From the IMG/VR virus record IMGVR_UViG_3300045996_001676, positions 1-60,793 of that record: DNA of 60,793 nucleotides, one strand, 5' to 3'. A program made the translations under genes and the position numbers. Numbering within the stretch: position 1 is the stretch's first letter; every line of letters begins with the position of its first letter. Of the stretch, positions 1 through 60,793 are shown in pieces. The DNA comes from a virus. The notes beneath the pieces were generated by a model. It was given only the letters and a program-made list of their open reading frames with translations. It was not told the origin of the DNA and searched no databases.

Positions 1-109
1 TAGCATCGCCTCCAGAAAAAGGGTTGAGGGTAAACACTTATCGCCCAGAGGGTTTTTCCCCCTCTGGGCGATCATGTGTCTATCGTCAGACCCTTACAGA
101 ATCCCGCGG
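1..109. repeat. Left copy of terminal direct repeat
   Basis: Bases 1-109 recur at 60685-60793. The copies differ only at positions 7 (c/t) and 20 (a/t), and positions 21-109 are identical. The simplest reading is a circularly permuted or circular phage genome cut at this point by assembly, with the mismatches near the contig edge being strain variation or end errors. A true terminal repeat is possible. The repeat holds the end of the capsid gene and the following hairpin, so the late operon continues across the contig ends. Confidence 0.9.
40..72 (-). terminator. 13-bp hairpin after the capsid gene
   Basis: A perfect 13-bp stem (40-52 with 60-72) encloses a 7-base loop, directly after the capsid stop codon in the direction of late transcription. 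There is no clear U-run after the stem, so it could be a weak terminator or an mRNA-stabilising 3' hairpin behind an abundant message rather than a full stop. Confidence 0.55.
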
Positions 110-1239
110 ATCACGCCGATTGCTTCCGGATCCTGGAGCACGGGAAGCGAGGCCTGCCACGCTTCGCCCTCGATGCGGGGCGGTTTGTTGTCGTACGGCT
201 GGACCTTGATCGCCCGGCCCGGGTTGGCGCTGCCAGCTGCGCGGCCGATGCCGGTGTATCCGATCGTGTTTTCGAGGCGGAGAGGCTCGGCGTCGGCACG
301 GTCGATCGTCTGGGCCCGGCCCGTGGTGCACAGAAGCACCATCACGCCGCCGGAAACGGTCGACTGGACAAACTTCCCGAAAGTCGAGTTGTCGCGGTAC
401 TGGAGATCGTAGAGCTCGATCGGGGGGAGATCATCGGTGGAGAACAGATCATTGAGCCGCGAGAGCTGGGCGCGCCCGGCTGGCTGGTTGACGACGCTAT
501 TGTCCGAGCTCACCACGCGAACGTGTCCAAGGCGCTGAGTCACCTTGGTATTGAGCGAGAGGATCGACCGGACGTTGGTCGTGGTGACGATCCGATTCAC
601 CTTGTAACCCTTCACCGCCATGACTTCTGCCAGGGCGAGAATGTCGGTGTAGGGATCGTACGCGTTATCGCTCCAGGTGCCGCCCGCGGCGACGCGATGG
701 CCGCTGGGGTTGGGGTAGGTGACCGTTTCGGTGTAACCGTTGTCGCCGCGCCGAACGACCGACGCGTCGATGATCGCCTGCCAGCGCTGGCGCTCGATCG
801 CTTCCAGCAGAGGCCGGAGAAGCGTTACTTCGCTCCAGTTGACCATATTGGCCATCGCCTGCATTTCCTGCCGAACGATCGCGCCACCCTGGACGCCCTG
901 CGTCCCGGTGACCTGTTCGAGCAGGCGGAGGAGTGCGTCGTAGGCCTGCGCGGTGAATTCGCTGGCGACGTCCTGGTAGCCAAGGGCGACGTTCATCTGG
1001 CCGACGATCGTCGATTGTTTCTTCTGCGCGGGGCTGTACCGCGTGCCGTCGTTGGCGACGAGCGTACGGTATTCGATGAGCTCCTCAGTGTACATATTCT
1101 CCGGGACGGGCTTTTCCGGGAGAATCGTCGCACCCAGGTATGCGCGTTCCTTGGTGCCAAACTGAGCCAGCGGATTATTGACAACGCGCGTAAACGCGGC
1201 GGATTCCACCAGCTTCTGTACGAGTCCTGCAACGTTCAT
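94..1239 (-). CDS. Major capsid protein (lambda gpE / HK97-fold type)
   Basis: This 381-aa protein should form the icosahedral shell. Its sequence style is that of the phage capsid E family: an N-terminal arm, a central region with the TYPNPSGHRV segment, and a C-terminal part with ADAEPLRLENTIGYTG followed by a conserved PRIEGEAWQASLPVL-type ending. Length is normal for the family. It lies after the protease/scaffold and the putative decoration gene, the usual head order. A good SD (gagcga/gga region) precedes the ATG. Strong hairpins lie upstream (1292-1323) and downstream (40-72), which would suit a highly expressed, stabilised message. Confidence 0.9.
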   Translation of the reverse strand: MNVAGLVQKLVESAAFTRVVNNPLAQFGTKERAYLGATILPEKPVPENMYTEELIEYRTLVANDGTRYSPAQKKQSTIVGQMNVALGYQDVASEFTAQAYDALLRLLEQVTGTQGVQGGAIVRQEMQAMANMVNWSEVTLLRPLLEAIERQRWQAIIDASVVRRGDNGYTETVTYPNPSGHRVAAGGTWSDNAYDPYTDILALAEVMAVKGYKVNRIVTTTNVRSILSLNTKVTQRLGHVRVVSSDNSVVNQPAGRAQLSRLNDLFSTDDLPPIELYDLQYRDNSTFGKFVQSTVSGGVMVLLCTTGRAQTIDRADAEPLRLENTIGYTGIGRAAGSANPGRAIKVQPYDNKPPRIEGEAWQASLPVLQDPEAIGVIRGIL

Positions 1240-1291
1240 GGGGTCGCTCCAAAAAAGAGGCTCTTGAGATTGGCACTTGAGGGCCTATCCA

Positions 1292-1323
1292 GTGCCCCCC
1301 TCTCCGTGGGGGGAGGGGGGCAC
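1292..1323 (-). other. GC-rich hairpin between decoration and capsid genes
   Basis: A 14-bp stem (1292-1305 with 1310-1323, one G-U) forms from GTGCCCCCC and GGGGGGCAC with an inner CTCTCC/GGGGAG part. It sits in the leader of the capsid gene. No U-tract follows on the minus strand, so it is more likely an RNA-processing or stability element than a terminator. Confidence 0.5.
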
Positions 1324-1340
1324 AAGTCAAGCCGTCGAAA

Positions 1341-2333
1341 TTAATCCTGTCCCTTGATGCACCGATACAAGCTGCGGAGGATCGTGAGTAAGGGAGTGCC
1401 GCCCGCCGTGGTGCGGGTGACATCGGCCGTCGTCGGGCCGGTCGCTGCGGAGACGTCCACCTCGACAAGCGGCTGTGCCTTGCCGGTGTACCCGGCACCG
1501 CTAAAGGTGATCGTCATATCGTTGGTGGTGACCACTGCACACGCCACCGCGGCCGTACCCAGGGCGGCGATCAAAGCCGTCTGGATATCGGCGACGGTCT
1601 GGGTCCACGAGGTGTTATAGGCCACCTTGACCGTTTTCGAGATGCCCGCGCTGCTGAGCGCGGTAATGCTGATCGTGCCGCCCGACATGATCGTATCGAT
1701 GTTGATCGTCTGCACTTCATCGGCGGCCGTGGAAAGCGTGGTGTAGTCGGGGAGGTAGTTTTCCTTGACGGTCGACCGATGGCGATAGAGCTCGATGTCG
1801 TCGCTCACGTTGGCATCGGCAACGTCGAACAGGGTCAGGAAGATCTCATCGTCGGTGACCGCGGCCGGACCGAATGCGGTGCCTGCATCGCGTTCGGCCA
1901 GCGTGCGACCGACGAGCTTCCCGCTCTTGATGTACTTAGTCCCGTGCTTCGAGTAGTAGGCGACATCGCCGACATCGATCGCCGTCGGGATCGCGGAGAC
2001 GGTAAGAGACGTCGCGCCAAGAACCGCGTCCGCGGTGAGCGTGGCGAATTTCTTGCCGCCGAAATGCAAAGTGGTCCCCTTGGGAATGAGCACATTGCCC
2101 ACGCCCAGATTGTTATTCAGGGGGTTGATCGGCAGCGCCAGCGCGGTAACGGTGATCGAGGTCGCATCGGCCGACGTCGCAGCCGCGGTGACCTTGATTC
2201 CGCCCTCGTCGACGAATGCCGACGCGTCGATCTTGGCGGGAAACAGCTCGATATGCTCGCGCCCGCCGAAGTCAGCCGCCCATACCGGAGGCGACTTGAT
2301 ATTGCCGATGAAATTCATGCGTGCCGTGGCCAT
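1341..2333 (-). CDS. Putative head decoration / capsid-associated protein
   Basis: This 330-aa protein lies between the protease/scaffold and the capsid gene, the position of lambda gpD-type proteins. The first ~180 residues contain a beta-rich region and the segment KYIKSGKLVGRTLAERDAG followed by GTAFGPA, typical of phage head-decoration proteins with a 'GTLLGRT' style motif. Residues ~210-310 look like an Ig-like or other beta-sandwich repeat. It is longer than gpD (~110 aa), consistent with an added surface domain. Function is inferred from position and style; no catalytic motif is seen. Confidence 0.6.
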   Translation of the reverse strand: MATARMNFIGNIKSPPVWAADFGGREHIELFPAKIDASAFVDEGGIKVTAAATSADATSITVTALALPINPLNNNLGVGNVLIPKGTTLHFGGKKFATLTADAVLGATSLTVSAIPTAIDVGDVAYYSKHGTKYIKSGKLVGRTLAERDAGTAFGPAAVTDDEIFLTLFDVADANVSDDIELYRHRSTVKENYLPDYTTLSTAADEVQTINIDTIMSGGTISITALSSAGISKTVKVAYNTSWTQTVADIQTALIAALGTAAVACAVVTTNDMTITFSGAGYTGKAQPLVEVDVSAATGPTTADVTRTTAGGTPLLTILRSLYRCIKGQD

Positions 2334-2433
2334 GTGATGAAACTCCGAAAAGAGCCGTTGTCGCCGTTTTTTTGTTCACCGCCCCATAGGGCGAAAGGTT
2401 TCTGTTTTCTGCCGAGAGACGTCGCGTGATTCG

Positions 2434-2988
2434 TTACTTGGCAACGTGGCCGTAGATCGACTTCACGTGCGCATCCAGGATCTTGTCGACGGCCGCGCGA
2501 GACGGGTCGGGCTTTTCCTCGCCCGCTTCGAGCTCATCGTCGCCGGAGAGATTTTTCGTATCCTCGACAACCGCGGTGCCGCCCTGGACGCCCGACTTGG
2601 CACCTTTCTTGAGGGGCTCGCGATCCTTCACGATCGCATCGACCAGCTTTTCGATCGTGGAGACGTAAGCCTCCGGCGAATCGGCCGAGAGCGCCAGCGT
2701 GGAGAATTCTTTCTTGTCGATGTTGCCGACAAACTGCTCGCGGAGCTTGGCAATCCCGGCGTCGGTCATAATGCCCTTGAGCCGGTCAAATTCCTTGGAT
2801 GCCATCCGGCACGCCATCGAAACCACGGTCGGATTTGGGACGTCGGCAGAGAGCGCTTTCGTCTGCGATTCAAACTTGCCGCGGCACTGTTCGAGCACGC
2901 CGTCGACGTTATCCTCGGTCACCGCCTGCGAGATACCGGCAAGGCCTGCGAGTGCAATCGTTGCGGCGAGCACTTGAGCAACTTTCAT
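2434..2988 (-). CDS. Nested scaffold-like product (internal start)
   Basis: An in-frame ATG at 2988 within the protease gene is preceded by GGAGAATCTCCC, a good SD at proper spacing, giving a 184-aa product. This matches the lambda C/Nu3 and Mu I/Z pattern, in which a scaffold is made from an internal start. Oddly, residues 1-22 (MKVAQVLAATIALAGLAGIS) look like a hydrophobic signal-type helix, which is unusual for a scaffold. The remainder is helical and acidic near the C-terminus. Confidence 0.55.
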   Translation of the reverse strand: MKVAQVLAATIALAGLAGISQAVTEDNVDGVLEQCRGKFESQTKALSADVPNPTVVSMACRMASKEFDRLKGIMTDAGIAKLREQFVGNIDKKEFSTLALSADSPEAYVSTIEKLVDAIVKDREPLKKGAKSGVQGGTAVVEDTKNLSGDDELEAGEEKPDPSRAAVDKILDAHVKSIYGHVAK

Positions 2989-3627
2989 GGGAGATTCTCC
3001 ATCGTCAGAAGACAAAATGAACCGCTCCGGCGTGTCCGCGCTGGCGGCGATGAGCTCAAAACCTTTTTGACCAGGGACGAGCGGATTGGCCACGATCGAA
3101 ATTGCCGTGATTGCTTCCGTCTTTTCCCCGTCGATTTCCACGACGTCGATCTCTGGCGAGGTGTCTTTGTTCCGCGTCACCAGATCCAGGGCCCGCTCCC
3201 CCTTCACTTCCACGACCGCAAAGGTCGTATCGCCCTCGTTGAAGATGTCGACCGTATCGCAAACCACGTTTTCGGCCATCGTCCGCAGCCGTTCGACGCG
3301 CGACTTTTTGAACGCGCCCGCGTGATTGGTCGTTACCGGGGCGTGCGGGGCATCGAGGGTAAACGCGCCGGTGTCGTCCCGCAGCTTGACCGGCTTCCCG
3401 GCCTCTTTCATCGCCCGCCAGGAGTCGACCCAGGTTTTACGCCGCTCCGGCGTCACTTCCAGCTCGAAAATCGTCCGGCCGGTCGCCTTGTCCCGCTTCA
3501 CAAACTTTCCATCCCGGATCACATCCTTTACGAAGCGCGCCACCGGCTGGCCGTCGACGATCCGGATCTCGCTGGATCGCCGCGCGGGAGTCGAGGAGGA
3601 GCTCGAAAGAATGAAAGACTCAGGCAT
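2434..3627 (-). CDS. Prohead protease with C-terminal scaffold (Mu I-like)
   Basis: This 397-aa protein combines an N-terminal protease-like half with a C-terminal helical, charged scaffold-like half. The N-terminal part has alternating strands ending in the segment TAISIVANPLVPG, as in Mu gpI-type prohead proteases. I chose the start MPESF (3627) because the 25 codons upstream run through a terminator-like hairpin and have poor composition. Catalytic residues were not pinned down. An in-frame internal ATG with its own SD at 2988 would release the scaffold half alone. The gene is followed by decoration and capsid genes. Confidence 0.7.
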   Translation of the reverse strand: MPESFILSSSSSTPARRSSEIRIVDGQPVARFVKDVIRDGKFVKRDKATGRTIFELEVTPERRKTWVDSWRAMKEAGKPVKLRDDTGAFTLDAPHAPVTTNHAGAFKKSRVERLRTMAENVVCDTVDIFNEGDTTFAVVEVKGERALDLVTRNKDTSPEIDVVEIDGEKTEAITAISIVANPLVPGQKGFELIAASADTPERFILSSDDGESPMKVAQVLAATIALAGLAGISQAVTEDNVDGVLEQCRGKFESQTKALSADVPNPTVVSMACRMASKEFDRLKGIMTDAGIAKLREQFVGNIDKKEFSTLALSADSPEAYVSTIEKLVDAIVKDREPLKKGAKSGVQGGTAVVEDTKNLSGDDELEAGEEKPDPSRAAVDKILDAHVKSIYGHVAK

Positions 3628-3655
3628 GACCGTATATAGGAAATTCAGTCCCCCC

Positions 3656-3690
3656 GAAAAGGCCGCCCCCTGCCTTGCGAGGGGGCGGCC
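3656..3690 (-). terminator. Rho-independent terminator (minus strand)
   Basis: Stem GGCCGCCCCC/GGGGGCGGCC (3661-3670 with 3681-3690) is followed on the minus strand by TTTT. It lies after the 164-aa gene and before the protease gene. It would separate the terminase/portal/MuF message from the protease/capsid message or reduce read-through. Confidence 0.6.
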
Positions 3691-3729
3691 CAAGCGCCGC
3701 ACGCGTCCATGAAAAGTATCGAAAGGAAA

Positions 3730-4224
3730 TTACCCCAGAACGATCAAAACGTCGAGCGCCTGGACGAGCGTCCCGGCAAGATCGATGTTTTTGGCGCTCC
3801 CGCCGACGTCCGGTGCCGCGTCCACCCCTTCCCAGAGATAGCTTTCGCCCGGCCGGAGGGTGATCGACCAGCCCGCCCCGTGCAGCTGGTATCCATTGCT
3901 CGCCCCGACGGTGATCGTGATATTGTTCGCGTTGCTGCTGGGGTTGCGGAATTTGACCGCCTGGACCTTGAGCCCCGTCCCGTCGACCGTCGTCCCGTTG
4001 GTGCCCGGTAGCGCCGTGAGATCGATCGTTCCCACGCCCGCCGCCAATGCCTTTTGAAACCCGGCGACTTTTGTCGCGGGGGGAGTAGTTGTGGCGTCAA
4101 TCGAGCTTTGAACGTTCAGCCCGTTATGGGTGACCTTGTTCGAGCTGCTGGACAAAAAAGCGCCGTTATTCGTGATCGTTTCGACGACAGTCAAGGCGCT
4201 TTGCAGGGTTGCGTAAATCGGCAC
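3730..4224 (-). CDS. Hypothetical virion protein, beta-rich
   Basis: A 164-aa protein of unknown family. It is rich in Ser/Thr/Asn/Val, with no cysteine and a C-terminal ITLRPGESYLWEGVD segment of the kind seen in small phage structural proteins of beta-sandwich type. The 128-aa product of 43673-44059 has a comparable look (Gly/Ser-rich beta strands, ITIRGG end). A minor head or fibre-attachment role is only an inference from its place between MuF-like and protease genes. Confidence 0.55.
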   Translation of the reverse strand: MPIYATLQSALTVVETITNNGAFLSSSSNKVTHNGLNVQSSIDATTTPPATKVAGFQKALAAGVGTIDLTALPGTNGTTVDGTGLKVQAVKFRNPSSNANNITITVGASNGYQLHGAGWSITLRPGESYLWEGVDAAPDVGGSAKNIDLAGTLVQALDVLIVLG

Positions 4225-4604
4225 GGTAAGACCTCCCTGGAAATCGTCAGTTCATGCCCACATGGGCCGCTCTGGCGATCTCGGTTGCGAAAAAAGCATT
4301 TAGAACGCCCTCGACGTCGGAGGCGAGGGGGCAAACGTAGAACAGGCCGAACGGCGCCAGCTCCACGACGTAGTTTTCCGACCGCGGATTCCACCGAACG
4401 ATCGCGTATCGCTTGCCGATCTGGCGGACCACCGACCATCCACTCGACGTCAAAACCAGCCGCCCGCCGCATCGCCGGTACAGGTGAAACAGCTCCACGA
4501 GCATTTGGATCCACCTCCGGGCGCCGCCGCCGGACGCGCCGGTCGATGCCCCAGGCAATGACCCCGACGATTGCCGATACCGCCAGCGCGACGAGAGAGG
4601 CCAT
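4191..4604 (-). CDS. Possible small membrane protein, overlapping frame
   Basis: A reading frame starts just after the MuF-like gene with a convincing transmembrane N-terminus (MASLVALAVSAIVGVIAWGI then Arg-rich). Beyond ~40 residues the frame overlaps 4247-4504 and has shadow-like, Arg/Pro-rich composition. Either a short membrane protein is read here and the tail is accidental, or the frame is spurious. Reported because the TM start fills an otherwise empty ~100 bases. Confidence 0.3.
   Translation of the reverse strand: MASLVALAVSAIVGVIAWGIDRRVRRRRPEVDPNARGAVSPVPAMRRAAGFDVEWMVGGPPDRQAIRDRSVESAVGKLRRGAGAVRPVLRLPPRLRRRGRSKCFFRNRDRQSGPCGHELTISREVLPCRFTQPCKAP
4247..4504 (-). CDS. Small hypothetical protein
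   Basis: An 85-aa protein starting at MLVELFHLYRR, chosen because GGAGGTGG stands directly upstream of that ATG. It has balanced composition, with a mid-section VVRQIGKRYAIVRWNP and aromatic strands FGLFYVCPLASD, and no recognised domain. It lies in the head operon after the MuF-like gene. Confidence 0.6.
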   Translation of the reverse strand: MLVELFHLYRRCGGRLVLTSSGWSVVRQIGKRYAIVRWNPRSENYVVELAPFGLFYVCPLASDVEGVLNAFFATEIARAAHVGMN

Positions 4605-4608
4605 CGGT

Positions 4609-5430
4609 TCAGCCTCCGAATTCAATATGACATTTACAGTTCCAGAGACACAGCCGCTCCCCGATCGGTGTCAGCCGCCCGATCCCTACCCAGCCCAGGC
4701 CGGTAAGTGACGGGCAATCCGGCCGCGGCTGGGGTTTCGACTTCGAGCTCCAATAACAGTGTTCGGCCGACCCCAGTACATTGCGCTCCATCGTATACCC
4801 CGCCTCCGCCCCCGCCCGGCGCCTCATCCCGTCGAATGTTCCCACGGGCATCTTGCCGTATGCCGCCGCCCGCCACCCGGCCTCTTCCGGCGTCAATTCG
4901 TCGATCTCATCGGCGAACCGCTCCAGGCGATCCATCTGGTAATCGACCGACTCCCCCACCTTGCCCAGATCGGCCCGTGTGATCGAGGCCTTACCCCCAC
5001 GCCCCGCAATCGCGTTGACGAGCTGGCCGTCCTTTACCGCCTGGATCATCGCGCCATGGAATTGCGGCGCCGCCAGGGCCTCCGATGCCGCCGCGCGGGC
5101 GATCGCCTCCATCTCTGCGGCATGCGCCTTGTTAAATGCATTGATCGCCGCCCGCAGCTTCGCCGCCGGAACGTAGCTCCCCCCCTTGGCGAAAAGTGCC
5201 CGGTCCGGATTCCACCAGAAGCCCGGCCGCGACGATCCCGCCCGCGGTGCCGACATCAGGCCCTGGAATGCGGGGGGGGCGAGGCGATCCCACACGGCAT
5301 CCACCCGCGCCAGATCCAGGGGAGTCACCACCAGGAGCGCCGCCGCGAGCTCGCGATCCCGCTCGGAGGGAGTCACCGGCCCGGCCGATCGCCGGAGCAC
5401 TATCGACGGATCTCGCTCAGTTTTCGGCAT
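4609..5430 (-). CDS. Putative head morphogenesis (MuF-like) protein
   Basis: A 273-aa protein starting at MPKTERDPSIV; the longer frame runs into the neighbour. A helical N-terminal and middle part lead to a C-terminus with an HCYWSS segment and ending LCLWNCKCHIEF. A terminal Cys-x-Cys-His motif is typical of phage SPP1 gp7 / MuF-type minor head proteins. It sits downstream of the portal in the head operon, where such a protein bound to the portal is expected. Assignment rests on the motif and the position. Confidence 0.55.
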   Translation of the reverse strand: MPKTERDPSIVLRRSAGPVTPSERDRELAAALLVVTPLDLARVDAVWDRLAPPAFQGLMSAPRAGSSRPGFWWNPDRALFAKGGSYVPAAKLRAAINAFNKAHAAEMEAIARAAASEALAAPQFHGAMIQAVKDGQLVNAIAGRGGKASITRADLGKVGESVDYQMDRLERFADEIDELTPEEAGWRAAAYGKMPVGTFDGMRRRAGAEAGYTMERNVLGSAEHCYWSSKSKPQPRPDCPSLTGLGWVGIGRLTPIGERLCLWNCKCHIEFGG

Positions 5431-5689
5431 TGGCCAGCTCCCGGAACGCCTCCGCACCATCGCGCTTGCCCAGTGACCATAACCCGGCCCGCTCGTCATC
5501 CCAATAGGGATTCTTCTCATCGTTGCTGTAGAAGCCCCGGACGTACGGATCCGTATTTACGCTCACATGGAGCGGCTTGGGCTTTTTCTTGACCTTGACC
5601 GGCGCAGAATACCCGCAGTGGATGCACGCCGCCCCGCCGTTGTATCGGTGTTTGCGGTTCGGAAATTTGCATTGCTGGTAAAGAAGCAT
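5417..5689 (-). CDS. Small zinc-ribbon-like protein
   Basis: A 90-aa protein with CKF-x(13)-ACIHCGYS near the N-terminus, a likely treble-clef or ribbon zinc site with only part of the Cys pairs, followed by a Lys-rich segment and a charged C-terminus. It overlaps the start of the MuF-like gene by 14 bases, so the two are translationally coupled. It is one of several Cys-rich small proteins in this head operon. Confidence 0.65.
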   Translation of the reverse strand: MLLYQQCKFPNRKHRYNGGAACIHCGYSAPVKVKKKPKPLHVSVNTDPYVRGFYSNDEKNPYWDDERAGLWSLGKRDGAEAFRELANAEN

Positions 5690-6046
5690 TTACGCCACCC
5701 CTGGAAAGACTCGGCCCTCGCAGTCATCGGTGAGCACGCCATTACGAAGCCAGCCGTGGTATTGCCCCACGTGGTTGATCGATGGGGATGCTGTCACCAT
5801 CGGAGGTTCGCCGATGCGGGTCCACTGAGGGAGGCGAGTCTTCCCGGCCCGGTCCGGCTGGCTGTTGTAGTTTCGGCCCTGATCGATGTTCCACTCGCTC
5901 CCGCTTGGCAGCTTCACGACTAGCTCGCCATCCTCGAAATACATTGCCCCAACCGGCAGATCGTTGAACGAAACCACCTTCCCATCATGCCGAAAGTAGA
6001 AGGATGGGGCGTCGAGGTATTCGACCATGAAGCATTTCCAGGCCAT
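5690..6046 (-). CDS. Small hypothetical protein
   Basis: A 118-aa protein starting at MAWKCFMVEYLD; the start overlaps the stop of the previous gene by one base (TAATG type). It is rich in Trp, Tyr and Phe, with the segment LPSGSEWNIDQ. There is no recognised domain. The style resembles small protein families found near phage head genes that are predicted to be beta-barrels. Confidence 0.6.
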   Translation of the reverse strand: MAWKCFMVEYLDAPSFYFRHDGKVVSFNDLPVGAMYFEDGELVVKLPSGSEWNIDQGRNYNSQPDRAGKTRLPQWTRIGEPPMVTASPSINHVGQYHGWLRNGVLTDDCEGRVFPGVA

Positions 6047-6288
6047 TACTTCCACCCCTCCAACGTCGCGGCCTTGAACCATCCGCACCCGGCGAGGGGG
6101 CATCGCAATACAGGATTCAGCAGGCCGCCCGCTCCGATCTGGTAGTGTTTCGCCAGAACGAACGCGCCGCCGCACTTTGGGCAACACACCTCGGCAACGA
6201 TCTTCACCCGCTTTTTCCCGACGATCTCAAGCCGCCGGTATTGACCGGGCTCCAGATCATCGCATTTTCCAACGACAAACCGTGTCAT
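6046..6288 (-). CDS. Zinc-ribbon protein
   Basis: An 80-aa protein with CCPKCGG at ~37-43 and CPLAGC at ~65-70, a C-x2-C ... C-x4-C zinc ribbon. The start MTRFVVGK is fixed by an ATGA overlap with the stop of the upstream 48-aa gene. It may bind nucleic acid or stabilise a small virion part. Context is the dense, coupled run of small genes between portal and MuF-like genes. Confidence 0.65.
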   Translation of the reverse strand: MTRFVVGKCDDLEPGQYRRLEIVGKKRVKIVAEVCCPKCGGAFVLAKHYQIGAGGLLNPVLRCPLAGCGWFKAATLEGWK

Positions 6289-6431
6289 AATCCCCGCTCG
6301 ACTGCTGGCCTTGCCGAACGCGGCGGCGCGGCCCGCTTGGGCTTGCGCCACACTGTCGGCATTGTGCCCGGCGGATACTTTGCCGGGCGCTCCGGATACA
6401 GGGGTTTAGGCTTTGGCGTTTCGTCCGCCAT
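6285..6431 (-). CDS. 48-aa Pro/Lys/Arg-rich protein
   Basis: A short frame starts at MADETPKPKPLYPERP and ends PAVERGL. Its start overlaps the end of the 147-aa gene and its stop overlaps the next start (ATGA). Both couplings support it as real despite its size. It is very basic and proline-rich, so probably disordered; a role binding DNA or packing against the capsid is possible but not shown. Confidence 0.55.
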   Translation of the reverse strand: MADETPKPKPLYPERPAKYPPGTMPTVWRKPKRAAPPRSARPAVERGL

Positions 6432-6849
6432 CGTTGCTCCCAGGGATCGGCGATCCGTCGGCGAGCGTGAACTCCCCGACCGGATGCGATCCGCCGCCGC
6501 AGTGATAACACGGCAGAAACTGGAACAGCCCCGGGCACTCGAACAGCTTCTCACCGATCGCCGCCATGTTGCTATCGAGCGTCGTCGTGTGGCCGCACTT
6601 GTGCCGAATGGAAACGACCGCCTTGCGACTGCGCGCCGCCCTCGCCGCCTCCGCCTCTGCCATCCGCGGCGTTGTGAGAGGAGGCTCCGTGTATTTGATC
6701 GCCGCGATCTCCGCAGGCGATTCCGTTTTAACGCCCAGGCGATCCGCGTAGGCCGCGGCGACTTCGCCAGGAGTGGCTTCCGGATCCGCGAGAACTTGCT
6801 CCAGTGGCCGCGCGAGATCGTTCGCATTCGCTTCGGGGTTTCCAGTCAT
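6406..6849 (-). CDS. Cys/His-rich hypothetical protein
   Basis: A 147-aa protein. The N-terminal half is helical and Ala-rich, and the C-terminal part carries HKCGHTTTL, FECPG and PCYHCGGGSH, enough Cys/His for a zinc site. A strong SD (AGGAGG) stands upstream. Function unknown. It begins the run of coupled small genes that ends in the MuF-like gene. Confidence 0.65.
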   Translation of the reverse strand: MTGNPEANANDLARPLEQVLADPEATPGEVAAAYADRLGVKTESPAEIAAIKYTEPPLTTPRMAEAEAARAARSRKAVVSIRHKCGHTTTLDSNMAAIGEKLFECPGLFQFLPCYHCGGGSHPVGEFTLADGSPIPGSNDGGRNAKA

Positions 6850-6903
6850 AGCAGGGGGCCTCCTAAATGTGCCGCTTACCTATAGCGAGCACAGCCCCCG
6901 CGC

Positions 6904-7296
6904 CTACGATTTCTCCGGCTTGGGCTTCTCCTCATCCCCCTGCCCGCCCTCATCCTCCGCCCCCTCCGCGGACTCCTCCCCCTCCCCCTCGCCCTCATCC
7001 TCGCTCCCCATCCCGCCGTGAATCTGGATAAACGTCTCCTCTCCCCGCGCGGCGAGCAAATCGAGAAGGCCCTGGAGCGTCGTTACGACGTCATCCTCCG
7101 GCGGATCCGCTTGCATACCCGCCTGGATCTCGCTCTCCAGCTGCGCGGGATCATCCGCCCAGCCCTTCTCCACGAGATGGCGCAGCTCCGGCGAATCGGT
7201 TTCCAAGCCCTCTACCCATCGCGAGACGTCGCCCCAGCCCGCCGTAGAGGCGAGGTGATGCGATTCAGATTCCCCGATTGCCAGTGATACGCCCAT
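6904..7296 (-). CDS. Acidic-tailed hypothetical protein
   Basis: A 130-aa protein. Residues 1-95 are predicted helical, and the C-terminus is a Glu/Gly/Asp low-complexity tail (SEDEGEGEGEES and beyond) ending in KPKPEKS. It follows the portal gene. The acidic tail might mimic DNA or bind a basic capsid partner; this is inference. Confidence 0.6.
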   Translation of the reverse strand: MGVSLAIGESESHHLASTAGWGDVSRWVEGLETDSPELRHLVEKGWADDPAQLESEIQAGMQADPPEDDVVTTLQGLLDLLAARGEETFIQIHGGMGSEDEGEGEGEESAEGAEDEGGQGDEEKPKPEKS

Positions 7297-7332
7297 AATT
7301 CGCCCTTTTTCGCTGGGGTGGATGTCCAGATC

Positions 7333-10101
7333 TTACCGCGCCCGCTTGCCCGCCGGTGCCGCTTTCGCCGCCTTTTGTTTCTCCTGGAGCACGCCCGCCA
7401 GCCGGGTAAACCGATCGGCGTGCGCCTGCCACGTTTCCAGAGTCTTCTCCGGTGCCCCCTCTTTTTTCGCCTTGCGCTTCTGTTCGAGCGCGTGCGATGC
7501 CGCCTCCCGCAACTCTTTCGGCGTTGGGCCCGACGTCCCCGCCGCCGCCTTTTTCGGCAGTTGTTCCGTCGGCGTGTTCATCAGCTTTGAGAGCTCGCCC
7601 ATGCTTCCGACTTCATGCATCGACCCGACGCGGAACGATCCGTAGCCGCGCTTGTAGAAAATGCGCCGCTTGGAATCGTCGTGCTGTCCCTCGCCCTTGG
7701 CGTTAAATACCTTGTGATCATCGAAAACGACCGTGTGGAAGGCCGCGGGCTCATTCTCCACCATCCAGGCCGCTTTAAGTCCGCGAGCCTGTTTGTTCAT
7801 CGTGATCTTGTTGTTTTTGTTTTCCGTCATCGTTTTTAGCTCGACGCCGTGCTCGATCTTTCCGGCCTTGTGGACCACGACGTCGACGGGCTCGCTATCG
7901 CGATAGCTCTGGCCTCCGAGACTCTTGGCGAGCACGGGCTCGTTATACTCCTCGCTGTACTGCTGGACCACGCGATCCACCCGGCGAGACTGGCCGTTTT
8001 TGTGGAGCTTCACGTGTTCCGGCTTGGGCGTTTTCGTCGGCACTTTCGCGACATGACTCTCCCGCACCTTCGATTGATGCTTCATCGACTCGGCGAGGTG
8101 AGTCTCAGCCGCCGCCTTGTGCGTCTGCGCGTGGCCGCCGTTGGCACCCGCGAATTGGTGCACCTCCGCCGCCTTGCGGTGGAACGTCGCCGCGACTTTA
8201 TGCATCGTGTTCGCGTGCGGCTTGCCCTCCGAGCTCTCCGCCGCTTTCGTCTGAATTTTCGCCTTGGCTGTCGACGCGTGCGCGACCTCGCTGGGCGTCT
8301 TGCCTACCATCGACTTAGGCCCCTTCTCGATCTGGCCGCCCTTGCCGATGTACACATGCACGCCGGAGATCGTTACCCATCGGCCGCCGCCCTCGTCCGG
8401 CCCGTCGTCAGAGAGCCAGTACGGATCTTGCGTGGTTTCCCGGGGGGGAGGCTTGTCGCCCAGGCCGTCGGGATCCGTGGGGACGGTATCCTCTCCCCGC
8501 TTCTCTTCGAGCACGCGATCGGCGTCCTCATCGCTGTACCCGCTTTGCTTCAAGCGCTCGCGCGAGCTCAAGGCCTCCGCATTCGCCTGCGCGTCCATCT
8601 TCTGCGCCAGCTGCTTTTGATCGAAGCCGTCGACCAGTTTAATTTTCAGCTTCTCGGCCGCGGCTTTGATGTCGGCGACTTTCACCGCGAAACTTGCATC
8701 GGAGAGGAGGGTCGTAAATGCTTGCTTGAGCACGCCCCGCGCTTCATCGGTGATCGGCGCCGCCGTCACCTTGACCGCCCCGCGCGCTTCCTCGCCGTGG
8801 CGCTCGACCATGATCCGATCCGTGATATTCTGCGCCATCCCCGCGACGTAGCAGATCCAGCGCCACTGCATATCCATCATCGAATCAGTATGAGACTCGG
8901 CATCCGCTTTCGAGCCGTGCTCTGCCTCGCGAACCGACCGCGGCAGTACGAGTAAGCCGAACAGGATCTGTTCATCGACCGTCGCAAGCGCTTCCTTAAA
9001 CCCTGCGAAATTGCCCGGCCCCGTGTCGAGCCGATCGATATTCCACGTGCGGATCTGCGATGGGTCCACCTTGGCAAGCGCCAGGGAGAGCTTTTGCTGG
9101 ATAGAGAAGTCCTGGTAGGTGACCGAAAAGCCCTTCGAAAGCGCGGTGGAGATCGTTTGCGCCTTGGCTTCATTCGTCGCGGTTTCCGCGGCCGTCGCGC
9201 CAGCCGGATACCCGATTTTCATAATGTTACCGATCGATGCATTCAGATCGGTTCGGATCTTGTCGCGGATCTCCCATTTGATCTGAATCCAATCTTTGCA
9301 ATTTTCGAACCGACTCCGGCCGAAGAAGTCCCCGCCCTCGCCGTCGTAAATGAACCGCGCGCAATACTCCGGTGCCAGCTGGATCTCTTGCCCGTTCACC
9401 CCCCAATTTTTGACGCCCGCGAATTTGCGAGTCCCGGTGTAGGTGAGCGGGCGCGTATTCTCAGGGAGGAGTGGGAGAAACTCATCGATTGCCGTCAAGC
9501 CCTCGCCATCCTCGCCGTATACGATCTCCAACGTATGATTGCCGTGATCCTTCGCGCGGCAGCTCTCGGAGAAGAAATACTCCCGGAGCGTGAACCCCTC
9601 GTGCGCCTCCGCCACCGCGCCTTTCCCCTCCCACATCTCCCGCACCTCATCCACCCATTCACTGGGCGTCTCCGGCTTGCTCTGTTCATACTGGAGGAGC
9701 GCCGTGCAAGTCAGTGCGTCCGCGAACTCGCGCCCGATCGCTACCATGCCGTCGGCACGCATCCGCCGGTAATTGTGATAATTCGACGCGAGCCTCGCCG
9801 TTGCCCGCCCCAGCATTGCCGCGGCGTTGCTGCTGTTACTGTCGCGAGCCTGATCCACCGTACTGACATTGCCGCCCGGCCAGATCTGCGGCCCGTAGTG
9901 CGGCGATGCCGGAGGGAAAAACGACTGGCGCCCCGATAGCCCGATCCCCCCCAAGCCAACCAGCACGGGCGCGCGTGTGATCTTGGCCTCGCCGTCGCCG
10001 TTGACCGTGAGCGGAATATCTTCCGTCGTCTGAGCCCCAGCCGCCAAGCCGAACCCGAACGAAGGCCCCCACCAGGGGAACGGCTGGGTATCATAAAACA
10101 T
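7333..10101 (-). CDS. Portal protein fused to a nuclease-like C-terminal domain
   Basis: At 922 aa it is about twice the usual portal length. Residues ~60-560 are portal-like, with GRSRFENCKDW, a long helical stem and LLVLPRSVREAEHGS, as in DUF935/Mu gp29-type portals. Residues ~590-700 hold a GRWVTISGVHVYIG beta unit followed by His/Ala/Lys-rich heptads. Residues ~715-825 look like a PD-(D/E)XK-type nuclease fold: D740 in EPVDVVV and E754-x-K756 in GVELK, then helices. The C-terminus is a basic coiled coil. It lies directly after the large terminase. The domain extension is seen in the sequence; catalytic activity is inferred. Confidence 0.8.
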   Translation of the reverse strand: MFYDTQPFPWWGPSFGFGLAAGAQTTEDIPLTVNGDGEAKITRAPVLVGLGGIGLSGRQSFFPPASPHYGPQIWPGGNVSTVDQARDSNSSNAAAMLGRATARLASNYHNYRRMRADGMVAIGREFADALTCTALLQYEQSKPETPSEWVDEVREMWEGKGAVAEAHEGFTLREYFFSESCRAKDHGNHTLEIVYGEDGEGLTAIDEFLPLLPENTRPLTYTGTRKFAGVKNWGVNGQEIQLAPEYCARFIYDGEGGDFFGRSRFENCKDWIQIKWEIRDKIRTDLNASIGNIMKIGYPAGATAAETATNEAKAQTISTALSKGFSVTYQDFSIQQKLSLALAKVDPSQIRTWNIDRLDTGPGNFAGFKEALATVDEQILFGLLVLPRSVREAEHGSKADAESHTDSMMDMQWRWICYVAGMAQNITDRIMVERHGEEARGAVKVTAAPITDEARGVLKQAFTTLLSDASFAVKVADIKAAAEKLKIKLVDGFDQKQLAQKMDAQANAEALSSRERLKQSGYSDEDADRVLEEKRGEDTVPTDPDGLGDKPPPRETTQDPYWLSDDGPDEGGGRWVTISGVHVYIGKGGQIEKGPKSMVGKTPSEVAHASTAKAKIQTKAAESSEGKPHANTMHKVAATFHRKAAEVHQFAGANGGHAQTHKAAAETHLAESMKHQSKVRESHVAKVPTKTPKPEHVKLHKNGQSRRVDRVVQQYSEEYNEPVLAKSLGGQSYRDSEPVDVVVHKAGKIEHGVELKTMTENKNNKITMNKQARGLKAAWMVENEPAAFHTVVFDDHKVFNAKGEGQHDDSKRRIFYKRGYGSFRVGSMHEVGSMGELSKLMNTPTEQLPKKAAAGTSGPTPKELREAASHALEQKRKAKKEGAPEKTLETWQAHADRFTRLAGVLQEKQKAAKAAPAGKRAR

Positions 10102-10115
10102 TGTCGATTCCTCGG

Positions 10116-11723
10116 TTAAGACGTCGCAACCACACCGATACCACCGCCCGGCATCTCCAGGATAAGCTCCCGAGCCCGTTCGACGGCAGCGTATGCCGTG
10201 GCGTCCACCTGATCATCGTGGGCGCCGTTGGGAAACTGTATCAGCTCCAGCTCATAAGACGACAACCACGGGGCCTCTGCCAGAAAGTACAGTTTTCCGT
10301 TTTCCAGATCGATACAGGCGGGGGTAGCGCGTGAGATCTTATCGCCCTCGCAGACCGTCGCCCGGATGTGGGCTCCCTCCCGGACAAGCCGCTGAATGAG
10401 CGCGATCCCGTTCGCCTTGGGCTCGCAGGCGATATACCCCACCCGGCCCGACGACAAAAGCGACCGGAAGACCTTTTCGACGTCGGGATCCTCCATGCGC
10501 TCGCACATGACATCCAGGAGGAGGAGATCCCGATCCGGCGTTACCGCCCAGGTGAGAATGGCCGTTGGGTCCGCGCTGGTCTTTTCGCTCATCGCGGTAT
10601 CGGCCGTCGCGAAGTACCAGCAATCCGATTTGAGAACCCGCTTTGCGCCGTTGGGCGTCGTGAGCTCGTAATGATCCCCGCCGTCCTTGAAGTAGCGGAA
10701 CCATTTCCGCTTGAACTTGAAGCCCTCTTCTGGGTTGGGCCGCTGGTCATACTGCGCCGCATACCCGACCGACCCCAGCTCGATTTTTAGCTGTGCGTGC
10801 TCCTCCAGGCCTTCCCGCTGCGGGATCAGGTACTCGCCCGCGGCGCGCTCGAGGTATTTCAGCCCGTCCGCTGGCGTTGGCCGCTCATCCGGCGGGGGTG
10901 GCAGCTTCGCCTTGCGCGCCTTCTCCCGCTTGGCGTCGGTGCAAACGCTGCAATCGCATTCGATCTTGGGTCGCCGCACCGCTGGATTGAGGGACGACGG
11001 CAGCAGAATGACCCGCCGTTTTTTCGACATCCCCTCGATGCAGAGATGCGTATACCCCATCTCCAGCGCCACCCCCGCGACGTCCTCCGCGTGCAATCGC
11101 TGCATGACGACGACAATCGCGCCCGTCTTTCGATTGTTGAGACGCGTCGAGAACTTTTTACGAAAGGCCCCGATCACCGACCGGCGATCCGCCTCCGATT
11201 CCGCCTTTTCCGTGTTGTGCGGATCATCGAAGATCAGCCGATCGCACCCGAACCCGGCGCCGCGGCCCGTCGTGCTCGTGGCGATCATCTCGCCGCCCTG
11301 GTCGTTTCCGAAGTGGCTCGCCTTGTTCAGATCCGCCCGCAGCTCGAACCGATTCCCCCACCGCGACTGATACCATTCCGACTCGATGAGGGTCCGCCGG
11401 TCGCGCGAGTGTTGCGTCGCCAGATCCCCGGAGTAGGACACCATCATCCACTTACGCGTAGGGTATTTGATCCAGCTATGCGCTGGCCAGCTGGTCGTAA
11501 CCGTTCGCGATTTGAGATTACGCGGGGGCATGTTGATCAGGAGTCGATTGATCTGCCCCAGGTCCACCGCCTCCAGGTACTCCGAACATAAATCGATATG
11601 CCAGTTGTGATGATAGAAGTTTTCGGGCTCCAAAACCCGCCAGCTCTGGCGCTGGAATTCCGCGAGCGAGCGCTCGGCAAGCGCCTTGTCGATCTCATCG
11701 ATGGAAGGGAGAAGCAGATCCAC
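10116..11723 (-). CDS. terL: Terminase large subunit
   Basis: A 535-aa DNA-packaging motor. The ATPase part carries a Walker A variant MPPRNLKSRT at 65-74 (usual PPRHGKS, here Leu in place of Gly) and Walker B LIFDDPH at 163-169. The C-terminal RNase H-like nuclease carries Asp in ATADTAMSE, a Glu in ACEPKANG and the final HDDQVDATAYA. An insert at ~255-262 contains CDCSVC, a possible metal-binding pair absent from most homologues. The gene follows the small subunit by four bases and precedes the portal. Confidence 0.92.
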   Translation of the reverse strand: MDLLLPSIDEIDKALAERSLAEFQRQSWRVLEPENFYHHNWHIDLCSEYLEAVDLGQINRLLINMPPRNLKSRTVTTSWPAHSWIKYPTRKWMMVSYSGDLATQHSRDRRTLIESEWYQSRWGNRFELRADLNKASHFGNDQGGEMIATSTTGRGAGFGCDRLIFDDPHNTEKAESEADRRSVIGAFRKKFSTRLNNRKTGAIVVVMQRLHAEDVAGVALEMGYTHLCIEGMSKKRRVILLPSSLNPAVRRPKIECDCSVCTDAKREKARKAKLPPPPDERPTPADGLKYLERAAGEYLIPQREGLEEHAQLKIELGSVGYAAQYDQRPNPEEGFKFKRKWFRYFKDGGDHYELTTPNGAKRVLKSDCWYFATADTAMSEKTSADPTAILTWAVTPDRDLLLLDVMCERMEDPDVEKVFRSLLSSGRVGYIACEPKANGIALIQRLVREGAHIRATVCEGDKISRATPACIDLENGKLYFLAEAPWLSSYELELIQFPNGAHDDQVDATAYAAVERARELILEMPGGGIGVVATS

Positions 11724-11727
11724 CGCT

Positions 11728-12303
11728 TTACCCCCCCGCCGCTGGAGCGATCACGCCAGCCGCCCCGCCACCGGCCCCGCCATGCCGCGAAGATGCTTTC
11801 GCCCGCAGCTCCCGCAGCTTTAAGAGCTCCTCTTTTGAGAGTTGGGAAAGGTCGACCGCCTCCCCCACTTGCTCCACCTTGACCGCCCCGCCGTCCCCCG
11901 TCCCCGTGTGGATGATCCGCGTGATCGGCAGCCCGAAAAGCTTGTCGAGCGCCTCCTGCGCCCGGATCTTTTCCCGCGTCGGAGTTTTCGCGTCGGCGAT
12001 CACCGCCTCATAAAACCGCGCAGACTCCCCCCGCATCTCCCGCCGCGTCTTGCCCGACTCCGCCTCTAAACGCTCTCGCACGCGAGACATGAGCCGCTCG
12101 AACGTGCGAGGGCTCATCGATGCCACCCCCAGCCCCCTCGCTTTGATCTTAACTGCCTCTTTTACCACGCACTTAGGCACGCGTAGACAGGTCATTTTGT
12201 AGGCCAATTCGACCATCTCCGGGGAAGTGCAGATTGCTTGCTTTCCGCCGCGTCGTGGCTTGGGAGAAGAGGAGGTGTTTTCGCCTTGAATGTCGCCGCT
12301 CAT
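11728..12303 (-). CDS. terS: Terminase small subunit (probable)
   Basis: A 191-aa protein directly upstream of the large subunit. A basic N-terminus and a helical HTH-like region (~30-75) lead to a long central coiled region (~70-115), as expected for the oligomerising small terminase that recognises the packaging site. The C-terminus is Gly/Ala-rich. Only weak SD sequence is seen before the ATG. It is divergent from the plus-strand early genes across a 128-base control region. Confidence 0.65.
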   Translation of the reverse strand: MSGDIQGENTSSSPKPRRGGKQAICTSPEMVELAYKMTCLRVPKCVVKEAVKIKARGLGVASMSPRTFERLMSRVRERLEAESGKTRREMRGESARFYEAVIADAKTPTREKIRAQEALDKLFGLPITRIIHTGTGDGGAVKVEQVGEAVDLSQLSKEELLKLRELRAKASSRHGGAGGGAAGVIAPAAGG

Positions 12304-12328
12304 TTTTTTTGTTTTCCCTGTTTTTTTC

Positions 12329-12357
12329 TTGCCTCAATTAGCTCTGTGGCTTATACT
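12329..12357 (+). promoter_or_regulatory. Early promoter P1 with operator
   Basis: TTGCCT (12329-12334), a 17-base spacer and TATACT (12352-12357) form a sigma70-type promoter for the clamp-loader gene. The 18-bp element at 12337-12354 (ATTAGCTC-TG-TGGCTTAT) is the least perfect of five copies of the conserved inverted repeat and overlaps the -10. It lies in the divergent region before the small terminase gene, so a bound repressor could also affect late transcription. Confidence 0.75.
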
Positions 12358-12431
12358 CATCCGATGCGCTTAGATTGTTGTGCTCCAACCACTTGCATTC
12401 ATTTCATACCACCTACCGAAAGGGGTGAATC

Positions 12432-13199
12432 ATGCCGTCTCTCTATGAGAAGTATCGCCCGCAGTCTCTGGCAGAAGTCGTTGGACACCCGGGGATTGTG
12501 AAGAAAATCGAGACAATGACCGCCCGCGGATGGGGTGGGAGAGCGTGGTTTATTTCGGGTCCGTCGGGGACTGGAAAGACTACAATTGCGCGTATTCTTG
12601 CTCGTTTGGGAGCTGGAAAGTGGTTTGTTGAAGAAGTCGACTTCGCTCGCGACATTACTCCGGCACGTGTTCGCCAGCTGTGCGCGTCGCTCCGCATGTC
12701 CGCTTGGAGCGAAGGGGAGGGGAAAACCGGCCGGGCGCTCATTATCAATGAAGCCCACGGGCTCCGCACCGATGCGATCGAATGCTTTTTGACCGCCCTG
12801 GAAGACATCCCCGCCCACGCGTGCGTTATCTTCACCACGACCAAAGCGGGTCAAGAGCGATTGTTCGAGGATTCGATCGACGCTCACCCCCTTATGAGCC
12901 GATGCGTGCCCCTGGAGCTCTCCACCGAAGGCATCGAAGCCGCTTTCCCCGCTTACGCCAAGGCCATCGCCGAAAAGGAAGGGCTCGACGGCCGTCCCTA
13001 TGCCGACTACGTGGCGCTGTGCCAACGCGAGCGATACAATCTCCGCGCCGTGTTCCAGGCCATCGAAACCGGCGTAATGCTGGACGCGTCCGAATCGCTG
13101 TCCCCGCCCGCCACCGCGCCCGCCCTCCAGCTCTCCGCCGCCAAAAAAGCGACCCTTACCCGCTGGGGTCTGGGCAATATGCTCGACCGCACCGCCTGA
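12432..13199 (+). CDS. Clamp-loader-like AAA+ ATPase
   Basis: A 255-aa AAA+ protein of the DnaX/RFC type. It has Walker A GPSGTGKT at 43-50, a Walker B LIINEAHG at 104-110 (Asn where Asp is usual), sensor-1 CVIFTTTK and the clamp-loader hallmark SRC at 157-159. It lacks the C-terminal collar domain. It could load a sliding clamp on DNA, but no clamp gene is recognised, so it may use the host beta clamp. In T4 the clamp and its loader also activate late transcription with gp55; a gp55-like protein is present here. It is the first gene after operator promoter P1. Confidence 0.8.
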   Translation: MPSLYEKYRPQSLAEVVGHPGIVKKIETMTARGWGGRAWFISGPSGTGKTTIARILARLGAGKWFVEEVDFARDITPARVRQLCASLRMSAWSEGEGKTGRALIINEAHGLRTDAIECFLTALEDIPAHACVIFTTTKAGQERLFEDSIDAHPLMSRCVPLELSTEGIEAAFPAYAKAIAEKEGLDGRPYADYVALCQRERYNLRAVFQAIETGVMLDASESLSPPATAPALQLSAAKKATLTRWGLGNMLDRTA

Positions 13200-13268
13200 T
13201 CCTGCGCACCGCCGCCGTAAATTGTGAATGATTTTGAGAACCACACCCCCAACCCAGGAGATCCCGCC

Positions 13269-14141
13269 ATGACGCCCGCGAAGCCCCCCACCCTCAACCC
13301 CGACGGCGTTTCCGTCAAGGGATGCAGCTACATCTACGCCCCCTCTGGTCAGGCCGGAGAATACTCCGCCCTCGCCGCGAACCCCTACCGCGGCTGTGGC
13401 CACAAGTGCGCCTATTGCTACGTCCCGAAAGTGCTCCAAATGCCCCGCCCCGAATTCGATGCAGGCGCCACCCCTCGCCCCGATTTCCTGCGCAATCTCA
13501 CGAAAGACGCGAAGAAATATCAGGCGCTCGGCGTGACAGAACAGGTCATGCTCTCTTTTACGACCGATCCCTATCACCCCGGCGACAACACGCTTACCCG
13601 CGACGTACTTCGCACCCTCCAGGATCACGGGCTCGGCATCTGCACCTTGACGAAGGGAGGCCGCCGCGCCCTCCGCGATCTCGATCTCTTCCGCCCAGGC
13701 CGCGACGCTTTCGCCTCCACCTTGACCAGCCTCGACGATGAATTCTCGATGAAGTGGGAACGCGGCGCCGCTCTCCCCGGCGATCGCCTCCAGACCCTCC
13801 GCACGTTTCACGCCGCCGGTATCTACACGTGGGTTTCGCTGGAGCCCGTGCTCGACACCGCCGCCACCCTGCAAATTATCCGCGAGACGCATACCTTTGT
13901 GGATCTGTACAAGATCGGCCGCGTGAACTACTCCGGCATGACCAAAACGACCGACTGGAAGCGCTTCACGCATGACGTTCTCGCGCTCGTGGCCGAGCTG
14001 GGCGTCGCACACTATATCAAGGAAGATTTGCAGATTTTTCTCCCGGACGGCTACAACAACCCGCGCCGCGTGCGCCAGTTTCGCCAGGGGCAGGATCCCG
14101 CCGCCACCGCGCGCCGCGTCCCGCTCGATCTGCTCAACTAA
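13269..14141 (+). CDS. Radical SAM protein (spore photoproduct lyase-like)
   Basis: A 290-aa protein with a Cx3Cx2C iron-sulfur motif, C43-GHK-C47-AY-C50, in NPYRGCGHKCAYCYV, followed by segments typical of SplB-like radical SAM enzymes (FTTDPYHPGD, CTLTKGGRRAL, WVSLEPV). Family members repair or modify DNA by radical chemistry, but many phage relatives have unknown substrates. The start at 13269 is fixed by an AGGAGATC SD. It is probably co-transcribed with the clamp loader and ends 7 bases into the opposing methyltransferase gene. Confidence 0.8.
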   Translation: MTPAKPPTLNPDGVSVKGCSYIYAPSGQAGEYSALAANPYRGCGHKCAYCYVPKVLQMPRPEFDAGATPRPDFLRNLTKDAKKYQALGVTEQVMLSFTTDPYHPGDNTLTRDVLRTLQDHGLGICTLTKGGRRALRDLDLFRPGRDAFASTLTSLDDEFSMKWERGAALPGDRLQTLRTFHAAGIYTWVSLEPVLDTAATLQIIRETHTFVDLYKIGRVNYSGMTKTTDWKRFTHDVLALVAELGVAHYIKEDLQIFLPDGYNNPRRVRQFRQGQDPAATARRVPLDLLN

Positions 14142-14730
14142 CACGCCGCACCGCCTCGAACGTGTAGTGAGTCATAAACGTGCCGCAGTGATAGCCGAAC
14201 CACCCGACCAGATCAAAGCCGCCGCGATCCAAAACCCGGCGGCATTTTTCTTGCGCCAGCTCCAGGTAGCGCTTATTGAGATCCGCGATCCCCCAATCCG
14301 CCACTACCTCTTGCAAGGTCTTAATCTTCCACGCTTGCCCCAGCCGCACACACTTGCGCATACCATCATTAGCGACGAATCGGATCCGGGGCTCAGTGAG
14401 CCCGCCGACGACCAGGGCCTCTATCACCTCGAGCGCGTCGCCGTACGGATCGACGTCGATAAAGTCGAACGGCCACAGTTTCCCCAAGCCAGCGCCGATC
14501 ATCTGCTTTGAGTCGCCGCAGTACACCGCCCACTCTGGGCGTTGCAACGCCAGCACGGTAGCCGCCTCTTTTTTCTTTTCGAACACGACCCCAGGCACGC
14601 CGCGATAGCACGCGTCGAACAGCTTCCCATACCCGCCATGAGTCTCCAGGATCAGCCGCGCCGGGGATTTCGCCAACACCCGGCGCCGGAGCTCCCGTTT
14701 TTCAATGAATGTCGAATTGTCCTTTTTCAA
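14134..14730 (-). CDS. Rossmann methyltransferase-like protein (DPYG motif)
   Basis: A 198-aa protein with a SAM-binding motif I, LETHGGYGKLFDA (28-40), and a catalytic-loop-like FIDVDPYG at 90-97. DPYG/DPFG is close to the Trm1 tRNA-guanine N2 methyltransferase motif rather than the DPPY of DNA adenine methylases, so substrate (DNA or RNA) is open. It overlaps the ParB-like gene by 29 bases and is transcribed with it, against the flow of the surrounding genes. Confidence 0.65.
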   Translation of the reverse strand: MKKDNSTFIEKRELRRRVLAKSPARLILETHGGYGKLFDACYRGVPGVVFEKKKEAATVLALQRPEWAVYCGDSKQMIGAGLGKLWPFDFIDVDPYGDALEVIEALVVGGLTEPRIRFVANDGMRKCVRLGQAWKIKTLQEVVADWGIADLNKRYLELAQEKCRRVLDRGGFDLVGWFGYHCGTFMTHYTFEAVRRVS

Positions 14731-15295
14731 GGTAGCTCCTAAAAATCTCGACGACTGCCTCCGCGCGGTTGCCCTTGCCTGTCTTTTTTATCGCCGCCTC
14801 CACGATCCCGACGTCGCGCATTTTCACCAGGAGCGAGATCACGCCGCCGGTTTTGATCAGAGGCTTTCGCGGATCCGCCTCCGCCTCATCCCCCTCCGCG
14901 TCGAACACGCTCAGCCGCTCGATCAGCTCATGCACCTCCGCATCCGAGAACCCGACCGACTCGACCTCCCCCACCTCGCCCAGCTGGCGCAATAACTCCG
15001 GCATGTCCCACTCAGAAAGCAGCGCCGTCTGATTGTCCGCCAGCGCGAACGCGCGCAGCTCATCGCCCTCCAGCTCCGAGACGACAACCGCAATAGACTT
15101 CCACCCGAGCGCTTTCGCCGCAGCCCACGTGCCATTCCCCGCGCGGATCACGCCCGCGGCGTCGACGATGATCGGCCGTTGTTGTCCGAAGCGCTTGAGT
15201 GACTCGGAAATTGCCTGGAGATTGCGAACCGGATGCAGCCGCGCGTTTTTGTCGTCGGGGCGCAATGACTCGATGGGGACCGTCGCGATTTTCAA
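14702..15295 (-). CDS. ParB/Srx-like domain protein
   Basis: A 197-aa protein. Residues ~1-95 match the ParB-like N-terminal domain: IESLRPDDKNARLH, then FGQQRPIIVD, IRAGNGTWAAAKALG and ALADNQTALLSEWD. Such stand-alone domains, with the RAGNGTW form of the GHTR motif, are common in phages next to or fused with DNA methyltransferases. They are now known as CTP-binding or nucleotide-dependent modules. The C-terminal ~70 residues are helical. It is coupled with the DPYG methyltransferase as a two-gene minus-strand island. Confidence 0.8.
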   Translation of the reverse strand: MKIATVPIESLRPDDKNARLHPVRNLQAISESLKRFGQQRPIIVDAAGVIRAGNGTWAAAKALGWKSIAVVVSELEGDELRAFALADNQTALLSEWDMPELLRQLGEVGEVESVGFSDAEVHELIERLSVFDAEGDEAEADPRKPLIKTGGVISLLVKMRDVGIVEAAIKKTGKGNRAEAVVEIFRSYLEKGQFDIH

Positions 15296-15394
15296 GGAAA
15301 TGCCTCCAGATCCAGGGAATCGGTGTCGGCTATATCTAGCGTTTACAGACCCTTATAGGCGGTCAATTTTTCTCGTTTTTTCCCCGTTTTACCC

Positions 15395-15423
15395 TTGCGT
15401 CTCATTAGCTCTAAGGCTAATAT
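15395..15423 (+). promoter_or_regulatory. Early promoter P2 with operator
   Basis: TTGCGT (15395-15400), 17-base spacer, TAATAT (15418-15423). The inverted repeat ATTAGCTC-TA-AGGCTAAT lies at 15404-15421, exactly four bases after the -35 as in the other copies. It drives the short genes from 15462. Confidence 0.8.
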
Positions 15424-15461
15424 ACACGCATCGATCGTTCCTCTCTTCGAAAGGGTGAAAC

Positions 15462-15725
15462 ATGAACGCAACCGCCGCCGCCCAGCTCACCAGCAATCAG
15501 TATTACCGGGGCTTGAATCGCCGCTTTGAGAAGCGCTCCCGCCTCCTCCGCCGCATCGGCTACCGCTACCAGATCATCCCCATCCGCGCCGACCTCCCCA
15601 AGTCCCCGACCACGGCCGTTTTCGTATCCCGCTACGGCAGCCGGGTTATCTCTGCCTCCGAAGTCATGCACGCCGACACCCGCGCTTGGCGCGACGAGCT
15701 CTCCGCCTACCGCCTCGCGCGGTGA
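15462..15725 (+). CDS. Small basic hypothetical protein
   Basis: An 87-aa, Arg/Tyr-rich protein, first gene after promoter P2, with the shared leader AAAGGGTGAAAC before the ATG. The N-terminal half (YRGLNRRFEKRSRLLRRIGY) is strongly basic and helical, suggesting nucleic acid binding. No family recognised. Confidence 0.65.
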   Translation: MNATAAAQLTSNQYYRGLNRRFEKRSRLLRRIGYRYQIIPIRADLPKSPTTAVFVSRYGSRVISASEVMHADTRAWRDELSAYRLAR

Positions 15726-15796
15726 CCCGCCACCGGGGCGCGGCGACGTTCGCCCGCCCCTTCCCATCTCAAGCCTCAAGCCCAGGAGAACCAACA

Positions 15797-16024
15797 ATGG
15801 CCATTGCCCACTGCACCATCCCCGCCTCCATCATCCAAAGCGACACCAACGGCACCCGCTTTATTTCGGTGGAAACCGAGATCGGCCAAAGCCTCGCCGC
15901 CTATTACGATGCGCCCCCCACTTGGGAATACGGCATTTCCCCCGAGCTCGCGAAATTCCTCGCGTCGAACCACCTCCGCGCCGAGTGGGCAAACCCCGGA
16001 CGACTGAACCTCTACCCGCTGTGA
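15797..16024 (+). CDS. Small hypothetical protein
   Basis: A 75-aa protein starting at 15797 after CCAGGAGAA. It has balanced composition, with the segments TRFISVETEIGQ and PPTWEYGISPELA. No known domain. It is the second gene of the P2 unit. Confidence 0.65.
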   Translation: MAIAHCTIPASIIQSDTNGTRFISVETEIGQSLAAYYDAPPTWEYGISPELAKFLASNHLRAEWANPGRLNLYPL

Positions 16025-16057
16025 TCCACCGCCCCGCCCCAACTCCAGGAGATCACC

Positions 16058-16288
16058 ATGCGTCTTTCCATCCGCTATACGATCATCGTCGCCGGGCGCT
16101 TTGTTACCGATATCGTTTCCAACGGCCCCGCGGCCACCGCCACCACCTCGAACGAATTCCCCGACGCGATCCAATTTGACCGAACCGAAGCGATGCGCCT
16201 GGCGCGACTCCTCCGCCGATCCGCCGGATCCGTCCGCGTTGTCCGCGACTACGGCCTCGCCGAAGAGCAAACCGTGTGCACACTGTAA
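16058..16288 (+). CDS. Small hypothetical protein
   Basis: A 76-aa protein beginning with a beta strand (MRLSIRYTIIVAGRFVTDIV), then a helix with EAMRLARLLRR. The SD CCAGGAGATC is good. Function unknown; it belongs to the P2 unit of small early proteins, the kind that often target host machinery. Confidence 0.65.
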   Translation: MRLSIRYTIIVAGRFVTDIVSNGPAATATTSNEFPDAIQFDRTEAMRLARLLRRSAGSVRVVRDYGLAEEQTVCTL

Positions 16289-16347
16289 CTCCCACCAGGG
16301 CGCCCGCCGGGTGCCTTTTCCCAAGGCCTTTTTTTAAGGGTGAACCC

Positions 16348-16659
16348 ATGACCACCGCTGCCACCATGACGCCCGAAGTTTACGCCGACGTCGCGTCCGC
16401 CCAGCTTTCCGGGTTTCTTGCCCGCGTCTCCACCCGGGGCGTCAACCAGATCGCCCACGACATCTCCCCCAAGGCCTCCCGGGCACAAGTCGATCTGAAC
16501 GAGGAGCGCACGGTCGATGTCGTCTCCCAGGCCGCCGCCGCCGCCCTCGCCGAGCTGGTGGGGTGGAACACCGCCGCCGCCAAGCGAATCGCCGTCGCGC
16601 TCCTGGAAGAGGTGAACCACCACGCCGCCGCCCAAATGCTGGCCGACTTTTCCGACTAA
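16348..16659 (+). CDS. Small helical hypothetical protein
   Basis: A 103-aa protein starting at 16348 after AAGGGTGAACCC, the leader shared with other early genes. It is almost all alpha-helical and Ala-rich, with no Cys. No family recognised; last gene of the P2 unit. Confidence 0.65.
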   Translation: MTTAATMTPEVYADVASAQLSGFLARVSTRGVNQIAHDISPKASRAQVDLNEERTVDVVSQAAAAALAELVGWNTAAAKRIAVALLEEVNHHAAAQMLADFSD

Positions 16660-16708
16660 ATCGGCCACCACCAGGCACATTTTCCTAAAAATTCTCCCCC
16701 CTTTTAAC

Positions 16709-16737
16709 TTGCACTTTATTAGCTCTTGAGCTAATAT
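16709..16737 (+). promoter_or_regulatory. Early promoter P3 with near-perfect operator
   Basis: TTGCAC (16709-16714), 17-base spacer, TAATAT (16732-16737). The repeat ATTAGCTC-TT-GAGCTAAT at 16718-16735 is the best copy, with 8-bp arms perfectly inverted around two bases. Drives the gene at 16779. Confidence 0.85.
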
Positions 16738-16778
16738 ATATGCAGTTGACTGAGGCCCCTTTTACGAGGATCCCGACT

Positions 16779-17291
16779 ATGACCACCGTCGCCGCCGATC
16801 GCTTTTTCTCCCGCCGCCCCGCTTGCTCTGCCGTGTGCTCCGGCCGATGGCTGATCTCCTCGTGCAGCTCCCAGGGCGTTACCACCTTTACCCCGTCCCG
16901 CGAGATCGGCCGCGGCAAGCGCCTTTACGGCGAGATGCACGGGCGCCAATTCACCAACTCCCCCGATTGGCGCACCCATCAGGCCCAACAATCCGCCATC
17001 GACACGGAGGCGCTTATCCGCGGATACGCCGAACCGCATTTTCGCCGCCCGTTCGCTTTTATCTCCCTCCAGCTCCCGCGGCGCACCCGCCACCATGCCC
17101 GCCAGATCCTCACCCAGCACGGCGAGGCCGCGGTTTTCGCTTTCCTTCGCCGCCTGTTCGCCAACACGCACCGCGCCGACTGGATCGACACCATCGCCGC
17201 CGCCGACTACATGGCCAGCCGCCGCGCCGAATGGATCCGCTACATCGCGACCGGCGTCGGGAATGACCTCGACCGCGCCGACCGCCGGTAA
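16779..17291 (+). CDS. Hypothetical early protein
   Basis: A 170-aa protein starting at MTTVAADRFF. The N-terminal third contains three Cys and many Ser/Arg; the C-terminal half is helical (FAFLRRLFANTHRADW, then YMASRRAEWIRY). No domain recognised. It is the first gene after promoter P3; its SD is GAGGATC. Confidence 0.65.
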   Translation: MTTVAADRFFSRRPACSAVCSGRWLISSCSSQGVTTFTPSREIGRGKRLYGEMHGRQFTNSPDWRTHQAQQSAIDTEALIRGYAEPHFRRPFAFISLQLPRRTRHHARQILTQHGEAAVFAFLRRLFANTHRADWIDTIAAADYMASRRAEWIRYIATGVGNDLDRADRR

Positions 17292-17381
17292 GCGACCGAC
17301 CGGCCCCGAACCCGCCGCCACCCCGCGGCGGGCTGGGGCAGGCCGCTTGTGAGCCTCCAGGATCCTTCCAAGGGTGAAACC

Positions 17382-17675
17382 ATGAACACGCCGACCACGC
17401 CGGAAATTGCTTACGTTTTTTTTGACCGCGAATGGCTCGCCGAGACGACCAATACCGGAACCCGCACCCGCACCCGCTACATGATCGCCAACCCCGAAGC
17501 GCTTGAGTTATTGAATCGCCAGCATATTTTTTTCTTGCCCGTCGTGATCGTGCGCCACGGCGACGAAACCTCCGCCACCCGTGGAACCGTCCGCGTGCTC
17601 GTGCCGACGACCGCCACCGAACCCGCTTCCCTGGAGGAGGCAATCGCCGATCTCGTGCGCAAGTATCGCCCGTGA
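17382..17675 (+). CDS. Small hypothetical protein
   Basis: A 97-aa protein after CCAAGGGTGAAACC. It has alternating strands (IAYVFFDREWLAET, IFFLPVVIVRHGD, RGTVRVLVP) and ends in a helix. No family recognised. A hairpin with a T-run follows (17682-17718). Confidence 0.65.
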   Translation: MNTPTTPEIAYVFFDREWLAETTNTGTRTRTRYMIANPEALELLNRQHIFFLPVVIVRHGDETSATRGTVRVLVPTTATEPASLEEAIADLVRKYRP

Positions 17676-17681
17676 AACCGC

Positions 17682-17718
17682 GGGGGGCAGTTTGTTACCG
17701 CCCCCCATCCCCCTTTTT
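17682..17718 (+). terminator. Rho-independent terminator
   Basis: A 7-bp G/C stem (GGGGGGC 17682-17688 with GCCCCCC 17700-17706) is followed after six bases by TTTTTT. It would end the P3 transcript or weaken read-through into 17736. Confidence 0.55.
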
Positions 17719-17735
17719 TACGGGAGGGCGCCATC

Positions 17736-17930
17736 ATGCCCGCTATCACCGTCACCGTTTATGTTTCCGATGAGCAGCTCGCTTGGCTCAAGCGCTACGC
17801 CCAGGATACAAAATTAGGGAATGAGCCCCCCGCCGTCGAACACGTCCTAAGTGCGTTTGTCTTGACCCGCCTTGGCGAGCGCATGGAAGAGGTGAAGCGA
17901 CACGAAGAGAAGAAAGGCCGCACAAAATGA
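17736..17930 (+). CDS. Small protein, possible ribbon-helix-helix
   Basis: A 64-aa protein with a beta strand (ITVTVYVSDEQLAWL) followed by two helices, the order of an RHH/MetJ-type DNA-binding fold, and a basic C-terminus. SD GGGAGGG. It could be a small regulator; no DNA target is shown. Its stop overlaps the next start (ATGA). Confidence 0.6.
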   Translation: MPAITVTVYVSDEQLAWLKRYAQDTKLGNEPPAVEHVLSAFVLTRLGERMEEVKRHEEKKGRTK

Positions 17931-18182
17931 ATTGCTATTCCGACCAGGATCTCGCCAAGATGCGCCAAAACATGACGGGTCGCACGCTCCACCCGCGCGA
18001 CGTCGAGCGCTTTCGGCAGGCCATCGAAACGCCGCCTCAATACCGAGCTTCTCCACCTCCGCGACGCAAAGATCCCATACCTCTCCCAGCTCGCTCATAA
18101 CGAGCTCATCGCCCGCGGCTTTTGCCTCCGCGATCTCCCCGCCACCGGGCGCGTTACTGTCACCCTGGTTTCCGTCCGCTAA
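17927..18182 (+). pseudogene. Small gene with apparent +1 frameshift
   Basis: Translation from ATG 17927 (ATGA overlap) gives a natural protein up to ...VERFRQAIE and then low-quality sequence to a stop at 18100. In the +1 frame the sequence immediately continues with RRLNTELLHLRDAKIPYLSQ and on to a natural end at 18180-18182. Dropping one A in GAAACG near 18028 joins both parts into one ~84-aa helical protein. It is either a sequencing/assembly error, a recent mutation, or programmed frameshifting; I cannot tell which. Confidence 0.5.
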
Positions 18183-18263
18183 GCCCCCTCGCAACCCCTG
18201 CTAAACCGCCCACTTACAGGCGCTGGAATTTCGCAGAAAATGCAGAATTCCGCGCCTTTTTTG

Positions 18264-18292
18264 TTGACGATCATTAGCTTTCGAGCTAATAT
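18264..18292 (+). promoter_or_regulatory. Early promoter P4 with operator
   Basis: TTGACG (18264-18269), 17-base spacer, TAATAT (18287-18292). Inverted repeat ATTAGCTT-TC-GAGCTAAT at 18273-18290 in the conserved position. Drives the DUF6011-like gene at 18332. Confidence 0.85.
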
Positions 18293-18331
18293 ATACCCAG
18301 TGATTGAACCTCTTACTTAAAGGGTGAAACC

Positions 18332-19135
18332 ATGTTCCAGATGCTTGACACCGCCCGCGAAGTCGCCGCCGAAGCCCTCCAGATCGCCGTTGACGAATTG
18401 ACCGCCAAGCGCGACGCCATCGAGGCGGGCGCCACAGTCACCGCCAGCTGGCGCCACTTCACCGTAACGAGCAAGGGCGAAACCGTCACCTTTACCAGCT
18501 CCCTTTCCGATGCCGAGGCGATCGCCGCCCTCGCCCCCATCGCCGCCCGCAAGCCCGCCAGCTTCGCCGCTTGCCTTGTCGCCGCCGCCAAGCGCTACGG
18601 CCGCCTCTCCGAGAAGCAGCTCGCCTGGGCGCACAAGCTGGCCGTCGACGCGATGCCCGCCGCCACCACGACGGCCGCGGCACCCCAAGCCCCCGCCGCC
18701 CCCTCGCTTTCCGCCGTCGTTTCCATGTTCGACAAGGCCGCGGCGCACCTCAAATACCCGAAGATCCGCTTGCAGGCCGCGGATGGAACCGCGATCCAGC
18801 TCTACCGCGCCACCACCCGCAGCGCCCACCCGGGATCGGTGACCATCGTCGGCACCGGCGCCCGCCGCTATTTCGGCCGCATCGATCGCGACGGCACCCT
18901 CTCCGCCGGTCGCGATATGACGCCCGCCGTGCGAGCCCTGGTCGTTAGCCTCGCCGAAAATCCCGCTGGCACCGCCGCCGCCTATGGGAAGCTCACTTGC
19001 CGTTGCTGCTATTGCGGGCTCCACCTCGAAGACGCCCGCTCGACCGCCGTCGGATACGGCCCAATCTGCGCCGATCACTACGGAATGCCGTGGACCCCGA
19101 CCGAAGTCGCCGCCCACATCGCCCGCACCGTGTGA
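18332..19135 (+). CDS. DUF6011-like zinc-binding early protein
   Basis: A 267-aa protein. The helical N-terminal half carries an Ala/Pro-rich linker at ~112-130; the middle ~140-200 is beta-rich. The C-terminus has CRCCYCGLHLEDARST with GYGPICADHYG, the CxxC...GxGPxC zinc signature of DUF6011 found in many phage and mobile-element proteins. Function is unknown; single-stranded nucleic acid binding is suspected for such modules. It is the only gene of promoter unit P4, with leader AAAGGGTGAAACC. Confidence 0.7.
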   Translation: MFQMLDTAREVAAEALQIAVDELTAKRDAIEAGATVTASWRHFTVTSKGETVTFTSSLSDAEAIAALAPIAARKPASFAACLVAAAKRYGRLSEKQLAWAHKLAVDAMPAATTTAAAPQAPAAPSLSAVVSMFDKAAAHLKYPKIRLQAADGTAIQLYRATTRSAHPGSVTIVGTGARRYFGRIDRDGTLSAGRDMTPAVRALVVSLAENPAGTAAAYGKLTCRCCYCGLHLEDARSTAVGYGPICADHYGMPWTPTEVAAHIARTV

Positions 19136-19154
19136 ACCACCCGCGGCCCGCGGC

Positions 19155-19175
19155 CCCTCCCCACCGGGGGGAGGG
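19155..19175 (+). terminator. GC hairpin after DUF6011-like gene
   Basis: CCCTCCCC (19155-19162) pairs with GGGGAGGG (19168-19175) around ACCGG. It sits between the stop of the DUF6011-like gene and promoter P5. There is no T-run, so termination is uncertain. Confidence 0.4.
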
Positions 19176-19208
19176 CGCCGCCACCGGCAAAAATCCCCCT
19201 TTCTTAGC

Positions 19209-19237
19209 TTGACAGCTTATAGCTTCTAAGCTAATAT
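19209..19237 (+). promoter_or_regulatory. Early promoter P5 with operator
   Basis: TTGACA (19209-19214, consensus), 17-base spacer, TAATAT (19232-19237). Inverted repeat TATAGCTT-CT-AAGCTAAT at 19218-19235. It drives a unit of small genes that includes the Cro-like HTH gene and the ASCH gene. Confidence 0.85.
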
Positions 19238-19264
19238 ACTCATGTCGAACAAGGGAGGCTAAAA

Positions 19265-19534
19265 ATGCTTTTCGTCGAAAAAATCGTAACTGAGTCGATC
19301 TATCCGGGCTCCGCTCTCCGCTTTGCCGTCCTTTCCGATGGCCAGCGTGTCCAGGCCCACTATACCGGCACTGGCGAGCTCGCCGCCGTCGGCGACGGGG
19401 TGGAGCTGTGCCGCGTCGAGCTCACCCGCGAATACACCGAGATCCGCCTCGCCCGCCGCATCGCCGTATGCTTCAACCAGCGCGGCACCGACACCGCCGC
19501 GTTTTATGCGTCCCTGAATTCCGCAGCTCTCTAA
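19265..19534 (+). CDS. Small beta-rich hypothetical protein
   Basis: An 89-aa protein, first in the P5 unit, with SD GGGAGGC. The sequence suggests an OB- or SH3-like small barrel (ALRFAVLSDGQRVQAHY, GDGVELCRVELT). No family recognised. Confidence 0.65.
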   Translation: MLFVEKIVTESIYPGSALRFAVLSDGQRVQAHYTGTGELAAVGDGVELCRVELTREYTEIRLARRIAVCFNQRGTDTAAFYASLNSAAL

Positions 19535-19551
19535 CCCAGGAGGCCCAGGCC

Positions 19552-19806
19552 ATGACGAACCAAGAGAAACAACTTTTAGCCGTCGCCGCCAAGCAAGACG
19601 CGGCAATCGAAGCGATTCAAAAACCGCATATCGTCCGCTGTTCCGTGCGTGGCGGGGTGACCGGCCACCGCGAAAGCATTCTCAAGGGAGAAGACGGGCA
19701 CCCGCGGCGCTTTGCGACCCTCGCCGAAGCCCAGGCCGAAGCCGCCCGCCTCCGCGACACCGCCCCCCGCAACACCCCGTGCATGTTCCACTACTGGGCG
19801 GAGTGA
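19552..19806 (+). CDS. Small hypothetical protein
   Basis: An 84-aa protein after CCAGGAGGCCCAGGCC. A helical N-terminus is followed by HIVRCSVRGGVTGHRES, a helix (AEAQAEAARLRD) and the ending CMFHYWAE. The layout resembles short phage proteins with a beta-hairpin and helix. Function unknown. Confidence 0.65.
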   Translation: MTNQEKQLLAVAAKQDAAIEAIQKPHIVRCSVRGGVTGHRESILKGEDGHPRRFATLAEAQAEAARLRDTAPRNTPCMFHYWAE

Positions 19807-19847
19807 CCCGCCCGCCACCGAACCCCAAACCCCCAGGAGGCCCCGCC

Positions 19848-20174
19848 ATGTCCGCTACCCTACAAGCCCGCCTTGATCGCCTGAAAAACTACGCGACGCG
19901 ATACGAGCTCGCCGCCACCCGCGGAGATCGCTCGATTTTGATCTGCTATGCGAGCAACCGGAGCCGCAACGCGATTTTCCGCTACATCCAGTGGAAGGCC
20001 GATCCGCTCACGAAATTGACCGGAACGACCCGTGTCGACTTCAAAACGAAAGCCGCCGATGGATTTATGATGGGAGAATGGGCGATCCGCTTCACCGGCC
20101 GAACGCAGCGCGAGTGTATCCTCTCCAACGAATTGCCGTTTATCGGCGACCTTTACCCCCAAGAGGCCCAGTAA
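19848..20174 (+). CDS. Small hypothetical protein
   Basis: A 108-aa protein with SD CCAGGAGG. Segments RSILICYASNRSRNAIF and GEWAIRFTGRTQRECI suggest an alternating strand/helix fold. No Cys cluster. Function unknown; P5 unit. Confidence 0.65.
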   Translation: MSATLQARLDRLKNYATRYELAATRGDRSILICYASNRSRNAIFRYIQWKADPLTKLTGTTRVDFKTKAADGFMMGEWAIRFTGRTQRECILSNELPFIGDLYPQEAQ

Positions 20175-20228
20175 TAACCATGTCACCTTGGGGGCGACAG
20201 GGTGACACCGCCACCAGGAGGATTTTCG

Positions 20229-20513
20229 ATGGACGGCCACAAAGAAAGAGCCCGCATGATCGCCGCCTTTGTGGCTTTCGGCCACGATATCAAAAGCGAC
20301 CTTTACCGCCACGACGCCCGACACGGATTAATGCGACGTTGTGGATCTGGCCACCGCGCGGCATTCTGGGCGGGATTCGATGGCGAGAAGAGAATGCACG
20401 CTCCCGCGTCCTGGAATTTGTGGGCCTATGAAGCTGGCAAGAAATTTCGAAAGCAGGCGCCCGCGTGGGCAATTGCCGCTAAAACCCCTCACCTCAAGGA
20501 GTCCCCGCAGTGA
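20229..20513 (+). CDS. Small hypothetical protein
   Basis: A 94-aa protein starting at MDGHKERARM after AGGAGGATTTTCG. Rich in His, Trp and Phe, with AAFWAGFDGEKRM and WNLWAYEAGKKF. No domain recognised. Its stop overlaps the GTG start of the HTH gene, so the two are coupled. Confidence 0.65.
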   Translation: MDGHKERARMIAAFVAFGHDIKSDLYRHDARHGLMRRCGSGHRAAFWAGFDGEKRMHAPASWNLWAYEAGKKFRKQAPAWAIAAKTPHLKESPQ

Positions 20514-20722
20514 TCACCAGACAGGAAATTATCGACCGGATCGCCGCCCTCGACATCAGCCAAGCCGATTTGGCGAGGCGAGCCGGATACCACCCCGTCT
20601 CCCTGAATCAGTACCTCAAGGGCGGCCGGGAGATCGACACCGCCACACTTGGCCGCATCGTCGACGCGCTGGGCGGCGTTGCCTGGAAGTGGAAGAAAGC
20701 GAGAAAGGTAGCTGCACCATGA
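20510..20722 (+). CDS. Cro-like XRE-family HTH regulator
   Basis: A 70-aa protein (GTG start, GTGA overlap) with one helix-turn-helix at ~17-39: ISQADLARRAGYHPVSLNQY, as in Cro/CI-type regulators, and a short basic end. Small size suits a dimeric Cro-like repressor. Because it is made from operator promoter P5, it is the best candidate to bind the shared inverted repeats and close the early promoters, itself included. That link is inference. Confidence 0.75.
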   Translation: MITRQEIIDRIAALDISQADLARRAGYHPVSLNQYLKGGREIDTATLGRIVDALGGVAWKWKKARKVAAP

Positions 20723-21264
20723 AGGCGATTTCTCTATGGCAGCCTTGGGCGACGTTATGCGCCATCGGCGCAAAAACGTTTGAGACTCGCGGCTGGTCGA
20801 CCACGTACCGCGGCCCCTTGCTCATCCACGCCGCACAGCGCAACCCGTGCGATCATCGTGACACGCACGCGCTTTTGTATCGCACGCCCTTCTATGATGC
20901 GCTCCAGCCGATCCAGTGGAGGCTCCCACTGGGCGCCATCGTCGGGATTGTCGATCTGGTCGAGTGTTTTCGCGTTACTCAAAACGTGAATGACCCCACC
21001 CCCTACCTCTACTCGCTCGACGGCGACTGTCGCGATACGCATTTTGGCGAGGATGATGAGCCGCTCCCAGGATTGCCCGAAATTGCGTTCGGTGATTTCT
21101 CCGTCGGTCGCTATGCGTGGAAACTGGAGAATCCGCGGCACTTTGCACAAGAGATCCCCTGTCGCGGCCGTCAGAAAATCTTCAATGTCTCCCCAGAAGT
21201 CGCCGCCCTTGCTCGCGCGATCATCCGAGCAATGCCCGCTCCACTTGCCGCAAAGTCTGAATGA
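20719..21264 (+). CDS. ASCH-domain protein
   Basis: A 181-aa protein. Residues ~1-45 carry the ASCH signature AISLWQPWATLCAIGAKTF with ETRGWSTTYRGPLLIHAA, and a later IVGIVDLVECFRVT strand-helix. ASCH proteins are PUA-like RNA-binding or amidohydrolase modules common in phages. The start overlaps the HTH stop (ATGA). The last 44 bases overlap the opposing sigma-factor gene, so antisense effects between them are possible. Confidence 0.8.
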   Translation: MKAISLWQPWATLCAIGAKTFETRGWSTTYRGPLLIHAAQRNPCDHRDTHALLYRTPFYDALQPIQWRLPLGAIVGIVDLVECFRVTQNVNDPTPYLYSLDGDCRDTHFGEDDEPLPGLPEIAFGDFSVGRYAWKLENPRHFAQEIPCRGRQKIFNVSPEVAALARAIIRAMPAPLAAKSE

Positions 21265-21889
21265 TCACCCGCGCGGCGGCGCGTTGCCCGCTTTTTTTCC
21301 GGCCACGCCCGCCTCCGCTTTCCTCCTCCGCGCGTTTCATCGCCTGGAGCTCGATCCGCGCCATCTTGAGCGACACCCGCAGAAACCGCTCTGTGTTGTA
21401 ACGATCGCGGGCATCATGGAGCCGAAAGGTTTTCCAGTTGTTCGGGCTGTGCTGTCGCGCGTATGCCGCGGCGTCGATCGGCTGGATCGTGGAGAGCTGG
21501 TCAAAGCAGATCTGTGCATCATCCTCGCCCAGAAGCCCCTCCCGCGTCCGGCGCCGGTTTACCCGTTCGGAGAGCTTCCACAAATGATTTTTTACAATTG
21601 CATAAAAATAATTGTACGCGGATCCGCGGGCCGGATCGTATCCCCCTTTGTCGACGACCTCCATCGCCACGACCAGGGCCTCGCCCTTCATCTCCTCCAG
21701 ATCCGCCGCAACCGGGGTTTGTATATGCGAGGCGGCGACGTAGTGGACGATGCGCGCCATCTCCCGCCAAATCAATTCCCGATGCTTTTTCGGATGGAGA
21801 AACAGCCGCGTAAACACGCGATCATCGATTACCGGCTTGCCGTCCTCCGCCACCCCTCCCGGCTTCTCGTTTTCGTCAGACATTGCCAT
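21221..21889 (-). CDS. T4 gp55-like late sigma factor (putative)
   Basis: A 222-aa protein. Residues 84-109 (start YDPARGSAYNYFYAIVKNHL) resemble sigma70 region 2 as kept in T4 gp55, where the core contains 'SNPFAYF'. The preceding helices (RIVHYVAASH, LEEMKGEALVVA) fit the rest of region 2, and the C-terminus is basic. gp55 directs RNA polymerase to late promoters that have only a -10 element. It lies alone on the minus strand, convergent with the early P5 unit and divergent from the recombination genes, so it has its own promoter. MSDENEK (21883) is an alternative start. Confidence 0.6.
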   Translation of the reverse strand: MAMSDENEKPGGVAEDGKPVIDDRVFTRLFLHPKKHRELIWREMARIVHYVAASHIQTPVAADLEEMKGEALVVAMEVVDKGGYDPARGSAYNYFYAIVKNHLWKLSERVNRRRTREGLLGEDDAQICFDQLSTIQPIDAAAYARQHSPNNWKTFRLHDARDRYNTERFLRVSLKMARIELQAMKRAEEESGGGRGRKKSGQRAAARVIIQTLRQVERALLG

Positions 21890-21913
21890 TCCGTTGTAAT
21901 GCCTCGCCTGAGT

Positions 21914-21945
21914 AGAGGTTAAGTACCTCTGCCATTCGATGTCAA
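21914..21945 (-). promoter_or_regulatory. Candidate promoter/operator of the sigma-like gene
   Basis: On the minus strand a consensus TTGACA (21945-21940) is followed by a 17-bp inverted repeat AGAGGT-N5-ACCTCT at 21914-21930 where a -10 should lie. The -10 itself is poor (TAACCT or TTAACC), so the promoter may need an activator, with the palindrome as a binding site different from the early operator. Confidence 0.4.
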
Positions 21946-21986
21946 GATAAATCTCTGGCCAGCTGTCAGAAAGTTACGATTTAGTC

Positions 21987-22015
21987 TTGACATGCCGCGA
22001 CTATATAGCTACTGT
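21987..22015 (+). promoter_or_regulatory. Promoter P6 for recombination genes
   Basis: TTGACA (21987-21992), 17-base spacer, TACTGT (22010-22015). It lacks the early inverted repeat. It is divergent from the sigma-like gene and precedes the small gene at 22053 and the recombination block. Confidence 0.65.
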
Positions 22016-22052
22016 GCAGGTAGTCCACCCTTACCCCACCGGAGGCAACCTA

Positions 22053-22268
22053 ATGCGATCGAAGAAAACCCCCGCGGCCCCCGCCGCGCCGACACCCGTC
22101 ACAACCACCGTTCGCCAATGCGTGATTCGCAAGCCCTATGTGATCCAGAAGCTTGAGGAGGAGGCGAAGAGAACCGGCGAGGTTGGCGTCGCCATCGTTG
22201 CCGAGCGGATCATCATCGAACATTTCGCCCGGCGCGAAGCGATGGTATCTCCTGGGTGCGTAGTCTGA
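22053..22268 (+). CDS. Small RHH-like protein
   Basis: A 71-aa protein starting at 22053 after CCGGAGGCAACC. A Pro/Ala-rich N-terminus is followed by a strand (TTTVRQCVIRKPYV) and helices (QKLEEEAKRTGEVGVAIVAE), compatible with a ribbon-helix-helix DNA-binding fold. Being first in the recombination unit, it may regulate it. Confidence 0.6.
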   Translation: MRSKKTPAAPAAPTPVTTTVRQCVIRKPYVIQKLEEEAKRTGEVGVAIVAERIIIEHFARREAMVSPGCVV

Positions 22269-22294
22269 ACATCTCGACTCGGAAGGGTGAAACC

Positions 22295-22765
22295 GTGTCA
22301 GACGAATACCTTATCGATTTTGATCGCCGCGGCGAAGTTGAAACGCTTTTCGAAGAGCTGCGCAGGCGCCGGGGTCCACACCGCGTCAAAGTTTCCTCTA
22401 CGCGGATCCGGACGCTTGCGCAGAATCGCCTCTATTTTGGCGTGTACGTACGGGCATGGCAGCTGCACCTCGCCGCGCAAGGTAAGCCGCTGAAATTGAA
22501 CACGCTCCATAAAATGCTGGCCGATCGATTTCTCTCCCGCCCTGTTTTCATCGAATCGACCGGGCTCGTGATTGGCCAGGAAACGCAAAGCACGAGTGAT
22601 CTCACCGTCGGCGAATACACCGACTTTCTGCATCAGGTCCATGAGTATCTCGTGAACGATTTCGGTTTGTTGAATATCCCGACCGTTGAGCGATGGACGC
22701 AAAACGATCAGGACGAGGCCGATTACTTTTCCCAGAAAGACCGAAAGGGACATGATGAGCCGTAA
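22295..22765 (+). CDS. NinB-like recombination protein (putative)
   Basis: A 156-aa protein with GTG start after GGAAGGGTGAAACC. The segments TRIRTLAQNRLYFGVYVRAW, KMLADRFLS and the ending helix resemble NinB (Orf of lambda, a recombination mediator binding single-stranded DNA) and its relatives; the RTxxQNRxxxG motif is the main basis. Its place just before the exonuclease and annealing genes supports this. Confidence 0.6.
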   Translation: MSDEYLIDFDRRGEVETLFEELRRRRGPHRVKVSSTRIRTLAQNRLYFGVYVRAWQLHLAAQGKPLKLNTLHKMLADRFLSRPVFIESTGLVIGQETQSTSDLTVGEYTDFLHQVHEYLVNDFGLLNIPTVERWTQNDQDEADYFSQKDRKGHDEP

Positions 22766-23102
22766 AACCAACCGCCTGCGCGTGCGTTGCCTTGGCCTGG
22801 AGATGAGAGCGCAATCCTACTCCCGGGCGATCGCCAATCTCTCTTTCCTGAACAAGTGCCACGTTATTTACACCGCGTGGTTTGCCGCCCTCGGTTCGGG
22901 CTCGCGGATGTTTCTGCATGTCAGCCCGAATCAGTGCGGCCTCGATTGGGTCGTCCCGATCCGCGATAAAGATTTCCGATGGGGATGCGAGCTCAAGCGG
23001 GAGATTGTCGATCAGCTCAACATGCGGAGTGCCGTGGAGCTCGGCCAAAAACTCGCGTTCGAAGCACGCAACGAATTATCGAAGCATCGCTTTGCGATCT
23101 GA
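22752..23102 (+). CDS. Hypothetical protein
   Basis: A 116-aa protein (115 if the second ATG at 22755 is used), overlapping the NinB-like stop. Basic N-terminus, then IYTAWFAALGSGSRMFLHV and a C-terminal helix. No domain recognised. Part of the recombination unit. Confidence 0.6.
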   Translation: MMSRKTNRLRVRCLGLEMRAQSYSRAIANLSFLNKCHVIYTAWFAALGSGSRMFLHVSPNQCGLDWVVPIRDKDFRWGCELKREIVDQLNMRSAVELGQKLAFEARNELSKHRFAI

Positions 23103-23111
23103 GGAAAAACA

Positions 23112-23252
23112 TTGAAGCCGTCCACCCTGCTTTTTCTGGCGTGCTCTGCGCTCATGCTGGGGCGATCGCTCGTCTCCGCAGATCTCATCGGATGCATCAC
23201 CGCCGCACTTTTCGCCGCTGGTATCGCGGCATCGCTTTTCGAGAGGCAGTAA
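23112..23252 (+). CDS. 46-aa membrane peptide (TTG start)
   Basis: A TTG start at 23112 after GAGGAAAAAC gives 46 residues with two hydrophobic segments (STLLFLACSALMLG and CITAALFAAGIAASLF) and a short FERQ end. It fills the gap between two genes exactly. It could sit in the inner membrane; role unknown. It is missed if only ATG starts are considered. Confidence 0.5.
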   Translation: MKPSTLLFLACSALMLGRSLVSADLIGCITAALFAAGIAASLFERQ

Positions 23253-23256
23253 AACA

Positions 23257-24144
23257 ATGGGAATCACCGACGTACAACGCGCCATGCGATCGGAGACGAT
23301 TGGATCCTCCGACGTCGCCGCGATCCTGGGCCTGTCGCCGTTCGCCTCCGCGTGGGATATCTGGGCCGAAAAGACCGGCGTCCCGATGCGCCAACGCCAG
23401 GGCACGGAAGCGACTGAGCTCGGAGACGAGTACGAAGCGCCGCTTGTTCGCTGGGCGGCAACGCAAGTGCCGGAGCTGCATTCGATCCGATACGATGAAG
23501 TTTTGATTCACCCCGATCATTCGATCCTGGTCGCCAATGCCGACGCCGTTGGAATCGAAGGCGGCGCCCCCGTCGGCATCGAATCGAAAACCGCCGGGCT
23601 CTGCGGCCCACTCGTGCGGCATGAGTGGGGTAAATCCCGCAGTGATGAGATCCCTGATCGCTACTGGATACAAACGCAATTCCAAATGGCTTGCGGAGGC
23701 CTCTCCCGCGTCTATGTCCCGGTACTCCTGGGGGGCGTCGGTCGCGTGCTCTACGTCGTGCCGCGCGACGACAACGCAATCGGCCGCATGATTGAGGCTG
23801 TGCTCGATTTCGTGGAGCGCTACGTCCAGACCCGGACGCCGCCACCCGCCACCCCGGGCGAGGATACGATCGAGCGCATTATCCGCCAGCCCAAGAGCAA
23901 GACCGATCTCCCCGCATCGGCCGCGGCCACAATCGCCGAATGGCGCCGCCTGCGCGATGCCCGCCTCAAATTCGAACACGCCGAAGAGAAGGCGAAAGCG
24001 AAAGTAATTGGGCTCTTGGGAACGGCCGAAGCTGGCACGCTCCCCGATGGCTCCAGTGTGACGTATCTCGAATATTCGCGGAGCGGCTACACCGTTGCGC
24101 CGTGCAAATACCGCTCCGCCAAGTTTCTCAAAAGGAAAGGGTAA
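23257..24144 (+). CDS. YqaJ/lambda-type exonuclease
   Basis: A 295-aa nuclease of the lambda Exo (YqaJ) family. It has IGSSDVAAILGLSPF (15-29), the acidic E60 in GDEYE, D96 in ANADAV and the catalytic E109-S-K111 in GIESKTA, then a Gln-containing helix (WIQTQFQMACGG). It resects double-stranded DNA 5'-3' for single-strand annealing. It stands directly before the putative annealing protein, the usual pairing. Confidence 0.85.
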   Translation: MGITDVQRAMRSETIGSSDVAAILGLSPFASAWDIWAEKTGVPMRQRQGTEATELGDEYEAPLVRWAATQVPELHSIRYDEVLIHPDHSILVANADAVGIEGGAPVGIESKTAGLCGPLVRHEWGKSRSDEIPDRYWIQTQFQMACGGLSRVYVPVLLGGVGRVLYVVPRDDNAIGRMIEAVLDFVERYVQTRTPPPATPGEDTIERIIRQPKSKTDLPASAAATIAEWRRLRDARLKFEHAEEKAKAKVIGLLGTAEAGTLPDGSSVTYLEYSRSGYTVAPCKYRSAKFLKRKG

Positions 24145-24147
24145 AAC

Positions 24148-25446
24148 ATGTCGAACGTCGAACGAGTCCAGGGAATTGTCGAGGATGGCGATCTCGCGCC
24201 GGTGTCCTCCACCGCACTTGAACAGCTCACCCGCGGGGAGATCGATATGCAGATCGCCACCGCGAAGAAGTGGCCGCGATCGCTCCAGAAATTCCGCCGC
24301 GACGCAACCTCGATGGCCATCGTCGACGTTGCCACCGCGGAGAGCTGCATTTATACGCTCAAGCGCCGCGACAAGGGCGGCAGCAAGTCGATCACCGGCC
24401 CCTCTATCCGCCTTGCCGAGATCTGCGCGTCCGCGTGGGGTAACCTCCGCGCCGCCGCCCGCCACATCGGCGATGATGGAAAATTCGTCACATGCCAGGG
24501 CGTTTGCCACGATCTCGAAAACAATGTCTGCATCTCGACCGAAACCAAGCGCCGCGTTACGACCAGGGAAGGCCATCGCTATTCCGACGACATGATCGGA
24601 ACGACGATTAACGCCGCCGCCTCGATCGCGTTGCGCAATGCTATTCTGCGCGTGATCCCCCGCTCTTACGTCGATCAGATTTTTAATCAGGCAGTCAAAG
24701 TCGCCATCGGCACCGGCGCCACCCTCGACGCCCGCCGCGAGAAGATCCTCAAGGATATTGCCGCGCTGGGCATTTCGGACGCCCGTATCCTCGCCGCCGT
24801 TGGCAAGCACGCACTCGCCGATATCGGCCTGGAAGAGCTGGCGATCCTGGTAGGCCTCGCCTCGCAGGTCCGGGATGAGCAAATGTCGCTTGAAGATGCT
24901 TTCCCCACCCCGGGCGCCACAACCCCGCCCGACCAGCGCCCGACGCGCGGCGAGGCGATCATCTCCAAGATTCAGGCGCGGCCCCAGGCCCCCGCCACCG
25001 GCGAGCCGCAGCGCAGCGATGCAAAGCCCGTCGACGATCTCCCCACGTGGGAGGAGCTGGAAACGTTCGACCTTTCCTCCATCCCCGAAACCATCGACGG
25101 CGGAGGGTTTGGCGTTGTCGTTGTGCACGGCGACGGCCGCGTATTGAAACCCGATGGCCAGTGGTCCACCGCCGAAGACTTCCAGGGCTATACCGCTACC
25201 GCCGCCAGCATGGACCTCGCCGACGCCCAAGCCCGCAGGATCGCCGTCGCTGCCGTCAAAGCCGCGGCAGACGCGGCACCCGCCCCCGCGGCACCCGAAA
25301 CGCCGCCGCCTGAACCGGAACCGACGCCGCCTGAAGCGCCGACGCCCCCCCAGGCCCCCGCAGCGCCCGCGCCAGCCACGCCGCCCGCTCCGCCCCCTGA
25401 ACCGCCCCAGACCGTCCGCGGCAAGCGCCCAGGGGCCCGCCAGTAA
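24148..25446 (+). CDS. Putative single-strand annealing protein
   Basis: A 432-aa protein next to the exonuclease. Residues ~30-230 contain KGGSKSITGPSIRLAEICAS, CHDLENNVCI, and an INAAASIALRNAILRVIP helix, a pattern shared by phage proteins encoded with YqaJ exonucleases and thought to be RecT/Rad52-like annealing proteins. The C-terminal ~160 residues are Pro/Ala/Glu-rich and disordered, like SSB or annealing-protein tails. Function is inferred mostly from pairing and partial motif memory. Confidence 0.6.
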   Translation: MSNVERVQGIVEDGDLAPVSSTALEQLTRGEIDMQIATAKKWPRSLQKFRRDATSMAIVDVATAESCIYTLKRRDKGGSKSITGPSIRLAEICASAWGNLRAAARHIGDDGKFVTCQGVCHDLENNVCISTETKRRVTTREGHRYSDDMIGTTINAAASIALRNAILRVIPRSYVDQIFNQAVKVAIGTGATLDARREKILKDIAALGISDARILAAVGKHALADIGLEELAILVGLASQVRDEQMSLEDAFPTPGATTPPDQRPTRGEAIISKIQARPQAPATGEPQRSDAKPVDDLPTWEELETFDLSSIPETIDGGGFGVVVVHGDGRVLKPDGQWSTAEDFQGYTATAASMDLADAQARRIAVAAVKAAADAAPAPAAPETPPPEPEPTPPEAPTPPQAPAAPAPATPPAPPPEPPQTVRGKRPGARQ

Positions 25447-25481
25447 CCCCCTACCCGGCTTCCCGGGAGATAAGCACCCGG

Positions 25482-25593
25482 GCGCCCGGGATCTCTGGCG
25501 AGGATCCCAATGGGCGTAATTGAGCCAGCCCCGACGCTCATCGGATGAGCAACCCCCCGCAGGGGTTTCGCCGGTTCGACTCCGGCCGGGCGC
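25482..25593 (+). ncRNA. tRNA-like structured RNA with extra hairpins
   Basis: A 7-bp acceptor-like stem (GCGCCCG 25482-25488 with CGGGCGC 25587-25593) encloses a perfect T-arm (GCCGG 25570-25574, loop TTCGACT, CCGGC 25582-25586), followed by TTTT. A D-arm-like hairpin lies at 25488-25508 with GG in its loop, and a 4-bp hairpin with 7-base loop at 25508-25522. That loop lacks U33 and offers no normal anticodon. Two further 6-bp hairpins (25536-25550, 25551-25567) replace the variable arm. It is too long for a tRNA, so it is a tRNA mimic, decoy or degenerate tRNA. Confidence 0.5.
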
Positions 25594-25634
25594 TTTTGTG
25601 ATCACACCATTTCTCTTTTCTGGAGATCCCCCAC

Positions 25635-26606
25635 ATGACCGCCGTCGACACTCTCCCCCCATCAGCCCCCCTCCGCGAGCTCACCGCGGCGGAGTCGCTG
25701 TACCTCGAACGCCGCCCCGCCGTGCTGGCCGCGCTCGAAAACGTCACCCTCGCAAAAACCGAGCTCGCCCAGGCCCTCGCCGACAAGGAGGAGGCGTCGA
25801 AGCGCCACAAGGGAAAGGAGGCCGCGCTTGAACTCGCGTGGGAGGCGCTAGAAGCCGCTGAACGTGGCGCCGCCGCCGCCTCTGTGCCGACGCCGCTTTT
25901 TGACAACGGCAACGCGGCACCCGATCCCCTCGCTATCGCCGCTTGGGATCAGCAGTGGGCGAAATTCCTCGCGAAAGATATCGACGCTGGACTCCCCGAC
26001 CTTGACCAGGGCATCGTTTCCACCCTCTCCGCCGCCCGTATCGACACGATCGGCCAGCTGTGCGACGTTAAGCGCGACAACCCCACCGCCGGATATACCT
26101 CCATCGACGGCATCGGCGAGGCGAAGGCAGACGCGATCGACAAGGCCTATGATGCGGCGCTCGCCGAATTTCTCCGCGTCCACCCCAACCCCAGGCCCAG
26201 GGAAACCCCCGCGGCCGAGTCCCCCGCGGTGGATCCGGGATCGATCGATTTCGTCGGTGTGTTCCCCTCTCCCCTCTCTCAGGATCCCGGCGAATCGTTC
26301 GACGCCGCCTATCACAAAACCGTGATCGATGGCGCCGTTGAGGCACTCCACGACATCCGACGCGATAATGCCTCGATCGCCACCGGCACCAAGAACGGCA
26401 AGAAACTCACCGACAAGCAGATCGAAAAACTCCGCAGCGCCGTCGCCGAGACGGAGCTCAATTACAACGAAGGTTTCGCGATTTACGCCGAGAAATTCGG
26501 CAAGATCGCCGCCGATAAACTTCGCGCGCACGTTGAGGCCCAAGTCGACCAGGATCTCGCCGCGGCACCCGCCGACGCCGAGCTCCGCGGCGGCCTGGAA
26601 GCATAA
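25635..26606 (+). CDS. Coiled-coil protein with helix-hairpin-helix motif
   Basis: A 323-aa protein. Residues ~15-85 form a charged coiled coil; ~125-180 include TIGQLCDVKR and a helix-hairpin-helix-like SIDGIGEAKADAIDKAY, a non-specific DNA-binding motif; the C-terminal ~100 residues are helical with an acidic end. It follows the exonuclease/annealing pair and the tRNA-like RNA and may be a DNA-binding recombination accessory protein. Confidence 0.6.
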   Translation: MTAVDTLPPSAPLRELTAAESLYLERRPAVLAALENVTLAKTELAQALADKEEASKRHKGKEAALELAWEALEAAERGAAAASVPTPLFDNGNAAPDPLAIAAWDQQWAKFLAKDIDAGLPDLDQGIVSTLSAARIDTIGQLCDVKRDNPTAGYTSIDGIGEAKADAIDKAYDAALAEFLRVHPNPRPRETPAAESPAVDPGSIDFVGVFPSPLSQDPGESFDAAYHKTVIDGAVEALHDIRRDNASIATGTKNGKKLTDKQIEKLRSAVAETELNYNEGFAIYAEKFGKIAADKLRAHVEAQVDQDLAAAPADAELRGGLEA

Positions 26607-26674
26607 ATTTACCCTTCCTTGCCCCGGGGCGATCTCACTCCCGAATCGCCCCGGGCTCACTTGGGGGCGCTCTC

Positions 26675-26905
26675 ATGTCTGACTTTTTCTCACCGCGCGA
26701 ATACCGCGAGCTCTTGGCCGATTGGTCGACCGGCCTCCAGTTCATTCTTGACCTACATACCGCAGCTGGATTGCCTACAGATCAGAGGCTCGCATCGCCG
26801 CAGCTGCTTTGCTCGACGATCCACGCGCAGGCCATCGCCGCAAAAAAACTTACAGAAGTGCAGAGGCAGCAGGCCTATACGACAATCCGACAAAATAATC
26901 CTTGA
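26675..26905 (+). CDS. Small helical hypothetical protein
   Basis: A 76-aa helical protein (FSPREYRELLADWSTGLQFI, then LCSTIHAQAIAAKKLTE). No domain recognised. It ends at the -35 of the next promoter (26902), closing the recombination unit. Confidence 0.6.
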   Translation: MSDFFSPREYRELLADWSTGLQFILDLHTAAGLPTDQRLASPQLLCSTIHAQAIAAKKLTEVQRQQAYTTIRQNNP

Positions 26906-26929
26906 CCACCTCTGCTTTGGGTGTACTCT
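26902..26929 (+). promoter_or_regulatory. Promoter P7 for replication genes
   Basis: TTGACC (26902-26907), 16-base spacer, TACTCT (26924-26929). The predicted start (~26936) falls on the first base of the pseudoknot stem. The spacer has GCTTTGG, only faintly like half of the early operator. Confidence 0.6.
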
Positions 26930-26934
26930 GCTCA

Positions 26935-27088
26935 TGTGCTCAACTCGTCACCAAAAAGGGGAGTCGCATCTCCCCACAAAAAATATGGTTGTTCCGTGTT
27001 GCGGTCATCTGGTTTCCCTCCCGGTGGATTTCACCCCCACCGCTCCCTTTTTGGAAATTAGTTGAGCACAACCCAGCACGGAACAACC
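26935..27088 (+). ncRNA. Pseudoknot leader RNA before the replication initiator gene
   Basis: Four blocks interleave. Stem A: 26935-26945 pairs with 27060-27070 (11 bp, perfect). Stem C: 26951-26960 (CCAAAAAGGG) pairs with 27045-27054 (10 bp). Stem B: 26987-27001 (GGTTGTTCCGTGTTG) pairs with 27074-27088 (15 bp, one G-U). B lies inside the A/C loop and its partner outside, giving an H-type pseudoknot. Hairpins 26958-26963/26970-26975 and 27022-27027/27037-27042 lie inside; the first competes with stem C. The SD is 13 bases downstream. A 43-codon frame (26934-27065) overlaps and could be a leader peptide. Likely a cis control of initiator translation or a small RNA. Confidence 0.7.
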
Positions 27089-27111
27089 TCCCTTTTCCTG
27101 GAGTCGTGGAG

Positions 27112-28248
27112 ATGCCGAAAACAGCTTATAAAATCCGGGGGTGGGATGAGTTATACGAAAACAATCGAACGCGCCGCATGAAATTCATGCAATGGATCCC
27201 CGTCCCCAACAAGCACGACGGGGACGGCTATATCCAGCTGGTCGACGGCCCCGAATCGGCCGAGATGCTGGGGGCATGGCTGGCGATCCTGCAAGTCGCG
27301 AGCAAGTGCCCAATACGCGGGAAATTGGTCCGCGGGAGCGGCCAACCCCACGACGCCGAGAGCATCTCAACTATCACCAGGATACCCGCCGAATCGATCC
27401 AAAAGGCGTTGGATAAATGCAGCTCCCGGGCGATCGGCTGGCTTGAAATTTTTACCCTTCCCGACGTCAAACTCCCCCCCGAAAAACACCCCCCAGGCAT
27501 ACCAGACAAAACCCTAGAAGGTCACGCGCGTGACCAGGATCGCGCACTCTCCGCGCACTCTCCGCGCACTTTGGGCGCACCCGACTGCCCAGACCCCTCT
27601 TCCACCCCCTCGAACGACGCGCAACTCTATGCGGGCGCAACAATAGCAGGCGCGTGTCCACCTCCGCGCACTTTGGGCGCACTCTCGGCGCACCCAACTG
27701 ACGAAGAACGGAACGGAACGGAACGGAACGGAAGAGAAAGAAAACCCCCTATCCCCCTTGGGGGGGAGCATGACGAAAACCAACCCGGGGAAGACGACGA
27801 CGGGGAGGTGAAGGATTGGCCAGCATTCCGCGCAGCGTGGGAGGCATTCGACCGCTGGAGTTTGTCGGCGACGAAATACCCGCTGCGCCTCGCCGTCGGG
27901 GAGGAGCGGCACGTTTGGAAATTGATCAAAGCCCTGAACGGCCAACCGCCGATTATTCACGGAGGGGCGCCAGTGCCCCAGTGCCTGCTCATCCCAAAAG
28001 CCGCCGATGTGCTCATGGCGAAATCTGTCGACTTTCGAAAATTGCCTTGGGCGTGCAAATGCGTTTTGAATCTCCTGGACGAGTGGGCGAAAACGGGAAT
28101 GAAAGATGCGCCGCCGACGGTCGACCGCTTCGGCAAGGCGATGGCACCGAAGACCGTCGACTACTCCGCGGAGCGCGCGGCGAATGAGAAATCCGCCCAG
28201 GAGCTCGGCGCCGTCATTTTCTCAAAACGCAAGGGATCCGCGTCGTGA
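27112..28248 (+). CDS. Replication initiator-like protein (lambda O-type position)
   Basis: A 378-aa protein. The start MPKTAYK is chosen because it follows GTGGAG and a longer frame would run through the pseudoknot. The N-terminal ~110 residues (WIPVPNKHDGDGYIQLV, then AWLAILQVASKCPIRG) resemble winged-helix replisome-organiser domains of phage initiators. The middle (~140-235) is low-complexity and encodes the iterons. The C-terminal domain (~240-378) probably contacts the helicase. It lies directly upstream of the DnaB-type helicase. Function is inferred from domain style, iterons and order. Confidence 0.65.
   Translation: MPKTAYKIRGWDELYENNRTRRMKFMQWIPVPNKHDGDGYIQLVDGPESAEMLGAWLAILQVASKCPIRGKLVRGSGQPHDAESISTITRIPAESIQKALDKCSSRAIGWLEIFTLPDVKLPPEKHPPGIPDKTLEGHARDQDRALSAHSPRTLGAPDCPDPSSTPSNDAQLYAGATIAGACPPPRTLGALSAHPTDEERNGTERNGRERKPPIPLGGEHDENQPGEDDDGEVKDWPAFRAAWEAFDRWSLSATKYPLRLAVGEERHVWKLIKALNGQPPIIHGGAPVPQCLLIPKAADVLMAKSVDFRKLPWACKCVLNLLDEWAKTGMKDAPPTVDRFGKAMAPKTVDYSAERAANEKSAQELGAVIFSKRKGSAS
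27520..27744 (+). repeat. Iteron clusters: candidate replication origin
   Basis: Within the initiator gene: a perfect 16-bp palindrome GGTCACGCGCGTGACC (27520-27535); four 11-bp iterons CGCGCACTCTC and variants in tandem (27541-27584); three more (27665-27697); five GAACG pentamers (27706-27730) running into a purine tract to 27744. The order palindrome, iterons, low-melting purine run, inside the gene of a DNA-binding initiator, is that of the lambda O/ori region. Confidence 0.65.
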
Positions 28249-29813
28249 ACGAGCCCAAGCGAAAATCTCTGCAACCCGGGGCCCCCGCCGCCACCCCAGC
28301 GCCGCGGCCCGCACCAAAGCCCCAGGCACAGCCCGCCAAGCCCAAGGCGACGACGGCACGGCCGCGGAAGGCCCAGGAGCCTCCAACCGAACGGACAACC
28401 GCCGATAGCGTCGCTGGCCTCCGGATCCCGCCCCACGATCTCGCCGCTGAGGCCGGAGTGTTGGGATCCGTGATCCTCGACCCGCAAACACTGGGCACCG
28501 CGCGAATGTTCATTCACTCGCCCGATTATTTTTTCAAAGAGGAAAACCGCATTATTTTCCGCGTGCTCTGCGAGCTGGAAGACGCGCGGACGTCGATCGA
28601 CGCGATGATCCTACGCTCCGCGCTTATAACGCTGAATCTGCTGGAAGTCGTGGGGGGTATCGAGTACATCGTCGAGCTCGCAAACGCCGTCCCCACCTCC
28701 GCGCACGCCGAAGCATACGCCGCCATCGTCGCCGAAAAATACAAGCTGCGCCAGCTGATTTCCGCCTGCACCGCCACGATTCGCGACGCATACGAAGAAG
28801 TGGACGTAAAGGGCGGCGCTGCGGCCGTTGTCGACAAAGCTATGGGGCGCATGTTCGAAGTCGCGGCCAGTAGCGTCAAAAATTTCCCGCGGCGCATGTC
28901 GGAAGTGATGCCCGATTACCTGGAGAGTCTGAGCGCCGCCGAACAAGTCGCGAGCGGCCTGCCGACGGGTTATACCGGCGTCGATCGCCTGCTCAACGGG
29001 GGCGGCCTCCAGAACGGCGAGTTAATCCTCATCGCCGCGCGGCCGTCGGTTGGAAAGACCAGCTTTGCAACCGGGATCCTGGAATCCGTCTGCATCGATC
29101 GCAACAAGCCCGCGGCCTTTTTCTCGCTCGAAATGGACGCCCGATCGATCGCGCAGCGACTACTCTCCACACGCTCCGCCGTCGATTCGAAGCGACTCCG
29201 GAAACAGGAGCTCACCGCGGCCGAGCGTGATCGGCTGGCCAGCGCCGCCGGTGAATCGTGCTGTCCGAATTGGTGGATAGACGACACTTCAAGTATTAGT
29301 TTTGTCGAGCTGCGCACGAAGGCGCTGCGCCTCCGTCAACAACACGCAATCGAGCTTCTGGTCGTGGATTATCTCGGGCTCATGGAATCGATCGGCGAGA
29401 ACCGGAACGACAACCGCAACGACGAAGTGGGGCGCCTATCGAGAGCACTCAAGGGCCTTGCCCGCGAGCTCCAGATCCCCGTGATTGTGCTCTCGCAGCT
29501 GAATCGAAAATGCGAGGATGAACAACGATCACCCCGCGCCAGTGATCTGCGCGACTCCGGCAACCTGGAGCAAGACGCCGACGTGATTATCCTCCTCCAT
29601 CGCGAGGCGGTGTATCACCGCGGCGATCCCATGTGGGCGGAGAACAACCCTGAACGCTTGCACGAGGCGCAGGTGATCATCGCCAAACAGCGCAACGGCG
29701 CTGTGGATGTGATCCAACTGCAATATTTCCCGTGGTGCACCCGGTTTGTCAATCTTGAAGAACCGGCCGCACCTGCCCCACTATACGAGGAATCTACGAA
29801 AGGCGGTGCGTGA
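28245..29813 (+). CDS. dnaB: DnaB-type replicative helicase
   Basis: A 522-aa hexameric 5'-3' helicase. A Pro/Ala/Lys-rich N-terminal extension (~1-55) precedes the DnaB N-domain (PHDLAAEAGVLGSVILD), the RecA-like core with Walker A ARPSVGKT (265-272), Walker B LLVVDY (371-376), and the H4 segment SQLNRKCE. GTG start overlaps the initiator stop (GTGA). The C-terminus ends in KGGA, the first of the repeated gene-junction motifs. Confidence 0.92.
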   Translation: MNEPKRKSLQPGAPAATPAPRPAPKPQAQPAKPKATTARPRKAQEPPTERTTADSVAGLRIPPHDLAAEAGVLGSVILDPQTLGTARMFIHSPDYFFKEENRIIFRVLCELEDARTSIDAMILRSALITLNLLEVVGGIEYIVELANAVPTSAHAEAYAAIVAEKYKLRQLISACTATIRDAYEEVDVKGGAAAVVDKAMGRMFEVAASSVKNFPRRMSEVMPDYLESLSAAEQVASGLPTGYTGVDRLLNGGGLQNGELILIAARPSVGKTSFATGILESVCIDRNKPAAFFSLEMDARSIAQRLLSTRSAVDSKRLRKQELTAAERDRLASAAGESCCPNWWIDDTSSISFVELRTKALRLRQQHAIELLVVDYLGLMESIGENRNDNRNDEVGRLSRALKGLARELQIPVIVLSQLNRKCEDEQRSPRASDLRDSGNLEQDADVIILLHREAVYHRGDPMWAENNPERLHEAQVIIAKQRNGAVDVIQLQYFPWCTRFVNLEEPAAPAPLYEESTKGGA

Positions 29814-30043
29814 TGGGATACACCCCAACAGACATAGCGGGCATGATGAATGCTCACAAAACGGTAGTTAACGACCTCTGCGCCCAACTTGCCACATCAC
29901 TGATAGACGGGCGTCGCCGTGGGTTGGAGGAGGCACTTAAATATTGCAATGAGGCTGCTTCTGCCTGTCGTCCCGAAGACGCCTTGGCGGCGGTTATGTT
30001 TATCCTCAACGAGGAAATCAAAAAGGCGAAAGGCGGTGCGTGA
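29813..30043 (+). CDS. Small helical protein ending in KGGA
   Basis: A 76-aa helical protein (ATG 29813 overlaps the helicase stop). No family recognised. Its last residues KKAKGGA come from the repeated junction AAAGGCGGTGCGTGATG, which holds the next SD. A seven-codon frame MNPVEVK (30043-30066) follows and itself ends at the next ATG, looking like the remnant of an excised gene. Confidence 0.6.
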   Translation: MGYTPTDIAGMMNAHKTVVNDLCAQLATSLIDGRRRGLEEALKYCNEAASACRPEDALAAVMFILNEEIKKAKGGA

Positions 30044-30065
30044 TGAACCCTGTGGAGGTGAAGTG

Positions 30066-30743
30066 ATGAGACGCCAGAAGATTAAGACATCCCATCCACA
30101 TCATCCAGTAACGATGCCTACCGACCGTTCTCAAATGATTGAGCGTGCGAATTCTGCGGATGATGGTTGCATCTCGGCTGGCGGCGTCTTTGTCGGCGAC
30201 GCCGACCTCCGCGCCCAGCTCGCCACCGTGACGAAGGAACGGGATGAATTAAGTCAGATGCGGGTTCCGATGGTGAGGCGCGCAACTGGACGCACGATTC
30301 CAGACCTCACTAAACGTGAGCATGTGTGTGAATATCAAGGTGCCATTAATGCAGCACAACATAGGCGGGACGAGTACATGGGTGATGCGTCAACACTGGT
30401 GTATGGTGCGGGAGGATTAAAGGACCTCCGCGCCAAACTCTCCGCCATGACGCGCGAGCGGGACGAGCTGCGGGCGGGTAAGTTGGTCGCCGATGAACGT
30501 CATCGGCAAATCGCAAAGGGATATGACGCGGCGCATGACGACGCCCACACAAAAGGAGAAATTGCGCATGCGGTGGAGGATGCACTCCATGATTATAACT
30601 GGCCGAATCATCCACCACGGTCTTTGTGGGTCCGTAGAGAACATGACCCAATTCGGTCTTTGATTATTTTCGCGGCCATGCTCGTGGCAGAAGCTGAACG
30701 GCTTGAACGTGCCGCCCTCGCCGCGAAAGGCGGTGGGAAGTGA
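30066..30743 (+). CDS. Coiled-coil protein with GYDAAHDD domain
   Basis: A 225-aa protein with SD GGAGGTGAAGTG. It carries two related coiled-coil units (LRAQLATVTKERDEL and LRAKLSAMTRERDEL) and a C-terminal domain with RHRQIAKGYDAAHDDAH, a motif common in phage proteins of unknown function, ending with AALAAKGGGK from the junction repeat. The duplicated coiled coil is also found in the product of 34603-34899, suggesting exchange between cassettes. Confidence 0.65.
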   Translation: MRRQKIKTSHPHHPVTMPTDRSQMIERANSADDGCISAGGVFVGDADLRAQLATVTKERDELSQMRVPMVRRATGRTIPDLTKREHVCEYQGAINAAQHRRDEYMGDASTLVYGAGGLKDLRAKLSAMTRERDELRAGKLVADERHRQIAKGYDAAHDDAHTKGEIAHAVEDALHDYNWPNHPPRSLWVRREHDPIRSLIIFAAMLVAEAERLERAALAAKGGGK

Positions 30744-30955
30744 AAGTTACCTTTGCAGACCAATGGAATATCCCATGCGTGATTCCCCAGCCGGGCGAAA
30801 CCGCAGACGACGTTATGCAGCGGTGCCAAGAGGCGGGCGCAATTTATACCGGCGAAGGCGAAGAGGATTTCTGTGTCATGCTGCGGCCCGACGTTGGACC
30901 GGAAATCTACTCTGAGTCTGCCTTGCGCCGCAGTTTGAAAGGTGGTGAAAAGTGA
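30740..30955 (+). CDS. Small hypothetical protein ending in KGGEK
   Basis: A 71-aa protein, GTG start with GTGA overlap. Acidic, with IYTGEGEEDFCVMLRPD. No family recognised. The C-terminal SLKGGEK derives from the repeated junction (AAAGGTGGTGAAAAGTGA). Confidence 0.6.
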   Translation: MKVTFADQWNIPCVIPQPGETADDVMQRCQEAGAIYTGEGEEDFCVMLRPDVGPEIYSESALRRSLKGGEK

Positions 30956-31608
30956 TAAACGCCGTTTTCCGCCCGCTGGATCCCGCCGAATGGCCAGGGA
31001 AGACGACCCCGCATGATCGCCGGAAAGGCACCCTGCATTTCTCTGCGAAGTGGCCGGATACCCTCGACAAGCTGGAGAAAGAGCTCCGGTTTCTGCGGGC
31101 TCAAAATATCGTCGTGCAGATCCAGACCACGCTCGACGAAATCCGAAACGACGGATGGCCGCGATCGAATGCCCGGATTACCGGCCCGCTGGCCGCGGTG
31201 TCGTTCGGGAGCAAGTACGGCCAGCTGCAATATTTTTGTGACGACTGCCACGACTGGCAGCACAATATACGCTGCATCGCGCTCACCCTGGAGCGCCTCC
31301 GCATGGCTGAAATGTACGGCGTGGTGCGCCGCGGCGAGCAATACCAGGGCTTCAAGCGCCTACCCTCTGGGATCCCCGTCGGCCCGGCCTCGCCCGACGA
31401 CATGACGCTCGACGATGCTGTAGCTTTTGTCGTCACCGTCGGCGGCGGAGATCCGTCGCTCATCCGCTCGCAAGCCGAGTATTTTCAGCAAAGCTATCGG
31501 CGTGCCGTGATGGCGTGTCACCCCGACCGGCACCCGGCGCTTGCCGCGGAATTCCAGAAGCTTCAACGCGCAAAAGATATCCTCAGCCGCCACCACAACA
31601 TCAGGTAA
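30952..31608 (+). CDS. J-domain-containing protein
   Basis: A 218-aa protein, GTG start. The N-terminal ~130 residues are of unknown type (CDDCHDWQHNIRC might bind zinc). The C-terminal ~50 residues look like a DnaJ J-domain: a helix SYRRAVMAC, H190-P191-D192, then a helix with LQRAKDIL. J-domains stimulate Hsp70 ATPase, so it may recruit host DnaK, as in lambda replication where DnaJ/DnaK release the helicase. Closeness to the DnaB gene fits that idea, which is inference. Confidence 0.7.
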   Translation: MINAVFRPLDPAEWPGKTTPHDRRKGTLHFSAKWPDTLDKLEKELRFLRAQNIVVQIQTTLDEIRNDGWPRSNARITGPLAAVSFGSKYGQLQYFCDDCHDWQHNIRCIALTLERLRMAEMYGVVRRGEQYQGFKRLPSGIPVGPASPDDMTLDDAVAFVVTVGGGDPSLIRSQAEYFQQSYRRAVMACHPDRHPALAAEFQKLQRAKDILSRHHNIR

Positions 31609-31612
31609 AACT

Positions 31613-32461
31613 ATGCCTCAATACCGCCTGATCACCGGCGACGCGCTCGCGACGAAACTCCCCTCGCAATCCGTCGACCTTGTTTTCGGAAGCCCCCCCT
31701 ATGAGTCGCAGCGCACGTATGGGATGGGTTTCGATCTGCGCGGCGATGCGTGGGTGGATTGGATGGCGCAGGGCTTCCAGGAGTGGAGCCGCGTTTGCCG
31801 CGGGCTCGTGGCGATGGTAGTCGAGGGATTCACCGATGATTACCAGTGGAGCGCAACGCCCGCCCTATTGCTGGCGAAGCTGCATCGCCAAGGCTTAAAC
31901 CTCCGCAAGCCGCCGATTTTTCACCGTGTCGGAATCCCTGGATCCGGCGGCCCCGATTGGCTCCGGAACGATTTCGAATTCATCGTTTGCACCACGCCGC
32001 CCGGGAAACTCCCCTGGAGCGACAACACCGCGGCCGGTCACCCGCCGAAGTTTGAGCCCGGCGGCCAGATCTCGCACCGCACGAAAGACGGCACCCGGCA
32101 CAACATGACGCACGACCAGCCCGGCGGGTACACCCCGCCCGCGATGGCCAACCCGGGGAACGTGATCCATTGCAAAGTTGGCGGGGGCCTCATGGGGCAC
32201 GATCTCGCTCACGCGAACGTCGCGCCTTTCCCGCTCAAGCTGGCAGATTTTTTCGTGCGATCATTCTGCCCCCCGGGGGGCGTCGTGCTGGATCCATTCG
32301 TCGGCAGTGGAACCACGATCGACGCCGCCTACCGCGCCGGTCGCAACGCGATCGGTATCGACAAGCGATACAGCCAAATTTGCTTATCCACCCGCCGCAT
32401 GAGATCCGTCGTGGAAGCCGTCGCCGCAGCTGAACCGGCTAAAACAAAGGGAGCCGCGTAA
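31613..32461 (+). CDS. DNA methyltransferase (N4/N6 amino type)
   Basis: A 282-aa enzyme with the catalytic motif SPPY at 27-30 before the SAM-binding DPFVGSGTT near the C-terminus, the beta-class order typical of N4-cytosine and some N6-adenine DNA methyltransferases. It probably protects phage DNA against restriction; no cognate endonuclease is obvious. No strong SD is seen before ATG 31613. Coupled with the next gene by TAATG. Confidence 0.85.
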   Translation: MPQYRLITGDALATKLPSQSVDLVFGSPPYESQRTYGMGFDLRGDAWVDWMAQGFQEWSRVCRGLVAMVVEGFTDDYQWSATPALLLAKLHRQGLNLRKPPIFHRVGIPGSGGPDWLRNDFEFIVCTTPPGKLPWSDNTAAGHPPKFEPGGQISHRTKDGTRHNMTHDQPGGYTPPAMANPGNVIHCKVGGGLMGHDLAHANVAPFPLKLADFFVRSFCPPGGVVLDPFVGSGTTIDAAYRAGRNAIGIDKRYSQICLSTRRMRSVVEAVAAAEPAKTKGAA

Positions 32462-32775
32462 TGATCCCGACCTCGATCGACTATCGCTCAGATGCGATTT
32501 TCCCCATCGGCCGCACCGATATCTTTCTGGGCCTCGTGCCGGTCGCCTGGGTGGAGCGATTTATCGACGTCGACTCGTGCGAGCTCAACATCACCACATT
32601 GAGCCACGGGCAGACCGATCACAGGAGCCTCATGGTTAGTCCCTCGATTGTCGAATCGCTCCGAATGGTGCGCGGATTTCTGAGCCGCACCAAAACGCCA
32701 ACGGTGAAGTTTTCAGATCTCCAGATCGCGCATCGAGAGAATTCGCGGCGCACGTGGGCGGAGGCGCACGCATGA
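32461..32775 (+). CDS. Small hypothetical protein
   Basis: A 104-aa protein coupled to the methyltransferase (TAATG). It carries IGRTDIFLGLVPVAWVERF and a helical end. No domain recognised. Confidence 0.6.
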   Translation: MIPTSIDYRSDAIFPIGRTDIFLGLVPVAWVERFIDVDSCELNITTLSHGQTDHRSLMVSPSIVESLRMVRGFLSRTKTPTVKFSDLQIAHRENSRRTWAEAHA

Positions 32776-32788
32776 GAAATATGATCAT

Positions 32789-32810
32789 GGTAATAATTTA
32801 GGTAATAATT
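32789..32810 (+). repeat. AT-rich 10-bp direct repeat
   Basis: GGTAATAATT occurs twice, separated by TA, in a locally AT-rich gap (32776-32849) unlike the GC-rich surroundings. It could be part of a promoter or recombination scar between mosaic blocks. Confidence 0.5.
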
Positions 32811-32849
32811 CACTTGCGTTTGCAGCTAAATACTGCACCAGGAGCACAC

Positions 32850-33065
32850 ATGGACGACACCCGCCAAGTAAGTCCGGAGATCATCCGCAATCTGGCCGAA
32901 GTCCCCGACAAAATCGAGCCTCTCCGTATCCAAGTTTCCTGCTTCTCCGCCACCCGCGATCTAAACCCGCGCGCCGCCTCCGCCCTCGCCCGCGCCCACA
33001 ATCTCCTCATGGCCGCGCAGTCCGCTATCAAAGACGCCGTATCGATCCAGGGGATGAGGCGATGA
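32850..33065 (+). CDS. Small helical hypothetical protein
   Basis: A 71-aa protein with SD CAGGAGC, helical throughout, no Cys cluster. The stop overlaps the next start (ATGA). Function unknown. Confidence 0.6.
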   Translation: MDDTRQVSPEIIRNLAEVPDKIEPLRIQVSCFSATRDLNPRAASALARAHNLLMAAQSAIKDAVSIQGMRR

Positions 33066-33274
33066 GCGAAACGGCACGAGATCCACGCATTGACCCGCAG
33101 CCCGGCGACGAGCTCACTATTCGATACGAGCTTGCCGGAGTGGCATGTCGGGACGTCTACCGAGTTGAAAAGGTGAACGCTTTCGACGTCTGGTATTTTC
33201 GCGTGGATATCCAAAGCCGTGAGCGCATGCGAATGTGCTCATGGCGAGAAAGAATGAAGGTGGCCGAGATATGA
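33062..33274 (+). CDS. Small beta-barrel-like protein
   Basis: A 70-aa protein with strands TIRYELAGVACRDVYRVEKV and VWYFRVDIQ, suggesting a small SH3-like barrel. Coupled to both neighbours by ATGA overlaps, so it is likely made with the nuclease that follows. Confidence 0.6.
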   Translation: MSETARDPRIDPQPGDELTIRYELAGVACRDVYRVEKVNAFDVWYFRVDIQSRERMRMCSWRERMKVAEI

Positions 33275-33678
33275 CCCGCGACGCTTTTCTCGATCGACTA
33301 TGCGCACTTCTCCAGCGCACGCGATTTAACTTCTCTTGCGAGCGCCGCCTCCAGGATGGCGTTAGAGAGCTCCTCTCCCTCGACGGCTATCCGTTCGATC
33401 GCGAGTATCGACTTGACCAGGAGAGCCGCGTCGATTTCTGGATCGATCGCTATTTCTACGATGCCGACTGTCTGGGCCCCGGTATCGGCATCGGCCTTGA
33501 GGTGAAGATAAACGGGAGCGCCGCAGAGATCGCCCGCCAGCTCCACCGCTACGCCGAATCGGAAAAAATCGAGGCCCTGGTACTGCTGTCGCGCAAGCAA
33601 AATGTCGAGACTCTCCCGCGCACGCTCAACGATAAGCCGCTGCGCGTGGTCACCCTCTGGGCGAATGGGATTCTATGA
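33271..33678 (+). CDS. PD-(D/E)XK-type nuclease-like protein
   Basis: A 135-aa protein with a nuclease core: a Glu in FDREYRLDQE, D55 in SRVDFWI, E77-V-K79 in GIGLEVKI, then a helix QLHRYAES and a strand EALVLLS. The spacing fits a minimal PD-(D/E)XK endonuclease. Role in DNA processing or host DNA attack is possible. ATGA overlap with the previous gene. Confidence 0.65.
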   Translation: MTRDAFLDRLCALLQRTRFNFSCERRLQDGVRELLSLDGYPFDREYRLDQESRVDFWIDRYFYDADCLGPGIGIGLEVKINGSAAEIARQLHRYAESEKIEALVLLSRKQNVETLPRTLNDKPLRVVTLWANGIL

Positions 33679-33711
33679 GCGATAGACCTTTTTGAAAACG
33701 AAGGAGTGAAT

Positions 33712-34377
33712 ATGACGCGCGACGAAGTAGAGAGGCTCGAACGAGTCGAAACGCTTCTCCAATACCCGGCGGGCATGGATCACTATTGCGAGAGCGAGGC
33801 TTGCTGTATCGAAAAACCGGAGTGCCCCGACATGCACATGCGGGCGGCGCTCCATCATCTAACCAAGATGCTCGAACCTCCGCATGTAAGCCTCCAGCCC
33901 CGCCGCCTCACCAATGACGCTGAAAGAATTTTCGCTGAGGCTTGGCAACGCACCAACGAACGCCAGCCGTGGCTTAATCATGGCTACACTACAATCGAAT
34001 GGATCCTTTGCCCGGACGGCGAAAAGTATCCCGAACGGGTCACACCGCGCGACGCGCAGGTAGCCGCGTCTGTCATTCAGTGGCTCGGGACCGGCGTCGG
34101 TTATGGTTTCCTGCTCGGATGTGAACGACAGATTGATGCAGCTAAAGCGGTGCGGGCTGGGTGGGGTGATTTTGTGTATCGCAACCATGAGCCTCCAGAA
34201 GACGACTTGGCGACCGCTAGGCTAATTGCCGGGCCGATTCATGGGCACGCCGCCTACGAAACGGTAGTTCGGAGCATCTGCGGCGCCTTGGCCGACGCGC
34301 GACGCGAGGCCCTGAATGCTGCTGGCACTTCCGACACTATGCAAACAATCATGGCCGCGGCCGCAGGGAAGGAGTGA
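33712..34377 (+). CDS. Hypothetical protein
   Basis: A 221-aa protein after GAAGGAGTGAAT. The first 50 residues are Cys/His-rich (CESEACCIEKPECPDMHM). The middle contains ERQPWLNHGYTTIEWILCPD and AASVIQWLGTGVGYGFL, a conserved-looking domain I associate with phage and environmental genomes but cannot name. Confidence 0.6.
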   Translation: MTRDEVERLERVETLLQYPAGMDHYCESEACCIEKPECPDMHMRAALHHLTKMLEPPHVSLQPRRLTNDAERIFAEAWQRTNERQPWLNHGYTTIEWILCPDGEKYPERVTPRDAQVAASVIQWLGTGVGYGFLLGCERQIDAAKAVRAGWGDFVYRNHEPPEDDLATARLIAGPIHGHAAYETVVRSICGALADARREALNAAGTSDTMQTIMAAAAGKE

Positions 34378-34385
34378 GTACCGAA

Positions 34386-34415
34386 ATGGGGAATTCTCTG
34401 AAAGGCGGTGCGTGA
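34386..34415 (+). CDS. Nine-codon relic MGNSLKGGA
   Basis: ATG 34386 to TGA 34415 encodes MGNSLKGGA, with the junction motif AAAGGCGGTGCGTGATG. It looks like a gene whose body was lost while its end, which serves as SD for the next gene, stayed. It may act purely as a coupling leader. Confidence 0.4.
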   Translation: MGNSLKGGA

Positions 34416-34603
34416 TGGCGAAGCTGGTTACACTTACTAAAACACCATTGTGGTGCCCATATGGTCATAAGTTGAGCGAATTCACTGCTACCGTTTATAG
34501 CGTGGACGGTGTGGTCTGGTGTAGTCGTTGCAGGGGAGAGCACGGACGCGGGGCTCACTACAGCCTAAAAGAATGCTACTCCCCGAAGAAAGGTGGTGCA
34601 TGA
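34415..34603 (+). CDS. Small zinc-ribbon protein ending in KGGA
   Basis: A 62-aa protein starting after the relic. CPYGH and WCSRCRGEHG give four metal ligands, a short zinc ribbon. The end CYSPKKGGA is from the junction repeat. Function unknown. Confidence 0.6.
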   Translation: MAKLVTLTKTPLWCPYGHKLSEFTATVYSVDGVVWCSRCRGEHGRGAHYSLKECYSPKKGGA

Positions 34604-34899
34604 TGGGAGCTTCTGTTTATGACCGATTAGCTTCTGCACAACTCGAACTCGCCACCGTGCAGCGCGAGCGGGACGAGCTGCGGGCGGTAGTGGAGAAGCT
34701 GCCGAAGACGGCGGATGGGGTGGCAGTGGTGCCGGGGATGGTGGTGTATGCAATTCACCCCATGACGGATTCATACGTGGCAATGATGGTTTACATGGAT
34801 GCCGACAACGACGAGTGGCAGAACGGCAACCGAAATGATTTCTCGGAATGCTACTCCACCAAAGCCGCCGCCCTCGCCGCGAAAGGCGGTGGGAAGTGA
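34603..34899 (+). CDS. Coiled-coil protein ending in KGGGK
   Basis: A 98-aa protein. The N-terminal coiled coil (LATVQRERDELRA) matches those of 30066-30743; then LPKTADGVAVVPGMVVYA and a C-terminal CYSTKAAALAAKGGGK. This domain layout recurs in environmental phage and Planctomycetes-type sequences as far as I recall. It starts at ATG 34603, overlapping the previous stop. Confidence 0.65.
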   Translation: MGASVYDRLASAQLELATVQRERDELRAVVEKLPKTADGVAVVPGMVVYAIHPMTDSYVAMMVYMDADNDEWQNGNRNDFSECYSTKAAALAAKGGGK

Positions 34900-35123
34900 A
34901 ACGTCGGCGAGGCATAGGTGCCGTGTTTGACTACGAGACGCCCGAGACAATGCATGCCCTTGCGTTGAAACGCACGGCGCCACTCGTGCTCCCCTGCCTC
35001 ACCTTGAACGACGGGGCGCTCGAGTCGCTCCGCATCTCCTGTTACATCCAGGGCGTTCGCGACGCGTTTTCATCCGTCGAGCCGAAGCCCATAAACCCCA
35101 GCGCGTGGAATGGTGGACTATGA
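34896..35123 (+). CDS. Small hypothetical protein
   Basis: A 75-aa protein, GTG start overlapping the previous stop. Basic N-terminus KRRRG, then a helix-strand mix. No family recognised. Its stop overlaps the SNF2 start (ATGA). Confidence 0.6.
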   Translation: MKRRRGIGAVFDYETPETMHALALKRTAPLVLPCLTLNDGALESLRISCYIQGVRDAFSSVEPKPINPSAWNGGL

Positions 35124-36799
35124 AAACCTACGGACGGGTGACCCTCGACGGCAATTTTTGGCGCGTGGAAGCACAGCCCCATATCATCATCCGATTAAAG
35201 CGACTCTTCGAGAAAATCGACTCCGCACAACAGGGCGTCGTCACCCTCTCGAATTGCGATGAACACTGCCGGGATCTGGAGTGGTTTCTCGATCGATTCC
35301 CCCTGTCGATCGACTTTTCGACCCGCGCCAAGCTCAAGGCCTCCGCCGCCCGCCACGTGGACCACTTGCGCGGCCTGGAGGAAATGCTCGACCCCGACTA
35401 CACCCCGCGCGCGTTTCCCCTCGCACTCCCCGCCCGCGAGTACCAGCGCCGCGCCGCCGAGCTCTACCTCGCCCAAGGTTTCCTACTGCTGGCCGATGAT
35501 GTCGGGCTCGGCAAGACATGCAGCGCAATTTGTTCGCTGGCCGATGCCCGCACCCTCCCCGCCGTCGTGGTCACAAAAACCGCCCTCCCCGCACAGTGGG
35601 CGGCCGAGATCAAACGCTTTGCCCCACATCTCTACACCTACTGTCTGCGCACGATGGATCCCCTGCGCGAAGAGATCCCTCGCCGCCAGGGCCGCGGCCC
35701 CGACGTGATTATCCTCTCCTATCACAAGCTTTCGACCTGGGCGCAAGTGCTCGCCGCCTACTGCAAGAGTGCCATTTACGATGAAGTCCAGGAGCTGCGC
35801 CGCGACGAATCAGACAAATACCGCGCGGCCGAGTTTGTCGCCCGCAGCGTGAAATTCTCGATCGGCCTCTCCGCCACCCCGATCTACAACTACGGCGGCG
35901 AATTTTTCAACGTCCTAAACATCCTGCGCCCCGGGATCCTGGGCACGCGCGAAGAGTTTTACCGCGGCTGGTGCGTGCGGCAGTCCGACCATTGGTCCAT
36001 CGCCGATCCGGAAGCGTTCGGCACCTACCTCCGAGAACATTTCATGATGCTGCGCCGCACCCGCGCCGAAGTGGGCCGCGAGCTCCCGCCCGTGCAAAAG
36101 ATCGCGCATCGCGTCGACTCCGATCGCGCTACGTTCACTCACATTGAACACTCCGCCGCCGATCTCGCCCGGATCATCCTCTCGCACCACGAGGAGCGCC
36201 CTGGAGAGAAGCGACTGGCCGCGGGCAAACTCGACGCACTTCTCCGCCAAGCGACCGGCGTCGCCAAAGCCCCCTATGTCGCGGATTTCGTGCGGATGCT
36301 GGTCGAGAACGGCGAGCGCGTGCTCCTGGGGGGATGGCACCGCGACGTATACGCGATCTGGCACTCGGAGCTAAAAGACTTGCGCCTTGGGTACTACACC
36401 GGCACCGAAAGCACAGAGAAGAAACTGGAAGCCAAGCGCAAATTCATCGACGGCGAGCTGGACGTTTTGATAATGTCCCTGAGATCCGGCGAGGGTATCG
36501 ACGGGCTTCAAGGCACGTGCCGAAATGTCGTCCTGGGCGAGCTCGATTGGGCCGCTGGCGTGCATGAGCAATTCATCGGCCGTATCCACCGCGACGGCCA
36601 AGCCTCCGGCGTCAACGCTTATTTTCTCATCTCCGATTCGGGATCCGATCCGATCATGGTTGACGTATTGGGATTGAAGCGCGAGCAGCTCGAAGGAGTC
36701 CGCAACCCCAACCGCGCACTAATCGAGCCGATGGCCGTGGATCACGTCGGGCACGTGAAGCGCCTCGCCGAAATGTATCTCCGGAAAGTGGCATCCTAA
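35120..36799 (+). CDS. SNF2-family helicase/ATPase
   Basis: A 559-aa superfamily-2 ATPase. Walker A DDVGLGKT (126-133), motif II YDEVQEL (DEVQ instead of the usual DEAH/DEAQ), motif III GLSATPIYN, motif V/VI with SLRSGEGIDGL and FIGRIHRDGQ. Phage SNF2 proteins are thought to remodel or translocate on double-stranded DNA during replication or repair. It is short and has no extra C-terminal domain. Confidence 0.88.
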   Translation: MKTYGRVTLDGNFWRVEAQPHIIIRLKRLFEKIDSAQQGVVTLSNCDEHCRDLEWFLDRFPLSIDFSTRAKLKASAARHVDHLRGLEEMLDPDYTPRAFPLALPAREYQRRAAELYLAQGFLLLADDVGLGKTCSAICSLADARTLPAVVVTKTALPAQWAAEIKRFAPHLYTYCLRTMDPLREEIPRRQGRGPDVIILSYHKLSTWAQVLAAYCKSAIYDEVQELRRDESDKYRAAEFVARSVKFSIGLSATPIYNYGGEFFNVLNILRPGILGTREEFYRGWCVRQSDHWSIADPEAFGTYLREHFMMLRRTRAEVGRELPPVQKIAHRVDSDRATFTHIEHSAADLARIILSHHEERPGEKRLAAGKLDALLRQATGVAKAPYVADFVRMLVENGERVLLGGWHRDVYAIWHSELKDLRLGYYTGTESTEKKLEAKRKFIDGELDVLIMSLRSGEGIDGLQGTCRNVVLGELDWAAGVHEQFIGRIHRDGQASGVNAYFLISDSGSDPIMVDVLGLKREQLEGVRNPNRALIEPMAVDHVGHVKRLAEMYLRKVAS

Positions 36800-36814
36800 A
36801 AACGAGGTGACAGT

Positions 36815-37465
36815 ATGGGATTGCCCGCGAACGTCCTGGGCCCCTCCGCACGAGCGCACTACGAAGCCCGCAAGGCAGCCAGCGCCGCGGCGCCGCCGAC
36901 GGCCGCCGCCCGCCAGCTCGTTTCCGCGCGCATCAAAGCCGCCAAGCGCGGCGAGAAAGTCAGCGCTGAGGAATTCCGGAATATGTGCCAGCGCGGCAAC
37001 GTGCCGGAGCCGGTGACTGAATTCGTGTTTCACCCGATCCGGAAATGGCGCTTTGATTACGCGTGGCCAGCGTTCAAAATCGCCCTGGAAGTCGACGGGG
37101 GATCGTTCATCCAGGGGCGGCACAACCGGGGGGGAGGCTTCCGCGACGACATCGAAAAGGCCAACGCCGCCGTATGCCTCGGCTGGGGGATCCTGCGGGC
37201 GCTCCCCGAACAGCTCCTCAAGGCCGATACCGTCGAAATGGTAAAGCGGGCAATGCGCGCCAAACTCGCGGGATTCAGCCCCGCCACCGGCGCCCCGCCG
37301 CCGTTGAAATCCGGCATTTCTACCGGCGGCGCAACCGATTGCCCCACCGGCCACTTACGCACGAAACACGACGCCCCGGGGAATCGTATGGATGGAGTGC
37401 CCCAGCCTGCGCCGCCACCGCCGCCCCGTCCCACCGCCGGACGCCCGCCGCCCCGAAAAATCTAA
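36815..37465 (+). CDS. VSR/PD-(D/E)XK-like endonuclease
   Basis: A 216-aa protein. After a basic helical N-terminus, residues ~69-125 carry TEFVFHPIRKWRFDYAWP (E69, D81), KIALEVDGG (E92, D94) and RHNRGGGFRDDIEKANAA, a pattern of VSR-like/DUF559-like nucleases often seen in phage replication regions as junction-resolving or nicking enzymes. The C-terminal third is Pro-rich and probably disordered. Confidence 0.7.
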   Translation: MGLPANVLGPSARAHYEARKAASAAAPPTAAARQLVSARIKAAKRGEKVSAEEFRNMCQRGNVPEPVTEFVFHPIRKWRFDYAWPAFKIALEVDGGSFIQGRHNRGGGFRDDIEKANAAVCLGWGILRALPEQLLKADTVEMVKRAMRAKLAGFSPATGAPPPLKSGISTGGATDCPTGHLRTKHDAPGNRMDGVPQPAPPPPPRPTAGRPPPRKI

Positions 37466-37485
37466 ACTATTTAGCAACTCCAGAG

Positions 37486-37514
37486 TTGACACCGCCCGCT
37501 TTCGGAGTTACTAT
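37486..37514 (+). promoter_or_regulatory. Promoter P8 for the DUF932 gene
   Basis: TTGACA (37486-37491), 17-base spacer, TACTAT (37509-37514), near consensus. The spacer includes GCTTTCGGAG, which partly resembles the P4 operator (GCTTTCGAGC) but is not an inverted repeat. Confidence 0.75.
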
Positions 37515-37580
37515 ATAGCCACTGGATCACGCTCCCTTGTGGGGGTGGATCTGGTAGGGTTTCCAAATTGGAGAATGACC

Positions 37581-38684
37581 ATGAAGACCGGCAAAACACT
37601 CCCCCAGCTCGCCGCCGAAATCGCCCGCCAGCAGGCCGCTAAGCGCGATTTCGTCGTGTCCGCGAACCGCCTCGCCGTCGACGTCGTGGAAACGTTCGAG
37701 CCCACCAACCCCCAGCATACCCCCGTGCGTCGCGCCCGCCTTCTCATCGATGGCGCCGACAACGGCCGCGCCGTCGAGGCCTTCCCGATTAACGATTACG
37801 CTCACGGCCAGCTCGCGACCAAGCTGGATATCCCCGCCAAGTTTTACGACCGGATCCAGGCCGAGCTCCCCGACCTCTGGCAAACCAACGTCAACCGCCT
37901 GATCTCCCACAAGGGCGGCACTCACCTTGTTCGCACTCTCGACAACAACGCCCGCGCCGTGCTGTCGAACAAATACCGCCGCCTCGATAACGTCGATCTG
38001 ATCCAGGCCGTGCTCCCAACCCTGAACAGCTTGGGCGGCGGGCTCCGGATCGAATCGGCCGAGATCACCGATCGCCGCCTCTACATCAAAGCCGTCTATC
38101 CGAAGATGGAAATGGAAGTGAAGAAAGGCGATCCCGTCCAGGCCGGTATCGTGATCTCCAACTCTGAGATCGGCGCCGGTCGCCTCATGGTGCAGCCGCT
38201 TATCTATCGCCTCGTGTGCACCAATGGCATGATCTCCGAAGATGGCGCCGTGCAGAAATACCACATCGGCCGCGGCATTGAATCCGAGATGCAAGAGCTC
38301 CTCTCCTCCCAGGCACTCAACGCCGACGATCGCGCCTACTGGCTCAAAGCCCGCGATGTCGTCAAGGCCGTTTTGACCGATGCGAAGGCCTTCGGCGCGA
38401 TCGTGGATCGGATGTCGAAGACCACCCGCCAGCTCATCGAAAGCACCCCGACGCAAGTCGTCGAGCTCACCGCCAAAACGTACAACATGACGGAATCTGA
38501 AAGCGCGAAAGTACTCGAACACCTCCTCACCGGCGGCGACACCTCCCGCTATGGCCTCTTGAACGCCGTTACCCGCACCGCCCAGGATGTCGCCGACTAC
38601 GATCGCGCGACTGAGTTGGAATCGATCGGCGGCGATATCCTCAACAATGATGCCACGTGGAAGCGCCTCGCCGTGGCCGCTTGA
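37581..38684 (+). CDS. DUF932 (phage/plasmid-like) protein
   Basis: A 367-aa protein of the DUF932 family: KLDIPAKFYDRIQAE, a central NNARAVLSNKYRRLDNVDL segment, VVISNSEIGAGRL-like IVISNSEIGAGRLMVQPL, and VCTNGMI. The family is widespread in phages and plasmids, function unknown. Own strong promoter upstream and terminator downstream suggest high independent expression. MTMK at 37575 is an alternative start. Confidence 0.88.
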   Translation: MKTGKTLPQLAAEIARQQAAKRDFVVSANRLAVDVVETFEPTNPQHTPVRRARLLIDGADNGRAVEAFPINDYAHGQLATKLDIPAKFYDRIQAELPDLWQTNVNRLISHKGGTHLVRTLDNNARAVLSNKYRRLDNVDLIQAVLPTLNSLGGGLRIESAEITDRRLYIKAVYPKMEMEVKKGDPVQAGIVISNSEIGAGRLMVQPLIYRLVCTNGMISEDGAVQKYHIGRGIESEMQELLSSQALNADDRAYWLKARDVVKAVLTDAKAFGAIVDRMSKTTRQLIESTPTQVVELTAKTYNMTESESAKVLEHLLTGGDTSRYGLLNAVTRTAQDVADYDRATELESIGGDILNNDATWKRLAVAA

Positions 38685-38696
38685 TTCCTTCTCCAA

Positions 38697-38742
38697 GGCG
38701 GAGCGGGCTCCCTCCCAGGGCCCCGCTCCGCCACCCTTTTTT
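38697..38742 (+). terminator. Rho-independent terminator after DUF932 gene
   Basis: An 11-bp stem (GGCGGAGCGGG 38697-38707 with CCCGCTCCGCC 38722-38732) is followed by a run of seven T. It isolates the DUF932 transcript. Confidence 0.85.
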
Positions 38743-38759
38743 TCAAAAGGAAGTGCTTT

Positions 38760-39077
38760 ATGTCAGACAAAATGCCCGATGGGTACGTTGGCAAGAGCCG
38801 CATACCGAAATTCACGCCCGCCAATTGCGCTGCTGTCGAAGCCTCCAACGCTCAAAAGCCCTCGATGTACGCCCACACTGAAAAGCCGAAACTCAAAAAA
38901 GGCGATAAGGTTCGCGTCTATCAGAAGCCCCTCACCAATGAAGACGAGGAAGGCATCGCGACGCTTGTCAAATTCGATAGCGTCTCAGAAGGCTACGGGA
39001 CGGAGCGATGGCTCGTGCGATTCGAAGGCGAGGAATCGACGTACCCGCGTGATGTCAAATTTCAAAACCGATGCTAG
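38760..39077 (+). CDS. Hypothetical protein with KOW/SH3-like part
   Basis: A 105-aa protein after AAAGGAAG. Residues ~45-100 (KLKKGDKVRVYQKPLTNEDE then ATLVKFDSV and RWLVRFEGEE) look like an SH3-like barrel of the KOW/hypothetical phage type. Function unknown. Confidence 0.65.
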   Translation: MSDKMPDGYVGKSRIPKFTPANCAAVEASNAQKPSMYAHTEKPKLKKGDKVRVYQKPLTNEDEEGIATLVKFDSVSEGYGTERWLVRFEGEESTYPRDVKFQNRC

Positions 39078-39180
39078 ACAACAAAATACGGAAGCGCGAC
39101 CAGGGGCCCCGACCACTCGATAGGAGCCCGGCGAGGATGTTGGAAAAGCCCCGCCCGCGCTTCCACCTTGAAAATTGAAT

Positions 39181-39441
39181 ATGGGAGGCAGTGGCACTCA
39201 GCGGGTGAAACCGTGGGCGCGAGTCGTAAGAGACAAGCGACAGGCTCGGAAACCAATCGCCCCCGGCAGACGTGCCGGGCAGACAGAGGCCCGAAAACCC
39301 CGTCATTGTGCATGGTGTTTCGCCACTGCCTCCCACCAATCGGCGGATTGTTTCCGTCGCCGCACGAGAGAACCCCACACCCAGGCCATCGCCCGCGCCG
39401 CAAGAGCTGCGGGCAATGCCTCTATGGAGCTGATCACATGA
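39181..39441 (+). CDS. Small basic zinc-knuckle-like protein
   Basis: An 86-aa protein supported by its ATGA overlap with the next gene. It is strongly basic (VRDKRQARKPIAPGRRAG) with CAWCFATASHQSADC, a C-x2-C-x5-H-x4-C site one residue off the CCHC zinc-knuckle pattern, suggesting RNA or single-stranded DNA binding. No good SD is seen before ATG 39181. Confidence 0.5.
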   Translation: MGGSGTQRVKPWARVVRDKRQARKPIAPGRRAGQTEARKPRHCAWCFATASHQSADCFRRRTREPHTQAIARAARAAGNASMELIT

Positions 39442-40046
39442 AACCCCCCTACAAGCCCGGCGATACAATTTTGATCCGCGGGATCGTCGTTAGTGTCCTG
39501 GAGTCCGGCCGCATCACATTCCGAAGGAATAGCGCTGGGATTTCGGTCACATCGACGATGGATCCCTCCGAAGTTGTGAGCCCTGGATCCATTGAAACGC
39601 TCTGCGATGTGATCGCCCGCTATGAGAAGGCCGCTCGCGACGCGATCGCCGAACGCGACGAGGCGAAGCGCGTGTGCAACAGCTGGATTGCGAAATATAA
39701 CGATTTGCTGGACGGTTGCCGCGCGGTCGAGAAAGAGCGAGACGCGGCGGTAAGCCGCGCGGTGAATGCCGAGAAGCGATTACAGGATCTCCAGGAGATC
39801 CATCCCGACGTCGAGCCGCATGTCTGCCTGTCTCTCAATTGCCCACATCAGCAGCAGTTTTTCCCCTCATCGACATTTTTTAGTTTTCGACCGGGCGCAA
39901 ACTACATCATGTTCCGCCATCCCAGCCCCGCCCCTAAGTGGATTGTCACCTTTGGGCCCCAGGTCGACGAAGTGACCCCATTCGATTCCGCGATCGATGC
40001 GATCGTGAGTGATAACTGGCAATTTAACACAAAGGCCTCCCCATGA
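39438..40046 (+). CDS. Coiled-coil hypothetical protein
   Basis: A 202-aa protein, start MKPPYKPGDTILIRG fixed by ATGA overlap. An SH3-like N-terminus (~1-60), a coiled coil (~60-125) and a C-terminal part with CLSLNCPH. Function unknown. Its stop overlaps the SMC-like gene, so both may act together. Confidence 0.65.
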   Translation: MKPPYKPGDTILIRGIVVSVLESGRITFRRNSAGISVTSTMDPSEVVSPGSIETLCDVIARYEKAARDAIAERDEAKRVCNSWIAKYNDLLDGCRAVEKERDAAVSRAVNAEKRLQDLQEIHPDVEPHVCLSLNCPHQQQFFPSSTFFSFRPGANYIMFRHPSPAPKWIVTFGPQVDEVTPFDSAIDAIVSDNWQFNTKASP

Positions 40047-41332
40047 AGATTATCGAGCTGTACAGTGAAAATGTGAAGCGCCTTCGCGCCGTCACAATCT
40101 CCCCCACCGATCCCGTTGTCGTCATCGGCGGCAACAACGGCCAGGGCAAGAGCTCCGTGATCGACTCCATTTTCTACGCGCTGGGAGGGAAAGACGCCCT
40201 TCCCCTCAAGCCCGTACATGAGGGTGCCACTCACGCGACGATACGCGTCACCTTGGACGACTTCACCGTCGAGCGCCGGATCGCCCCCGACCGCTCCAGC
40301 TCCCTCCGAATCACCGGCAAGGATGGGGGCAAACTGGCCAGCCCCCAGGCCTTGCTCGATCGCATCGTCGGGGATCTCACGTTTGACCCCCTCGCCTTCG
40401 CGAAGATGAAGCCGCCCGCCCAAGTCGAGGCCTTGCGCAAGGTCGCCGGGCTCGATGAGAAATTCGCCACCCTGGACCGCCAACGCGCCGCCAAGATGGA
40501 AGCCCGCACCCTTTTAGGCCGGGACGTCGATAAGCTCGCTGGGAGCCTCGCCACGATGCCCAGGATCGAAGACGCCCCGAGGGCCGAGGTAGACGTCGGG
40601 GGCCTCATGGCGCAACTGCGCGAGGCCCAGGCCGCCCGGGATTCCGCCGCGTCTCAAAAGGCCAAACTCCGGAACGCGGAGGAGGAAATCCGCCAGTGTG
40701 AAGAATCGATAGCGGATCTGGAGTCTCAGCTCCGCACCTTGCAGGAAGCGCTCGCCGGGTGGAAGACCTACCGCGACAAGCAATCCGCCTATGTCGCCTC
40801 CCTCCCCGACCATGCCCCCACGATCGCCGCCATCGAGGCCCAGATCGCCGGAGCCTCCGAAGCCAACCGGAAGCACCTCCACAACCAGCAACGCGCCAAG
40901 ATCGCCCAGGAGCACGACCAAGCCAAAGCCGCCTATGAGACGTTGACGGCCGCCATCCGCGACATTGCCGCCCAGAAAGAGGCGCTTCTGGCCGCCGCCG
41001 CCTTCCCCGTCCCGGGGTTATCCTTCAACGCCGACGGGGTGACGATGAACGGCCAGCCGTTCGAACAGGCCTCCGCCGCCGAACAGCTGCGCGCCTCCGT
41101 GGCAATGGGCGCCGCCGTGAACCCTGAATTGAAAATCCTCCTGGTGCGCGATGGCTCGCTCCTGGACGCCGATTCGATGCGGATGCTGGCCGAGATGGCG
41201 AAAGAGTCCGATATGCAGGTATGGCTCGAACGCGTGGGCGCAGGCGATGAGAATGCGATCATAATCGAGGATGGCGAGCTCGCCCCCGCGAGCTGGAACC
41301 GCAGGAAAACCGCCGCGAAGGGGACGACATGA
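40043..41332 (+). CDS. SMC/RecF-like ATPase
   Basis: A 429-aa ATPase of the RecF/SbcC/SMC type. Walker A GGNNGQGKSS (29-38); a central coiled coil (~200-310); a C-terminal half with QASAAEQLRASVAMG (signature-like) and LLVRDGSLLDADSM (Walker B with D-loop region). It is short, like phage SbcC-type proteins that act in replication or repair. No SbcD-like nuclease is adjacent. Ends AAKGTT, a variant of the junction ending. Confidence 0.8.
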   Translation: MKIIELYSENVKRLRAVTISPTDPVVVIGGNNGQGKSSVIDSIFYALGGKDALPLKPVHEGATHATIRVTLDDFTVERRIAPDRSSSLRITGKDGGKLASPQALLDRIVGDLTFDPLAFAKMKPPAQVEALRKVAGLDEKFATLDRQRAAKMEARTLLGRDVDKLAGSLATMPRIEDAPRAEVDVGGLMAQLREAQAARDSAASQKAKLRNAEEEIRQCEESIADLESQLRTLQEALAGWKTYRDKQSAYVASLPDHAPTIAAIEAQIAGASEANRKHLHNQQRAKIAQEHDQAKAAYETLTAAIRDIAAQKEALLAAAAFPVPGLSFNADGVTMNGQPFEQASAAEQLRASVAMGAAVNPELKILLVRDGSLLDADSMRMLAEMAKESDMQVWLERVGAGDENAIIIEDGELAPASWNRRKTAAKGTT

Positions 41333-41778
41333 AGCCTTGGCCCCGCCTCTCCGAAACCCTTCCAGGCCCGCGATCACCAAGCGCATGCCAATCCTGCGGC
41401 GTCACAAATCTAACCCTCAACGCATGGGAGGAGTGCGACGATCAGGATAAACCGACTGGCACTATGGTAATGCTGTGCACCCCGTGCGCTGAGAAGATCA
41501 TCGACCCTCACCCCCGCCTTTACTCTCGGCACCCTCTCAACGAGCCCATGCCTGGATCTATGGCGCTTTGCGCCGCCTGCATCCACCGCGAGGGCTTGAA
41601 GTGCACTCACCCAGCCCTTAAAGCCAACGGCGGCCCTGGCCTCGCCATCCACCAAGAAGCCCCAATAGTCGCGCACGTTGACGGGCGGGATAAGAAAGGC
41701 CGCCGCTTCGGGAAAAACATCGTTATTTACCCCAAGCCGCCGACGCTATGCGTCGGCAGAACCGAGAGATCCCAATGA
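41329..41778 (+). CDS. Double zinc-ribbon protein
   Basis: A 149-aa protein with two Cys sets: CQSCG ... CTPCAEK and CAACIHREGLKC. Coupled to the SMC-like gene by ATGA. Such small metal-binding proteins are common in phage early regions; function unknown. Confidence 0.65.
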   Translation: MKPWPRLSETLPGPRSPSACQSCGVTNLTLNAWEECDDQDKPTGTMVMLCTPCAEKIIDPHPRLYSRHPLNEPMPGSMALCAACIHREGLKCTHPALKANGGPGLAIHQEAPIVAHVDGRDKKGRRFGKNIVIYPKPPTLCVGRTERSQ

Positions 41779-42275
41779 ACGACCGAGAGCTCTCCAAACT
41801 CAAGCCCGAGGATCGCGAGCGTGTTCGGTCCCTGCTGCGCCTGATAGCGATGCCCGCCTCTCGCATGACGTCGCAAGAGCTCAAGCAAGCGAGAGAGGCC
41901 GCCGGGCTCAGCGTGCCGCAAGCCGCGAAGATTCTGAGATGCTCCCAAAAAGATCTACGCGGCATAGAGGGAGGATTTTGGCGCCCACACGATGCGATGG
42001 CCGAAAGAATGAACGTTACCTATGGGCTGAGCGCGTCAGCCGAGCTCTCCGATATGGCCGCCGATCAGCTCCGGAAGGATAACGAGGCACTCCGGCGCCG
42101 CCTCGCCGTGATGGAGCGACTGTCTGCGCTGGCGCTGCTGGAGACGAACGACGCGCTCACGTGGGGCGGATCCGGGATTCGTCACTCGCTCCACAAGATT
42201 CGCAAATACCTTGAGGAGATCCCAGGCATTAACCTTGTGGCCGCGAGGATCCAGGCCGAAGCCAAGAAGGATTGA
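41775..42275 (+). CDS. XRE-family HTH regulator with coiled coil
   Basis: A 166-aa protein starting at 41775 (ATGA overlap). An HTH at ~45-80 (TSQELKQAREAAGLSVPQAA, then KILRCSQKDLRGIE) is followed by a helical tail that may dimerise. It could regulate the switch from early to late expression or bind the early operators, as an alternative to the 70-aa HTH protein. Confidence 0.7.
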   Translation: MNDRELSKLKPEDRERVRSLLRLIAMPASRMTSQELKQAREAAGLSVPQAAKILRCSQKDLRGIEGGFWRPHDAMAERMNVTYGLSASAELSDMAADQLRKDNEALRRRLAVMERLSALALLETNDALTWGGSGIRHSLHKIRKYLEEIPGINLVAARIQAEAKKD

Positions 42276-42284
42276 GAGCGCCAA

Positions 42285-42542
42285 ATGATCCAGGCATGCG
42301 CCTTTTGTCGTCACCCGTTCGACGTCGATTTACTCGGCAAGTACGGATGCCCGAATTGTGAGGGTCAAGGCCCCGTGCGATGCCCCCGCTGCAATCGCAC
42401 GTGCCGCACGCCGGAAGGCCTCGCCGCCCACATTCGCGCCGCTCACATCCACCTTGTTTACTGCCAGTGCGGCCGAGCTTTCAACTCCGATCATGCCCTC
42501 CGATGCCACCGGCGAGACGTCCACCAGGGGGCGAAATCGTAA
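42285..42542 (+). CDS. Zinc-finger protein
   Basis: An 85-aa protein with a treble-clef-like CAFCRHPF ... CPNCEG pair, CPRCNRTCRTPEGLAAHI and a C2H2-like CQCGRAFNSDHALRCHRR. Three or more zinc sites in 85 residues imply nucleic-acid binding. Probably replication- or transcription-related; no partner evident. Confidence 0.7.
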   Translation: MIQACAFCRHPFDVDLLGKYGCPNCEGQGPVRCPRCNRTCRTPEGLAAHIRAAHIHLVYCQCGRAFNSDHALRCHRRDVHQGAKS

Positions 42543-42806
42543 ATGATGCCGACTCTCACCATCTATCTGCCGCCCGACGGCCGCGCCGTGCAGTTCGGCC
42601 CGCGAATGACCGTGCAGGATATCAAAACCCTGGAGCTCGCCATGCAGAAGGGGCAGACAAAAGGCGAATTGCAGTTTTACCACTTCGAGCCGTCGACCAG
42701 GATCAAGAGCTACGGCCGCGGGCTCCTCCGCCACCGCGCCACCGACGGCTATACCGAAGCGTGGTTTGAGATCTTGGGCGTTTTTACTTGCGAGGCAGAC
42801 GAATGA
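42543..42806 (+). CDS. Small hypothetical protein
   Basis: An 87-aa protein directly following the zinc-finger gene. Segments TIYLPPDGRAVQFGP and IKTLELAMQKGQT. No domain recognised. ATGA-coupled to the next gene. Confidence 0.6.
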   Translation: MMPTLTIYLPPDGRAVQFGPRMTVQDIKTLELAMQKGQTKGELQFYHFEPSTRIKSYGRGLLRHRATDGYTEAWFEILGVFTCEADE

Positions 42807-43039
42807 GCGACATGCACCCGTGCGCCATGTGTAAGGGAACCGGCCGCGTTCCACTCTCCGGCATTTACGCCGATACACTCGCCCTCTTGCGGAAGTACCG
42901 GAATTTATGCGGGGCTGATCTAGCCGCCATCGCCCGCTGCAACGGTTCGGCCATGTGCAATCGACTCGCGGCGCTTGAGAAGATGGGTTTTGCTACGTCC
43001 ACCCGGTACGGGCGCCAAAGACTTTGGAAGGCGAAGTAG
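42803..43039 (+). CDS. Small protein: CxxCxGxG motif plus winged helix
   Basis: A 78-aa protein with CAMCKGTGRVP, half of a DnaJ-type zinc motif, then helices and ATSTRYGRQRLWKAK, which looks like a short winged-helix. It may bind DNA as a small regulator near the end of the plus-strand block. Confidence 0.6.
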   Translation: MSDMHPCAMCKGTGRVPLSGIYADTLALLRKYRNLCGADLAAIARCNGSAMCNRLAALEKMGFATSTRYGRQRLWKAK

Positions 43040-43073
43040 CGCCCCGCTACAATGCTGGCGAGGAGATCCGACC

Positions 43074-43259
43074 ATGCGAAACGTCCCCACCAGCTCGACC
43101 CTTATCGTCATCGGCGCCACGCTCGCGATCGGCGCGATCTTTTGGGCCCAGGCCAGCGCCGCCGTAGGCCTTGCGATGGGAGCTCCAGGGCTCGCCATGA
43201 TCGCCGCCGGTGTGATCGCCAAGGCGGTAGCGACCGGCGTCAGGGAGTCCCGGCCTTGA
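43074..43259 (+). CDS. Small two-TM (holin-like) protein
   Basis: A 61-aa protein with SD GAGGAG. Two hydrophobic segments (STLIVIGATLAIGAIFWAQA and LAMGAPGLAMIAAGVIAKAV) and charged ends, as in small class II holins. It is the last plus-strand gene and overlaps the end of the opposing coiled-coil/TM gene by 20 bases. A membrane-hole role is inference. Confidence 0.5.
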   Translation: MRNVPTSSTLIVIGATLAIGAIFWAQASAAVGLAMGAPGLAMIAAGVIAKAVATGVRESRP

Positions 43260-43602
43260 CTTGGGGGGGAGCTGTCGCGCGGATGAACCAGACCGTCGCC
43301 GTCGCGCCACCCCCGACGATCGCGGTAATGATCGCCGAGATCATCGCCGCCATGATTGCCCGCTTGAACACGTCCCCTCCCTTTTTGATATCCGACTCCG
43401 CCTGCGCCGCCTGTCGCAGCGCGGCGATCTCTTGCCGTAGCGCTGGCTTTCCGTTCCCGAAAAGCTCGTGATCGTGCTCCATCAAAGTTGAGTCAATTCT
43501 GCGGAAGTCTTTTTCGCCCTCCGCCAGCCGCACGTAAATCGGGCCGAGAGCGACCTTGACCACCTCGCCGATACGATTCAGATCCTGCTCAGTCAATGAC
43601 AT
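43240..43602 (-). CDS. XhlA-like coiled-coil/TM protein
   Basis: A 120-aa protein starting at MSLTEQDLNRI. A coiled coil (~25-85) is followed by a C-terminal TM segment AIMAAMISAIITAIVGGGAT. This is the order of hemolysin XhlA-type phage lysis or cell-surface proteins. Last gene of the late minus-strand block, directly opposite the holin-like gene. Confidence 0.6.
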   Translation of the reverse strand: MSLTEQDLNRIGEVVKVALGPIYVRLAEGEKDFRRIDSTLMEHDHELFGNGKPALRQEIAALRQAAQAESDIKKGGDVFKRAIMAAMISAIITAIVGGGATATVWFIRATAPPQVKAGTP

Positions 43603-43672
43603 GCCCACGGGGCTCCTTTGCTTGCGTTGTCGATGGTGCCTTTTTCTCCGTTCCCGTCGTGGCCGCGCCACA

Positions 43673-44059
43673 TTACACGCTAGACTTGCCGCCGCGAATC
43701 GTGATCGTGCCCGAGCTGGAGGCGATCGTCGCGCCGAAGCGAATCGCCTGCACGCCGTTCGCGCGGATATGCAGATGCGCCTTCGCGCCGTTGGCGAGGC
43801 CGCCCGGATCGCCCGCCACAAACAGAATATTTCCGGTTGGGGCGTCGGCGATCACCGCGTCAATATCCGCCGTCGTGATGAAGTCGTACCATTCGCCGCT
43901 TGCGTGATCGCGCGCCTGGACCTTGAAATTGTCGATGGCCTGCCCGCTCCCGTTGGAGATCTCCAGAGAGACGGCCAGCTCTCCGGCGACGGTGAGCGCC
44001 TCCGAGTACGCCAGCACGGTCGAGGCGGCAATGGGTTTCGTGAATGAGGTATAAGACAT
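43673..44059 (-). CDS. Small virion-like beta protein
   Basis: A 128-aa protein starting at MSYTSFTKPI. Beta-rich, without Cys, ending GTITIRGGKSSV. It follows the LamG-like adhesin gene and shares style with the 164-aa head-region protein. A tail-fibre accessory or chaperone role is possible. Confidence 0.55.
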   Translation of the reverse strand: MSYTSFTKPIAASTVLAYSEALTVAGELAVSLEISNGSGQAIDNFKVQARDHASGEWYDFITTADIDAVIADAPTGNILFVAGDPGGLANGAKAHLHIRANGVQAIRFGATIASSSGTITIRGGKSSV

Positions 44060-44072
44060 AAGACTCTCCAGG

Positions 44073-45845
44073 TTAGATGTATCCAAAAAGGCCCAGGCCG
44101 ATCTCGTCGTCGGAAGTAGCTCCGCCGCCGCCGCCCGAAAGAAACTGCCATGCATCAGTGACCGCCAGAACCGTTCCGCCGATCTCAATACTCAGGGTGA
44201 CCATATCTCCATCTACGACGCTTTCGGGGCTGGCTTCTGCGCCGTTCACCAACAGCTTTAACTCGGCAATCGGCATGTACCAGTTCACGACGGTTTCGGC
44301 GATCACAAAAACCCAATCGACCTCATTCGGCCCCGCCGCCTCGAACGTTACCGCGTCGGTGATATCCTCCGGATCGCTCTCATTATCGACGACGATCTCT
44401 ACGCCCTCTTCGCTGGGGCCGCCGGAGTTTTCCAACGCGCCGCCGTCGTCCGTGAGGCCGAGATCCAAGCCGGGATGAACCATGTGGCTCAGCGTGATTG
44501 TGCCGCCCTGCGGATTCGTGGTGCCGCTGGCGGCGACGAATGACAAGATCAGGAGATCAGTATTTAGCGTGGCGTTTCCCGAGAGGGTGAGCTGGCCGAT
44601 GTCCGTCGTGCTCGCATCCACGCCGCCGGGATCGAACGCCACCAGGATCTGGGCACCGTTGACGGTGGCGCTCAGAATCTCCGGAACGGGCGCCGACGTT
44701 GTGGCCGGAACCGCAGCGCAGAACGCCGATTCGTTGGCCTCCGCATCGTATGCAGAAACTTGCAGGCCGGTCGCATAGACCGTGTTCGGCGTGAGTCCTG
44801 TTTTCTGGTAGGTCAAAACGTTTCCGATATCGACCGCGGCGCCGCCCTCCCACTTGATCTTGTAGCCCGTCACCGCCGTATCATCCGTGGAAGCCGCCCA
44901 CGTGTAAGTAGCCGTGGTCATCGTAACGGCGGTATTGGTGAGGCTCGCCGGTACTGTCGGAGGATCGGTGTCGGCGGGCGGAATAGTCGTGCCTGACGTG
45001 TAGTGGGCGGCGACACGCGCGCCGCTGAGCAGGTAATCGTACATCGCCACTTCATCGACGATGCCGTCCATGGCGCTGCCAACACCATAGACGTACCCGA
45101 TAATCAGGCGAGGGTTATTGACGTTCCAGCCAAACCCAACCGCCGAGCCGATGTTGCCCGCGAGTACTGAAACACCGTTCAGATAGAATTTAACGTCGCC
45201 TGTCGATTCATCGATGTTAAAAACGATGTGAAGCGTGTCGCCGACAGAATAGCTGATCGCACTGGATTCGACGTACGGGCCGAACGGATACCACGTGTAG
45301 CGCAGCTTGCCCGACTTGATCTCGACCCGTGCGCCGTCGTTGTACACCGAGAACAAAACGCGATCCTGAACCGAATCGGGTTTAATCCAGATTTCCAGCG
45401 TGATTGTGCCGCTAGGGTATTGTCCCGTGAAGACGGCGATTGCTCGATCACTGTTATCGAAATCGGCGGCCTCGTCCGCGTCACCGGCCAGCAGGCCAGC
45501 CGCCTCAAAAGTGGGAATGCTGGATGGTCCGGAGAGATTCGTCGCGACCGGGAAGTAGATCGAAAGGTCCACGCCCGTCGCCGTAGCCGTCGCGGCAAGG
45601 TTGAGCGTGATCGAGGAGCCGGTCTTACTGACCACCGTAGAGTCGGCTTGAATTCCAGTCCCGACCACATACATACCGGGGTAAATATCGCTGGTGTCCG
45701 CGATGGCGACGGTTGTACTGGAATTGGTGGTGTCGCCCGTGGTTTCGACCCTCGCCAGATCGACGGGGTTAAGTGTCCCCGCCGCGTCGTTGAGGCGCAG
45801 ATAGAGCATCGGAGAATCGCTGAGCACTTCGGATTGATACGACAT
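44073..45845 (-). CDS. LamG/FnIII adhesin (receptor-binding protein)
   Basis: A 590-aa protein. Residues ~1-110 are a beta region, ~115-290 a concanavalin A/LamG-like fold (ITLEIWIKPD, VFNIDESTGDVKFYLNG, GIVDEVAMYDYLLSG), ~300-390 a fibronectin type III repeat (DPPTVPASLTN ...), then further beta domains and a Gly-rich end. Such proteins bind host surface glycans. Neighbouring large fibre proteins support a tail-tip role. Confidence 0.75.
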   Translation of the reverse strand: MSYQSEVLSDSPMLYLRLNDAAGTLNPVDLARVETTGDTTNSSTTVAIADTSDIYPGMYVVGTGIQADSTVVSKTGSSITLNLAATATATGVDLSIYFPVATNLSGPSSIPTFEAAGLLAGDADEAADFDNSDRAIAVFTGQYPSGTITLEIWIKPDSVQDRVLFSVYNDGARVEIKSGKLRYTWYPFGPYVESSAISYSVGDTLHIVFNIDESTGDVKFYLNGVSVLAGNIGSAVGFGWNVNNPRLIIGYVYGVGSAMDGIVDEVAMYDYLLSGARVAAHYTSGTTIPPADTDPPTVPASLTNTAVTMTTATYTWAASTDDTAVTGYKIKWEGGAAVDIGNVLTYQKTGLTPNTVYATGLQVSAYDAEANESAFCAAVPATTSAPVPEILSATVNGAQILVAFDPGGVDASTTDIGQLTLSGNATLNTDLLILSFVAASGTTNPQGGTITLSHMVHPGLDLGLTDDGGALENSGGPSEEGVEIVVDNESDPEDITDAVTFEAAGPNEVDWVFVIAETVVNWYMPIAELKLLVNGAEASPESVVDGDMVTLSIEIGGTVLAVTDAWQFLSGGGGGATSDDEIGLGLFGYI

Positions 45846-45857
45846 TAAAGGCTCCTA

Positions 45858-48713
45858 TCAGGCTTCTGGAATTTCCGCGGTGTCGGTGAACGATCCCTGT
45901 GTGACGGACGACACGCCATCTCCGAAGTTGCCTGAGATTGCTGTATCCACAACGAATCCCGATGCCGTCATTTCCCAGCGATTACCCACTAGTTCCACTG
46001 AGGCGGTGATGGGCGATTCGTAGATTGAGTAATTGTCGATGTACTCCATCTCCAACACGACCGGGATCGTGTTGAGTACGCCATTGATTCGAATTGCTCC
46101 AATGGCAATATTCAGCTTGGGCCGCTCGTATGCGTAGATCGTTCCCGTTTTCGTGAACCGGAAGCAGCGCTTTGCATTGGTGATGCCGGTAATAGTGATC
46201 GTCTCAAACGAGTCAGTGACCGTGAATCCAGCAACATCCTCGATCTCGATTGTGGCGTCCGGCGCGATCGCCAGCTCCGCCGTTAGCTCGTTATCATCGA
46301 ATCCGATTCGATCGTCCCAGCACGTGAAATTCATCCACGCGCCCTCTTCATCCCAAGTCTCATAACTTCCCGTCATCATAAACCGGGAAGGCTCCTGAGC
46401 GACGCCGCCCGGAACGTGCCGACAAATACAGTTGTGGGCGCGAAGAGGATTGCCCGTGCCATCGAACGAGAATTGTCCCGTGAACGACATATTACGGAGG
46501 ACTACCACGTCCGATCCAACACTCAGCCCGCCGTTGCCAAGGGCGAACATGATCGAGCCTAAGCCGCAGTGCGTAATAACGGTGTACTGCGGAATCGATC
46601 CGTCACCATTGAGCACGAATCCGCGCGCTAGGCCGGGGCCGATCACCGCCCGGCAAAACCGCATGTAAAACGTCTGGGTATACAGGCCGCTCCCGCCATC
46701 GAACATGAACACGATATCGGGGTGAACGCCATCGCCCGGTGCCAGGGGTGGGATTCGATCCTCGTTTGGCGGCAGAATGATCGTTTCGAATTGGCAGTTC
46801 GACATCCCCCCGCCGTAAATCTTGAAGCCCCAGATACCCCACCGCGTGCGGCAGTTCGCCGCCGCCCATGCCGACTTGACAACGCCCTGATTGAAGAAAT
46901 CGCAGTTAATGTAACTGCAATCCCCGAAATTCATATCGTTACCATTGGCGATATAGTTCATCCCATGGTACGTCTCCCACAAGTGACCGGAGAGCGGCCC
47001 CTGGTGTAGACAGTCGATGAAAATATGCGCGGTTGAATTGTCCGGGTCCGGGTCCGCGAAGTAAGGCCACACGATATCAGGATCGCCCGTCCCAAACTGG
47101 AACCCGCGATAAATCGTCTTCGCTGGGCCCGGAACTTTCGTATTGGCCCCGTTGGTCGAGACAATGGCCTCATCCATCGGCACGGCCGGATCTCGCTCGA
47201 ATTCGAAGAATGTCGTGTTGTCCGGCGGGCTCTCTGTGCGCTCAAGGAGGTAATCCCCAGCGCCTACCATTACACGCACGTGGTTGGTCGTGCCGTGAAT
47301 CAGCGTCGCGCCGCTGAATGTCGCCTTCGGCAGTAAGGCAGTCAATCCAGAATTTTCATCACTCCCCGCACCCGACATATAGCCGAGGAGAGTCGCGCCC
47401 TCTTTATCGCAATCGACTATATGCTTGACGCCAAAATCCGTTTCCGTACCGTCGCCGTTGTCCGACTTCACATAGATATTTTTCAGGCCGGATGTTTCGA
47501 AATCGTCCGACGAAAATTCCAGCACGTACCCCTTTGATCCCAGCGATCGCACGCCGACATCCCCCGTGTTCGCTCGCGTCGTATTGAGCGTTTCCTCCGT
47601 CACCGTGTCGAACGTGGTCGCCCAGTTATCAAAAGAAAATCGAAGCGCCACAATGCCGCTTGGATGATCCGCCCAGAATGTCACCTTCTCCGCGCCGGTG
47701 AATCGCCGCCCGCTGTACTCTTCGGGCGCCGGAATGCACCATGCGGGCGATCCGACGATGGTAGGAGTCAGATTCGCCGGATCCGTCAACGCCCCGCTGT
47801 TGGTCGCGGAGATCGTGAGCACGCCCGTTTCAGTCGGAAGGAAATCAACCGTCTGCGGCGTGTCGTTCGCGTCGAAAGTCAGGACCACGGCGTCGGCGCC
47901 CGTGAGCCCCGCCCCCGACGGGCTTACCGTAATCGTGTCGTCCGCCAATGCATTCGGTTCGATGGTGACGCGGTGGGGATACCCTGCAATCACCGTTGAC
48001 CCGGAGTTGGTCATCGTATAGGCCGTGGCCGAATCTCCGGTGTACGTGAGCGTGAGTCCAGTAAAGACGGTGCCGTTCGCGATACTGCCTGAATCCGATC
48101 CGCCGCAGTCCAGCCCGATTGTCGCTGGCCCGGTAAGGTGCCGATCCGCGTGCGTGTCGTCATACGTCAACACTTCCACGCCGTTCACGAGAAGATGAAG
48201 GCGCACGCAATCCGCCTCAGCAGGCGGCGACCCTGCCCCCGTCAATAAATCCTCCGCCCATAGGCGAATCGTTCGCCCCGTCCCCGCCGTAAGACCGTGA
48301 TCGACCACCCCCTCGGAAAACATTACATCAGCCCGACCGAAGAGGTAAATTTTCCCGTTGTAGTTACTGAAAAACGCTCGGTAGCCGTAGTTCGGAGCAC
48401 TCTTTCGAACGCCGATTTCCACAGAGTGATATGGGTAGGTATTCATGCTCAAGACATGAAGCTCGGCCTCGATGTCCGAACAGTCCCCATAGGTTCCGTT
48501 GATCGTGTACGCGCGTCTTGCGTTGGTGCGATTGAGAAATACCTGCCCGTTCAGGATTGAGGCGAACGCATCCACATGGCCGGTGGAAATACCGGCGATA
48601 CCCTCGAACGTTAAATTGTCCTCCGTGTGCTCCGTCAGTGGGGTGGGGAGAAGCGACTCCGAGTAATCCCGCTCGATCTCAAACGTGGCTGTTTTTGTGC
48701 CGATCATTGTCAT
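45858..48713 (-). CDS. Large tail fibre / beta-helix protein
   Basis: A 951-aa protein starting at MTMIGTKTATFE (ATGA overlap with the glycosidase-like gene). The N-terminal ~230 residues look LamG-like (NGKIYLFGRADV, CVRLHLLVNGVEV), then Ig-like strands (~240-340), a central ~430-800 region rich in Asn/Asp/Gly with right-handed beta-helix style (ANGNDMNFGDCSYINCDF), and a beta C-terminus. Likely host-binding or polysaccharide-interacting fibre. Confidence 0.75.
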   Translation of the reverse strand: MTMIGTKTATFEIERDYSESLLPTPLTEHTEDNLTFEGIAGISTGHVDAFASILNGQVFLNRTNARRAYTINGTYGDCSDIEAELHVLSMNTYPYHSVEIGVRKSAPNYGYRAFFSNYNGKIYLFGRADVMFSEGVVDHGLTAGTGRTIRLWAEDLLTGAGSPPAEADCVRLHLLVNGVEVLTYDDTHADRHLTGPATIGLDCGGSDSGSIANGTVFTGLTLTYTGDSATAYTMTNSGSTVIAGYPHRVTIEPNALADDTITVSPSGAGLTGADAVVLTFDANDTPQTVDFLPTETGVLTISATNSGALTDPANLTPTIVGSPAWCIPAPEEYSGRRFTGAEKVTFWADHPSGIVALRFSFDNWATTFDTVTEETLNTTRANTGDVGVRSLGSKGYVLEFSSDDFETSGLKNIYVKSDNGDGTETDFGVKHIVDCDKEGATLLGYMSGAGSDENSGLTALLPKATFSGATLIHGTTNHVRVMVGAGDYLLERTESPPDNTTFFEFERDPAVPMDEAIVSTNGANTKVPGPAKTIYRGFQFGTGDPDIVWPYFADPDPDNSTAHIFIDCLHQGPLSGHLWETYHGMNYIANGNDMNFGDCSYINCDFFNQGVVKSAWAAANCRTRWGIWGFKIYGGGMSNCQFETIILPPNEDRIPPLAPGDGVHPDIVFMFDGGSGLYTQTFYMRFCRAVIGPGLARGFVLNGDGSIPQYTVITHCGLGSIMFALGNGGLSVGSDVVVLRNMSFTGQFSFDGTGNPLRAHNCICRHVPGGVAQEPSRFMMTGSYETWDEEGAWMNFTCWDDRIGFDDNELTAELAIAPDATIEIEDVAGFTVTDSFETITITGITNAKRCFRFTKTGTIYAYERPKLNIAIGAIRINGVLNTIPVVLEMEYIDNYSIYESPITASVELVGNRWEMTASGFVVDTAISGNFGDGVSSVTQGSFTDTAEIPEA

Positions 48714-50236
48714 TGCTGGGGACTCCGTAGAGTGTCGATATGAACGATCGGCCGCAGGCCTTTCGCCGCCGCGTCGTCTTTCCACTCGACGGCGCGCCCG
48801 CCGATCGCGCGGATGTCCTGGTAGTTAGTGTGCCCGGTGAGGATCGCCCGCGGCGTCACCGTCCGCGCGATCTCATGCGTCCCCCAGCTGTACGGGTATT
48901 CCATCCAATAGCCGGTGGCCCAGGCGGCGACGTCGCAAGAGGTTTCGGGCAGAATCGAGATCCCTGCCCGGCGCCAGCTCGCCAGGATCCTCAGCCACTC
49001 GTGACCCTCGCGCGGCGACGGTTGCCCGCCGGTATCCCAGAACGCGAGCGACACGCCCCGCGCCACCAGGGCATCGCGAAGCCGCGCGGTGTACTCACGA
49101 TTCGCCACCAGCTCAAGCCGGAGATTCGTCTGGACGTACGGCGCTGCGGCCGTGAGCGCGATCGCGTCCGCATCCAGGGGGGGCGAAACAAATGGATTGA
49201 TCAAAACGCCGCTTCGGATCCCGACGTCGCGCGCCACGCGCAACGACTCGAACCATGCGAAATGACCAGGATACGGATCGTAATAGTGCGACCGGCCATC
49301 CGGCGGCGACCACTGGATAAACGCCGCAGCGCCGCCCCGCTTCGCGCGCTCGAGGCTTGCCCGCATCTCCTCCGGCGGCGTCCAGTTCGAGTAAGCGATC
49401 GGCCCCGTGGGCAGATCCGCCACCGCCTCCGGAATGCCCAAATCCCCCATAAACGGCGAAAGGATATACCGGCGATAATATTTCGCCAGATCCTCCGCAG
49501 TGCCCGGCATGATCCGATACGCGGCCCCTAGCGTGATCGACTCGCCCGGCGCCAGCGCCAGCTCGTAACGGAGAAACGGGTTGACCTCGCCCCCAGGCCC
49601 CGCGAACCAATAGCAGAGGGTGGGAGTAAGGGAGCGATTAAAGAAGAGGATCCCCAAAACCTCGCCGCCGCCCTCGATCGAAACGATGGGAGAGAAGCCA
49701 GCGCCCGGCCAGGTGGAACCATTTCCCTGAACCCAGGAAGATGGTGCCTCCGTCGTCACCCCGCCGCGGAATGGCGAAACGATCCTCCCCCCCACCGGCC
49801 CCACGATCTCCGGGAGCCGGATGTCGATCGAGTCCAGCCGCCCCGTCCACCCGTTATGAATGACGATCTCGAACGCACGGCCGGACGCGACGCGCTCCTC
49901 CCGCAGCTCGATACGGGCGTCTCCTGGAGTGCCGCGCCAGCTCGTACGCGTCACCCTCTGGCCGATCACCTCGCCCAAGCGTGCAAACGTCACCCGCTGG
50001 CCGTCGGATGCCCCTGCATCGGCCTCCAGGCCTCGCCGCGGTTGGTGCGCTGGGGCGATGTCGAACCCGAGCGACACGACCAGGGCGAGGAGGATCATCC
50101 ACCCGCGGCCGTCGAATTCGTCGTTCGAATAGCGGATGAATCTCCAAAGCTGGTGAATCAGCATCGCCACGACCGCCCCCAGCGCCACGACTGGCAGCAA
50201 CAAAAGGGCGATGAGGATGGAGACGAGAACGCTCAT
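48710..50236 (-). CDS. Membrane-anchored glycoside-hydrolase-like protein
   Basis: A 508-aa protein starting at MSVLVSILI (TGATG-type overlap). Two N-terminal hydrophobic segments (~1-30, ~47-62), a beta-sandwich region (~70-260), then a TIM-barrel-like half: GPIAYSNWTPP, FIQWSPPDG, RSGVLINPFVSPP, SLAFWDTGG and ILPETSCDV. The order resembles GH36/DUF6259-type alpha-glycosidases. A catalytic Asp in FWDTGG is plausible. It could degrade host surface glycans. N-terminal membrane helices are odd for a virion enzyme. Confidence 0.55.
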   Translation of the reverse strand: MSVLVSILIALLLLPVVALGAVVAMLIHQLWRFIRYSNDEFDGRGWMILLALVVSLGFDIAPAHQPRRGLEADAGASDGQRVTFARLGEVIGQRVTRTSWRGTPGDARIELREERVASGRAFEIVIHNGWTGRLDSIDIRLPEIVGPVGGRIVSPFRGGVTTEAPSSWVQGNGSTWPGAGFSPIVSIEGGGEVLGILFFNRSLTPTLCYWFAGPGGEVNPFLRYELALAPGESITLGAAYRIMPGTAEDLAKYYRRYILSPFMGDLGIPEAVADLPTGPIAYSNWTPPEEMRASLERAKRGGAAAFIQWSPPDGRSHYYDPYPGHFAWFESLRVARDVGIRSGVLINPFVSPPLDADAIALTAAAPYVQTNLRLELVANREYTARLRDALVARGVSLAFWDTGGQPSPREGHEWLRILASWRRAGISILPETSCDVAAWATGYWMEYPYSWGTHEIARTVTPRAILTGHTNYQDIRAIGGRAVEWKDDAAAKGLRPIVHIDTLRSPQQ

Positions 50237-50505
50237 TATTTCCCAGCAGGGCGGCAGCCCAATCCCTTTTCCGACATGATCGAGGCGACGTCTTCGGCGT
50301 GAAGGCAATCGCAGAGACAGGCCCCCACGACCACCGCAGTGCCATAGGCGCTATCCGTTCCCGTTACGACGATTTGGCCGTTACAGTAATCATTCCCCGT
50401 GGTGGCATTCTGGAGCGTGCCGACGGCGATCGGCCGGGACGTACCGGATCCGAACAAAACCACCGTATCTCCATTTTTGGCTTCGCGCCCGTTTCTGTAG
50501 TGCAT
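50236..50505 (-). CDS. Small KNG-type phage protein
   Basis: An 89-aa protein beginning MHYRNGREAKNGDTVV, a beta-rich small protein type common near phage lysis and tail genes, with ACLCDCLHAEDV near the end. Function unknown; the family is often described only as small hypothetical. Confidence 0.65.
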   Translation of the reverse strand: MHYRNGREAKNGDTVVLFGSGTSRPIAVGTLQNATTGNDYCNGQIVVTGTDSAYGTAVVVGACLCDCLHAEDVASIMSEKGLGCRPAGK

Positions 50506-50514
50506 AAAACTCTC

Positions 50515-51153
50515 CTATTTGAGCCTCTGGAATTCGTCATGCTGGCGCGCGGCGAAAATCGCCCGCGCCGCCAAAATGATTCGATCATGCACCCGCTCAT
50601 CTCGGCACATTTCCGAGTGCCCCAGGTTGAAGCCGAGATCGACGTCGCCGCACTCGTACCCGCTGCGCGGCATGTGTCCCCCCACCAGGAAGCTTTTCGC
50701 GTTGCCATCCGCCCGCGGCCGGAGCTGAACGCCCCGCACGATCGGATCCTTTCGCTGATAGAAGGCACGCCCCGCCATCGCCGACAATGGCAGCTCGACG
50801 CGATGCTCCGCCTTTTCATCGGCGAGAATGTGCTGGAGAGGATTCGCGACGGGGGCCTCGTCCAGATACACCGCCAGCGCGACACTGTTCGGCGGGAGCG
50901 CCAGGAGGCATTTATGCATTCTCCACGCGCCGTGGCTGTGCCCGATCGCAATGATGGGATCGAAACCGATGTTTCGCAGGCGGGATATCGTTTGCTCGAC
51001 CGGGTACGCCATGCCCGCCCCGTCCCACGTCGCATAGTAATCGTCGCATCCGGTCGACTCTGCCAGGGCCTCCACCATCGGGCGAAGGCCGCACCCGTCG
51101 GAAGAAAGCGGGGTGTTGAGTCCGAAGAAGGTGACGATCACGCCGCGCATCAT
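50515..51153 (-). CDS. Alpha/beta hydrolase (putative lytic esterase)
   Basis: A 212-aa protein. A nucleophile elbow GHSHG (S73), an acidic candidate D98 in VYLDEAP and a histidine candidate H179 in NLGHSEM (or H189) form a plausible Ser-Asp-His triad of the alpha/beta hydrolase fold. It lies among lysis-type genes, so it may be an esterase/amidase acting on the envelope, comparable in position to mycobacteriophage LysB. No classical peptidoglycan hydrolase is seen elsewhere, so this could be the main lytic enzyme. Confidence 0.65.
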   Translation of the reverse strand: MMRGVIVTFFGLNTPLSSDGCGLRPMVEALAESTGCDDYYATWDGAGMAYPVEQTISRLRNIGFDPIIAIGHSHGAWRMHKCLLALPPNSVALAVYLDEAPVANPLQHILADEKAEHRVELPLSAMAGRAFYQRKDPIVRGVQLRPRADGNAKSFLVGGHMPRSGYECGDVDLGFNLGHSEMCRDERVHDRIILAARAIFAARQHDEFQRLK

Positions 51154-51338
51154 CTCCCGTTCCCCTTCAATGCCTGAGTAACGAAATCGACATGAGAGGC
51201 TTGGCTCTTGCCCGCGGCCTCATGCAGTGCTTTCACCAGCGCCGCCCGCTCCGCCTCCGCCGTCTCAGCCGCCGCGATCTTGGCGCGTGCGAGCTCGGCG
51301 GCGACTCCGATCAGCTGCAAGATCAGGGCGGTTTCCAT
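51150..51338 (-). CDS. Small helical protein
   Basis: A 62-aa amphipathic helical protein (LQLIGVAAELARAKIAAAE...). Stop overlaps the hydrolase start (ATGA). It may partner the membrane protein upstream or the hydrolase. No family recognised. Confidence 0.55.
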   Translation of the reverse strand: METALILQLIGVAAELARAKIAAAETAEAERAALVKALHEAAGKSQASHVDFVTQALKGNGR

Positions 51339-51344
51339 GATCGA

Positions 51345-51938
51345 TCACTCCGGGCGCGTGGTTGGTCCCTGCGCGTTGGAAAAACGAGCGATTGCATCCG
51401 CGAGAAGCTTGCTTTGCTGTGCGACCGTCACCCGATCGCCCGCCTCCGCCGCGGCCGTGGCCGCCTCCAGGATCTCGAACATCGTTTGTTCGAGGGGGAG
51501 ATAGATCTGGCGCATGTCCGTATCGGAGATATCCCCGCGGCGATGCCGCTCGGCGATGATCGCCACCGCGACTTGATAGCGAAGATGCCAGCGCCCCACC
51601 TCCGCGAGCATTCGATCCTGTTCGGTGACCGGCGTCGGCGGCGTCGCGAACAAGCTGCACCCGGGCGCCGCCACCAGGAGCCCCATTGCCAGCACGACAC
51701 CCGCCAGCATCGGAACGCCGTCGCCATCCTTCCGCGCTTTGATCCACTTCCAGAACTTCGGCCACGCCAGCTCCAGGCCAGCGCACAACGCCAGCGCCAC
51801 GATCCCCGCCGCGGCCGCGCTTGCCGCCCCCAGATCATCGGCGCTCATGTCGGCACCAACCATCGCGGCAATCGTCGCGAAGAGGCTGTAAATCATCCGC
51901 GCCACGACCAGATAAGCGAATCGCTGGAGAGCTTTCAC
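51345..51938 (-). CDS. Membrane protein with lipobox-like site
   Basis: A 197-aa protein, GTG start with strong SD GGAGG. It has two N-terminal hydrophobic helices (~5-28, ~38-58), then a third (~76-92) ending in LLVAAPGC with C94, a lipobox-like sequence, and a helical soluble C-terminus (~105-190). In a lysis-type operon this suggests a holin or spanin-like function, perhaps a fused inner-membrane/outer-membrane unit. Inference only. Confidence 0.5.
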   Translation of the reverse strand: MKALQRFAYLVVARMIYSLFATIAAMVGADMSADDLGAASAAAAGIVALALCAGLELAWPKFWKWIKARKDGDGVPMLAGVVLAMGLLVAAPGCSLFATPPTPVTEQDRMLAEVGRWHLRYQVAVAIIAERHRRGDISDTDMRQIYLPLEQTMFEILEAATAAAEAGDRVTVAQQSKLLADAIARFSNAQGPTTRPE

Positions 51939-52006
51939 AGTTAAACCTCCACAAAACCGTATGCTTTTATCCTTGGGCTCAGTTAGGTATAGGCCGAACA
52001 GTCCCC

Positions 52007-52043
52007 AAAAAGAGAGCCCGGCGGTGTGCTATTCACCGCCGGG
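52007..52043 (-). terminator. Rho-independent terminator (minus strand)
   Basis: A perfect 10-bp stem (CCCGGCGGTG 52017-52026 with CACCGCCGGG 52034-52043) is followed on the minus strand by CTCTCTTTTT. It separates the tail genes from the lysis/adhesin genes; the ~70 bases after it contain the leader for the membrane-protein gene with no clear promoter. Confidence 0.85.
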
Positions 52044-52073
52044 CCGGACCCACGGGGAGGCAATCCGCGGGTT

Positions 52074-52460
52074 TTACCACTTACCCTCTGGGCATTGCTG
52101 GGCGGCCGATGAGAGGCTCCTCCCCTTGCTGCAATCGGGGCACTTGGCGCACTTCACCCGCAATACAACCACCTGCGCCACCTCAAAGCGCCGGATCCCG
52201 CCGTTGTGCTCGCAGGCCTCACATATCGCTTTCCGCTGCGCCGTCACCTCTGGCGCCGCTTGTGGCGAGACGCGCCGCCGCTTCAAGCGATCCGGCGCCG
52301 ACCGCTTTTTCGCCTCGATCCAGGCCGGATGATCCCTATCGAACCAATAGCCGTGGCCTGGATCCTCCCGTGTGATCGCGGGGCGCAGCCGATCCATCCA
52401 CCCCGGAACCGCATCGCACCGCTTCTGAACGCTTTTGTAGCTGGAGAATACTTCATTCAT
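52074..52460 (-). CDS. Cys-rich tail-region protein (CPEGKW end)
   Basis: A 128-aa protein, start fixed by ATGA overlap. The N-terminal half is basic; the C-terminus carries CEACEHN, CAKCPDC and QCPEGKW, i.e. paired Cys for at least one metal site. This C-terminal signature is familiar from small proteins near phage tail genes. The terminator follows directly. Confidence 0.65.
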   Translation of the reverse strand: MNEVFSSYKSVQKRCDAVPGWMDRLRPAITREDPGHGYWFDRDHPAWIEAKKRSAPDRLKRRRVSPQAAPEVTAQRKAICEACEHNGGIRRFEVAQVVVLRVKCAKCPDCSKGRSLSSAAQQCPEGKW

Positions 52461-53131
52461 GGGAGAACCGTCTCCACATAGAGCGGGTACGTCTGCATCG
52501 GGAAATCGACTTGATTCGTGCCGAACGGCCAATAGATGCCGGTGACGTTCGACCCGACTTGCCAGCGCCGCCAGGAGGCTCCCGCAACGCCGTAGCTCGC
52601 GCTCGCCCAGTTCAGGCCTACACCCCAATACCGACACCCTCCAGGGCTATCCGTGGTATTGGTCAAATTGACTTGAGACGCCGCGTTTTGCGAGAGCGCC
52701 CCCACCAGACAGATACTCCCGCCCACATCCCCCCAGAACAATCCCACGATGCGCGTCACCTCCACATCGGCCACCGATGGAGAGCACGGGGTGACGTCGA
52801 TCACGCCGAAATCTATCACCTCCGGCGGGATCACGAGGTATTCATCGTCGGTTTCCCCGCTGAATGACGTTTCGCAGGGCGTGCAGTCCTCGCAATCGTC
52901 GTGCTCTATGATGTCGTCGAGCGTGAGCACTTGCATCCCGCCGACGTCGGAAATCGTCTCATCCTCAAAATCGAAATAGAGGCATGTCGCTGGATCATAA
53001 TCCGTCGTGAATGTTCCGGTGACCGATGCCGCCTGGGCGCTGGACATCGCCATTGTCGGGACGATTTCGTCGTTATCGCACCAGCGCGGCCGCCGGTAAT
53101 CGCCTCCGCAGCAACAAGCATTCACCGGCAT
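52457..53131 (-). CDS. Cys-rich tail protein
   Basis: A 224-aa protein starting at MPVNACCCGG. Many Cys (CCC, ECDDC-like CEDCTPCE), an acidic middle and a Trp-rich beta C-terminus (YWGVGLNWASAS). Located after the distal tail genes; likely a minor tail-tip protein. No family recognised. Confidence 0.6.
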   Translation of the reverse strand: MPVNACCCGGDYRRPRWCDNDEIVPTMAMSSAQAASVTGTFTTDYDPATCLYFDFEDETISDVGGMQVLTLDDIIEHDDCEDCTPCETSFSGETDDEYLVIPPEVIDFGVIDVTPCSPSVADVEVTRIVGLFWGDVGGSICLVGALSQNAASQVNLTNTTDSPGGCRYWGVGLNWASASYGVAGASWRRWQVGSNVTGIYWPFGTNQVDFPMQTYPLYVETVLP

Positions 53132-53144
53132 TTCCCGCCCCCCT

Positions 53145-53957
53145 TTACGCTTGTGCCGAGTTGGGCGCCGAGAAGATGTATACCAGGGCATCGCCCGCGG
53201 ATGTCGGGATGGAGTAGAGCTGAACGATCGCCCCTACGCCGATCGGCCGGATCATGCAATCCCCTCCGTTGACCGTGCCATCAATATCGGTGATCGTGAC
53301 CCCCGTCGCATGCGTGTACGGTGGGGTGCCGGTGACCTGCTCGAAGCCGTTGACGCTCGGTAAATCAATTCCGTCAGTGACCCACCGCGCCGCCCCCGTA
53401 AGCGCCGAGTTGTACCCGATGATGCGCTGGGTGGTATAGGTGAAGTCCGGGAAGCTCCCGCCCTGCGCTGTGATCCGCGCCAGGATCCCCCGCCCGGATC
53501 CGCCCACAAAAAAATACTGTCGCTTCCCCGTGCCGTTTCCGCCGTCGAACCCCACGACGAGCACGATCTCGCCGGTGGGGACAAGATGCGATTCCCCGAC
53601 GTATTCCGAGAGATTCAGCGCAGGCACGACCAGGGCGAGCCCGGGGATGTCCTCATCATTCACATACCCCAGCTTTTCGGGAGCCGTGTCCGTGAGCACT
53701 TTTTGACGGCGCACCCAATACGTTGAGCCCGTGAAAACAGTAGCACCGTCGGGCGTCGCGATCGTTTTCCCGATCCACACCTCCACGACGCGCCCCTCTG
53801 GGAGCTTCGGGCCGGACAAATTGTTTTGAAGGTGCGCGATCATCGCCTCGATCGCGTTGATCGGCCGATTCAGATCGGAGGCCGATGCCATCCGCTGAGA
53901 CATATTATCGCCGGATCGATAGGGCTTGAGGTTTCCAGGATTCAGCGCGTCTGACAT
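53145..53957 (-). CDS. Minor tail protein (putative)
   Basis: A 270-aa beta-rich protein with a helical N-terminus (DLNRPINAIEAMIAHLQNNL) that may trimerise, and a C-terminal GDCMIRPIGVGAIVQLY segment. Placed between the 363-aa tail protein and the Cys-rich tail protein. Probably a baseplate/tip component. Confidence 0.6.
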   Translation of the reverse strand: MSDALNPGNLKPYRSGDNMSQRMASASDLNRPINAIEAMIAHLQNNLSGPKLPEGRVVEVWIGKTIATPDGATVFTGSTYWVRRQKVLTDTAPEKLGYVNDEDIPGLALVVPALNLSEYVGESHLVPTGEIVLVVGFDGGNGTGKRQYFFVGGSGRGILARITAQGGSFPDFTYTTQRIIGYNSALTGAARWVTDGIDLPSVNGFEQVTGTPPYTHATGVTITDIDGTVNGGDCMIRPIGVGAIVQLYSIPTSAGDALVYIFSAPNSAQA

Positions 53958-55048
53958 TACAGCTCCCGCAGATCAGGGAGGCCCAGCTCAGAGAATGCCC
54001 GCGGCACAAGCGGGACGGCCGCCATCCATCCATTGCCGTGATTGAGCCCGCTCCCGATCCCCGTCCCCGGGTTGTCGATGTCGGGATATTGGTAATTCGT
54101 GTAGGGATCCTTAATCGTGGCGATTTCCTTCCATCCGCGCTGCCGATATTCCATCTGATAGAGCGTCTCCCACACGCGCAGGCGCTTGGTGGAATCGTCC
54201 GGGCTCACGATCTGGAGCGATCGGAACGAATCGAATTCCCCCGTCATTACGCGCAGGCGCAGGGAGTAAGCCGGATATCCCCAGATCTCCGAGACGTTGG
54301 TCGAGCCGTTGAAATACTTCTGCTTTGCCTGGATGCTTCGGAGCGTCTCCGGCCCCGCGAGCCGCGCGATCTCCCGCGTCCGATAGCCGATCGTGCTCAT
54401 CGACTCCAGGCTCGGCATCTGGACGTATTGACTGCGAACAATCCCGCTTGCGATGTTTGTCGCGAGCGATCCGTCCGCCTCGAAATCGTATAATGGAGTC
54501 GCCGGTTTATAGTAGACCTGCATCGGCTTGCCGTACCCGTACCCGCTGGCCTGATTGGCGTAGCCGTCTCCCACCGTGCCCCATTGAAAGCTGGTATTCG
54601 TGGCAATCGTGGTGCCGTTGACCTGGGCGCCCGCGAGCCACAAATAGACATCATTGTCCGCAGCGTCGGCAATCGCGCCGGTGGAATTGATCCGGATCCC
54701 CAACTCGACATACGTCACATCGACGAAGGCTGAATTCTTGCTCTTGCTGTAATGCATCGCACGCTTGTCGATGCAGTAGAGATAGACAATCGTCGAGGAT
54801 CCGTCGACCACGCGCAGCGTTGTAAGCTTCTGATCTCCGCGCTGCGGGATCGTGTCGCGCCCATCTCGATCGGGGAGCCCCTTCGCGAATTCCAGGGGGA
54901 CCATCGGGTTATTGTTGGCGTTGAAGAAAATATAATCGGCGTCGGTCGTTATGTTGTCGACTTGGTAGCGCTCCGTGAGCACGATCCCGCCGTCACCCTC
55001 CCGGATCACGGTCCCCTCAGTTTCAAGCTTGCAAGTCGCATACGCCAT
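53957..55048 (-). CDS. Distal tail / minor tail protein (putative)
   Basis: A 363-aa, beta-rich protein directly after the tape measure gene, the position of distal tail (Dit) proteins. Segments YLYCIDKRAMHYSK and YGYGKPMQVYY. The C-terminus is Asp/Asn/Gly-rich. Assignment by position. Confidence 0.6.
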   Translation of the reverse strand: MAYATCKLETEGTVIREGDGGIVLTERYQVDNITTDADYIFFNANNNPMVPLEFAKGLPDRDGRDTIPQRGDQKLTTLRVVDGSSTIVYLYCIDKRAMHYSKSKNSAFVDVTYVELGIRINSTGAIADAADNDVYLWLAGAQVNGTTIATNTSFQWGTVGDGYANQASGYGYGKPMQVYYKPATPLYDFEADGSLATNIASGIVRSQYVQMPSLESMSTIGYRTREIARLAGPETLRSIQAKQKYFNGSTNVSEIWGYPAYSLRLRVMTGEFDSFRSLQIVSPDDSTKRLRVWETLYQMEYRQRGWKEIATIKDPYTNYQYPDIDNPGTGIGSGLNHGNGWMAAVPLVPRAFSELGLPDLREL

Positions 55049-55066
55049 TGTCGTACCCTTCGAAAA

Positions 55067-56539
55067 TTACGGGCCCAGCACGGTCGCGCCGAACGAGAAC
55101 GCACGACGCATGAAATTCCCAAGCCCCACCATCGGATCGACAATGTGGCGCAGGTTCGACGGATCCCCGATAATGTCGCGCTGGACGTCAACCGTCCCGG
55201 CCATCGTCCGGCCGCTGTCGGTGATCATCTGGAAGCGCTCGGCCGCGGCACCCGCGAACGCCGTGCGATACATCTGCTTTTTGAGCTCCTCCGGCGTCGA
55301 GTTGAATTCGTGCATGAAATCGCCCCACCGCTTCTCGGTGTCGGCCTCGTGAAACCGCATTTTCGTGGTGAGGTTGGAAACGGTTTCGTTGGTCACCATC
55401 TGCAAGCGCAATTGATCGCTGGCGAATTTGAGCTTGTGATCGGCCGCCTTTTCCTCGATCTCCAGGATCTCCGATTGCGCCTTGAGCGGCCGGAGTGCCT
55501 GTCGCCGCGCCTGGTCGATCTCCTGATTTTTGACGTCGGCGAGCTTCTGGGCGTCTTCCATGAATCCATCGCCGCCCATCGTGCGAGCGAACCCGGCGCG
55601 GCCCAGCGCAGAAGTGTTGGCGATGCGCCCGAAGAACCCCAGTTGCGACTCGGCGTCCGTCGATTGGTATTTCTGGGCCGTCTCATCGATGAGATTCCCC
55701 AGCTCCATTTTGTGACCCTTGAGCCGCGCTTTGTTCGCCGCCAGCTCCAGGAATAAATTACCGTTGGGGAACCCCGCCGCCGCCGCGGATGCCCGCCGCT
55801 GATAATTGGACATGCTCGCCGCCGTCGACGCGCCGAACAGCTCCCGCGAGCGCTGTGCCTCCGCGAGATTGCGCTGGATATCCTCTGGGCTGTTACCCGT
55901 TACCGTGTCGATCAGCTGCATTCCACGGGAGGCGAGAGGCCCAAAAAGCGGGATCGACGAAAGCGCCGCGTGATTGCCCTCATAGGCCTTAATGCCCGCC
56001 TCGATGCGCTGGGCGTCATTGATCGCAAAGCGCATCGATCGCGTTGCCTGAACGGCCGCTTGCCCCAGATCGATCAGAGACTCGGATACCCGCGCCAGAG
56101 AGTAAATCGACAAAAGCGAGCCGTGCCCGCCGGTGGAGAGCCCGACGGGGGTATTCCAGATCCCTCCGCCATGCCCGCGGGGTTGCCGTGGTTGGCGCGG
56201 CTGTTGAGCCGGAGCCGGGAAAGTCCACCCCCCGCCCGGCGTCATACCAGGGCCCGCGCCAGGAGCCGCCCCAGGCCCCCCGCCGCCGCCTCCAGGCCCC
56301 ATACCTACCCCGCCCCCCGTCCAGGCCGGATAACCGCCCCCGCCGCCGCCTGCCTGACTCCCAGGCCGCGCCCAGGCCGCCCCGACGCCCTGCCCCAACG
56401 AGGGCGCGATCACCATGCGACCCGAATCGCGCTGCAGCCGCGCCCGCAGTTTTGAGAGCTGGCCGTCCAACGTTGAATCGTCGACCTCGACAACAACGCG
56501 AATGCCGCCGATAGGCTGAGATGCGCTAAACTGGCTCAT
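55067..56539 (-). CDS. Tape measure protein (short)
   Basis: A 490-aa protein. The N-terminal GGIRVVVEVDDSTLDGQLSK is TMP-like, followed by a Gly/Pro-rich disordered region (~60-130), long helices (~150-420) and a hydrophobic end. It is unusually short for a siphovirus (often >700 aa), so the tail should be short, roughly 70-75 nm at 1.5 angstrom per residue. The start overlaps the stop of the frameshifted chaperone. Confidence 0.75.
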   Translation of the reverse strand: MSQFSASQPIGGIRVVVEVDDSTLDGQLSKLRARLQRDSGRMVIAPSLGQGVGAAWARPGSQAGGGGGGYPAWTGGGVGMGPGGGGGGPGAAPGAGPGMTPGGGWTFPAPAQQPRQPRQPRGHGGGIWNTPVGLSTGGHGSLLSIYSLARVSESLIDLGQAAVQATRSMRFAINDAQRIEAGIKAYEGNHAALSSIPLFGPLASRGMQLIDTVTGNSPEDIQRNLAEAQRSRELFGASTAASMSNYQRRASAAAAGFPNGNLFLELAANKARLKGHKMELGNLIDETAQKYQSTDAESQLGFFGRIANTSALGRAGFARTMGGDGFMEDAQKLADVKNQEIDQARRQALRPLKAQSEILEIEEKAADHKLKFASDQLRLQMVTNETVSNLTTKMRFHEADTEKRWGDFMHEFNSTPEELKKQMYRTAFAGAAAERFQMITDSGRTMAGTVDVQRDIIGDPSNLRHIVDPMVGLGNFMRRAFSFGATVLGP

Positions 56540-56800
56540 TTTAAAATCCGCTCCAGCCTCTCAGAAAACACCCGATCTTGCCGCGTCTCCGCCCGCTCGC
56601 CGCGCTTCCAGTTTTCCAGATCCACGATTGCTCCCAGGTATTTCTCGAACATCTCCGCAGGGAGCTCCATTGGATCGCCGCCTACACCGGCCGCGAGCCC
56701 CGGAAACCAGTGCGCCAGCTTTGCCGCCTCGTAATTCCAGTCCCGATCCTCCCGGATCTCCTGGAGCGACTTTAGGAGGCGGCTTCCGAAGGGCGGGGGG
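56536..56800 (-). CDS. Tail chaperone extension via -1 frameshift
   Basis: This 87-codon frame has no start codon of its own. It is in the -1 frame relative to the 186-aa gene and reads naturally (LLKSLQEIREDRDWNYEAAK ... to a TGA overlapping the tape measure ATG). A run of six C (minus strand, 56795-56800, GCCCCCCG) just before the upstream stop is a plausible slip site, letting tRNA-Pro re-pair on CCC. This is the lambda G/GT arrangement: a long fusion made in small amount. Confidence 0.75.
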
Positions 56801-57332
56801 CATCGATCCCGTTTTCGTCGTCGAATGCCTCCAGTTTCGCAATCAGCTCGTCACCCTTGAAACCGGCATCGATCAGATCGATCTTTCTCCGCTGGCGACG
56901 GCGCTCAAGCAATTCGGCCCCCTCATCCTTTTCGGTGAGGCGCACGCCGCACAGCTTCGCGGCGAGCTTGAAATCGGAGGCGATCCCGATCACCAGGGCA
57001 TCCAGCGCCGCCGAGTAGCCCTCATCGGTGGGATTCGCCTTGCGCAATGACAGATCAAAGATCTTGGCGCGCCCGTCGATCGAGGAAAGGAACCGGAAAA
57101 ACTCCTGTTCCCCGAACACTGCCTGATCGAATGCGTCGAGCTCATTAATGAACTCTTTCCCCTTGACCCCTCCATCGATGAGATCTTGACGGAATCGCGC
57201 CCGCCATGCATCGCGAACCGGCGACAGGAGCCGGGCGCGATCGGCGGGCGATAGCTTCGCCAGCTTCACGCCGCCGACCTTGAGATCCCTCGCCGTTTCG
57301 TCGGAGATTGGTACGTCGTCCTGAGCTTCCAT
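56772..57332 (-). CDS. Tail assembly chaperone (gpG-like)
   Basis: A 186-aa helical protein between tail tube and tape measure genes. It starts at MEAQDDVPIS and has DLIDGGVKGKEFINELDAFD and a repeat-like DLIDAGFKGDELIAKLEAFD near the end, an internal duplication. The frame ends in ...DAPRPSEAAS, just past the C6 slip site. It should bind the tape measure protein during tail assembly. Confidence 0.8.
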   Translation of the reverse strand: MEAQDDVPISDETARDLKVGGVKLAKLSPADRARLLSPVRDAWRARFRQDLIDGGVKGKEFINELDAFDQAVFGEQEFFRFLSSIDGRAKIFDLSLRKANPTDEGYSAALDALVIGIASDFKLAAKLCGVRLTEKDEGAELLERRRQRRKIDLIDAGFKGDELIAKLEAFDDENGIDAPRPSEAAS

Positions 57333-57368
57333 GGGTTTGCCTCCAAAAAGCACCGGACCCGGCGCCCT

Positions 57369-57770
57369 TTAGGCAACGACCCAGGCCTCGGTAATAGCAC
57401 CTTTATTGAACGCGCGCCCCTGGAAAGGCACGGCCCCCGCCGTCTTTCGATGGGAGACGCGAATCGACTCGATCACAAAATTACCGCTGTAAGAAACGCT
57501 CGTATCGAGCGTGGCCACGACCGCCACCCCCGCGCCCGTGAATGCCGCCATACCGACCGACGTCCCAGCCGCGCCCTTTTCGCAGAAGCCCGAGAAGTCC
57601 AGGGCCCAGGCGCGCACGCCGGATCCCGCGTGGTCCGCGTCCACCGTTTCGTTATAGCCGGTCACATCGTCGACTTGCTGGCGAGCTTCGAGATCGAAGG
57701 AGGCGAAATCGCCGCCGACGCCACCAACCGCGAGCGAACCATTGACCGGAGCGAGCTTTGCACGTGCCAT
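57369..57770 (-). CDS. Major tail tube protein
   Basis: A 133-aa, mostly beta protein with no Lys-rich regions and alternating strands (VSYSGNFVIESIRVSHRKTAG), consistent with the tail-tube fold. Placed after the tail completion genes and before the chaperones, the usual slot. SD TAGGAG. Confidence 0.75.
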   Translation of the reverse strand: MARAKLAPVNGSLAVGGVGGDFASFDLEARQQVDDVTGYNETVDADHAGSGVRAWALDFSGFCEKGAAGTSVGMAAFTGAGVAVVATLDTSVSYSGNFVIESIRVSHRKTAGAVPFQGRAFNKGAITEAWVVA

Positions 57771-57775
57771 AGTTT

Positions 57776-58105
57776 TTATCTCCTACGTATATCGTTTAGC
57801 CTTTGCAGTACGCCGAATTCGAAGGCCTCGGAGGGAATCGCCTTGGCATTGGGGGGAGGATTGCACTCCGCCGACGCGTGGATCTCCACAAGCTTCCAGT
57901 TCGCGAAGGCGATCTTGCATTGAGCGATCACATCGTTTTCCGTCTCCGGCCCCCGCATGAATGCTTTTCGAACCTTGCCCTTTTGATCGATGAGCACGAG
58001 ATCCCAGCATTGGCGCTGCACGAGCTCCGCCTGGAGGAGATCCCGCTCGCCCGTGGTGAGGGGGCGATATTGCTTCCCGGCGATCGTGATCATCTCTGCG
58101 GGCAT
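57776..58105 (-). CDS. Hypothetical tail protein
   Basis: A 109-aa protein starting at MPAEMITIAGKQYRPL (TAATG overlap with the tail terminator gene). Includes LTTGERDLLQAELVQRQCWD and a helical end. Similar small proteins lie next to tail tube genes in siphoviruses; exact role unknown. Confidence 0.6.
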   Translation of the reverse strand: MPAEMITIAGKQYRPLTTGERDLLQAELVQRQCWDLVLIDQKGKVRKAFMRGPETENDVIAQCKIAFANWKLVEIHASAECNPPPNAKAIPSEAFEFGVLQRLNDIRRR

Positions 58106-59082
58106 TAGAAAAACTCCATCGAGTAGCGCAGCGCCAGCGTGCAGCGCGTCACATATCGGCCGTCTGGATCCTTCCCGACTTGCTGCTGAAGCATGGGGGG
58201 GGTAACGATGTTGACGTTTGTTACCGCCCCGCCCATCCACTCCGCCAGCCGATTCGCTTTCAGGAACATGAACAAGGCATTGCCGACACTCGCCGCCCGC
58301 TCTCCCCCGCGGTTGGTCCACACGTTAAACGTCACCGTGACATCGCCCAGGGCGTGAGATCCATACGTCGTTTCGCCGTTCCCCGGAATGTCCGAGATCG
58401 TGGCATATTCAAAGACCGGCGTCCGCACCGGCGCCCGCGAGACGCCCCCGGGAAGTAGCGCCATCATCGAGGCATCCGCCTTGATCGCCTCCAGGATCGC
58501 CGGAATCAGATCCAGAGTTGCGATCGTGGTGCGCGGGATCTCCGTATATTCGAAGTCCACCGCACCGGCGCCGCCCGCGCCGTTGCCCAGGGAGCCGAAT
58601 CCGCCGCCGCCACCGGGCTCGCCGCCAGCTTGTCCGACGTCCCCCATCGCGTCGCCGCCGTTGGGCTCGCCGCCGTCGCCGCTGCCAGGAGAGCCCGCGT
58701 CGCCGTCCTCCCCGTCCCCCTGGAGCGTGCCCCGGCCGCCGCCGCCGCCGTAGGTGAGGCCCGTCGCGCCGTTGCCGCCACTGGACGCGAAATCGCCGAC
58801 GCACGAGGCCGCGGCCCCTCCCACCGTCCCCACCGCCCCCGCCGCCTTGACCCGCAGCGTCGATCCCTCATGCACCGAAACATCCACGCCCCCGGTATAC
58901 GTCACCGCAAAGACCGTCCCGGCCGCCACTCTCACGAGGCTTTTCGTTGCCAGCGCGCCGCCGCCTCCACCGCCCAAAACCGTACCCGCCGCCCCCTTGC
59001 CCACTGCTGTAATGAGTAACGTTCCATCGGTGCCGAAAGGCATTGTGAACGACTCGCCCGGTGCCTTGCTTACGGTCACCAT
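58105..59082 (-). CDS. Tail terminator fused to glycine-rich adhesin-like domain
   Basis: A 325-aa protein. Residues ~1-175 form a glycine-rich domain with GGGGGGA, GGGGGRG and GEPGGGGGFG loops and beta strands, of the kind found at phage fibre tips or in Gly-rich collar domains. Residues ~185-325 (ATLDLIPAILEAIKADASM ..., VTFNVWTNRGGERAASV, TRCTLALRYSMEFF) match tail terminator/completion proteins. Terminators are normally ~130-150 aa, so the N-terminal part is an added domain. Confidence 0.7.
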   Translation of the reverse strand: MVTVSKAPGESFTMPFGTDGTLLITAVGKGAAGTVLGGGGGGALATKSLVRVAAGTVFAVTYTGGVDVSVHEGSTLRVKAAGAVGTVGGAAASCVGDFASSGGNGATGLTYGGGGGRGTLQGDGEDGDAGSPGSGDGGEPNGGDAMGDVGQAGGEPGGGGGFGSLGNGAGGAGAVDFEYTEIPRTTIATLDLIPAILEAIKADASMMALLPGGVSRAPVRTPVFEYATISDIPGNGETTYGSHALGDVTVTFNVWTNRGGERAASVGNALFMFLKANRLAEWMGGAVTNVNIVTPPMLQQQVGKDPDGRYVTRCTLALRYSMEFF

Positions 59083-59544
59083 TTATGCGCCCCTCGAAAT
59101 GATCTGGAGAACCGCCGACGCACACTCCGCCAAGCCCCGCCGGAGAAACGGCCGCGGTGCCACCTCGTGAGGCGGTGCCACCTTGACGATTTTCCCTGTC
59201 TGGAAATCCCAGGCCCAGCCGTCCCAGAAGTGGCCAAACTCCTCATCAGCCGAAAAGTGATGCCCCGGATGGACGTGTTTGTCCACCGCATCCGAGACGA
59301 TCCAGCCGCGCAGAGGATTCGCATCGGCCGCGTATTGCACCGAATCGCGGAGCGTGCCATCCCAGAGATACGGATACTCCCCCGGGGAGCTGGCCACGAA
59401 CGGAACCACGCTCCCGGTATTCTCCGCCAGCCGCATGCGCACGTAGCCGGTGACGTAAAGCGACGCCGAGCGAACGCGCGGCGCCAGGAACGCCCGCAGC
59501 TCCCGCTTAACCTGCGCCCCTCGCCAATGTATCGCGCGACTCAT
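59083..59544 (-). CDS. HK97 gp10-like tail completion protein
   Basis: A 153-aa protein with HFSADEEFGHFWDGWAW and PHEVAPRPFLRRGLAEC, the style of HK97 gp10/neck proteins that join head to tail. Placed after the head-closure gene. SD overlaps the previous stop. Confidence 0.7.
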   Translation of the reverse strand: MSRAIHWRGAQVKRELRAFLAPRVRSASLYVTGYVRMRLAENTGSVVPFVASSPGEYPYLWDGTLRDSVQYAADANPLRGWIVSDAVDKHVHPGHHFSADEEFGHFWDGWAWDFQTGKIVKVAPPHEVAPRPFLRRGLAECASAVLQIISRGA

Positions 59545-59900
59545 AGCGCCTCCCGCGTCTTCATGGCGCGGGCGGTGTGCGAGAACATCCGGCCGCGGCC
59601 CCCCTCATCGTGATTGACCACCTGGAGCACGTACACGCCGCCCTCATCGTCGACGACATGATCCTCTATTTCAGCCGTGAGCCGCTCGCGCGTGTAAATC
59701 GTGTGCGTTTCCATTTCCGCGCGCTGCTCAAATTCGGCCGTTGTGTAGGAGTCGCCCGTCTCCTGGATCGTGCAAGAAATCGCCTCATCGAGTAACCGGC
59801 GGCCCAGCGCCAAGCCGTCCGCGAAATCCTCGACCGGGATCCCCTGCGCGTCGATCGGCGACGGGACGCGATACGTCGAAATTGTGCGATTGAAAATCAC
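59541..59900 (-). CDS. Head-closure / stopper protein (putative)
   Basis: A 119-aa protein with the C-terminal strand VYVLQVVNHDEGGRGRMF and an Arg-rich end, as in head-tail joining stoppers (gp16 / FII-like). ATGA-coupled to both neighbours. Assignment from motif style and order. Confidence 0.65.
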   Translation of the reverse strand: MIFNRTISTYRVPSPIDAQGIPVEDFADGLALGRRLLDEAISCTIQETGDSYTTAEFEQRAEMETHTIYTRERLTAEIEDHVVDDEGGVYVLQVVNHDEGGRGRMFSHTARAMKTREAL

Positions 59901-60214
59901 GGCCTCACCAATGGACGCATGACCACGTTAGGCGCCGACTCCGCGCCGGAGACGTCCGCCATCTGTTGTATCCGCCAGTAGTCCGAGCCGCGCATCTGGT
60001 ATCGAGAATACGAGTACGCGCCCAGACTCTCACTCTGCAAGTGATCCGCCTCCAGCATCAGGAACAGGATCACCAGGGCGCCCGCGCGTGAATCGTTGGC
60101 CTCATCGAGCGCCGCCGTGATCGCGTCCGCGGCCGTCATCGTGATCCCATTGCGAGAGAACGACGCGCCCGCGGGGAGGTTCATCGCAACAAACTGGGCA
60201 TCTGTGAAGGCCAT
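59897..60214 (-). CDS. Head-tail adaptor (putative)
   Basis: A 105-aa protein with two helices (AADAITAALDEANDSRAGAL and VILFLMLEADHL) and a C-terminal tail, consistent with the adaptor that follows the capsid in phage head operons. SD AGGGG right before the ATG. Confidence 0.65.
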   Translation of the reverse strand: MAFTDAQFVAMNLPAGASFSRNGITMTAADAITAALDEANDSRAGALVILFLMLEADHLQSESLGAYSYSRYQMRGSDYWRIQQMADVSGAESAPNVVMRPLVRP

Positions 60215-60227
60215 CGCATTCCCCTAT

Positions 60228-60260
60228 AAAAATCGCCCGCGGAGAGATCCGGCGGGCGAT
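60228..60260 (-). terminator. Rho-independent terminator (minus strand)
   Basis: A 9-bp perfect stem (ATCGCCCGC 60232-60240 with GCGGGCGAT 60252-60260) is followed on the minus strand by TTTTTA. It separates the 132-aa gene from the connector genes and would reduce read-through into the tail block. Confidence 0.8.
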
Positions 60261-60286
60261 TCGTTCAACGCGTTAAGTGCTCGCCG

Positions 60287-60685
60287 TTACTGGCCCTGAA
60301 ATCCCATCGGCGTTCCCGTGGTTTCCGGTGCCGCCTTGTTGAGTGTTGCCGCCTTGCCCAGCTCCACGATCTTGCGATCGGCATCGGCCAGCTTTGCCCG
60401 CAGCTCCACGACGTCGTTGCGGAGGTTTTCCGCTTCGGTCGTTTTCCGCCGGAGAAGATCGATCAGGCGATCGGTATCGGTGTCCAAGCCGCCCGCCGGT
60501 GCGCCATACACGCGGGCATCGTTCGCGCGGAGCCGATCGGCGATACTCTTGGCGACGGAAACCTTGCCGCGCGTGTAGATCTTGCCGTCCATCACGTGAT
60601 CGCCCAGGAGCGTAATCTCGATGATCGGATCCTTTGGCGATGGCGCTGCCGTTGCGGCGGGCTGAGTTGGGGTGGGGGGTGGCAT
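60287..60685 (-). CDS. Coiled-coil head-region protein
   Basis: A 132-aa protein starting at MPPPTPTQ, SD GGAGGC. Pro/Ala-rich N-terminus, a central DPIIEITLLGDHVMDGKIYT strand region and a coiled coil (~75-115). It follows the capsid gene. Similar small proteins with 'G..Y..G.v..v....A..L' patterns are head-completion/decoration-associated; role unproven. Confidence 0.6.
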   Translation of the reverse strand: MPPPTPTQPAATAAPSPKDPIIEITLLGDHVMDGKIYTRGKVSVAKSIADRLRANDARVYGAPAGGLDTDTDRLIDLLRRKTTEAENLRNDVVELRAKLADADRKIVELGKAATLNKAAPETTGTPMGFQGQ

Positions 60686-60793
60686 AGCATTGCCTCCAGA
60701 AAATGGGTTGAGGGTAAACACTTATCGCCCAGAGGGTTTTTCCCCCTCTGGGCGATCATGTGTCTATCGTCAGACCCTTACAGAATCCCGCGG
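60685..60793. repeat. Right copy of terminal direct repeat
   Basis: Matches 1-109 with mismatches at its 7th and 20th bases. It contains the start region of the 132-aa gene and the capsid-end hairpin, showing that the contig closes on itself. Confidence 0.9.

Follow-up and report, generated by a model that had tools for sequence, protein, structure and literature searches.

Structured RNA leaders precede the replication initiator genes of several plasmids. In the ColIb-P9, IncB and IncL-M systems, the loop of a leader hairpin pairs just upstream of the initiator ribosome site to form a pseudoknot, and translation of the initiator is coupled to that of a short leader ORF. The IncFII (R1) tap–repA leader also has a short ORF translationally coupled to the replication initiator, and control there is exerted by the CopA antisense RNA acting on this leader (cited in PMC10724649). 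Pseudoknots before ribosome sites also occur among the H-type riboswitches and motifs of Rfam, such as SAM-II and preQ1-II. In the maturation-protein leader of the RNA phage MS2, the start is open only on nascent RNA, which limits the protein made per transcript. For a phage initiator, we found no description of a pseudoknot leader in the open-licence literature. Here, we analyse a 60,793-base virus record (this whole stretch of DNA is the window), which encodes a terminase large subunit, a tail protein, a DNA helicase and a replication module. Our results strongly support a pseudoknotted leader RNA ahead of the likely replication initiator gene, because many relatives of this gene keep the topology of the leader with changed sequence.

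The locus resembles ColIb-P9, IncB and IncL-M in having a structured leader before the initiator and a hairpin loop that pairs just upstream of the initiator ribosome site, both of which are seen in the window; many relatives, but not the window, also have a short leader ORF coupled to the initiator, as in these plasmids and in tap–repA. Unlike in ColIb-P9, IncB and IncL-M, the carrier is a phage, the initiator is unrelated, the stems are 8–19 bp long with abutting 3′ arms, and no sequence is conserved between relatives. A relationship to RepA/RepZ was not found, as 72,556 plasmid records gave no protein matching the window initiator. A search for an antisense promoter of the Inc/RNAI type gave no promoter-like site in the window and a site in 1 of 17 pseudoknot leaders, which also sets the locus apart from IncFII (R1). 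By analogy, the leader may work like the IncI/IncB repY–repZ switch, but we do not count it as a member of that group, because no antisense promoter was found, the initiator is unrelated and the window is without a coupled ORF. The IncB/ColIb-P9 comparison drawn in an earlier note on this DNA is thus retained as an analogy, through the coupled leader ORFs of relatives, and loses its antisense RNA. Unlike SAM-II and preQ1-II, the leaders here have no Rfam match or conserved ligand pocket, and their helices are longer; the MS2 leader, which has no such pseudoknot layout and no leader ORF, shares only the principle of the mechanism that we favour.

Interleaved stems ahead of a candidate initiator gene

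The features of the window leader and the genes that follow it are given below.

26902–26929, + strand: weak sigma-70-like promoter candidate read from the sequence, TTGACC (26902–26907), 16-nt spacer, TACTCT (26924–26929)
26934–27065, + strand: 43-codon open frame, a weak leader-peptide candidate
26935–26945, + strand: stem A, 5′ arm, TGTGCTCAACT; 11 perfect pairs with 27060–27070
26951–26961, + strand: stem C, 5′ arm, CCAAAAAGGGG, nested in A; 10 perfect pairs (26951–26960/27045–27054), 11 with one G-U
26958–26975, + strand: local hairpin GGGGAG-TCGCAT-CTCCCC, arms 26958–26963/26970–26975; 4-nt overlap with stem C
26966–26973, + strand: GCATCTCC, perfect 8-nt complement of the start-codon region GGAGATGC (27108–27115); this pairing is present in the minimum-free-energy fold
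26987–27001, + strand: stem B, 5′ arm, GGTTGTTCCGTGTTG; 15 pairs with 27074–27088, one of them G-U
27022–27042, + strand: hairpin CGGTGG/CCACCG (arms 27022–27027/27037–27042), in the loop between the 5′ arm of B and the 3′ arm of C
27044–27054, + strand: stem C, 3′ arm (pairing check)
27060–27070, + strand: stem A, 3′ arm, AGTTGAGCACA (pairing check)
27074–27088, + strand: stem B, 3′ arm, CAGCACGGAACAACC; ends 23 nt before the initiator start
27100–27103, + strand: initiator Shine-Dalgarno GGAG
27112–28248, + strand: candidate replication initiator gene, 378 aa, ATG at 27112; weak PF09681 match, relatives
28245–29813, + strand: DnaB-type replicative helicase gene (PF03796, E 2.6e-83); 4-base overlap with the end of the initiator gene

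A sequence check of the window leader confirmed the three stems at the positions first reported, with stem C gaining a G-U pair. The pairing interleaves, because the A/C loop contains the 5′ arm of B, whose 3′ arm follows stem A after 3 nt. The local hairpin at 26958–26975, previously described as a competitor of stem C, is likewise present and overlaps that stem, and the two states suggested in that description are possible on anatomical grounds; followed by TTTTT, it resembles an intrinsic terminator on the minus strand, inside the leader. Several relatives have a hairpin in the loop equivalent to that of 27022–27042, between the 5′ arm of stem 2 and the 3′ arm of C (across the family, stem 1 denotes A with the nested C, and stem 2 denotes B).

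Other parts of the leader are less firmly placed. The earlier note had set the predicted start of promoter P7 on the first base of stem A; the window promoter falls below the threshold of consensus promoter scans, and its weak boxes, if real, predict a transcript start at about 26935–26937, the first bases of stem A. The ribosome site does lie downstream of stem B, at a spacing of 11 nt rather than the 13 nt first given; it is a good Shine-Dalgarno site and is left open by B. The 43-codon frame, which had been put forward as a leader peptide, is weak in this role: it has no Shine-Dalgarno sequence, its first base lies no later than the predicted transcript start, and 47 nt separate its stop from the initiator ATG.

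We accept 'initiator' as likely, though not proven, for the gene at 27112–28248, because it has a weak PF09681 (phage replisome organiser N) match, an overlapping DnaB gene and internal iteron-like repeats. The PF09681 match is sub-threshold, appearing in 5 of 13 family members with a best E of 0.00034. The iteron-like 11-bp repeats (CGCGCACTCTC and CGCACTTTGGG variants) span 27541–27693 within the gene and are followed, still inside it, by a GAACG repeat at 27706–27733; together, these repeats are a candidate replication origin, and their position is the one to be expected of an origin inside this gene. In the relative L002, another repeat occupies the same position within the initiator gene. 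At the ends of the contig, 1–109 and 60685–60793 form a 109-bp direct repeat of 98% identity with a 13-bp inverted repeat ATCGCCCAGAGGG, and the window genome may be complete with terminal redundancy, though it is classed as linear.

The interleaved arrangement is highly improbable by chance. The A+B pseudoknot scores −50.1, against −24.9 ± 3.1 in shuffles (z = −8.1), and none of 3,000 shuffles was as good; likewise, none of 2,000 dinucleotide shuffles of the 216-nt region had three stems of at least 10 bp. Among 3,030 overlapping 200-nt windows covering both strands of the whole 60.8-kb contig, the pseudoknot site ranks first. The second-best interleaved stem pair of the contig, at 39182–39345, includes a 14-bp inverted repeat TGGGAGGCAGTGGC. 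Consistent with the earlier statement that the element matches none recognised, zero Rfam families match the window at the gathering threshold, and a relaxed threshold gave chance-level matches only; on 11 related loci, Rfam returned one tRNA elsewhere and nothing at the leader.

A two-state switch of mutually exclusive hairpins, stems 1 and 2, could take the place of a pseudoknot in which both form at once. Folded as a nested minimum-free-energy structure, the window leader would suit such a switch, as it retains B and loses A and C, and so would the competition of the 26958–26975 hairpin with C. Against it, the three stems have no bases in common, the loops, of 41 and 58 nt when measured from stem A, have sufficient length for all of them to form together, and the abutting 3′ arms of A and B are what stacking would lead one to expect and are needless for alternatives. 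We consider such a switch unlikely.

Recurrence of the topology with changed sequence

Direct DNA and protein searches with the window initiator gave no match in phage, plasmid and viral collections. Relatives were recovered by N-terminal motif patterns in viral and genome contigs, with profile confirmation, yielding about 60 distinct initiator upstream regions. The window initiator is 59% identical to that of L002 and matches the family profile with an E of 3e-45, a value that is not independent, as the window is a seed member. In the host phylum Verrucomicrobia, the gene was found in 1 of 388 sampled genomes, the one already known.

The pseudoknot layout occurs, with unrelated sequence, in about 15–17 of the roughly 60 upstream regions. 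The first leaders viewed by eye (L002, L009, L011 and L026) had interleaved stems and no sequence in common with the window. For each member, the 180–200 nt ahead of the gene were searched for their best interleaved stem pair, which was scored against shuffles. The scores split into a high-scoring group, which comprises the window, L059 (z = −9.7), L026 (−9.6), L022 (−8.0), L038 (−8.0), L069 (−7.0), L037 (−6.2), L002 (−5.5), L040 (−5.0), L051 (−4.8), L011 (−4.0), L036 (−3.7) and L061 (−3.3), and most other upstream regions, which lie near zero; the layout is weaker in L061, L074, L009, L029 and L055. Upstream regions of other genes from the same loci served as a control and reached z < −3 in 6 of 240 cases and z < −5 in none. 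The starting leaders were found by gene, and 17 positives were then picked by score and eye from the approximately 60; the G-U/A-C, promoter and leader-ORF counts refer to these chosen 17, and the other statistics to the whole set or to explicit controls.

In the shared order, a promoter precedes stem 1, whose 3′ arm comes after the 5′ arm of stem 2, often with a small hairpin between these two arms; 0–6 nt further on lie the 3′ arm of stem 2 and then the start codon. Stem 1 is often in two parts. In most leaders, 0–3 nt separate the 3′ arms of the two stems (up to 6 nt were permitted in the search), and in clear cases the initiator starts 13–37 nt past stem 2, the family limit being about 40 nt past its 3′ arm. 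L035 and L058 were not counted despite high scores, as about 100 nt separate their second stem from the start, and stem 1 of L061 was not trusted, as a TATAAT box lies after it, which leaves only stem 2 for that leader. A clear promoter was found in 6 of the 17 pseudoknot leaders and in 3 of 42 other upstream regions. The window has both of the features that define the family, the layout and a homologous initiator gene downstream. Directly upstream of the initiator leader of L068, there is apparently a tRNA-like sequence (GGTTCGATTCC...CCA).

Presence of the layout goes with the absence of a long upstream ORF: high scores were found in 13 of 27 leaders without a long coupled upstream ORF and in 2 of 33 with one (p = 0.0002; ORF classes tallied by hand). 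More than half of the relatives have the same gene without the pairing, an outcome that the earlier note had listed as contrary to its proposal. We read it as absence of the element and not as counter-evidence, because in most of these relatives the preceding gene extends into the initiator and a separate leader is absent.

Stems, loops and junctions showed no sequence conservation across the leaders, most of which have no alignable sequence. The alignable trio L022, L040 and L069 has common GGAAGC/GCTTCC and ACAG/CTGT arms with matching spacing, and the pairs adjacent to these anchors covary: C-G becomes U-A in stem A, stem C shows G-U/C-G/A-U and C-G/G-U/U-A, and stem B is wholly re-paired with other sequence. 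In L047, a near-copy of L069, the lone difference disrupts one pair in stem 2, with no compensating change. The collections searched contain no close relative of the window leader, and the window's own stems are supported by their improbability and by the family layout, not by covariation. The claim of a pseudoknot leader before the initiator gene, first made from the window alone, is strongly supported by this retention of topology with different sequence.

Two further explanations, both of which we ranked low, are addressed by these comparisons. The first is that the element acts as DNA, as a secondary-structure origin or as paired binding sites. Its location in the replication module would suit this, as would the occurrence of inverted repeats in DNA too and the good folding of the antisense strand. 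The element is, however, tied to initiators with a short or no coupled upstream ORF and sits between promoter and start, and the iteron-like repeats that may mark an origin are inside the gene instead. Helix interruptions in the 17 chosen leaders comprise 11 G-U and 4 A-C, an excess that gives mild support to sense-strand RNA. To a DNA-level element we give a very faint chance.

The second is feedback, in which the initiator protein or a host factor would bind the leader and repress initiator translation. Replication initiators are commonly autoregulated, and the element lies directly before the initiator gene. Such a site should keep some bases unless the pairs co-evolve, yet no stem, loop or junction sequence is conserved, and we give feedback a slim chance.

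Leader ORFs and the initiator start

Among 16 pseudoknot leaders with an initiator start that reads ATGA or TTGA, 12 have an ORF of 31–50 codons ending on that start, where shuffles expect 1.46; the pseudoknot overlaps these ORFs. The encoded peptides are dissimilar to each other. In L040, L011, L022 and L059, the 5′ arm of A or C lies, by eye, over the start or Shine-Dalgarno sequence of the leader ORF. The window has no ORF ending on the initiator start, which distinguishes its 43-codon frame from the leader ORFs of relatives; its frames stop 47–53 nt short, and the initiator has its own Shine-Dalgarno sequence instead. L026 resembles the window in this respect.

The initiator start is buried beyond shuffles in L061 (z = 6.5), L037 (z = 5.7) and L069 (z = 3.9), and stem 2 runs over the start in L037 and L061. 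Burial of the window's own start region does not exceed that in shuffles (z = −1.7, in a test that runs from −160 and omits most of the 5′ arm of stem A). General burial of the start was therefore rejected as a family rule, being strong only in these three and not in the window; the comparison of pseudoknot leaders with others gave p = 0.08, with L047, the near-copy of L069, among the others. Extension of stem 2 to the start was also rejected as a general rule, as it is not significant in the window or the group, L037 and L061 excepted. The 8-nt complementarity between 26966–26973 and 27108–27115 is a possible cover of the window's initiator start, and shows no excess over chance.

These data also bear on an activating role, as in ColIb-P9, IncB and IncL-M, in which initiator translation would require stem 2 just ahead of the ribosome site, and an antisense RNA, or translation of the leader, would prevent or permit formation of that stem. 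The order of parts is equal, from the hairpin through the relatives' leader ORF to the loop pairing just upstream of the initiator start; the window Shine-Dalgarno sequence, open beside stem B, would suit activation, and the terminator-like minus-strand hairpin at 26958–26975 is a place where an antisense RNA could end. Antisense promoters are nevertheless no more frequent in the pseudoknot leaders than among the other upstream regions (4 of 42), with none in the window; the stems are far longer than suits easy switching, and the fold covers the initiator start in L037, L061 and L069. We leave an activating pseudoknot a minor but appreciable chance.

Proposed mechanism

We favour a reading in which the folded leader RNA acts in cis as a gate that restricts initiator synthesis, and consider it about as probable as not. 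The initiator mRNA would begin with the leader, in which stem 1 (A with nested C) and stem 2 (B) would fold as a pseudoknot, setting a rigid helix directly before the initiator translation start and, in some relatives, over it. Folded, the leader would hold initiator translation low; initiation would succeed on the nascent leader, or when a passing ribosome opens the stems. In most relatives, this opening ribosome would be one that reads through the 31–50-codon leader ORF and terminates precisely at the start of the initiator. In the window, the effect may be steric or may run through the 8-nt complement, because start burial does not hold there. We infer formation of the pseudoknot in the cell, an action on translation and a lower protein yield from the folded state, as well as an opening route in the window phage, which is without a coupled ORF. 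As conservation is confined to topology and position, the element would be mechanical, setting helix against ribosome and folding against translation, rather than one that recognises a ligand by conserved bases.

A broader proposal, to which we give somewhat less than an even chance, is that these leaders represent an undescribed and widespread class of phage leader RNA, in which a self-closing pseudoknot conserved in topology only, usually acting through a coupled leader ORF, meters the initiators made per transcript without antisense RNA, ligand or protein partner. Lineages would rewrite the stems, leaving sequence-based searches blind to the class.

Conserved-sequence searches can miss real RNA elements, and a search anchored on the initiator gene and combined with a shuffle test finds such leaders. 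The dose of initiator sets when and how often the phage genome replicates. A leader that recurs by topology across divergent environmental phages would be a mechanical control of this dose, and would link the copy-number switches of plasmids with phage replication.
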